From a virus, in IMG/VR virus record IMGVR_UViG_3300025141_000700, positions 1 through 24,889 of that record: a DNA stretch of 24,889 nt; one strand, 5' to 3'. The position numbers and the translations under genes are program-made. The notes below the pieces were generated by a model. It did no database searches. It was not told the DNA's origin and saw nothing but the letters and a program-made list of their open reading frames with translations. Positions 1 to 24,889 of this stretch are shown piece after piece. The number at the start of each line of letters is the position of its first letter. Positions within the stretch are counted from its first letter, which is position 1.

Positions 1-3
1 AAC

Positions 4-40
4 GGGGCCTCGGAGAAATCCGGGGCTCCTCTCTTTTATA
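4..40 (+). terminator. Rho-independent terminator of a gene left of the window
   Basis: An 11-bp stem (4-14 with 19-29, two G-U wobbles when read on the plus strand) is closed by a GAAA tetraloop and followed by the T-rich tract TCTCTTTT at 30-37. On the minus strand the wobbles become A-C mismatches and no T tract follows. It therefore belongs to rightward transcription entering the window from the left. Confidence 0.75.
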
Positions 41-60
41 TATTAGTCTTACAGACTAAA

Positions 61-84
61 TGAACATGCTAATGAACTTGCTAA
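61..84. repeat. Two tandem 12-bp copies of TGAAC(A/T)TGCTAA
   Basis: TGAACATGCTAA (61-72) is followed directly by TGAACTTGCTAA (73-84). Nearly the same 12-mer recurs at 850-861 inside the iteron region and twice in tandem at 4648-4671 upstream of thyX. Seen directly; its function is unknown. Confidence 0.8.
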
Positions 85-86
85 TG

Positions 87-155
87 AGAATCATTCGCAT
101 TGAGAATGCAACTAAGAATCATTCGCATTGAGAATGCAACTAAGAATCATTCGCA
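87..155. repeat. 28-bp tandem repeat, about 2.5 copies, Fur-box-like
   Basis: A 28-bp unit starts at 87, 115 and 143, the last copy being partial. Each unit begins AGAATCATTCGCA, and full units also carry TTGAGAATGCAACT. TGAGAATCATTCGCA (85/86-99) resembles the 7-1-7 Fur operator pattern TGATAATNATTATCA, matching about 11 of the 14 non-spacer bases. The repeat is certain; binding by a host iron regulator is only a suggestion. It lies downstream of the leftward gene and of the left-edge terminator. Confidence 0.85.
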
Positions 156-173
156 ACCCATAGGTAAGGTCTC

Positions 174-199
174 GCCCGGACACCGTGAGGCATCCGGGC
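174..199 (-). terminator. GC-rich hairpin after the leftward small gene
   Basis: GCCCGGA (174-180) pairs perfectly with TCCGGGC (193-199) around a 12-nt loop. It sits 16 bases beyond the stop of the leftward gene. There is no T tract on either side, so it may be a weak or factor-assisted terminator or an mRNA-protecting structure. Confidence 0.4.
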
Positions 200-215
200 T
201 GACCCTTGGGTGAGG

Positions 216-503
216 CTACTTGACGAAAGCGAGCTTGACTGGTGCGGCTTCCTTAGCCGGTGCCTTGGTTGGTCGGTCTTTCTTCGCAGTCACATGCTTG
301 ATCACGAGTTTCTGCTGGTAGCCGATGGACACCCGTACATCGGTGCCTTTCGGCAACCCGATGATCTCGCCTTTGACGGCTCCCCGGATGTTGATCCACT
401 TCCCATCCAGGATATCCCCTTTCTTGTACTTTTCTTCGAGGGGATCGCCTTCGATGAAACTATCCAGAGGAACATCCAAAACAATCTGCACATTCTTGGT
501 CAT
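216..503 (-). CDS. Small basic-tailed protein of unknown function
   Basis: A 95-residue protein and the only leftward gene at this end of the window. The ATG is preceded on the minus strand by AGGAGG at good spacing, which is the main reason to accept it over the several shadow frames here. The first ~68 residues look beta-rich. The last ~25 are rich in Lys, Ala and Pro (KKDRPTKAPAKEAAPVK) and look disordered and basic, so nucleic-acid contact is possible. I do not recognise a family. It reads away from the repeat-rich region at 652-1085 and is divergent to the main rightward operon, so it could encode a factor acting on that region; this is inference from position only. Confidence 0.75.
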   Translation of the reverse strand: MTKNVQIVLDVPLDSFIEGDPLEEKYKKGDILDGKWINIRGAVKGEIIGLPKGTDVRVSIGYQQKLVIKHVTAKKDRPTKAPAKEAAPVKLAFVK

Positions 504-548
504 TGTTAGACCTCCTGTTTCCCGGTCGCCTGATTACGTCCGGTCCGG

Positions 549-579
549 CTAGTATACTCGATCCGGATCCACCTCCGAA
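549..579 (-). promoter_or_regulatory. Weak candidate promoter for the leftward gene
   Basis: The 8-bp palindrome AGTATACT (551-558) supplies TATACT as a minus-strand -10 element, about 48 bases upstream of the leftward ATG. The expected -35 position (574-579) reads TTCGGA on the minus strand, a poor match. Position supports it, sequence only weakly. Confidence 0.3.
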
Positions 580-625
580 TGTTTTTTTTGCATGGCTGGT
601 ATGCGTCAAATGCATGGCTAATTCT

Positions 626-641
626 CTTGACTGTGACATTT
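626..641 (+). repeat. 16-bp direct repeat CTTGACTGTGACATTT, copy 1
   Basis: CTTGACTGTGACATTT occurs here and again, identical and in the same orientation, at 1280-1295. The two copies bracket the whole iteron region. It contains TTGAC, a possible -35 core, but no good -10 follows either copy. It could be a phage-specific promoter or protein-binding element. Confidence 0.85.
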
Positions 642-651
642 TTGCAACTAC

Positions 652-790
652 CTCGTTCACCTTTTGTTCCTCTAGGTTTGTTCCCCATTTGTTCACCATT
701 TGTTCCTCTAGGTTTGTTCCCGGTTTGTTCCCGGTTTGTTCTCTTAGGTTTGTTCTCGGTTTGTTCTCTAGGTCTGTTCTTCCTTTGTTC
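652..790. repeat. Left iteron array: TTTGTTC, 10 exact copies plus variants
   Basis: TTTGTTC starts at 663, 677, 688, 699, 713, 724, 735, 749, 760 and 784. There is a variant TCTGTTC at 773 and a degenerate CTCGTTC at 652. Steps are 11 bp or 14 bp in the order 14-11-11, which gives a 36-bp super-repeat, with slippage near 773. The 14-bp steps carry an extra CTCTAGG-like spacer. Sites are thus roughly one helical turn apart, as expected for a cooperative DNA-binding protein. Low-complexity ORFs read through here only because 36 is a multiple of 3. Confidence 0.9.
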
Positions 791-850
791 TTCTAGTATA
801 TATATATATAAATAGAATACGGGCGTGCGGGCGGGCGAGGGCTAACGAAT
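791..850. other. AT-rich core and GC-rich block between the iteron arms
   Basis: A run of alternating T and A (about 796-815) is followed by a G-rich block (820-840). It is flanked by the TTTGTTC array on one side and the GAACAAA array on the other. An AT-rich stretch between opposed iterons is the usual layout of a DNA-unwinding element in a replication origin. No gene is evident. Confidence 0.5.
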
Positions 851-1085
851 GAACATGCCAACGATACAATTCCCGGAACAAAACGTGAACAAAACCAGAA
901 CAAAACGTGAACAAACCCGGAACAAACCATGAACAAGCTTATGAGAACATTACGTGAACAAATGATGAACAAGCTTATGGGAACAATCCGGGAACAAACA
1001 GGGAATATACCTATGAGAACAAACAGGGGTCGCCCTGTGATGACTAGGGGTCGCCCTGTGATGACCGGGAGAAAGCCGGAACAAG
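851..1085. repeat. Right iteron array: GAACAAA, inverted relative to the left arm
   Basis: GAACAAA or close variants start at 876, 887, 898, 909, 920, 931, 945, 956, 967, 981, 992, 1003 (degenerate) and 1017, with an outlier at 1079 and a related GAACATG at 851. The first steps are all 11 bp. From 931 on, the 14-11-11 pattern appears (931 to 945, 967 to 981, 1003 to 1017), again giving a 36-bp period. This array is the reverse complement of the left-arm element, so the region is a large imperfect inverted repeat of iterons. Confidence 0.9.
1025..1065 (+). repeat. 20-bp direct repeat at 21-bp period with internal dyad
   Basis: AGGGGTCGCCCTGTGATGAC occurs at 1025-1044 and 1046-1065, two helical turns apart. 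The first copy contains the inverted repeat ACAGGG-GTCG-CCCTGT (1023-1038). This looks like a paired operator for a different protein from the one reading the GAACAAA iterons. Confidence 0.85.
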
Positions 1086-1187
1086 AGGGTTAACTCTTGG
1101 TTTATATAAATATCTTTCTAAGAGGAATTAAAACCCCCAATTCATCCCATAAAATCCCATTAAAACCCATGATCAAACACAGTCATA

Positions 1188-1208
1188 AAGTAAGTGATCA
1201 CTTTACTT
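1188..1208. promoter_or_regulatory. Palindromic operator candidate centred on TGATCA
   Basis: AAGTAA-GTGATCAC-TTTACTT is a near-perfect palindrome with one extra base in the right arm. It overlaps the expected -35 region of the TATAAT promoter candidate just downstream, the typical position for a repressor or activator site controlling the rightward early genes. Confidence 0.5.
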
Positions 1209-1223
1209 ATCCAAAATTATAAT
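1195..1223 (+). promoter_or_regulatory. Candidate early rightward promoter
   Basis: A perfect TATAAT lies at 1218-1223. The hexamer 17 bp upstream (TGATCA, 1195-1200) is a poor -35, but it lies within a palindrome that could be an activator or operator site. Transcription would start near 1230 and leave a ~190-nt leader before the first rightward gene at 1419. Confidence 0.4.
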
Positions 1224-1418
1224 AGGTTAATAAGAGGCAATACCCGTATAGGCCCAGAAATCGGCCAAAAAAGTTTCCGCTTGACTGTGACATTTCGGCC
1301 ACACCGGGCCAAAAAACGGCGGAATCCTGCGGGTTTTTGCGGCGTTGACACCGGCGAGTTTTTGCGTCAGGGTTGGATCAGTTCCGGTTCAACCCCTTGT
1401 ACATATGGAGATTAGATC
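1224..1418 (+). other. GC-rich leader upstream of the first rightward gene
   Basis: No supported gene. It holds the second copy of CTTGACTGTGACATTT (1280-1295), two copies of GGCCAAAAAA (near 1263 and 1308), and paired GTTTTTGCG elements (near 1332 and 1357) flanking TTGACACCGG (1345-1354). An imperfect hairpin pairs the A-run near 1312 with the T-run near 1333. The structures suggest a structured leader or further regulatory sites. Confidence 0.45.
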
Positions 1419-1649
1419 ATGGCAGCATATACGTATGTTAATGGCATTCGGATAACCTCCCTTTTTAACATCCAAAACAGGGAGGAAGGCTATTATGTAC
1501 GGAAAGACGATACAGAAGTTTTTTGTACTGATTTCGACGAAGCATTGAAGTTAGCCAATATTATCGCTTTCCACAAAGACATGTTATATAAAGAACGTGA
1601 GAAAGCCTTTCTTACCTCTGTCATTAGAAAAAGTGAGGAATCGTCATGA
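1419..1649 (+). CDS. Unknown 76-residue early protein
   Basis: The first gene of the long rightward operon. GGAG lies 8 bases upstream of the ATG, and its stop overlaps the next start in ATGA fashion, so translation is probably coupled. The sequence is soluble-looking: an aromatic-rich N-terminal half (AAYTYVNGIRITSLF), then a helix rich in Lys and Glu at the end. No motif or family is recognised. As the gene next to the presumed early promoter it may act on the host early in infection; this is inferred from position only. Confidence 0.75.
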   Translation: MAAYTYVNGIRITSLFNIQNREEGYYVRKDDTEVFCTDFDEALKLANIIAFHKDMLYKEREKAFLTSVIRKSEESS

Positions 1650-1888
1650 AATTTAGGATCATCTTTAATTGTGAATCATGTGATGGAACCGGGGAGGAAA
1701 TAATTATAGGCGGCGACATAGATCAGAATGGTCCGTATATTGTTGAAGAGGTTCTCAAATGCAGGGAATGCGGCGGACATGGGGAGGGTGGCATGTATAC
1801 AGTCACTGATCTCTACGAGAATGTCGATGATGTGGAACGGGATTATCCCGAGTATAGAGCCATCATCCCTTTGGAGAATTCATTATGA
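1646..1888 (+). CDS. Small protein with DnaJ-type CxxCxGxG zinc motifs
   Basis: 80 residues. Two copies of the DnaJ cysteine-rich repeat are visible, CESCDGTG at 9-16 and CRECGGHG at 39-46, which should together bind one zinc ion as in the DnaJ/Hsp40 zinc-finger domain. No J domain or C-terminal substrate domain is present, so it is a free-standing zinc ribbon rather than a chaperone. The C-terminal third is acidic. The start overlaps the upstream stop by 4 bases with GAGGA before it, and the stop again overlaps the next ATG. Nucleic-acid or protein binding is plausible; the specific role is unknown. Confidence 0.8.
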   Translation: MKFRIIFNCESCDGTGEEIIIGGDIDQNGPYIVEEVLKCRECGGHGEGGMYTVTDLYENVDDVERDYPEYRAIIPLENSL

Positions 1889-2340
1889 CGGAGACATGGG
1901 TGAAAGAGTATATTGAAACGGTATCCGCAGCGCCTTATGACGAAGATGAGGCCAGTACATTTATCAATGATATGCACACCTACTATGAAGAGGAGAAGCC
2001 TATGAAAAACATGTATTGGAAAACACAGATGAGCGTTGATAAACCTAAGACAAACACCATTCTGTCTATCATTATGCAAGACTGGCAAGGTTTAACCTAC
2101 AAAACAGGTGAGCTTGTAGATGTTACGGTTACCGATATGGTAGAGCTATTGGGCGATCCTAATAGTAAGGATGACCCTGACAAGGTTAAAAACGGCTATT
2201 CATGGCGGCTCTTTGTTGATGAAAATCCTGTAGGAATATGGGATTGGAAGGGCTCGTCTGACCAAGATACTTGGTCGTTCTATGGCCATCCTGCTGATGT
2301 CGCCAAGTTATTCGGCGAAGATCATGTAAGGGCTAGATGA
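1885..2340 (+). CDS. Conserved-looking phage protein, function unknown
   Basis: 151 residues starting at an ATGA overlap with the previous gene, preceded by GGAG. The N-terminal ~45 residues are acidic and helical. The second half has a pattern I associate with a recurring small phage protein: LLGDPNSKDDPDK, then a Trp-rich beta stretch (WRLFVDENPVGIWDWK) and WSFYGHPADVAKLFG at the end. I cannot assign a function. The stop is followed within two bases by the ATG of a 49-codon gene, keeping the operon unbroken. Confidence 0.75.
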   Translation: MTETWVKEYIETVSAAPYDEDEASTFINDMHTYYEEEKPMKNMYWKTQMSVDKPKTNTILSIIMQDWQGLTYKTGELVDVTVTDMVELLGDPNSKDDPDKVKNGYSWRLFVDENPVGIWDWKGSSDQDTWSFYGHPADVAKLFGEDHVRAR

Positions 2341-2341
2341 G

Positions 2342-2491
2342 ATGGGGAGAGTAAAGGCTTGGCTAATGAGTATGGAAGATGATGCATGTGTGCTGACCCT
2401 AAAAGAATTTATAGAGAAATGGGGCAGGGCACACGCCACAATATGGTTTGAACAAAATGAAAAGATGGAGAATGAAAATGTCGTACATTGA
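2342..2491 (+). CDS. 49-residue small phage protein
   Basis: An uninterrupted 49-codon frame begins 2 bases after the previous stop and runs into the start of the DUF932 gene, filling the only gap in this operon. The product (MGRVKAWLMSMEDDACVLTL at its start, then KEFIEKWGRAHATIWFEQ) has the look of a recurrent small phage protein with an acidic 'MEDDA' turn, a 'EFIEKWG' helix and a conserved-looking Trp. I know no function for it. A clear Shine-Dalgarno is lacking, so it may rely on coupling to the preceding gene. Confidence 0.6.
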   Translation: MGRVKAWLMSMEDDACVLTLKEFIEKWGRAHATIWFEQNEKMENENVVH

Positions 2492-3362
2492 TTTAGAATT
2501 TGAGCCTATTGAAACCGAACTTTATACCTCAACCGGCGATGTCTGCCCTAATCACAAGGCACTCGTACATCCAAATGGCCATGTACTAGGCGTTGTCGGT
2601 CGGAGTTATAGGGTAATCTCCAATGAAGAACTTTTTGATAACATGTATCAAGCTATAGAGTCATCTATGAGTGACAAAGCTATTGCTACGATGGAAGTTA
2701 TTGACAGCCAAGTTAGGAATTACGCCAAGACTTATAGAGAAATCCGATTTCCTGAAATCTCTAGGTCTATCGAAACGAGGACACACAAGACAGATGTGGG
2801 TTTCCGCATCATCGAGGAGAACTCATTTGATGGTTCAGGATCAGTCAGGGTTCTGCTAGGTTCGATAGACTACCATTGCACTAACGGAATGATCCATGGC
2901 CAGTATGATGTGTTTAAGAAAACCCACAAGGGGCACGCCCCTATTCCGAGTTTCGAAGGTATCTTCGTAAAGGCCCTAGAACAATATACGGACAAGATGG
3001 ACTTATACCAGAAGTGGGCGTCTAAGTCTCTTACTGACTCCGCTGTCCATAACTTTGTATCAACTTTATTCCCGACGACGAAAAAGAATAGCAATGATCC
3101 GAAGTTTATCACCACTAAACCTTACTCGCTTATGGGTGATAATTTAATCAGGCAATACGAAAACGAGACATTTGTCCGGGGCAACAATGTTTGGGCAATG
3201 TATTCGGCCATGACATTCTACGCATCTCATGACAGTGAGATTTTCCCGCTTAACAAGATGTCCAAAGATCAGGACAACGACCAAGAACGATTGTCTCGAC
3301 GTAGCGACAAGGTTACTTCTTGGCTAAACTCAGACGCATGGTCTGAACTAATCGCAGCGTGA
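2478..3362 (+). CDS. DUF932 family phage protein
   Basis: About 294 residues, matching the DUF932 (phage/plasmid-like protein TIGR03299) family by overall pattern: early VVGRSYRVISNEELF, central GSGSVRVLLGSIDYHCTNGMI, and a C-terminal helical part. Members occur widely in phages and plasmids; their role is not firmly established. An in-frame ATG exists at 2448, but the one at 2478 has GGAG 7 bases upstream and begins MSYIDLEFEPIE, as expected for the family, so I prefer 2478. It overlaps the 49-codon gene by 14 bases. A strong hairpin follows the stop. Confidence 0.8.
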   Translation: MSYIDLEFEPIETELYTSTGDVCPNHKALVHPNGHVLGVVGRSYRVISNEELFDNMYQAIESSMSDKAIATMEVIDSQVRNYAKTYREIRFPEISRSIETRTHKTDVGFRIIEENSFDGSGSVRVLLGSIDYHCTNGMIHGQYDVFKKTHKGHAPIPSFEGIFVKALEQYTDKMDLYQKWASKSLTDSAVHNFVSTLFPTTKKNSNDPKFITTKPYSLMGDNLIRQYENETFVRGNNVWAMYSAMTFYASHDSEIFPLNKMSKDQDNDQERLSRRSDKVTSWLNSDAWSELIAA

Positions 3363-3370
3363 CAATCAAT

Positions 3371-3398
3371 GGGGTTCCGGATTATATTCTGGAACCCC
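3371..3398 (+). terminator. Hairpin after the DUF932 gene
   Basis: GGGGTTCCGGA (3371-3381) pairs with TCTGGAACCCC (3388-3398) around a 6-base AT loop, forming an 11-bp stem with one G-U. Only a short pyrimidine stretch (GTCTTTC) follows, so termination is probably partial. Confidence 0.55.
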
Positions 3399-3419
3399 GT
3401 CTTTCATGGAGAAAAACGA

Positions 3420-3497
3420 ATGACTTTTCTAGATATCTGGATGCTTGTTGTGGCTCTAAGCTTTGCTTTCTTTGTCATTTATATAGCTGGAAGCTAA
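3420..3497 (+). CDS. 25-residue single-pass membrane peptide
   Basis: A 25-codon frame (MTFLDIWMLVVALSFAFFVI, then YIAGS) with GGAG 8 bases before the ATG. Almost the whole peptide is one hydrophobic helix long enough to span the inner membrane. It sits alone between the hairpin at 3371-3398 and the Gp88 gene. Short phage membrane peptides of this kind often modify host membrane proteins or act in exclusion, but nothing here shows a specific role. Confidence 0.55.
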   Translation: MTFLDIWMLVVALSFAFFVIYIAGS

Positions 3498-3512
3498 TAA
3501 AGGATAAGACAG

Positions 3513-4154
3513 ATGACAACTCTGAAACTACTCAAAGAGAATATAGGCTCTGATCTAGGCAAGCCTAGTAAAATGCCGGGTTATTCATGGGGTATCTCTG
3601 CTGATCTATGTATAACTGGCGGCACATTGATCAAACTAGAGGGATCAGTGTGTGAGAACTGTTATGCTATGAAGGGGAACTATAGGTACCCAAGCGTAAC
3701 TAAATCCCATGCGAACAGGATTGCCGCATATAATAAAAATAATATTATCTGGCGGGAAGGCATGGTTGAGCTACTGCGTAAACGAATCCCCGATGATGCC
3801 CCTATTGTAGATAAGTACTTCCGTATCTTTGACGCCGGAGATATCCAAAGCGAACAGATGCTGATTGATTGGATATTTGTGGCCGAACAATTACCCGATA
3901 TTAAATTTTGGTTACCCACAAAAGAATATCGGATCATTCGTAAGTTCAAGGGCGATATCCCAGATAACTTAATCATCCGAGTATCAAGCCCGAATATAAA
4001 TCAGGAGCCGTTAAACTTTGCCCATACTTCCACGGTCCATGAGGAATCCCCATTTGGATTTGAGTGTGAGGCATATACCCGAGACCATAAGTGTGGATCA
4101 TGTCGTGCCTGTTGGAATAAAGAAATTCCGAACGTGAGTTATCCAGAACAGTAA
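3513..4154 (+). CDS. Gp88-like phage protein, cysteine-rich
   Basis: 213 residues resembling the 'gene product 88' family of phage proteins. Visible hallmarks are an N-terminal cysteine set, C33 then CENCYAMKGNYR (C47, C50), a central FRIFDAGDIQSEQMLIDW, then WLPTKEYR, and a C-terminal cluster C185, C194, C197, C200 (HKCGSCRACW). Seven cysteines in this arrangement suggest bound metal, either zinc or an Fe-S cluster. The biochemical role of the family is unknown to me. The start follows an AAGGATAAGA stretch that can serve as ribosome-binding site. A strong hairpin lies after the stop. Confidence 0.75.
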   Translation: MTTLKLLKENIGSDLGKPSKMPGYSWGISADLCITGGTLIKLEGSVCENCYAMKGNYRYPSVTKSHANRIAAYNKNNIIWREGMVELLRKRIPDDAPIVDKYFRIFDAGDIQSEQMLIDWIFVAEQLPDIKFWLPTKEYRIIRKFKGDIPDNLIIRVSSPNINQEPLNFAHTSTVHEESPFGFECEAYTRDHKCGSCRACWNKEIPNVSYPEQ

Positions 4155-4162
4155 ACAGGGAA

Positions 4163-4208
4163 GGGCATGGGGTAGCCTCTAAGCACATGAGTGCTACCCC
4201 CATAGCCC
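4163..4208 (+). terminator. Long imperfect hairpin between Gp88 and deaminase genes
   Basis: ATGGGGTAGC and GCTACCCCCAT pair across a 16-base interval, extended by GGGC and GCCC at the base, with small bulges. No T tract follows, so it may attenuate, or protect mRNA ends, rather than terminate fully. The next gene's ribosome-binding site lies about 35 bases downstream. Confidence 0.5.
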
Positions 4209-4251
4209 AGAGACCCTAAAACGCACCCACGATCAAATTTGAGGGGTTACC

Positions 4252-4650
4252 GTGGCTTTCTATCTTTTAGACACCAATCAAACCCATGTTATTACCGAAA
4301 AGCTAATCAATGTGGCCGAACATAGGTCAGCTAGGATTAAATCATCAAGACATGCCGCCGCCGTAACACGAAGGGGCGTCATCATATCGACCGGATGGAA
4401 TAAACTTAAGTCACACCCCATGCAGGCAAGGTTTGCATCAGATGCTGGTAAACCTGAGAAGATATTCCTGCACGCAGAGACGGACGCCATAATCAAAACC
4501 ATAAATAAACACGGCCCAGAAATATTATCAGGGTGTGAGATGTATATTATTAGGCTTACAAAAAATGGACGGCTTGCTAAATCTAAGCCTTGCATTAGTT
4601 GCCTTGGTTTGCTAAATCATTTTCAGATCAATCATGTATATCATACTTGA
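4252..4650 (+). CDS. Cytidine/deoxycytidylate deaminase-family protein
   Basis: 132 residues with the zinc-dependent deaminase signature: HAE at 74-76 (histidine zinc ligand and catalytic glutamate) and PCxxC at 113-117 (KPCISCLGLL, the two cysteine ligands). In phages such enzymes usually deaminate dCMP to dUMP, feeding thymidylate synthesis, and thyX lies immediately downstream. The family also includes MafB19-like and nucleic-acid-editing members, so the substrate is not certain. It starts at GTG with GAGGGG just upstream. The protein stops shortly after the second zinc motif (HVYHT), at the short end for the family. Confidence 0.8.
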   Translation: MAFYLLDTNQTHVITEKLINVAEHRSARIKSSRHAAAVTRRGVIISTGWNKLKSHPMQARFASDAGKPEKIFLHAETDAIIKTINKHGPEILSGCEMYIIRLTKNGRLAKSKPCISCLGLLNHFQINHVYHT

Positions 4651-4671
4651 ACTAGCCAATGAACTAGCCAA
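4648..4671. repeat. Tandem 12-bp repeat TGAACTAGCCAA
   Basis: Two perfect tandem copies of TGAACTAGCCAA overlap the stop of the deaminase gene and lead to the thyX start. The unit closely matches the 12-mers at 61-84 and 850-861. The first copy supplies the deaminase stop codon (TGA). Confidence 0.8.
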
Positions 4672-4685
4672 TGAAAAGGAAATAA

Positions 4686-5348
4686 ATGACTCTTAATAAA
4701 CTCCCAATAGTAGGTCTTTCCCATATCGCCCATATGTATGGGAAGACACCAGAAGAAACCATCCTGTACTATGCCCGTGTATCCAACCCTAAGAATCAAT
4801 CCAAGGATAATCCAAAGTTACTCACCTATCTAATCGAGAATGAACATTGGTCTCCATTTGAGATGGTCTCCATGTGTTTAGACATTGAGACAACACGGGA
4901 CATAGCACGACAGATACTTAGGCATAGATCATTCTCATTCCAAGAATTTTCACAAAGATATTCAGAGGTAGACTTAAACTGGAACAGGAGATCAGCCCGG
5001 TTACAAGACAAAGAGAATAGACAGAACTCCCATGAGTTAGACCCTGACCTCCATGAACATCGGACATTATCCCAAGAGTGGGAATGGAAACAGTTTGATG
5101 TGATAGAGGCATCAGAGAGGGCATATAGGTGGGCTCTTGAAAAAGGAATAGCAAAAGAGCAAGCCCGTGCCATCCTCCCTGAAGGACTAATATCAACCCG
5201 ACTGTATATGCATGGGACAATCAGAAGCTGGATTCATTACACCGATCTGAGAACCAAACCTGAGACACAAAAAGAACACCGGGCTGTCGCCCTTGAATGT
5301 CAGAGAATTCTTTTTGAAGTTTGTCCTAGTTTAAACAAGGAGTACTAA
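4686..5348 (+). CDS. thyX: FAD-dependent thymidylate synthase ThyX
   Basis: 220 residues, the normal length for ThyX. It carries the ThyX motif as RHRSFSFQEFSQR (79-91; family pattern RHRxxSxxxxSxR), plus HWSPFE at 54-59 and a C-terminal ARAILPEGL...WIHYTDLRT-like segment typical of the family. It methylates dUMP to dTMP using methylenetetrahydrofolate, FAD and NADPH, working as a tetramer in the cytoplasm. With the deaminase upstream and the RNR further on it supplies phage DNA precursors. The start follows AAAAGGAAATAA, an acceptable ribosome-binding site. Its TAA lies inside a tandem decamer repeat. Confidence 0.95.
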   Translation: MTLNKLPIVGLSHIAHMYGKTPEETILYYARVSNPKNQSKDNPKLLTYLIENEHWSPFEMVSMCLDIETTRDIARQILRHRSFSFQEFSQRYSEVDLNWNRRSARLQDKENRQNSHELDPDLHEHRTLSQEWEWKQFDVIEASERAYRWALEKGIAKEQARAILPEGLISTRLYMHGTIRSWIHYTDLRTKPETQKEHRAVALECQRILFEVCPSLNKEY

Positions 5349-5390
5349 GAGTGACTAAGAGTGACTAAGAGTGACTAAGAGTGACTAGGA
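5344..5390. repeat. Tandem decamer ACTAAGAGTG, four copies plus a partial one
   Basis: Perfect copies of ACTAAGAGTG start at 5344, 5354, 5364 and 5374, followed by ACTAGGA. The first copy contains the thyX stop codon. The ACTAAGA core also occurs in the repeat unit at 111-118 and 139-146. It contains repeated TAA/TGA triplets. Confidence 0.9.
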
Positions 5391-5571
5391 ATAAACCAAT
5401 AATAAACAAGGATTAGCTAAGTCTTAGCTAGAGTCCTAGGATATACCAGGATATACCCTAGTACCTCCCGGCCTCCTGACCCCAACCTAGCACACCGAAA
5501 CCCCGGTGTCAACCCCAGAATTTCCTTGACACCGGGGTGAGGTCGGGGTAGAACCCCCAGACGAGACCAAC
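5391..5571 (+). other. Structured non-coding region before the tRNA
   Basis: No gene. It contains AGCTAA/TTAGCT dyads (near 5416-5430), two direct copies of AGGATATACC (5438-5447, 5448-5457) and the large hairpin at 5500-5538. TTGACA at 5526-5531 with TAGAAC 17 bp downstream (5549-5554) is a possible but weak promoter for the tRNA. Confidence 0.5.
5479..5549 (+). other. Large two-tier hairpin with 13-bp perfect inner stem
   Basis: ACCCCGGTGTCAA (5500-5512) is exactly complementary to TTGACACCGGGGT (5526-5538), with a 13-base loop. Outside it, ACCCCAACCT (5479-5488) can pair with AGGTCGGGGT (5540-5549) except at one position. No T tract follows. It could be a terminator, a processing signal for the tRNA 23 bases downstream, or a structured small RNA. 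Confidence 0.7.
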
Positions 5572-5648
5572 GGACGCTTAGCTCAGTTGGATAGAGCAAC
5601 AGCCTTCTAAGCTGTGGGTCAGTGGTTCGAGTCCACTAGCGTCCACCA
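5572..5648 (+). tRNA. tRNA-Arg (anticodon TCT), CCA encoded
   Basis: A 77-base cloverleaf. Acceptor GGACGCT pairs with AGCGTCC. The anticodon stem ACAGC/GCTGT encloses the loop CTTCTAA with anticodon TCT, and GGTTCGAGTCC forms the T arm. Discriminator A and an encoded CCA end the gene. It reads AGA, a codon common in the phage genes here (for example thyX) and typically rare in GC-richer hosts, so it probably supplements the host pool. Confidence 0.95.
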
Positions 5649-5696
5649 TATAATACAAACCATTACCGGAAGATTTCTGTAACTAAGGAGTATAAA

Positions 5697-5954
5697 ATGG
5701 AAAAAGTAAGAAGGACTGAATTAAAATATGACGATGAGTTGGGGATAGACGTTACTATCCCTTACGAAACATGTGATTATATTGTATCTGAAACTATTAA
5801 AAGAAGTTTGAGAGATGAAATTTGGCTTAGAAAGAGGGGCTCAGCATATACCATGAAGAGACCAACATATACGGCCTTATTGCGTAGCCTTCAGTGGTAC
5901 ACCAATGATGTAGATTACAATCTGTTTAAAGCGGAGATCGAAGATGCAAGCTGA
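5697..5954 (+). CDS. Unknown 85-residue protein
   Basis: The first gene after the tRNA, with TAAGGAG upstream of the ATG. Soluble, mixed charge; the N-terminal part (MEKVRRTELKYDDELGIDVT) reads as beta strands and the rest as helix, with RKRGSAYTMKRPTYTALLRS as a basic stretch. No family recognised. Its last 11 bases overlap the start of the next gene, so the two are probably translationally coupled. Confidence 0.7.
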   Translation: MEKVRRTELKYDDELGIDVTIPYETCDYIVSETIKRSLRDEIWLRKRGSAYTMKRPTYTALLRSLQWYTNDVDYNLFKAEIEDAS

Positions 5955-6201
5955 ATTAGACAGCTTAGAAAAAAACATCATGAAGACATGGACTATACTG
6001 GAGGATCTCCATTCTGTACTTGAAAACACAGATGAGAACGGAAACTATACTGGGCAGATAGCTAACACAACATCATCAACTCTTATCAAATCAATCGTGG
6101 TTCTATATGCGGTACATTTTGAAGACCTCTTTAAATCATATGAGAAAATGGTTGATACTGTCAATTCTATTGAATGGACCCCGCCAACTGAAAAACACTG
6201 A
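5944..6201 (+). CDS. Unknown 85-residue helical protein
   Basis: Overlaps the preceding gene by 11 bases, with GGAG upstream. Largely helical, beginning with an acidic amphipathic helix (MQAELDSLEKNIMKTWTILE) and holding a hydrophobic helix around residues 50-62 (TLIKSIVVLYAVHFEDLF) that is too charged to be a clear membrane span. No motif or family recognised. It ends 11 bases before the methyltransferase gene. Confidence 0.7.
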   Translation: MQAELDSLEKNIMKTWTILEDLHSVLENTDENGNYTGQIANTTSSTLIKSIVVLYAVHFEDLFKSYEKMVDTVNSIEWTPPTEKH

Positions 6202-6212
6202 GGATAGACAAC

Positions 6213-6983
6213 ATGTTAAAAGTGCTTGACTTATTCAGTGGGATAGGAGGATTTAGTCTTGGACTCGAAAAAACAGGGGGCTTTAAAACCACCGCCTTCT
6301 GCGAAATCAACCAGTATGCCTGCGCAGTCTTGCGAAAGCACTGGCCCGATGTCCCCCTCTATGAAGACGTCAGAGAACTTACCTCTGACCGACTCAAAGC
6401 AGACGGAGTTACCGTTGATGTCATCTGCGGGGGATTCCCCTGCCAAGACATCAGCACCGCAGGAAAAGGCGCAGGCCTTGCCGGAGAGCGAAGCGGGCTC
6501 TGGTCAGAAATCGCCCGTCTTGTTAGCGAACTACGACCTAGATACGTCCTTGTGGAGAACGTCTCAGCGCTGCGTACTCGGGGGTTATCAAGAGTTCTCG
6601 GAGACCTTTCCGAGATCGGGTATGATGCAGAATGGCATTGCATACCAGCTTCCTACATTGGCGCACCGCACCAAAGGGACCGGATATGGATTATGGCCTA
6701 CAGCAGCAGCACGGGACTGGAAGGATACACCGGGGATGGCGAGGACTGCGGTGAACCCGGACGGTTCGGTACGAAAGCGGGTGGACCAGTTAGCAAGGGC
6801 AGTCTACTCTGCGGAGGACTCCCAAAAGGGAGATGGCCATCTGAACCCGACGTGGGTCGAGTGGCTCATGGGATACCCAACAGAGTGGACCGCCTTAAGT
6901 GCCTCGGAAATGCCCTCGTCCCGCAAATCCCCGAAATGATTGGACATGCAATAATCCACCAACTGGAACAGACTAATGCCTGA
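6213..6983 (+). CDS. C5-cytosine DNA methyltransferase
   Basis: 256 residues with the ordered motifs of the C5-methyltransferases: I, DLFSGIGGFSLG (6-17); IV, GGFPCQ with catalytic Cys77; VI, ENV (115-117); VIII, QRDR (154-157); IX/X, RVDRLKCLGNALVPQ (224-238). It transfers a methyl group from SAM to cytosine C5 in DNA, most likely protecting phage DNA from host restriction, since no partner endonuclease is seen. The region between motif VIII and IX, which reads the target sequence, is only ~65 residues, so the enzyme is far smaller than typical members (300-450). The gene is more GC-rich than its neighbours and carries a long second reading frame. It overlaps the helicase gene by 8 bases. 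Confidence 0.92.
   Translation: MLKVLDLFSGIGGFSLGLEKTGGFKTTAFCEINQYACAVLRKHWPDVPLYEDVRELTSDRLKADGVTVDVICGGFPCQDISTAGKGAGLAGERSGLWSEIARLVSELRPRYVLVENVSALRTRGLSRVLGDLSEIGYDAEWHCIPASYIGAPHQRDRIWIMAYSSSTGLEGYTGDGEDCGEPGRFGTKAGGPVSKGSLLCGGLPKGRWPSEPDVGRVAHGIPNRVDRLKCLGNALVPQIPEMIGHAIIHQLEQTNA
6259..6939 (+). CDS. Overprinted 226-codon ORF inside the methyltransferase gene (+1 frame)
   Basis: An uninterrupted frame shifted +1 relative to the methyltransferase and fully nested in it. The first possible start after an in-frame TAG (6244) is TTG 6259, preceded at 8 bases by AGGAGG; that purine run is also the codons for Gly-Gly of motif I. The product has motifs I recall as recurring in annotated phage and prophage proteins: SLWRTSQRC, SGMMQNGIAYQLP, LWPTAAARDWKD and LNPTWVEWLMGYPTEW, ending SEMPSSRKSPK. 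Their recurrence, aligned with conserved methyltransferase motifs in the other frame, argues for a real or at least long-maintained double frame. Biochemical function unknown. Alternatively it is a by-product of the methyltransferase codons that gene callers have repeatedly annotated. Confidence 0.5.
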   Translation: MDSKKQGALKPPPSAKSTSMPAQSCESTGPMSPSMKTSENLPLTDSKQTELPLMSSAGDSPAKTSAPQEKAQALPESEAGSGQKSPVLLANYDLDTSLWRTSQRCVLGGYQEFSETFPRSGMMQNGIAYQLPTLAHRTKGTGYGLWPTAAARDWKDTPGMARTAVNPDGSVRKRVDQLARAVYSAEDSQKGDGHLNPTWVEWLMGYPTEWTALSASEMPSSRKSPK

Positions 6984-8700
6984 AGCTACATCATCTAGGT
7001 TTCTCAGACACACCTCATGTGAAGCATGTGGTAGCAGTGATGCTAATGCAGTGTACGAAGACACCTATTCTAATGGATCTCAGGCGAACAGAACATACTG
7101 TTTCTCCTGTGAAAAAACGGATATGAATATGAACCTAGACAACACAAATACCTATACCCATACTTCCTCTCCCTCCTACTCCACAGCCAGTAATGGCAAT
7201 GGTCATGGCGGAAGAAAGGAATTCTCCGATATACCTGATCGTAAGATTACCAAGGACACAGCAAAAACTTTTGGTGTACTTGTATCCAAGGATACAAATG
7301 GTGAGATTACATCCCATGCCTATCCTTATTATGACAAAGACGGGCAGGAGATTGTAGCCTACAAGAAACGCATTTGCCTTGATAACCAAGGTAATGCTCA
7401 AAAGAATTTCACCATCCTTAATAATACAAAAAAAGCTGGATCATCCTTTGATCAAGCTTCGCTCTTTGGTCAGAACCTCTTCCCGCCTAGAGGTAAATTC
7501 ATCACGATCACAGAGGGTGAGCTAGACTGTCTTGCAACCTATCAAATGCTGGGTAGCAAATGGCCTGTGGTCTCTCTTCGAACCGGCGCACAGGGTGCAG
7601 AGAAGGATATCAGGAAGAACCTAGATTTCTTTAATTCATATGAAAAGATTGTCCTCTGTCTTGACAATGATGAGCCCGGTAAAAAGTCGGCTCAGAAATT
7701 ATCAGAGATCTTTGAGATCGGTAAGTGTCTTATCATGCCGATGTCCCGCAAAGATCCCTGCGAATACCTACAGAACAATGACACCACCACGTTTACCCGT
7801 GAATGGTGGAGGGCTAAACCGGTATCACCCGATGGCATTATTTCCGGTGAAGATATCTGGGAACTTGTATCAACTGAGCCTGAGAATAACTCCATCTCCT
7901 ATCCATGGGAAGATCTGAATAAACTAACCTACGGAATCAGGCGTGGTGAGCTTGTTACAATTACAGCAGGATCAGGGATTGGTAAGAGTGCCATCCTCAG
8001 AGAAGTGATCTACCACATAATTCGAAACACAGAATCCCGTATTGGGGCGCTGTTCATGGAGGAGAGTGTACGACGAACAGCCCAAGGCATTATGTCGATT
8101 GATGCCAATAAGCAATTCCACCTACCTAATACCGTGTACACACAAGAAGAATTAAAATCATCTTTTGATAACACAGTAGGCTGCGGTCGAGTCTTTCTCT
8201 ATGACCACTTCGGATCATCTGAGATTGATAACATAGTTAACCGCATCCGGTATATGGCCAAGGGTCTGGAGTGTGAGTATATATTCTTAGATCATATCTC
8301 CATCGTGGTCTCCTCACAGGAAAATGGAGACGAGAGAAAAGCCCTTGACGAAATTATGACCAAGCTTAGAATGCTTGTGCAGGAAACAAACATCGGGCTC
8401 TTTGTGGTATCCCACCTGAAGCGTCCACAAAATGGAGGAGGTCATGAACTTGGAGGGGTTACTACCCTTGCACAGTTAAGGGGATCGGCGGGTATAGCCC
8501 AGCTATCAGATATTGTTCTGGGACTCGAACGTAACTCACAGGATGATGATCCCACCATCCGAAACACAACCATCGTAAGGGTTCTAAAAAATAGATTCTC
8601 TGGTGAGACCGGACCTACATCACGACTACTCTGGAATAAAGAGACAGGCCGTCTCAATGAGACCTTTGAAGAACTCGAACAATTAGAGGAGACATTTTAA
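6976..8700 (+). CDS. T7 gp4-like DNA primase-helicase
   Basis: 574 residues. An N-terminal zinc finger (C15, C18, C42, C45) is followed by a TOPRIM primase fold with TEGELD (179-184) and CLDNDEPG (228-235), then a RecA/DnaB-type helicase. The helicase shows Walker A AGSGIGKSA (331-339), Walker B IFLDHIS (436-442), VSHLKRP (478-484) and LRGSAGIAQLSDIVLGLERN (501-520), all close to T7 gene 4. It unwinds the fork and makes primers. The acidic C-terminus ending in Phe (EQLEETF) matches the T7 tail that docks on the polymerase. It starts inside the methyltransferase 3' end. Zn finger, primase and helicase are all intact. Confidence 0.93.
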   Translation: MPEATSSRFLRHTSCEACGSSDANAVYEDTYSNGSQANRTYCFSCEKTDMNMNLDNTNTYTHTSSPSYSTASNGNGHGGRKEFSDIPDRKITKDTAKTFGVLVSKDTNGEITSHAYPYYDKDGQEIVAYKKRICLDNQGNAQKNFTILNNTKKAGSSFDQASLFGQNLFPPRGKFITITEGELDCLATYQMLGSKWPVVSLRTGAQGAEKDIRKNLDFFNSYEKIVLCLDNDEPGKKSAQKLSEIFEIGKCLIMPMSRKDPCEYLQNNDTTTFTREWWRAKPVSPDGIISGEDIWELVSTEPENNSISYPWEDLNKLTYGIRRGELVTITAGSGIGKSAILREVIYHIIRNTESRIGALFMEESVRRTAQGIMSIDANKQFHLPNTVYTQEELKSSFDNTVGCGRVFLYDHFGSSEIDNIVNRIRYMAKGLECEYIFLDHISIVVSSQENGDERKALDEIMTKLRMLVQETNIGLFVVSHLKRPQNGGGHELGGVTTLAQLRGSAGIAQLSDIVLGLERNSQDDDPTIRNTTIVRVLKNRFSGETGPTSRLLWNKETGRLNETFEELEQLEETF

Positions 8701-8702
8701 AA

Positions 8703-9719
8703 ATGGTACAGGTAAATAAGAAAGCAATTGTAACCGGAGTGCGTGGCCAAGATGGGTACTATCTAACAGAATTACTCCTTAAAAAAGGATACATAGTTAC
8801 AGGGGTAACCAGAAGACGGAGCGATAAAACAGAACCCCTCAGTCATGAGATGAAATACTTCCCTCATTATAAAGAGGTAGAAGGAGACATCTGTGATCCA
8901 TCATTTATAATGAGCCTACTACAAGTTACAAAACCAGATGAGTTCTATAATCTCGCTGCCCAATCCCATGTTGGTCATTCATTCAAATGTCCTGATACAA
9001 CCTTCGAGACAAACGCTACAGCAGTCTTGAATATACTTGAAGCGATTAGACTAACATCGCCTATGACTAAATTTTATCAGGCGTCAACATCTGAAATGTA
9101 CGGTACAGTAAAGGAAGGGATAGCGACTGAGCTAACCCCGCTAAAGCCCTTCTCACCCTATGGTGTAGCCAAGACAGCAGCACATAATCTTGTGTCAGTT
9201 TATAGAGATTCCTATGATATCTGGGCTTGTTCTGGAATCCTCTTCAATCATGAGAGTGAGCGAAGGGGTCATGATTTTGTAACCAGAAAAATTACATCTT
9301 GGATTGCCTCAAATATTTCTAAGATTGAAACAGACCATCTTGACACGAAGCTCTTGCTTGGTAATATCAATTCAGTGAGGGATTGGGGATACGCCCCTGA
9401 TTATGTTTATGGGATGTGGCTCATGCTTCAAGCCCAATCCCCCGATGATTATGTTTTGGCAACTGGGGAAACATACTCTATTAAAGATTTATTAAACGTG
9501 GCCTTTAATTATATCGGCGTCACTGATTGGACCCCATATGTAAAGCACAGCACTCCAGAAAACATACGACCAAAGGATGTGACTAGATTATGTGGATCAC
9601 CTCGAAAGGCAAAGGAGTTACTCAATTGGGAACCGAAGGTTTCATTTCGGGAAATGATAGGAAGGATGATAGACCATGACATTGCCCAATTCAATAAGCC
9701 GCCACATACTAGACATTGA
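8703..9719 (+). CDS. gmd: GDP-mannose 4,6-dehydratase
   Basis: 338 residues of an extended short-chain dehydrogenase. The NADP-binding TGVRGQDG (11-18) is the Gmd form of the Rossmann motif. The catalytic set T129, E131, Y153 and K157 has the same spacing as the Thr-Glu-Tyr-Lys of E. coli Gmd, with SPYGVAK (151-157). FNHESERRG and VRDWGYAPDYV are further Gmd signatures. It converts GDP-mannose to GDP-4-keto-6-deoxymannose, the precursor of fucose, rhamnose and perosamine nucleotides. No reductase or aminotransferase follows in the window. It lies 3 bases after the helicase stop and overlaps the polymerase start by 44 bases, an odd place for a sugar enzyme. Glycosyltransferase genes lie ~8 kb on. 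Confidence 0.9.
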   Translation: MVQVNKKAIVTGVRGQDGYYLTELLLKKGYIVTGVTRRRSDKTEPLSHEMKYFPHYKEVEGDICDPSFIMSLLQVTKPDEFYNLAAQSHVGHSFKCPDTTFETNATAVLNILEAIRLTSPMTKFYQASTSEMYGTVKEGIATELTPLKPFSPYGVAKTAAHNLVSVYRDSYDIWACSGILFNHESERRGHDFVTRKITSWIASNISKIETDHLDTKLLLGNINSVRDWGYAPDYVYGMWLMLQAQSPDDYVLATGETYSIKDLLNVAFNYIGVTDWTPYVKHSTPENIRPKDVTRLCGSPRKAKELLNWEPKVSFREMIGRMIDHDIAQFNKPPHTRH

Positions 9720-11379
9720 AACTGACAGTCTTAACCCTTCTAAAATATATTGCATCATAACAAAGAAGATAATTGAATGCCCCTATAATAATCAGATTAC
9801 CTTTGATGATCATGAAGTATATACTTTTGAAGGGTCTCTTCAGCACCCATCCTTAAACGACTTCAGGAAAAAATATCGTTATGATTCTGAAACTATTTTT
9901 GTAGGTCATAACTTAATAGCGTTTGATATGCCTGTGATTAATAAACTTTTAAGGATGGATATTAAACTATCACAGATTGAAGACACCCTTCTCCTGTCAC
10001 AGTTAGCTGAGCCCAGACGTGAAGGGGGACACTCCCTTAAAAACTGGGGCAACATTCTTAACTCAGAAAAGATTATGTTCAATGATTTTGAATCGGGCCT
10101 TTCTGAAAAGATGCTGACCTATTGTAAGCAAGACGTAGACCTGACGGGTAAAGTCTGGATGGCCCTTCAGAATAAAGAAATCCCGGAAAATGTTATCGAG
10201 ACAGAGAAGAAAGTAAGACACATTATACATGAGCAGGAAAGGAATGGGTTCTGCCTTGACATGCCAAAGGTCATGGAGTTTTCATCTTATCTTAACGATA
10301 ATGTAGGTAAGATAGAGAAAGAACTTCAGGATATATTCGAGCCGACTACGATTCATCTGAAGACGAAGACTAAAGTTATCCCCTTCAATCCGGGTTCACG
10401 CCACCAGATTGCTGACAGACTCATCTCCCAATTTGGATGGGAACCTCAGAAGTTTACCCCCACCGGTAAGCCAATGGTTGATGAGAAAATTCTTCAGGAG
10501 ATAAATTCTTTTGAGTCTTTAAAGTTGGTTGAATACCTCACCCTACAAAAAAGACATGCTCAGGTTCTTTCGTGGATAAAGGCCGTTGATAGTGACAACA
10601 CTGTACATGGACGTGTACACACGCTTGGGACTGTTACAGGTAGGATGACCCATTCAAATCCAAACATGGCACAGGTGCCCTCTGTACGTGCACCCTATGG
10701 CAAGGAATGTAGAGAGGTATGGGTGCCACGTAATACATCGGAGAATGTGCTATTCGGCTGTGATGCAAAGTCCCTCGAACTAAGATGCCTAGCCCATTAT
10801 ATGGATGATGCTGATTTTACAAATGAAGTTATCTATGGTGATATCCATACCTTCAATCAGCAGAAAGCTAAGCTCAAGACACGAGATCAGGCAAAGACTT
10901 TTATCTATGCCTTAATCTACGGGGCAGGTCCTGCCAAGATAGGCACCATCGTTGGTGGTGGTGTTAATGAGGGGAAGCAGCTTATAGATAATTTTATGAC
11001 TTCAATGCCTAAGCTTCAACGGTTGAAGCAACGTGTTGACAGGGTTGTTCAGACAAGGTTTATACCCGGTATCGACGGTCGTAAAGTTCCAGTTGAGTAT
11101 CCACATACTGGGCTTAACTATCTTCTCCAAGGGGCCGGGGCTATTATCTGCAAGCACTGGCTGATACAGATGTACGACCTTGCCCATGATCAATCTATTA
11201 GGGCCTTCCCTGTTGCTAACATTCATGACGAAATGCAGTGGGAAGTTAATAAAAAAGATGTTGACAAACTAACGGAGGTAGCGCATAAAGCAATCAGTAA
11301 CGTGAAAAGTATTTTAGAGTTTCGTTGTGATTTGGGTTGTGATGTGAAGACTGGAAAAAATTGGGCTGAGACTCATTGA
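9676..11379 (+). CDS. Family A DNA polymerase with 3'-5' exonuclease, T7-like
   Basis: 567 residues. The exonuclease domain has ILDIETD (D13, E15), GHNLIAFD (D84) and YCKQDVD (Y149, D153). The polymerase domain has TGRMTHSNPNMAQVPS, motif A DAKSLELRCLAHY (D363), motif B RDQAKTFIYALIYG (403-416) and motif C NIHDEMQ (D518), all close to T7 gene 5. The protein is ~135 residues shorter than T7 polymerase, consistent with loss of the thioredoxin-binding insert, so its processivity factor may differ. The residue equivalent to E. coli Phe762 is Tyr411, a form linked to virulent phages. Its start lies within gmd. Confidence 0.95.
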   Translation: MTLPNSISRHILDIETDSLNPSKIYCIITKKIIECPYNNQITFDDHEVYTFEGSLQHPSLNDFRKKYRYDSETIFVGHNLIAFDMPVINKLLRMDIKLSQIEDTLLLSQLAEPRREGGHSLKNWGNILNSEKIMFNDFESGLSEKMLTYCKQDVDLTGKVWMALQNKEIPENVIETEKKVRHIIHEQERNGFCLDMPKVMEFSSYLNDNVGKIEKELQDIFEPTTIHLKTKTKVIPFNPGSRHQIADRLISQFGWEPQKFTPTGKPMVDEKILQEINSFESLKLVEYLTLQKRHAQVLSWIKAVDSDNTVHGRVHTLGTVTGRMTHSNPNMAQVPSVRAPYGKECREVWVPRNTSENVLFGCDAKSLELRCLAHYMDDADFTNEVIYGDIHTFNQQKAKLKTRDQAKTFIYALIYGAGPAKIGTIVGGGVNEGKQLIDNFMTSMPKLQRLKQRVDRVVQTRFIPGIDGRKVPVEYPHTGLNYLLQGAGAIICKHWLIQMYDLAHDQSIRAFPVANIHDEMQWEVNKKDVDKLTEVAHKAISNVKSILEFRCDLGCDVKTGKNWAETH

Positions 11380-11403
11380 TATCCAACTCGACACGCCTAT
11401 ATC
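11376..11403 (+). promoter_or_regulatory. Candidate promoter for the SSB gene
   Basis: TTGATA (11376-11381) and TATATC (11398-11403) are separated by 16 bp in the gap between polymerase and SSB genes. The -10 region reads CCTATAT, similar to alphaproteobacterial promoters. A separate promoter would suit the high demand for SSB. Confidence 0.35.
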
Positions 11404-11447
11404 CAAATCCTGACAAATATACACACATACACATGAGGAAATAAAGA

Positions 11448-11963
11448 ATGCCACAAGCAGAAAAAAAGTCTGAGCGATTTGTTTTGGCCGGTAAGATGTA
11501 CTATGGCCACCTACACCCTGAGTATCCTGATACAGCCTATACCCCCCGATGGGGCATGGCTCTTTCTGTAGATTCTGATATGCAGAATGTAGCCACCTCG
11601 AATGGAATGGCACTAAAGGACGCTACAAGTATTATGGATAACCCCTATGTGAACCTTCATAAGAATGTGAAGAAGGCAAATGGGGAAGACAACGTGGCTC
11701 CGGTAGTACTGGATTCAAAGAAGAATCTTATCCCATCGGATGTACTCAGCCGTCTAGGCTGGGGCTCAGATGTTAAAGTTTTGGTATCCAAATTTTGGAT
11801 GTCTAAGTGGAAGAAGTGGGGCTACGTCATCGACAAGGTTCAGATTATTAATCTTGTTGAATATACAAATGATGACGGGCTTAGTGAAGAAGACGGCTTT
11901 GATTCAAGGCCCGTTGATAATTCGCCATCCAATACTAATCCGGATGACGACCTTCCATTCTAA
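11448..11963 (+). CDS. Single-stranded DNA-binding protein (T7 gp2.5-like)
   Basis: 171 residues placed directly after the polymerase, with GAGGAAATAAAG before the ATG. The body is beta-rich with aromatic residues (MYYGHLHPEYPDTAY, KFWMSKWKKWGYVIDKV), compatible with an OB fold. The tail is strongly acidic and ends DDDLPF; an acidic tail with terminal Phe is the hallmark of phage and bacterial SSBs and recruits polymerase and helicase. It would coat ssDNA at the fork. Assignment rests on the tail, the size and the gene order rather than strong sequence identity. Confidence 0.8.
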   Translation: MPQAEKKSERFVLAGKMYYGHLHPEYPDTAYTPRWGMALSVDSDMQNVATSNGMALKDATSIMDNPYVNLHKNVKKANGEDNVAPVVLDSKKNLIPSDVLSRLGWGSDVKVLVSKFWMSKWKKWGYVIDKVQIINLVEYTNDDGLSEEDGFDSRPVDNSPSNTNPDDDLPF

Positions 11964-11976
11964 TCGGAGAGAGTAG

Positions 11977-12819
11977 ATGACTGTATCTAATATCGTAGAA
12001 GATTTAAGGCGGACCATCGAATCTGGTGAGTCTTCTCCTTCTGCAAAAGACCTTGATATCTTCCTCGATGAAGTAAGAGATGCAGTTATCTCCCTCTTTG
12101 ATAGGAGGGATTCAAGTGATAAAGGCGAGAACAGTATCCTCCGATTCTCTGCACTTGGGAAGAAAAACAGACAGTTGTGGTACCGGGCACATTTAGAAGA
12201 TGCCTCAGACCATTCCCTTCCATATGATACACAATTAAAATTTACATATGGACATATCCTTGAATCCCTCCTCCTTCTTCTTGTTAAGACTGCCGGATAC
12301 GACGTTAGTCATATTCAGCAAGAATATGAGATGGACGGAGTTAAAGGACATATCGACTGTAAAATTAATGGAATCATAGTTGATTGTAAAAGTGCCTCTG
12401 ACTACGGGTTCCAGAAATTTAAGAAGGGTGATCTATTGGACGATCCTTTCGGATATATGCACCAGCTTGCAGCCTACGTTCAGGCTGATGGTACGCAATC
12501 AGAAGGGGGATTCCTTGTCATCAATAAAACTACGGGCGAAGTATGCTACATGAACGTCCACGATTTAGAGTTACCTAATGCCAGAAATAGAATCGCAGAA
12601 GTTAAAGAAATCATCACCTCCAAAGAACCCCCGGAAAGATGTTATGCCCCCGCCACCGCAAAAAAGGATGGGAAGCAGTACCTCAAAACGGGGTGCGTCT
12701 ACTGCGACTTCAAAGAAACGTGCTGGGAAGAAACAAACGGTGGCCAAGGGCTTATCAAAGAAACAGGCCCGTATGGCAAAACTCGCTGGTACACAGACGC
12801 CGTGGGTCATTCATTCTAA
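11977..12819 (+). CDS. PD-(D/E)XK nuclease, RecB/Cas4-like
   Basis: 280 residues. The nuclease core shows GHILE (92-96), GHIDCK (124-129, D127), IVDCKSAS (134-141, D136 and K138) and QLAAY (163-167), the order seen in RecB-family nucleases. A C-terminal cysteine set C222, C240, C243, C249 (GCVYCDFKETC) resembles part of the Fe-S cluster of Cas4/AddB-type enzymes. In T7-like replication modules this position is held by the exonuclease that degrades host DNA and trims recombination intermediates, so that is the likely role. CGGAGAGAG precedes the ATG. The last 242 bases overlap the GIY-YIG gene in another frame, including the cysteine cluster. Confidence 0.85.
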   Translation: MTVSNIVEDLRRTIESGESSPSAKDLDIFLDEVRDAVISLFDRRDSSDKGENSILRFSALGKKNRQLWYRAHLEDASDHSLPYDTQLKFTYGHILESLLLLLVKTAGYDVSHIQQEYEMDGVKGHIDCKINGIIVDCKSASDYGFQKFKKGDLLDDPFGYMHQLAAYVQADGTQSEGGFLVINKTTGEVCYMNVHDLELPNARNRIAEVKEIITSKEPPERCYAPATAKKDGKQYLKTGCVYCDFKETCWEETNGGQGLIKETGPYGKTRWYTDAVGHSF

Positions 12820-13249
12820 GGAACAGGGTGATCCAGACCCAGACTGGTATTTTGGATTTTTGTATTTAATCTATAATAAAAAGAATGGTAGAAAATATAT
12901 AGGGAAGAAACAATACAAAAGATACTCGAAGGGTAAACCAATTGGGCACACTGATTGGAAATCGTACACAGGTTCTTCTAAATATCTAAACCAAGATATT
13001 AACAAGATGGGCCTCAGTAATTTTAAATTTGTTATGATCCGTCAATTTGAAACACGGGGTGGCCTTACATACTATGAGGCGAATGCCCAACATAAAATGG
13101 ATGTGATGACATCTCGGATTGACGGCCTTGAAGAAAGAGAGTATTACAACGCTAACATCATGGGGATAAAGTTTGTTACTAAAGAAGTAGTCCCCAACAT
13201 CAATCAACTACTAGAGGAAATTATAAATGTCTACTGCAACACAGATTAA
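12578..13249 (+). CDS. GIY-YIG endonuclease (SegE-like) with basic N-terminal tail
   Basis: Up to 223 residues. The nuclease domain starts near residue 91: GFLYLIYN (93-100) and RKYIGKK (105-111) are the GIY and YIG strands, WKSYTGSS follows, and E167 in LTYYEAN is the likely metal ligand. It resembles the phage SegE-type GIY-YIG family. The first ~80 residues are Lys/Pro/Ser-rich and probably disordered, and lie over the end of the nuclease gene in the +1 frame. The start is uncertain: ATGs at 12578, 12644 (GGAAAG upstream), 12668 and 12776 are all possible, and the core domain is intact from any of them. The role could be replication-intermediate cleavage or homing. Confidence 0.82.
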   Translation: MPEIESQKLKKSSPPKNPRKDVMPPPPQKRMGSSTSKRGASTATSKKRAGKKQTVAKGLSKKQARMAKLAGTQTPWVIHSKEQGDPDPDWYFGFLYLIYNKKNGRKYIGKKQYKRYSKGKPIGHTDWKSYTGSSKYLNQDINKMGLSNFKFVMIRQFETRGGLTYYEANAQHKMDVMTSRIDGLEEREYYNANIMGIKFVTKEVVPNINQLLEEIINVYCNTD

Positions 13250-13463
13250 TACCATTCAAGATCACCTTACCAACGTAGGTCATATCTCAGCACGGGAAGC
13301 TATGCTAGATTACGGCATCGTATCATTACGAGATGCTATCTACCGTCTACGTCGGAAGGGATTTACGATTATCTCAGAAGAACGTATTAACCCTGCTACC
13401 AATAAAAAGTACATTCGTTATTGGACAACGAAACAATATCGACAGGCTCGTAGGGTTTCTTGA
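13227..13463 (+). CDS. Small helix-turn-helix protein
   Basis: 78 residues starting inside the GIY-YIG 3' end, with GAGGAAATTATAA upstream of the ATG. The sequence IQDHLTNVGHISAREAMLDY, then IVSLRDAIYRLRRKGFTI, follows the winged helix-turn-helix pattern of a common phage family (HTH_39-like): a first helix, a turn at GHISAREA, a recognition helix at SLRDAIYRLRR and a wing (ISEERINPATNKKYIRYW). It should bind DNA, perhaps as a regulator or replication accessory. Its stop overlaps the TTG of the next gene. Confidence 0.8.
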   Translation: MSTATQINTIQDHLTNVGHISAREAMLDYGIVSLRDAIYRLRRKGFTIISEERINPATNKKYIRYWTTKQYRQARRVS

Positions 13464-13840
13464 TAGACTTTGAACCCAATGAGACAGAAGATAAAGATCT
13501 CGATTATGTCTCTTTGAATATGCTCAGGGTTTCAGACCATGATTGGAGCCCTGAGCAAATTCTCTGGCTGGCTGTTATAGCTCAAGCCCTCTTAGATGCG
13601 ACCAAAGAACCACGGGAGACAGACTCTGCTGCTCTGATAGAATATAGAAGATCAGCTACACGATGGCTTACGACAGTATCAGCATGTGTTACTTCCAAAG
13701 ATATGGAAGAGGTCTGTGAACTTGCCGGTATTTCTCCCACTAGTATAAGAACCCTTTCGTCTAATATAATATATGAGGGGCGTCCTTTTGAAAGATTTAG
13801 AATAAACGCCCTCTTGGATTATGCAACAAGGGAGTTATAA
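13460..13840 (+). CDS. Unknown phage protein, TTG start
   Basis: 126 residues. The frame begins at TTG in a TTGA overlap with the HTH gene; no ATG gives the full frame. An acidic N-terminus is followed by a hydrophobic helix (WSPEQILWLAVIAQALLDAT), then TRWLTTVSACVTSKDMEEVC and ELAGISPTSIRTL. The last portion is like a segment I associate with small phage proteins that end in a 'CELAGxxP' helix. No function can be assigned. It ends 2 bases before the next gene. Confidence 0.7.
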   Translation: MIDFEPNETEDKDLDYVSLNMLRVSDHDWSPEQILWLAVIAQALLDATKEPRETDSAALIEYRRSATRWLTTVSACVTSKDMEEVCELAGISPTSIRTLSSNIIYEGRPFERFRINALLDYATREL

Positions 13841-13842
13841 AA

Positions 13843-14073
13843 ATGGATGTAGGTTTATGGGTTGTGTTTGTTGTTTATGCCTTTTCAGCATCACCTGCGA
13901 TGGATATGCCCCCTATGTACGTGGGTTCAGATCGAGAAGAGTGCGAATCAATTAGTGACTTTTTCAACTCTAATCTCATTGAAGGAGATGAATATAAAAC
14001 ATCAGTGTGCCTCCAAGTAGGTGACACATATAACCCGGAAAAAGATTTTGTTCCTGAATTAGAAGTTATCTAA
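13843..14073 (+). CDS. Small probably exported protein
   Basis: 76 residues starting with a hydrophobic segment (VGLWVVFVVYAFSASPA, about residues 3-19) that could be a signal peptide ending near ASPAMD or a membrane anchor; the usual N-terminal positive charge is missing. The remainder is acidic with two cysteines (C27, and C53 in SVCLQVG) that could form a disulfide in the periplasm. No family recognised. No strong Shine-Dalgarno, but it is coupled closely to the upstream gene. Confidence 0.6.
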   Translation: MDVGLWVVFVVYAFSASPAMDMPPMYVGSDREECESISDFFNSNLIEGDEYKTSVCLQVGDTYNPEKDFVPELEVI

Positions 14074-14096
14074 AACTAAGAAACTAGGAATTTAAA

Positions 14097-14387
14097 ATGG
14101 AAGATAATTTAAACTTTTCTAAGTTTATTAAAAAAGAATTTATACCTTATTTAGAAGACGATATGAATTGTGAAGATAAAGTAAACCACCCGAGCCACTA
14201 TCAATCAGGGGGTCTTGAGGTTATTGATATTATCGAAACCAAGCTTTCTTCAGATCAGCTAAAAGGATATTACCTTGGTAACATCTTAAAATATGTTTTT
14301 AGACATGAATATAAAGACGGTATTACTGATCTGAAGAAAGCCCGTTGGTACTTAGATAGATTGATAACCTATAATGAAAAAACCTGA
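14097..14387 (+). CDS. DUF3310 protein (nucleotide kinase-like module)
   Basis: 96 residues. After an acidic ~25-residue lead, the DUF3310 pattern is clear: VNHPSHYQSGGLEVIDIIE (29-47), then GYYLGNILKYVFRHEYKDG and DLKKARWYLDRL. The same domain occurs in T7 gp1.7, which has nucleotide kinase activity, and in many phage 'SaV-like' proteins. A role in phage nucleotide metabolism fits the MazG-like and RNR genes that follow. AGGAATTTAAA precedes the ATG. It overlaps the next gene by 14 bases. Confidence 0.85.
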   Translation: MEDNLNFSKFIKKEFIPYLEDDMNCEDKVNHPSHYQSGGLEVIDIIETKLSSDQLKGYYLGNILKYVFRHEYKDGITDLKKARWYLDRLITYNEKT

Positions 14388-14622
14388 TATACGAAAAATA
14401 ATATGGAACGATGCCCGTGGAGGCTGCTCCAACTGGACATTGTATGACCCGGATGATTATGTACCTCCTGCGGTCACTACAATAGGTCAGGTATTTAAAG
14501 AAACAAAAGATTACATTGTACTACTATCCTCTTTCTATGAGGATGAACCCGGTGTGGTACACCACCATAACGGCGTTCTTATTTTAAAAAAGACTATCAT
14601 TGAACAAAGCACATTAACATAA
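14374..14622 (+). CDS. Conserved-looking small phage protein
   Basis: 82 residues, overlapping the DUF3310 gene by 14 bases. The pattern IIWNDARGGCSNWTLYDPDD near the start, a central TIGQVFKETKDYIVLLSSF and a C-terminal GVLILKKTIIEQ give a small beta-rich fold that I associate with a widespread phage family of unknown role (Trp-x-Asp-Ala and later Trp, then 'GxxxxETxDYIxL'). No catalytic motif seen. Confidence 0.7.
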   Translation: MKKPDIRKIIWNDARGGCSNWTLYDPDDYVPPAVTTIGQVFKETKDYIVLLSSFYEDEPGVVHHHNGVLILKKTIIEQSTLT

Positions 14623-14639
14623 AGAAACGGAGAGGTAAG

Positions 14640-15050
14640 ATGAATATCGACGACTACCAAAGCAGTGCAGCAAAAACAGCCGTGTATCCTGATACAGCAA
14701 AGTACCACTACCCAGCGATGGGATTAGCCGGAGAAGCTGGAGAGGTTACTAACAAGTTAAAGAAGGTTATGCGTGGCGACACTACACTAGATGATATTAA
14801 AGAGGATGTTCTGCATGAAATTGGAGACGTACTATGGTATATCGCAGCACTCTGTAATGATTTAGAAACACCGATGTCCACGGTGGCTCAGCTAAATTTA
14901 GATAAACTCAACGGACGTCTGGAAAGGAATGTTCTTGGCGGTAAAAAAATGAGAGATAAAATGCTGGAACAGCAGGCAGTCATTGACCATTTAAAGGCCA
15001 AGACAGAGAAGCTAGAGGAACAAATCAGTTTCTCTTTGCGTCTCCCCTAA
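14640..15050 (+). CDS. MazG-like nucleotide pyrophosphohydrolase
   Basis: 136 residues. The MazG/all-alpha NTP pyrophosphatase fold is indicated by GLAGEAGEVTNKLKKV (28-43) and DVLHEIGDVLWYI (56-68), with E32, E35, E60 and D63 as the metal-binding acidic residues. Such enzymes hydrolyse (d)NTPs or (p)ppGpp-type substrates. Phage copies are thought to adjust nucleotide pools or the host starvation response. After ~residue 105 a Lys/Glu-rich coiled-coil tail has been added. CGGAGAGGTAAG precedes the ATG. Confidence 0.88.
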   Translation: MNIDDYQSSAAKTAVYPDTAKYHYPAMGLAGEAGEVTNKLKKVMRGDTTLDDIKEDVLHEIGDVLWYIAALCNDLETPMSTVAQLNLDKLNGRLERNVLGGKKMRDKMLEQQAVIDHLKAKTEKLEEQISFSLRLP

Positions 15051-15080
15051 AACCTATTATACAATCAAGGTTCACGACAA

Positions 15081-15281
15081 ATGTCAGATCGAAAAATCCC
15101 TGATTATCTCACTTCTTGGAAAGATAGCGTACATCTTGCTAACCGTATCCGAAAATATTGGGCACGGAGAGGCGTGACTGTGAATGTTGTTGTTGAGAAA
15201 TTTATGATGGGAAGTGCTGGGCCTTACTACCAGATAAGATCTGATCTTTTTATGAAAGGATCCCAAGATGAAGACAAATAA
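15081..15281 (+). CDS. Unknown 66-residue protein upstream of RNR
   Basis: Basic N-terminal helix (SWKDSVHLANRIRKYWARRG) followed by a beta segment (VTVNVVVEKFMMG, YYQIRSDL) and a charged end. No family recognised. The ribosome-binding site is weak (AAGGTT). Its 3' end overlaps the RNR start by 14 bases and carries that gene's AAAGGA site, suggesting coupled expression. Confidence 0.65.
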   Translation: MSDRKIPDYLTSWKDSVHLANRIRKYWARRGVTVNVVVEKFMMGSAGPYYQIRSDLFMKGSQDEDK

Positions 15282-17211
15282 TTATCTACCAACCCTCTAT
15301 CAACAATACATTCACCTGTCACGTTACTCACGATGGGTTAAAGAAGAAGAGCGCCGTGAGACATTTGATGAAACGGTGTCACGATATTTTGATTTCTTCA
15401 CCGACCACATTGGTGCCAATGTTCTTACAAAAGAACTAAGAGCATATTTAGAAGAAAAGGTTTTATCACTCGGGGTGATGCCATCAATGCGCTGCTTGAT
15501 GACAGCAGGCCCTGCATTGAAGCGGGAGAACATTGCCGGCTACAACTGCTCGTATGTTCCTATTGATCACCCCAGAGCTTTTGATGAAACTCTGTATATT
15601 CTTATGAATGGAACAGGTGTTGGGTTCTCAGTTGAGAAAGACTTTGTAAACAAACTTCCTATTGTTTCAGACCACATGGAAGACTCAGATTCTATCATCC
15701 ATGTCGCTGATTCTAAGGAAGGTTGGGCTCGTGGTCTTCGTGAGTTAATTGGTGCACTCTATCAAGGTTCTATCCCTAAGTGGGATCTTAGCGATGTGCG
15801 TCCTGCTGGAACCCTTCTAAAAGTTTTTGGTGGACGGGCTTCAGGTCCGGTCCCTCTTGATAATCTTTTTCGGTTCACTGTAGAAATTTTTAAACAGTCT
15901 ATTGGTAGAAAGCTGAGTCCTATCGAATGCCATGACTTGATGTGCAAGATTGGTGAGAGCGTTGTCGTTGGCGGTGTCCGGCGTTCAGCGTTGATTTCTC
16001 TGTCAGACTTGGATGACGTGAGTATGCGTCAAGCCAAGGGCACCCCCTACTGGTGGAAGACCCATCCACATCGAGGACTGTCGAACAACTCTGTCTGTTA
16101 CAAGAACACCCCCGGCTCATCCGATATATTCACAGATATTGGTGAATTTATGGATGAGTGGAATTCTCTTTATCAGTCGAGAAGTGGTGAGCGTGGTATC
16201 TTTAATCGTGAAGCAGCAAAGATGCATGTGGAAAAGAATGGACGCCGTGACTCAAACCATGATTTCGGAACAAACCCCTGCTCTGAAATTATTCTTAGAC
16301 CAAATCAATTTTGTAATTTAACAGAAGTCGTATGTCGTCCCACAGATACTGAAGAAGACCTTATGGATAAGGTTAAGGCCGCAACCATTCTGGGTACCTT
16401 ACAATCAACCCTGACAAATTTTAAGTATCTCCGAAAAATCTGGACTAACAATACAGAAGAAGAAAGGCTTCTAGGTGTATCTCTAACAGGAATCTTAGAC
16501 TGCCCTCTTCTAACTTGGGAAAATAATAATCTGGAGAAGCTTCTGAATGACCTACGCAACCATGCAATTAATGTTAATCACGAGTTCGCTAATAAGCTGG
16601 GTATCAACCCAAGCACGGCTATTACTTGCGTTAAACCTAGTGGTACTGTTTCTCAGCTTGTGGATAGCTCTAGCGGTATTCATGCTCGTCATAACCCCCA
16701 TTATGTACGTAATGTACGTTCTGATATCAAAGATCCTCTTACTAATTTCATGGTTGAGAAAGGATTCCCGCATGAGCTAGAGATAAGCCACGATCCTAGT
16801 AATCCATCACAGAATATGGTCTTTTCCTTTCCGATGGAATCACCACCAACGACAGTCTGCCGCAATGATATGAGTTCTATTGAGCAGCTTGAATTCTGGA
16901 AAATCTATGCGACAGCGTGGTGTGAACACAAACCCTCTGTAACAATCTCCATGAAGGATAGCGAGTGGCTCCATACTGGTGCGTGGGTCTATGACAATTT
17001 TAATTTATGTTCGGGTATTTCATTCCTACCTACGGCGGACCATATCTATGAGCAAGCCCCTTACATTGATATTGACAAAGAACAATATAAGGAATTATCT
17101 ATGACTATGCCGAAAGAAATTAACTGGGAAGATCTTTCTTTGTTTGAAAAAGAAGATAACACCAAGGCTTCTCAAGAGCTTGCATGTACTGCTGGTGTCT
17201 GCGAAATCTAA
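15268..17211 (+). CDS. nrdJ: Class II (adenosylcobalamin-dependent) ribonucleotide reductase, monomeric type
   Basis: 647 residues. The active site NPCSE (N336, C338, E340) contains the thiyl-radical cysteine. C94 (GYNCSY) and C349 (FCNL) form the reducible pair, and the C-terminal CTAGVC (C640, C645) is the shuttle pair that reloads it. This is the layout of the Lactobacillus leichmannii-type reductase, which makes dNTPs from NTPs using vitamin B12 and needs no oxygen or small subunit. At ~650 residues it is shorter than that enzyme (~740). It depends on host cobalamin, typical for roseophage and cyanophage relatives. It ends in TAATG overlapping the next start. Confidence 0.92.
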   Translation: MKTNNYLPTLYQQYIHLSRYSRWVKEEERRETFDETVSRYFDFFTDHIGANVLTKELRAYLEEKVLSLGVMPSMRCLMTAGPALKRENIAGYNCSYVPIDHPRAFDETLYILMNGTGVGFSVEKDFVNKLPIVSDHMEDSDSIIHVADSKEGWARGLRELIGALYQGSIPKWDLSDVRPAGTLLKVFGGRASGPVPLDNLFRFTVEIFKQSIGRKLSPIECHDLMCKIGESVVVGGVRRSALISLSDLDDVSMRQAKGTPYWWKTHPHRGLSNNSVCYKNTPGSSDIFTDIGEFMDEWNSLYQSRSGERGIFNREAAKMHVEKNGRRDSNHDFGTNPCSEIILRPNQFCNLTEVVCRPTDTEEDLMDKVKAATILGTLQSTLTNFKYLRKIWTNNTEEERLLGVSLTGILDCPLLTWENNNLEKLLNDLRNHAINVNHEFANKLGINPSTAITCVKPSGTVSQLVDSSSGIHARHNPHYVRNVRSDIKDPLTNFMVEKGFPHELEISHDPSNPSQNMVFSFPMESPPTTVCRNDMSSIEQLEFWKIYATAWCEHKPSVTISMKDSEWLHTGAWVYDNFNLCSGISFLPTADHIYEQAPYIDIDKEQYKELSMTMPKEINWEDLSLFEKEDNTKASQELACTAGVCEI

Positions 17212-17663
17212 TGACAGAGGTAAGAAAGGCTTTCTCACGTTCTTTATATAATAAAAGCGATAAGACAGCGAAGAATATTATTAGAGAATACCTGATCAAA
17301 TCTGAAGGACATTCCTTATTAAATGATGTAGAGAACTATTATGCTGATCTACAAACATCTAAGGAAGGTAAAGATTATTATCACGAAGCTGAGATGAAAT
17401 ACTCATGGCGTGGCGATTGGCCAACACACTGGGATGAGATCAGGATTCCTTCTCGAAAGAAAAGACTGCTCGAAAAGTATTCAAACGAAAGACTTACTTT
17501 CTATGTTATCTCAGGAGACGAAAAAAGATTCTGGAAAATCAGTTCTGATGCTCTAAGAAAAGCCCCTATCAAGGAAGCCAGTAATAGATACATTGACAAA
17601 GGGGAAACCTTTTTCCATATATCAGTAAGCAATGCTGATCTGATTAGTATTAGTACTGATTAA
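17211..17663 (+). CDS. Unknown protein, possible PD-(D/E)XK nuclease fold
   Basis: 150 residues when started at the ATG of the TAATG overlap with the RNR stop (an earlier in-frame start at 17184 would lie inside RNR and lacks support). After a basic N-terminal helix, D46 and the strand HEAEMKYSW (E61, K63), followed by DEIRIPSRKKRLLEKY and a beta strand RLTFYVIS, are consistent with a D...ExK nuclease core, but no full signature is present. Function is therefore tentative. Confidence 0.7.
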   Translation: MTEVRKAFSRSLYNKSDKTAKNIIREYLIKSEGHSLLNDVENYYADLQTSKEGKDYYHEAEMKYSWRGDWPTHWDEIRIPSRKKRLLEKYSNERLTFYVISGDEKRFWKISSDALRKAPIKEASNRYIDKGETFFHISVSNADLISISTD

Positions 17664-17682
17664 CTATAAGGAGAAACCTATA

Positions 17683-17925
17683 ATGGATGAGCAAGAAGAA
17701 AAGATTAAAAAGCTTGAGGAAGAGATTAATCAAAAGCAGGAAGAACTAAGGGCTTTGACTAAATCTGAAAGTGACAAGGCATACGAGAGTTATATGGCTG
17801 CTCACGAGAACTGCCAAGAATTATGGTCTAAGTACATTGATGTTCTTTACAAAGACAAAAAGGCAGAATTCAGACCATCTTTAAGAATGTCATTCCACAC
17901 ACGTCCGCTAACTTTAAACTGGTAA
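17683..17925 (+). CDS. Small coiled-coil protein
   Basis: 80 residues. Residues 1-35 form a strongly charged heptad-type coiled coil (EEKIKKLEEEINQKQEELRA). The rest has aromatic residues and a basic end (FRPSLRMSFHTRPLTLNW). AAGGAGAAACC precedes the ATG. No family recognised; it ends 4 bases before the glycosyltransferase gene. Confidence 0.7.
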   Translation: MDEQEEKIKKLEEEINQKQEELRALTKSESDKAYESYMAAHENCQELWSKYIDVLYKDKKAEFRPSLRMSFHTRPLTLNW

Positions 17926-17929
17926 AACA

Positions 17930-18709
17930 ATGAACGATAAAGGGTTTACCCCTACGACTATCTATGTCGGTTACGATAACCGTGAAGACGTAGCGTATCA
18001 GGTATGTAGATCATCTCTCTTAACCAATTCTACTTCACTTAGATCAGAAGATATTATCCCCCTTAAGCATCAAGACCTCCGAGCCAACAAAGTATTCTGG
18101 AGAGGGTGGCGTATTGACCACAGCGGTCAGTACTGGGATGATATTGATGGCCGTCCTTTCTCAACAGAGTTTTCCTTTACCCGTTTTCTTGTGCCAGAAC
18201 TGGCTCGTAGACAGGGTATAACAGAAGGACCGGTTATTTTTGTTGATTGTGATTTCCTGTTTATAGATGATATCCAGCAGTTAATCATGAATCACTTTGA
18301 TCCATCCAAGGCGGTGCAGGTGGTTAAGCACGACTTCAAACCAACCAGTACCGTAAAGATGGATAACAAAATCCAAATTACATATTTCATGAAGCTTTGG
18401 TCATCTCTTATGATCTTTAACATGGGACACCCAGAGAATAATAAGCTGGATTTAGCCACAGCAAACACGGCTTCCGGCTCTTTTCTACACGGGTTCGGAT
18501 GGTTATCTTCCCCCGATCTTATTGGAGATATACCACCGGAGTGGAATTTTATCGGGGATGAAAGTGAAAATGTAAAACCTTCTGCTGTTCATTATACAGA
18601 GGGTGGACCATGGTTTAGGGATTACAAAAATTGTCCCTTTTCGAAGGAATGGTATGAGCAATTAAATATTGCCTTTGAAGAAGACCACTATAAAGTTTTG
18701 GAATGGTAG
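17930..18709 (+). CDS. GT-A fold glycosyltransferase
   Basis: 259 residues. IYVGYDNRED (11-20), FSTEFSFTRFLVPEL (77-91) and the DxD motif in VIFVDCDFLF (D106, D108) show a nucleotide-sugar-dependent, metal-binding GT-A enzyme of the GT8-like kind often seen in marine phages. Near the end, SAVHYTEGGPWF matches the usual 'HY.G..KPW' closing segment of such enzymes. No signal peptide or membrane segment, so it acts in the cytoplasm. Donor and acceptor are unknown. Together with gmd and the fused protein just downstream it forms a sugar-transfer module. Confidence 0.8.
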   Translation: MNDKGFTPTTIYVGYDNREDVAYQVCRSSLLTNSTSLRSEDIIPLKHQDLRANKVFWRGWRIDHSGQYWDDIDGRPFSTEFSFTRFLVPELARRQGITEGPVIFVDCDFLFIDDIQQLIMNHFDPSKAVQVVKHDFKPTSTVKMDNKIQITYFMKLWSSLMIFNMGHPENNKLDLATANTASGSFLHGFGWLSSPDLIGDIPPEWNFIGDESENVKPSAVHYTEGGPWFRDYKNCPFSKEWYEQLNIAFEEDHYKVLEW

Positions 18710-18715
18710 AATTAA

Positions 18716-20974
18716 ATGACTGCATCTTATAAAATTGATTTAACGGCTAACATCACAGTCTTGACATCCTTTAAAGTTGATGACTATGCAACATACGCTA
18801 GAAGGTTTTTTGAATCATGGGCAAAATTCTGGCCTAAGAACATTAAGCTAACGGCGTACTACAATGGTGGGAAGCTTCCCAAAGATGTCGTTAGAGCTAG
18901 GAATATTTCTTACGTATCTTTGGACAAGAATGTTGACCTAAATTCTTTTAAGGAAAGAAACTCCCAGTTTAATGGCGGCTCTCCCTATAATTACCGTATG
19001 GATGCTATTAAGTTTTCCCATAAAGTTTTTGCTATTTGCGATCATGTAAAACATATGGCGTCTAAGGGGGACATGGGATGGTTAGTCTGGATTGATGCTG
19101 ATGTCTTGACAACTAAAAAGATTGATAGTAATTTTCTAAATCTTATTTTCCCTGACAGTTCAGATATTGTACACTTAGGTAGACAGGGTATCATTGATTA
19201 TTCAGAGACGGGTTTTCTAGGTTTCAACCTTACGTATGATAAGGCCCATACCTTTCTACGAGACTGGCGCACTCTCTACACCACGAATGAAATCCTTGGT
19301 CTACGAGAGTGGACAGATGCTTTTGCCTTTGAACGTCTCCTCAACCTGCATAAGAACCATGGAATTACGGCACACAATCTATCACCTCATGCAGCTTCTC
19401 TCGAAGCTTTTGATTACTCTCCCCTCACAGAGTATTTTATTCACTTCAAAGGTGGGAGAAAAAGCATTCTCAATGCTCCGTATGAACCCGGTCCTGCTCG
19501 TTATAAGGACATTGAGAAATTCATCGAACACTACGGAAGCACAAAACTTCTCGAAGTTGGAACATGGAACGGAAAGAGAGCCCTCCGCCTCATTACGGCT
19601 GCGCTTCAAAATTCTGATTCTGTCCATTATGTTGGACTGGACGTATTTGAAGATGGTAATGAAGAACTGGACCAAGAAGAAGGGAATGTAAAGCAGAGGA
19701 CATATCTGCATAACGTCAAGTCTCTTCTTAATACGTTCTCAAAGGATGCTCTCCTTGAAGAGAAGAAGGTATCCTTCGAGCTTATCAAAGGTAACTCACG
19801 GGAAACCCTACCTGATATCATGTCACGGTATTCCCCCGACTTTGCATACATTGACGGCGGTCATTCAATTGAAACCATCCGATCAGATTACGAGAACCTG
19901 AAGGATGTGCCCGTTATTGTGTTTGATGATTATTATCGCCCCGATGGCGAAGATAATATGTTTGATATTACCAAGTACGGTTGCAATCAAATCGTCAATC
20001 ACGAATTACCTGAAGGGCATCAGAAGGGCGTCATCCCCTCAAGGGATGGGGTTCAGGGTGGGGGTATTACATGCCTTGCCTATGTATGTCACCCATCAAT
20101 GCCGGAGGCACCAGACTTTGAAAACGTGACGGTACCCATCAAGGTGCAGCCACGGGATTGTGTACCTGATGAGTATATCCACAACAACATCAAGGCTAAC
20201 CACCTCAATATGGATAAGTGGATTACCAGAAGATACCATTGGAACACGGAAGAAGTGGTCTGTGTTTCAGCAGGCCCCACGATTAAACAGGATCTTGAAA
20301 ACATCCGTGCCAGATACGAACAGGGGCACAAGGTTGTATGTGTCAAGCACTCTCATAATTTCCTAATTGAGAATGACATTATACCGTGGGGTTGTATCAT
20401 TCTTGATCCACGAGATCTTGATGGTATTTCAACTCATGGGGTTAAGAGACGAGACCTTCTTGAGAATCCTAATATGTCTACCTATTATTTTGTAGCAAGT
20501 ATGACAGACCCTTCTGTTACATATCATCTAAAGAAGAAGGGGGCTAAGATCATAGGCTGGGATGCTTATTCTAATGCTGTAGCATCCTTTGAGCATGTAA
20601 ACGATAGGATGATGATTACGGGAGGTACCTGCGCTGCTATGCGGGCTATTGCTTTAATGCACACTCTTGGATTTAGAACCTTTCATCTGTTTGGTTATGA
20701 CGCCAGCATGGATCCTGAAGGCACCTATGACTTGACAGAGAAGGACGATAATGATCGTCAGAAGTATTTACAAGTTACAGTCGGTGAAGATAGCTTCATC
20801 ACCACTGGTGAGCTATTAGCAATGGGTCAAGACATGGAACAGTTCTTCCAGAGGGACGATGATGCCGAGTACCACGTATACGGTAAGGGCGGTATGGGCT
20901 ATGCTCTATGGCAGATTGAAAAAGAAAAGAGAAACACAGATACGTATAAATCATTTCTTGAAATTGGAGTATAA
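18716..20974 (+). CDS. Three-part protein: glycosyltransferase + SAM methyltransferase + DUF115-like
   Basis: 752 residues in one open frame. Residues ~1-255: a glycosyltransferase-like part with WLVWIDADVL (D127, D129 as DxD) and YFIHFKGGRKS. Residues ~262-460: a class I SAM methyltransferase with LLEVGTWNG (278-286), GLDVFED (307-313), FAYIDGGHS (376-384) and VIVFDDYY. Residues ~500-752: a DUF115/MptE-like part with VCVSAGPTI (515-523) and TGGTCAAMRAIALMHTLGFR (635-654) followed by LFGYD; relatives include flagellin Maf glycosyltransferase accessory proteins. It probably builds and methylates a glycan, but the acceptor is unknown. It starts 6 bases after the neighbouring glycosyltransferase stop. 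Confidence 0.8.
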   Translation: MTASYKIDLTANITVLTSFKVDDYATYARRFFESWAKFWPKNIKLTAYYNGGKLPKDVVRARNISYVSLDKNVDLNSFKERNSQFNGGSPYNYRMDAIKFSHKVFAICDHVKHMASKGDMGWLVWIDADVLTTKKIDSNFLNLIFPDSSDIVHLGRQGIIDYSETGFLGFNLTYDKAHTFLRDWRTLYTTNEILGLREWTDAFAFERLLNLHKNHGITAHNLSPHAASLEAFDYSPLTEYFIHFKGGRKSILNAPYEPGPARYKDIEKFIEHYGSTKLLEVGTWNGKRALRLITAALQNSDSVHYVGLDVFEDGNEELDQEEGNVKQRTYLHNVKSLLNTFSKDALLEEKKVSFELIKGNSRETLPDIMSRYSPDFAYIDGGHSIETIRSDYENLKDVPVIVFDDYYRPDGEDNMFDITKYGCNQIVNHELPEGHQKGVIPSRDGVQGGGITCLAYVCHPSMPEAPDFENVTVPIKVQPRDCVPDEYIHNNIKANHLNMDKWITRRYHWNTEEVVCVSAGPTIKQDLENIRARYEQGHKVVCVKHSHNFLIENDIIPWGCIILDPRDLDGISTHGVKRRDLLENPNMSTYYFVASMTDPSVTYHLKKKGAKIIGWDAYSNAVASFEHVNDRMMITGGTCAAMRAIALMHTLGFRTFHLFGYDASMDPEGTYDLTEKDDNDRQKYLQVTVGEDSFITTGELLAMGQDMEQFFQRDDDAEYHVYGKGGMGYALWQIEKEKRNTDTYKSFLEIGV

Positions 20975-20976
20975 AA

Positions 20977-21246
20977 ATGAGTGTTATTAATTTCCCCGGT
21001 GGGTCTATTACGGAAAGCCCTGCTTCACAAGAAGATAAACTTAACAGTATCCGAAATGATATCTCTAAATTAGAAGAGTATGTTGAAGAAGCTCAAGACT
21101 ATGTTGATGGTGTACTAATGATCAGTTTTTCTAATAATGAGTGTCGTCATTGGATTTCTCCGGGGTTGTCCGTAGGCGATGTATACTTTATGCTTGGTCG
21201 TATCCAGAATGCTCTGCTTGAGTACGCAGACAATGTTACAGAATAG
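20977..21246 (+). CDS. Unknown small phage protein
   Basis: 89 residues starting 2 bases after the previous stop, with TTGGAGTATAAAA upstream. The N-terminus MSVINFPGG is followed by an acidic helix (ISKLEEYVEEAQDYVDGVLM) and a second helix near the end (VYFMLGRIQNALLEYADNV). No motif is recognised. It sits between the sugar genes and the lysis-like cassette. Confidence 0.7.
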   Translation: MSVINFPGGSITESPASQEDKLNSIRNDISKLEEYVEEAQDYVDGVLMISFSNNECRHWISPGLSVGDVYFMLGRIQNALLEYADNVTE

Positions 21247-21260
21247 GAGGCATATAGCCC

Positions 21261-21479
21261 ATGGAAGAATTAGGACTAATTGAAAGAATTTGGGATACCC
21301 GTGATCTTGTTATTCAGATTATCGGTATGGTTGTGGTCGCAGCATCAATGTTGATTGCCGGGACAAAGACACCAGATCCAAATAGCATGTTAGGTCGCAT
21401 TTATAAGGTTGTTGAATGGGCTGCTCTAAACTTTGGTAAGGCCAAAGAACAGGGCGATGCTGACGATAAACCAAAATAA
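21261..21479 (+). CDS. Holin candidate, single-pass membrane protein
   Basis: 72 residues with one membrane segment (LVIQIIGMVVVAASMLIAG, about 16-34), then TKTPDPNSMLGRIYKVVEW and a charged C-terminal tail. AGGAGG lies well placed before the ATG. Small size, one membrane helix and its position directly before a spanin pair suggest the holin that permeabilises the inner membrane at lysis. The sequence does not prove this, and no endolysin gene is adjacent. Confidence 0.6.
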   Translation: MEELGLIERIWDTRDLVIQIIGMVVVAASMLIAGTKTPDPNSMLGRIYKVVEWAALNFGKAKEQGDADDKPK

Positions 21480-21488
21480 TAATAACTA

Positions 21489-21701
21489 ATGTTATCACTT
21501 TTAGGGTCAGTCCTCGGTATAGTTGGTAAACTAGCTGGATTTCTTATGCCATACTTGGCTGGTAAGAAAGCAGCTAGGGCTGACTATGCCGAGGAGACCT
21601 TAAAGAAATCACAGGAAAAGAATGAAGTCCGCACGGTTGTTAAGCGCATGTCTGCTTCTGACGCTACTAAGCGCCTGCTCGACAAATGGAGCCGGGATTG
21701 A
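21489..21701 (+). CDS. i-spanin candidate (Rz-like)
   Basis: 70 residues. An N-terminal hydrophobic helix (LSLLGSVLGIVGKLAGFLM) anchors it in the inner membrane; a charged periplasmic helix follows (EETLKKSQEKNEV) and the end DATKRLLDKWSRD is typical of small phage Rz proteins. It would pair with the lipoprotein encoded in the overlapping frame to fuse inner and outer membranes at lysis. No clear Shine-Dalgarno is seen. Its last 80 bases overlap the o-spanin gene. Confidence 0.7.
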   Translation: MLSLLGSVLGIVGKLAGFLMPYLAGKKAARADYAEETLKKSQEKNEVRTVVKRMSASDATKRLLDKWSRD

Positions 21702-21816
21702 TATCTGTTCCATCATGGAACCGATCCTCATATCACATGATGATTCCCTGACGGAAGACACCGCCAAACAAATTTTAATTCATAATGAGTTTTATGATAG
21801 AGCCTGTGACGGCTGA
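21622..21816 (+). CDS. o-spanin candidate (Rz1-like lipoprotein), embedded start
   Basis: 64 residues beginning inside the i-spanin gene in another frame, the classic Rz/Rz1 arrangement. MKSARLLSACLLLTLLSACS is a lipoprotein signal with lipobox LSAC, so Cys19 would be lipidated and the mature ~46-residue protein held in the outer membrane. CAGGAAAAGA precedes the ATG. Unlike many Rz1 proteins it is not Pro-rich. Its 3' end overlaps the leftward gene's 3' end by 25 bases. Confidence 0.75.
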   Translation: MKSARLLSACLLLTLLSACSTNGAGIDICSIMEPILISHDDSLTEDTAKQILIHNEFYDRACDG

Positions 21817-24800
21817 TATCTAGGATTCCGTTCGAGTCTTTCTTGTTCTTGTCTTCTGATTGCAAGAGGTAGATCGTCAACTGGTACATCAATACCCTCT
21901 GCTCTTCTAAAGTCTTGCATAGCGGATCTCGTGACAGAACCCATATCTATTCTAATAGGTTCTGAGGGGTTCTCAATGTTGTGCTGTCTGACTTCATCCA
22001 TAATTGCCCGGATTTCCCCCTGAATTATTTCGACTTCCTCAGAATCACCATTTGCATTAGCGATGTACAACTCAACAAAAATATTCTTTAGTGCATTCCT
22101 GAATGAACGTGACCGGGCATTATAGTTTTGCTCTGCCTTAATTTGTTGCCATGTTACATTACGGGCCTCAACGATTGATGTCGGTGTGAAGCCTGCGGCC
22201 TGTATGGCTATATCAAATAAATCAACCCCTCCAAAAGCCTCAACTGGTAATTCCCTACCACCCATGGTTACTCTACGGCTTCCCTGAGCGGCTAGTAGTA
22301 TATTACGAAATACAGGTGGGAACATTTCTACAACGGCTAAATCGTAGTCACCTGCGTTCACCCGCCTTTTTACATTAGTTACCTGTCCGATAATACCACC
22401 GGCAGGTCCGAAGAAATCTGGAAGAGATGCTTCTCTACCACCTGTTACAATTTGTACGAGACCTCGTGGTCCTTCAATACCAGTTCTTTTGCCCAACTCC
22501 ACTCCAACCAAGGAGGGTAGACCACGATAAGCAAGGGCCAAAGCAACTTCTTGTGGCAACCCAAAATCATAAAGCATATCAGTGAGCATTGTCTCGGGAT
22601 CTTCATCATCTCCCCAGATGTTATTAATCATGGATACAATGTCACCAACTATGGCTACGGCAGGTACACCTATGATTCCGCCAGTGGTAACAAAAGCTAG
22701 GCCTGAGAGAAGGGCCATGCGTTTATAAATTTTACGGGTTTCAGCATCCAGCTTAATTGGGTTACCATTCTCATCAAAACCACCGGCCCCTGTAAATCCA
22801 TCCTTGAGAGCCTTGAAGAAATAACGCATGACCTGTGTCTGATATGGCAGAAACTGGGTTACAACCCCTGAGATTGGACCACGATTGTATCTGGGCCTGT
22901 CTGTCTTATCGAATTTAAACTGTGTCTTCTCCACAGAGAACTGTATAAAGTTATCAAGATTAAATTCGCCGTACCTATTCTTACCCTCTGCGTCAAACAT
23001 AAGTTTAGCTTTTGCGGGATCTTTCTTATATACTTCATAAGCAGCAATCGCCGTTGCGAAACGGTTGAACTGCTCCACCCAAGCGAAGGCAAAGCCTGAC
23101 CCTCTTATACCAATCTCAACGCCCCGACCAATTTTTGAGTTTAACAACAAGGGTTGCTGTGATAGCTGACCCGAAACATCTGATAACTGAACAGGGGCCA
23201 AGATAGGCTGCGCTCGCTGTAGAGCTTCAAACAATTGTTGATCCATGCCCGCAGGTTTTTTTCTCAAATCAAAAGGTTTGTTGGAAAAATCTAAGAACTG
23301 AAGACCCCTCGACATTCCCGCTTTTTTTGGATCACTTAGTGGGAATTCTTTAGTCAACTTTAATGCTAGTTTAAAACCTTTTATAAGTGCGGCTGTACCC
23401 TCTGCTGGATTTTTCGCAATGCTCATAATGAAAGGCATCGTTGTATGCAAAAAAGAAGTAAGGTTGACCCCAGCAGATGACAGGTTACCACCAAGCCACC
23501 ACGTAAACGCTATTCGTTTGGCAGTATCAGAATGCCTGTGTTGTTGTGAAACGTATCCATCTTCACCCCAAGTCTTTTGAGCTAGATCTTTGTAAGCCTG
23601 TGGTATCGTATTATCATTTTTTATGGCATCTAGCTCGTTATTTAGCCTTCTGTTTAAAGGCATTCTGGCAATCATGTTTGCCTGTGACGATACATGTTGA
23701 TTAAAAGTTTGGCTCAGATTGGTAGATAGATTATCTCTTGTTAAATCCCCCGGTATAGATTTTGAGTTTGGGATTAGGCGTTTACCAGCTTCAGTCGCAA
23801 TTCTTCTTCCAAATGCTTTTCTAAACGCACTAAAATTTTCAGACGCCTCAGTAGACGCAGCAGCATGATCCAATATATCCATAAGCGTATTAGAGGTTGC
23901 TGGACTTAGGTCTGCAACGAAATCATTAAAAGTTAATTCAAAAACACCCTTATTTCCCGTCGGAGTATAGTCAGGATTTTCTTCAAAGAATTTATTTCGT
24001 TTTTCTTCAGCATTTCGCTGCGCATCCTTAATAAATTTAGGATCATCAACAACCTTAAAACCTACCCGCTCCACTCCGAAACGATCTGTAAATTTATACT
24101 TAAAACCAAACCTACCTTTTCTCATGGCAGGCATATAAAGGAGTTTGCGCTGCTTTTGAAGATCGTTGAAATGATCTCTAAATTCTCGGAGATCTTCAAT
24201 TAAGGCGTTGTCGACATCCTCTATTCCTTCTAAACTTTGGACCAGAGAATCAAACTTGTCCCCATCTCTTATATCTTCAAGGGTTATATAATCAGGGGGA
24301 AAAGTATCGCCTAACTGACTATTAATTTCATCAATACCAGTAAGTAAGTAAGCCTCTACCTTTTGATCATAGATAAAATCGAAGACTTCTCTAAGTTTAA
24401 AAGCAGTATCAGCCAACTGTGTTCCAGAATCAATTCGGAAAGTACCTAAGCCGGGAATTGGGTGCACAATGTCCTGATTAAAAAAGTCTTCAATTGTCAC
24501 ATCCTTTTCATCACTAAGAATCTTTTCAATTGTCTGTTCGTTTGTGATCCCAAGCTCTCGCAGAGCCGCCGCATCCAATGGAGTGTCTGGTTGTGTAGAC
24601 GCCTCCATTATAGTCCGGGCAGCATGTAACAATCCATTAACCTGAGTTTTTTCTTGTGGAGTATGCCTCTCCAAAAAACCTGTGCTGAGCCTGTCCTCAA
24701 CACCCACAATTACGTTGTTAAATCTCTCTTCTATTTCTCGGGTGACTCGCCCAATATCTTTCAAGCCTGCATACTGTGATACAGCATTACCAAATGTATT

Positions 24801-24889
24801 TATATAAGCGCCTAGCGCAGCAGCCAGATCTTTAAACTGATTACCAAGTCCCTTTGGCATTCCCTTTTCTACAAACTTGGCAGCATCTT
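21792..24889 (-). CDS. Very large leftward protein, probably virion-internal/polyvalent, 5' end beyond window
   Basis: At least 1022 residues from the ATG at 24860, but the frame stays open for the 29 remaining bases (reading AAKFVEKG before that Met), so the true start lies beyond the edge. Features: acidic helical N-terminal part; two hydrophobic stretches, one near residue 450-475 (TWWLGGNLSSAGVNLTSFLH) and one near 708-738 (LLSGLAFVTTGGIIGVPAVA); between them RYNRGPISGVVTQFLPYQTQ, similar in style to the large polyvalent protein-associated regions of phages; and a charged helical C-terminus. Size and membrane-active stretches suggest an injected internal virion protein. No catalytic motif is visible in this portion. 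It converges on and overlaps the o-spanin gene. Confidence 0.8.
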   Translation of the reverse strand, partial: DAAKFVEKGMPKGLGNQFKDLAAALGAYINTFGNAVSQYAGLKDIGRVTREIEERFNNVIVGVEDRLSTGFLERHTPQEKTQVNGLLHAARTIMEASTQPDTPLDAAALRELGITNEQTIEKILSDEKDVTIEDFFNQDIVHPIPGLGTFRIDSGTQLADTAFKLREVFDFIYDQKVEAYLLTGIDEINSQLGDTFPPDYITLEDIRDGDKFDSLVQSLEGIEDVDNALIEDLREFRDHFNDLQKQRKLLYMPAMRKGRFGFKYKFTDRFGVERVGFKVVDDPKFIKDAQRNAEEKRNKFFEENPDYTPTGNKGVFELTFNDFVADLSPATSNTLMDILDHAAASTEASENFSAFRKAFGRRIATEAGKRLIPNSKSIPGDLTRDNLSTNLSQTFNQHVSSQANMIARMPLNRRLNNELDAIKNDNTIPQAYKDLAQKTWGEDGYVSQQHRHSDTAKRIAFTWWLGGNLSSAGVNLTSFLHTTMPFIMSIAKNPAEGTAALIKGFKLALKLTKEFPLSDPKKAGMSRGLQFLDFSNKPFDLRKKPAGMDQQLFEALQRAQPILAPVQLSDVSGQLSQQPLLLNSKIGRGVEIGIRGSGFAFAWVEQFNRFATAIAAYEVYKKDPAKAKLMFDAEGKNRYGEFNLDNFIQFSVEKTQFKFDKTDRPRYNRGPISGVVTQFLPYQTQVMRYFFKALKDGFTGAGGFDENGNPIKLDAETRKIYKRMALLSGLAFVTTGGIIGVPAVAIVGDIVSMINNIWGDDEDPETMLTDMLYDFGLPQEVALALAYRGLPSLVGVELGKRTGIEGPRGLVQIVTGGREASLPDFFGPAGGIIGQVTNVKRRVNAGDYDLAVVEMFPPVFRNILLAAQGSRRVTMGGRELPVEAFGGVDLFDIAIQAAGFTPTSIVEARNVTWQQIKAEQNYNARSRSFRNALKNIFVELYIANANGDSEEVEIIQGEIRAIMDEVRQHNIENPSEPIRIDMGSVTRSAMQDFRRAEGIDVPVDDLPLAIRRQEQERLERNPRYQPSQALS

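Follow-up and report, generated by a model that had tools for sequence, protein, structure and literature searches.

Two opposed arrays of GTTC and GAAC half-sites in an uncultured phage genome are best read as tandem alphaproteobacterial LexA-type operators that would offer a landing site to the LexA of the host and most likely act as a sponge titrating it. Working from sequence comparisons, we give this reading a probability of about 0.55. The arrays lie in an IMG/VR virus fragment of 24,889 nucleotides, hereafter the window, meaning the whole stretch analyzed. A preliminary description of this DNA had reported two facing arrays of about a dozen elements each, and we indeed counted 12 GTTC and 13 GAAC cores. 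The GTTC cores are found on the plus strand at 655, 666, 680, 691, 702, 716, 727, 738, 752, 763, 776, and 787 (steps of 11, 14, 11, 11, 14, 11, 11, 14, 11, 13, and 11 bp). The GAAC cores are found at 851, 876, 887, 898, 909, 920, 931, 945, 956, 967, 981, 992, and 1017, with a first step of 25 bp followed by five of 11 bp and then 14, 11, 11, 14, 11, (11), and 14 bp, the bracketed step leading to a degenerate GAAT at 1003. A further GAAC core lies apart at 1079. The features of the region are as follows.

216-503, minus strand: gene for a 95-amino-acid protein adjoining the array; homologues (39-49% identical) lie beside the arrays of G004, G002, and L052
627-648, plus strand: companion motif TTGACTGTGACATTTTTGCAAC, flanking the left arm on its outer side, found also beside the arrays of G004, L120, L299, L398, and L361
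655-790, plus strand: left arm, 12 GTTC half-sites forming seven overlapping GTTC-N7-GTTC pairs
795-842, no strand: spacer core, a TA run then a G-rich block, partly kept in G004 and missing from G002
851-854, minus strand: GAAC outlier, 25 bp (11+14) ahead of the right arm
876-1020, minus strand: right arm, 12 GAAC half-sites plus the degenerate one at 1003, forming eight overlapping GAAC-N7-GAAC pairs
1025-1065, no strand: 21-bp repeat AGGGGTCGCCCTGTGATGACT, two copies in tandem (four in G004), bordering the right arm on its outer side
1281-1302, plus strand: second, partial copy of the companion motif (TTGACTGTGACATTTCGGCCAC)
1419-1649, plus strand: first rightward early ORF past the array

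Fifteen GTTC-N7-GTTC pairs fall within 400 bp (640-1040), while dinucleotide shuffles of the same region had a mean of 0.02 pairs and a maximum of 2 in 2,000 shuffles. No such pair was found in the rest of the window or elsewhere in a near-identical genome of 55.8 kb. There are about 10 non-overlapping pairs (dimer sites) per phage genome. The TA bases and the G-rich block noted earlier between the arms were both seen, at 797-812 and at about 821-842, respectively. Tandem direct repeats spaced at about one helical turn are present, and the gaps between pairs differ among relatives. The 36-bp cycle (11+11+14) was said to repeat three times in each arm; it does so approximately, but the left arm closes with a 13, the right arm opens with five 11s, and one right-arm core is lost. 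Helical phasing is also weaker than initially held, since 36 bp corresponds to 3.4 turns at 10.5 bp and successive units are therefore out of phase. An Rfam search gave no match.

The array region of G004 is about 80% identical to that of the window, and those of G002, G003, and G006 are 72% identical. In G002, the arms join at TCTTTATATGACTCT and both the TA run and the G-rich block are gone. A more distant relative, L395, whose large terminase (TerL) is 86% identical, has GTTC gaps of 11, 25, 11, 19, 11, 24, 11, 19, 11, 26, and 11 bp, that is, six separate 11-bp pairs with intervening gaps of 19-26 bp; L396 likewise has discrete 11-bp pairs at variable distances. Hence, the suggested test of whether the rhythm is kept while the bases drift came out negative, as more distant relatives do not share it and retain the 11-bp pair. 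What is conserved is therefore the pair; the 14-11-11 rhythm is local, mostly reflecting the way paired sites are stacked within one phage lineage. For sampling independent of the motif, we fetched 80 TerL relatives. Their 226 kb of DNA upstream of TerL contained 48 GTTC pairs spaced at 11 bp versus 3 to 20 at any other spacing, and downstream of TerL there was no peak at 11 bp. Three or more boxes were present upstream of TerL in 3 of the 52 loci having at least 1.5 kb of upstream DNA, most TerL relatives being devoid of arrays, which indicates that arrays belong to the near clade and are sporadic beyond it. In this survey G001, the 55.8-kb genome mentioned above, scored negative, its array lying across the contig ends.

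Motif scans combined with scoring also revealed similar non-coding arrays in other uncultured phage lineages that otherwise have little or no similarity (L343, L303, G005, L361, L374, L384, L147, and L162). In L343, two opposed arms flank an AT-rich spacer; opposed arms recur in L303 and G005, and arrays with both orientations usually have GTTC on the left and GAAC on the right. Candidate arrays in L009 and L010 were rejected as chance matches inside genes. A blastn search of the array against cultured phages and plasmids returned nothing relevant, and no arrays were found in the nearest cultured relatives examined, HTVC103P, HTVC027P, HTVC023P, CRP-901, and CRP-207 (HMO-2011-type), the last three over their first 50 kb. 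Of note, the companion motif (TTGACT)GTGACATTTnTGCAAC adjoins several of the arrays and forms multi-copy repeats without boxes in L364/L365, and palindromes TCAANNNNTTGACA are interleaved with LexA-type boxes in L119 and L366.

The sequence GTTCN7GTTC/GAACN7GAAC is the LexA operator in alphaproteobacteria (PMC3091678), Caulobacter included (PMC12700426). We found GTTC-N7-GTTC in all 80 alphaproteobacterial lexA promoters fetched and at 18 of 26 lexA genes, mostly from 1.0-1.6-Mb alphaproteobacterial genomes, where it was mostly TTTGTTCTNNNTTTGTTC or close to it. The exact 18-base unit of the array, TTTGTTCNNNNTTTGTTC, occurred in 92 of 289 alphaproteobacterial genomes versus 16 hits of a reversed-pattern control. 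At least 13 of 40 sampled genomic sites directly precede SOS genes, as assigned by reading translated starts, and these genes include lexA, recA, uvrA/ssb, ssb, imuA-like genes, and Y-family (translesion) polymerases. The array resembles the host operator in core, spacing, and the T-rich flank before each GTTC. The flank preferences of LexA (a T preceding GTTC, no G following it, and a T-rich spacer end) are all observed, the absence of a following G being seen in the near relatives. Scored on flanks only, phage sites reached about 2.2 to 5.4 depending on the lineage (means of 3.4-4.0 for G001, G002, and L119, and 5.4 for L162) versus 5.5 for lexA sites and -6.3 (sd 4.5) for random sequences. 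A second, independent profile from small genomes gave the same score order and agreed for most lineages, the scores of L120, L398, L361, L384, and L147 not being significant against their own shuffles. The p-values overstate independence because array repeats are copies of one another. The phage sites depart from the host boxes in having C/G-rich rather than A/T-rich spacers, and hosts have one or two boxes per promoter whereas the two opposed arms of the phage array together contain 15 overlapping pairs. Altogether, we consider a LexA-type specificity of the array sites to be quite probable.

Similar spacing also exists in another setting. Direct 11-bp repeats with a GTTC/GAAC core, as in the window, were found inside replisome-organiser-like genes of L059, L063, L128, L067, L142, L073, and L102, which look like Firmicutes phages (assigned by reading). 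An iteron could thus imitate the spacing of LexA sites, and spacing alone cannot tell one from the other. Flanks can, and the iteron-like arrays (L059, L063, L128) differ from ours in lying within a coding gene of Firmicutes-like phages and in their flanks, which scored -4.6.

To place the array in its genome, we used G001 (locus L014), a 55,851-base record nearly identical to the window, and L006, an 8.6-kb record bridging the G001 ends. Two blocks diverge from the array, one running leftward with the late genes (terminase, portal, capsid) and one running rightward with the early genes (DUF932, GP88, methyltransferase, T7-like primase-helicase, Pol A, ribonucleotide reductase), in agreement with the "divergent control hub" suggested earlier as one option. 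Judged by Pol A and portal, the closest phages in culture have mainly SAR11, Roseobacter, and Caulobacter as hosts. Other repeats were noted in the window: a perfect 45-bp inverted repeat at 1584-1628 and 17207-17251 (15.6 kb apart, also present in G001), 28-bp direct repeats (2.5 copies) at 87-155 that contain the G001 contig ends and lie near a terminator-like hairpin at 4-29, and a tandem repeat GAGTGACTAA of about five copies at 5340-5387.

No LexA-type domain was found to be encoded by this phage or by the array-bearing relatives tested. Pfam searches of the 55.8-kb genome for tyrosine integrase, S24 repressor, HTH_3, and LexA (PF00589, PF00717, PF01381, PF01726) were negative, and thus did not reveal the integration/repressor module expected of a LexA-switched temperate phage. 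For these reasons, we favor the capture of host LexA. According to this model, host LexA would bind the operator array from which early and late genes diverge; phage DNA, first on injection and then as it multiplies, would titrate LexA, and host SOS functions would be derepressed. Titration is plausible given about 10 non-overlapping pairs in each genome and the many genomes expected late in infection, and we see it as the main function of the array with a little less than even odds. We are more tentative in proposing that, in a group of virulent phages, the genome serves as a DNA sponge for the SOS repressor, inducing the host SOS response without DNA damage. The alphaproteobacterial host, the binding of LexA, and the purpose of titration are three points that we infer. 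Infection of SAR11 by HTVC027P raises SOS gene expression (PMC12753301); since this distant relative is devoid of arrays, SOS activation occurs in this setting by some route. Two opposed arms at a control region are more than a pure sponge would require, which counts against titration alone.

The best placed of the alternatives, which we nevertheless hold to be unlikely, is a LexA-controlled switch. Here the divergent region would be covered by host LexA, keeping the early and late phage promoters silent until DNA damage occurs (a carrier state or lytic deferment), with no phage repressor involved. The position of the array between the two blocks suits such a switch, as does a GTTC half-site within a consensus sigma-70 promoter in L303, and there are precedents in phages timing their lytic cycle by host LexA and in the deferment by host CtrA proposed for alphaproteobacterial phages (PMC9437464). 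On the other hand, in the window we found no sigma-70-like promoter that overlaps the array, and the boxes of L374 and G005 lie upstream of a sigma-70 promoter rather than on it. The lack of a detectable tyrosine integrase or S24 repressor in the 55.8-kb relative also argues against a switch. Moreover, known LexA-switched phages use few boxes.

The preliminary description favored a replication origin, and an iteron-type origin bound by a phage initiator now appears improbable, and less likely than the LexA reading. Direct repeats near helical spacing around an AT core, the opposed arms of L343, L303, and G005, and the replication genes with 11-bp GTTC repeats in other phages would all suit an origin. 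In addition, L374 has two perfect inverted DnaA boxes (TTATCCACAGGCTGTGGATAA) at 5334-5354, with its LexA-type boxes on one side and a perfect sigma-70 promoter on the other. Near the window array, no DnaA box was found apart from TTATCCAAA, which has one mismatch. Over the whole genome, cumulative GC skew reaches its minimum and its maximum at the two switches in gene direction, and four-fold degenerate sites track the coding strand with no antipodal switch or separate replication signal, so that the skew, explained by gene direction, leaves a bidirectional origin unsupported. The 72%-identical G002 lacks the AT/G-rich core, which does not fit a conserved unwinding element. Pfam and PHROGs recognized no initiator and left several small genes unassigned, the replication genes being a T7-like primase-helicase and Pol A. 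Finally, the flanks fit LexA while those of the other 11-bp GTTC arrays do not. Checks of skew, DnaA box, core, and rhythm therefore yielded no positive support for an origin.

We consider it similarly improbable that the array consists of operators for a phage-encoded LexA-like regulator, for instance the product of 13227-13463 or the 95-amino-acid protein. The former belongs to the winged-helix (HTH_39) proteins and is not LexA. The gene for the latter, previously put forward as a partner of the array, is conserved beside it, but its predicted model is poor (pLDDT 51), no solved fold matched, and host LexA is the better predicted binder. Pelagibacter phage HTVC103P does encode a stand-alone LexA DNA-binding domain (gp30, L036:7863-8120, Pfam E 1.5e-14); this phage has not a single GTTC-N7-GTTC site, and no such domain was found in the window phage or in the array-bearing relatives tested. 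A packaging (pac) or terminase recognition site is very improbable, as several relatives have the array about 1-4 kb upstream of TerL, but L343 and L303 have it beside early genes (GP88, DUF932 homologues), and most TerL relatives have none.

Phages are already known that borrow LexA for a lysogenic switch by means of a few boxes; in the literature searched, with subscription papers mostly outside that search, we found no phage described as having an array of many LexA boxes. If our reading is correct, marine phages that appear to be lytic would reprogram the host stress response through a dense operator array, without any protein, and the array sequence would hint that such uncultured phages infect alphaproteobacteria. 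As proposed for our array, LexA operators lie at the control region of Bacillus phage GIL01 and of CTXphi, 186, and SPC32H (PMC9437464), but these phages have few boxes serving a lytic switch, while the array phage has many boxes and no lysogeny gene was found in it. Another known parallel is phi29, a virulent phage that carries several sites for a host regulator (Spo0A boxes), although regulator and host are different and the sites suspend phage development rather than titrate the regulator (PMC9437464).

Follow-up and report, generated by a model that had tools for sequence, protein, structure and literature searches.

The window, as we call the whole 24,889-nucleotide stretch of viral DNA analysed here, raises the question of what a phage might make with one protein that combines glycosyltransferase, methyltransferase and DUF115-like regions. 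An earlier note, made from the letters alone, had claimed that a single unbroken frame joins a DxD glycosyltransferase part, a complete class I methyltransferase and an MptE/DUF115-like part, and that a second glycosyltransferase precedes it. The frame runs from an ATG to a stop without a break (18716-20974, plus strand; 752 aa). Domain searches and structure predictions of the separate segments, which that note had proposed as a check, placed all three in the named fold classes, and each of these claims was borne out. We conclude that the fusion is a real, conserved and accessory glycan-assembly module. Its product is very probably a soluble cytoplasmic enzyme performing several steps of glycan assembly, as judged from sequence and structural models.

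Domains of the fusion and its upstream partner

The order of the domains, GT-A (GT6-like), O-methyltransferase and MptE-like/DUF115 (Maf-like), is the same in 71 non-redundant homologues. Two Pfam families, PF13578 and PF01973, scored over their curated cut-offs in the fusion protein, and a search of the PDB with the whole protein sequence gave no match. An AlphaFold2 model built on a 30-sequence alignment (mean pLDDT 78.5, pTM 0.41) contains three confident domains separated by weakly predicted linkers, with low-confidence stretches at residues 245-257 and 469-481; the relative placement of the domains is not readable from this model.

Domain 1 (18746-19489, plus strand; residues about 11-258) adopts a GT-A fold closest to family GT6. 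The best structural matches were BoGT6a (4ayl; Z 14.3, rmsd 3.6, 187 aligned residues) and human GTB (Z 13.7), and Foldseek retrieved human GTB and alpha-1,3-GalT at E about 5e-07 to 1e-05. By sequence, the first ~250 residues matched neither a Pfam family nor a solved structure in the PDB. The DxD motif reads DAD (19094-19102, plus strand; residues 127-129), and both Asp residues are present in 71/71 three-domain homologues. Fold and DxD are thus shared with the GT6 enzymes (ABO, alpha-1,3-GalT, BoGT6a), from which domain 1 differs in having no significant Pfam membership. The residue following W-T-D201, a tentative counterpart of the GT6 catalytic Glu, is Ala or Ser.

Domain 2 (19490-20140, plus strand; residues 259-475) is a class I SAM-dependent O-methyltransferase. 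Methyltransf_24 (PF13578) matched residues 279-406 with E=8.3e-11 and 43.1 bits against a cut-off of 26.3, and the fold match (about 259-465) was to TrmR and COMT-type O-methyltransferases (Z 14.9-14.5). SAM motif I, EVGTWNG (19553-19573, plus strand; residues 280-286), has E280, G282, T283, W284 and G286 in 71/71 three-domain proteins, as does D309, the acidic residue after strand 2; domain 2 therefore has the features of the class. When its sequence profile was compared with solved structures, the only credible relatives were entries for MycF, in a weak match (E=0.0033) that aligned D380, D404 and D405 with Asp residues of MycF. We take the Asp triad of MycF-type enzymes to have a metal role. 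A DGGH motif (19853-19864, plus strand; residues 380-383) may, with D404-D405, form a metal or substrate site, as suggested by this alignment and by conservation (D380 in 68/71, H383 in 67/71, D404 in 71/71 and D405 in 68/71). The best match of the segment is thus a sugar O-methyltransferase, since the substrate of the 3''-O-methyltransferase MycF is an antibiotic sugar. MycF and TylF resemble domain 2 in being the best sequence match among solved structures and in the aligned Asp residues; unlike domain 2 they are stand-alone antibiotic enzymes, and general COMT/TrmR folds take the top structural scores.

Domain 3 (20141-20971, plus strand; residues 476-752) belongs to the MptE-like/DUF115 family and is a candidate Maf-like glycosyltransferase. 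PF01973 matched residues 507-664 (E=5.3e-15, 56.1 bits against a cut-off of 34.6) and was also over its cut-off in 12/12 related records. In fold, the domain (about 476-723) matched MptE of M. jannaschii (8sd5; Z 16.8, rmsd 3.2, 196 aligned residues), showing the fold of this archaeal HPPK; Maf of Magnetospirillum (5mu5) scored Z 20.3 across domains 2 and 3 jointly, with an rmsd of 13.7. In sequence, the domain-3 profile found Maf 5mu5 at E=8.1e-05 and did not retrieve MptE even at E 10. NCBIfam pointed to the flagellin-modification protein PseD (E=2.6e-05; 23.1 bits against a full-length cut-off of 670), and with domain 3 alone as query WaaZ, a Kdo transferase, was matched faintly (E=0.069). 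The Maf N-terminal family, PF20157, had no match in the fusion protein at E<=1. The fusion is accordingly related to the central DUF115 of Maf and does not have the full-length Maf architecture, as judged by PF20157 and the PseD score.

Maf enzymes use CMP-Neu5Ac or CMP-Kdo as donor and exposed Ser/Thr as acceptor (PMC11339370). Domain 3 is like Maf/PseD (DUF115; 5mu5, CbMaf) in fold and sequence, and differs in being joined to GT6-like and methyltransferase domains, with the Maf N-terminal family undetected; Maf/PseD act on Ser/Thr of surface proteins, and the substrate of the fusion is, as far as known, not flagellin.

The second glycosyltransferase, here called GTup (17930-18709, plus strand; 259 aa), ends 6 bases ahead of the fusion. 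Its fold is that of LgtC (1g9r/1ss9, Z 16.7), 3tzt matching at Z 15.8, and its DxD, DCD at residues 106-108, has both Asp residues invariant in 23 sequences. GTup thereby shares fold and DxD with GT8 enzymes (LgtC, glycogenin), and differs from them in lacking significant Pfam membership: PF01501 matched weakly (E=0.066, 13.2 bits), below its cut-off of 24.3. The C-terminal motif of GT8 is H-x-x-G-x-x-K-P-W; HYTEGGPW in GTup resembles it without the Lys. Of 128 loci, 116 have a GTup homologue close to the fusion and 101 a ribonucleotide reductase; these counts are not independent, since some of the loci overlap or come from phages that are nearly identical. No hydrophobic segment long enough to span a membrane was found in GTup, the fusion or Gmd, which suits a cytoplasmic protein acceptor and is compatible with LPS too.

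Across the 71 three-domain proteins the catalytic motifs of all parts are almost invariant, and little or no variation is seen in VKH, LDPR and GGT of domain 3, suggesting that every domain has been kept as if active. Synonymous sites are mostly saturated in the dN/dS comparison, and dN is 0.11-0.21 in every domain.

Occurrence and placement of the fused and split forms

Loci fetched from IMG/VR held 114 fusion ORFs, 92 of them different. Domains 1, 2 and 3 follow one another in the same order in 71, while about 20 lack this methyltransferase; a domain 1-3 form has about 540 aa, and five fusions of 618-657 aa have ~140 residues between domains 1 and 3 that the domain-2 profile does not match. 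The closest relatives of the window fusion share 72-100% identity with it, and ~30 more share 36-45%. The domain-3 tree, weakly supported at its root and at several forks, can accommodate two losses of domain 2 inside the fusion family.

Separate genes joined by faulty assembly or annotation would give the same picture, and one related contig, L052, does carry them split. Against this, the same junctions recur in 71 different three-domain proteins from many metagenomes, at 36-82% identity among those aligned, and a predicted viral protein in BFVD, A0A6J7X5Q0 (714 aa), aligns across 752 columns at 32% identity. The near-identity of contig L003, which matches the window across 12,174 bases except for one mismatch, and the recurrence in dozens of contigs exclude an artefact of assembly or chance, and we regard that explanation as already refuted. 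A survey of fused and split versions had been suggested in the earlier note, a gene split in all relatives being the outcome that would point to such an artefact; it gave one clear four-gene split against 92 different fusions.

The BFVD protein very probably shares the three-domain architecture, judging from its alignment. It comes from an uncultured Caudovirales phage, and its public entry is titled just 'Methyltransferase domain containing protein'. The three-domain fusion is thus already in public data, apparently undescribed, and among open-access papers we found none describing it.

In the split form on L052, a 16.3 kb record, all four parts are separate adjacent genes: DUF115 (5977-6834) and methyltransferase (7481-8086), both with Pfam support, a glycosyltransferase (6822-7484) and a GTup-like gene (8044-8802). 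The finding of the same parts both fused and split is a classic sign of a shared pathway. By our reading of the translations, this cassette follows scaffold, capsid and head-decoration-like genes and precedes tail genes, with gmd, an FkbM-like methyltransferase and terminase upstream. In three other contigs (L180, L153, L209) GTup and a domain 1-3 fusion are flanked by terminase on one side and portal-like genes on the other, again named from translations. Such a location beside structural genes shows late expression at most. The window cassette itself is outside the late module: its neighbours are small genes and ribonucleotide reductase, and the structural genes are on the other strand. An 89-aa ORF (20977-21246, plus strand) begins 2 bases past the fusion; it had no significant family match, and small ORFs lie downstream of the fusion in many relatives (gene clusters 6 and 33). 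In the split-form contig (L062:93-1455) the order is gmd, FkbM-like methyltransferase, large terminase.

The window DNA polymerase is nearest to those of pelagiphages HTVC103P, 104P and 115P (42-43%), and the window GC content is 42.6%. HTVC103P-type phages are described in a published survey together with group IV, an uncultured group that is more distant and has a GC content of 31.9-44.4% (PMC8528129). We infer that the window phage belongs to group IV; it is uncultured and probably marine. In HTVC103P and HTVC115P, the closest cultured relatives, the cassette is absent and replication or nucleotide-reductase genes run directly to the strand switch, which marks the cassette as accessory.

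Among cultured phages only the domain-1 region was found, in Mosig and ct7QV12. In Pelagibacter phage Mosig, separate homologues of GTup and domain 1 adjoin two FkbM methyltransferases and an annotated sulfotransferase. Bacterial genomes gave no match to the full fusion profile, and the domain-3 profile found one phage-like contig there, in a Sneathiella MAG, where its presence may be a binning error. This contig (L221, PAKP01000072.1, Sneathiella sp.) carries GTup and a three-domain fusion in which NTN replaces the DxD of domain 1, a change reminiscent of metal-independent GT6 enzymes such as BoGT6a (4ayl). The Maf N-terminal family was found neither in the family of this MAG nor in control genomes, and this comparison is uninformative.

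Parts of the cassette are also used in several other architectures: in six contigs (L149, L151, L152, L154, L160 and L170) the GTup domain is joined to other segments of no assigned family in proteins of 541-710 aa, and domain-1 homologues occur nearby as genes of their own. Where the fusion has the two-domain form (contigs L082, L075, L090 and others), a 302-aa protein of no assigned family often comes right after it, and these contigs often carry a ManC-C-terminal-like cupin, a 2OG oxygenase and a cytidylyltransferase-like protein.

GDP-mannose 4,6-dehydratase as an accessory part

The window encodes a gmd-like GDP-mannose 4,6-dehydratase (8703-9719, plus strand; 338 aa), identified by PF16363 (357 bits, E=1.5e-106). 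TIGR01472 was by far the best model, but its 344.5 bits fall short of the equivalog cut-off (415), which leaves some doubt about the exact substrate. The earlier note had put gmd in the same transcription unit as the fusion. It is indeed upstream on the same strand, but 8.2 kb from GTup, with gaps of 210, 256 and 217 bases in between, and promoter- or terminator-like sites in the gmd-to-fusion region were no commoner than in shuffled sequence.

The proposal of a dedicated pathway to a methylated 6-deoxysugar holds in part. For it speak gmd in the window clade and in a sister clade, where the order is GTup, fusion, terminase-small-subunit-like gene and gmd, and a methyltransferase closest to MycF. 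As a general description it is not supported. While gmd was present in 14/16 records first tested, it was found in just 3/40 further cassette-bearing records, and we rejected it as a core partner of the cassette; it is a lineage-specific accessory part. Epimerase-family genes numbered one in 11/12 records and none in the twelfth, these 12 yielded no second epimerase or reductase (Fcl/RmlD, fucose or rhamnose synthase type), and a two-domain form without the methyltransferase exists. On the domain-3 tree gmd requires at least 5 state changes, which, with its differing positions, indicates repeated recruitment or loss. An association of gmd with the methyltransferase domain (15/35 methyltransferase-type rows vs 0/16 rows without it; Fisher p=0.002) was discarded as functional evidence, since the tree gives only 1-2 independent pairs.

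Proposed reactions, target and precedents

From the identity, conservation and co-occurrence of the domains, and their location in late or structural modules of several phages, we propose a scheme of donors, reaction order, activities and acceptor. Domain 3, acting like Maf/PseD, would start the chain by placing a sugar on Ser/Thr of a protein; a CMP-activated ulosonic acid of the host, CMP-Kdo for example, is a plausible donor. GTup and the N-terminal GT6-like domain would then lengthen the chain, and the central domain would O-methylate a sugar as its cap; in the window phage, gmd would divert GDP-mannose towards a 6-deoxyhexose donor. The acceptor would be a phage virion protein. We give about even chances to this joint reading of Maf-like transfer, chain extension, methyl cap and virion target. 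CMP-Kdo is available in most Gram-negative hosts, and no CMP-sugar synthetase was found in 27 phage records; any CMP-activated donor would thus have to be the host's. Weighing against the joint reading are the weak PseD match, the lack of a PF20157 match, a domain-3 fold resembling MptE about as well as Maf, and the position of the window cassette outside the late module. Ser/Thr-rich virion (fibre) proteins were considered as a clue to the acceptor and dropped, as they occur equally in cassette-bearing and cassette-free phages and are uninformative.

A virion protein is the target that we favour, and its main rival is a host surface glycan. In an infected cell the enzymes might instead act on capsule, S-layer or LPS/LOS core, for instance keeping other phages from adsorbing. 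LgtC, which GTup resembles, acts on lipooligosaccharide, the faint WaaZ match of domain 3 points the same way, and methylated 6-deoxyhexoses are common in marine O-antigens. On the other hand, no membrane-spanning partner, flippase or lipid-linked initiating enzyme was recognised in the module, the closest sequence relative of domain 3 is a protein glycosyltransferase, and the cassette lies in the head/packaging module of four contigs, an odd place for an early exclusion function. We consider a host-glycan target possible, though rather unlikely. Far less probable is a role of domain 3 in folate supply, for example to a phage ThyX, as an active pterin kinase of the HPPK (MptE) type fused by chance. 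The structural match to MptE would fit such an enzyme, and a ThyX-like gene can be read at 4686-5348; yet the profile that misses MptE finds Maf, NCBIfam points to PseD, and domain 3 accompanies glycosyltransferases in every architecture seen, split L052 included. Glycosylation of phage DNA, for which the DNA glucosyltransferases of T4-like phages offer a parallel (PMC6024577), is hardly plausible here: no gene for a hydroxymethyl or other acceptor base was recognised among the window nucleotide genes (dCMP deaminase, MazG, DNA C5-methyltransferase), and the families matched by the two glycosyltransferase folds have sugars, lipids or proteins as their substrates.

Phage-encoded glycosyltransferases decorate capsid and tail proteins of mycobacteriophages (PMC12363180), and Che8, Corndog and Myrna are thus like the proposed system in phage-encoded virion glycosylation, a likeness at the level of function. 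The nearest functional precedent, in working principle, is chlorovirus PBCV-1 A064R, a 638-aa protein whose three domains, two rhamnosyltransferases and a methyltransferase, build the methylated end of the capsid glycan; PBCV-1 also encodes a GMD, A118R (PMC9614988). The two systems are alike in having one viral protein with three transferase domains and a virus-encoded GMD, and the A064R product is the O-methylated 6-deoxyhexose end of an N-glycan on the capsid. They differ in domain order (GT-GT-MT vs GT-MT-(GT-like)), in the eukaryotic algal host of PBCV-1 and in the missing Maf-like domain of A064R; the likeness is one of principle. Set against two glycosyltransferases plus one methyltransferase, the fusion has one clear GT-A domain, one methyltransferase and a DUF115 domain that we infer to be glycosyltransferase-like. 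The earlier description of the three-part fusion as no known system therefore stands for these domains and not for viral fusions of comparable make-up.

Profile scans of IMG/VR confirmed at least 553 relatives of domain 3 and at least 596 of GTup, making DUF115/MptE-like a common, functionally uninterpreted annotation in environmental phages. The fixed fusion and the split form tie this annotation to glycan assembly and give it a testable reading: phages may possess a compact kit for glycosylating proteins, the prokaryotic counterpart of what A064R does in chloroviruses. A tentative and rather doubtful generalisation is that protein O-glycosylation is widespread among phages, a Maf-like DUF115 priming virion Ser/Thr with host CMP-Kdo or another CMP-ulosonate and GT6-like, GT8-like and methyltransferase domains building and capping the chain. 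The whole protein, the four separate parts of L052 and the two-domain form without methyltransferase are natural constructs for enzymology.

Several further observations were made along the way. Synechococcus phage S-SCSM2R carries annotated KdsB and KdsA, and with them CMP-Kdo synthesis, a few genes away from a GTup homologue (L058, 209814-213339); this is of interest for the idea of a CMP-Kdo donor. On L060 (7601-10801; near-identical contig G001), a run of modification-like genes stands on the minus strand of the tail region beside tail-fibre-like genes, coding for DUF6065 and 2OG-Fe(II) oxygenase, methyltransferase-like, sulfotransferase and polyproline/Hint-like (intein-type) proteins. 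The same contig encodes a 562-aa protein (13511-15199) with 34% Ser/Thr and many near-repeats such as SATNITAGTVTATSIHTP, and a similar protein occurs in contig G005. In the window, a C5-cytosine DNA methyltransferase (6213-6983) is overlapped by a 226-aa TTG frame, and the window ends within a very large virion or DarB-like protein (21792-24887, minus strand), of which it contains the C-terminal part; the counterpart in contig L003 has 1674 aa.
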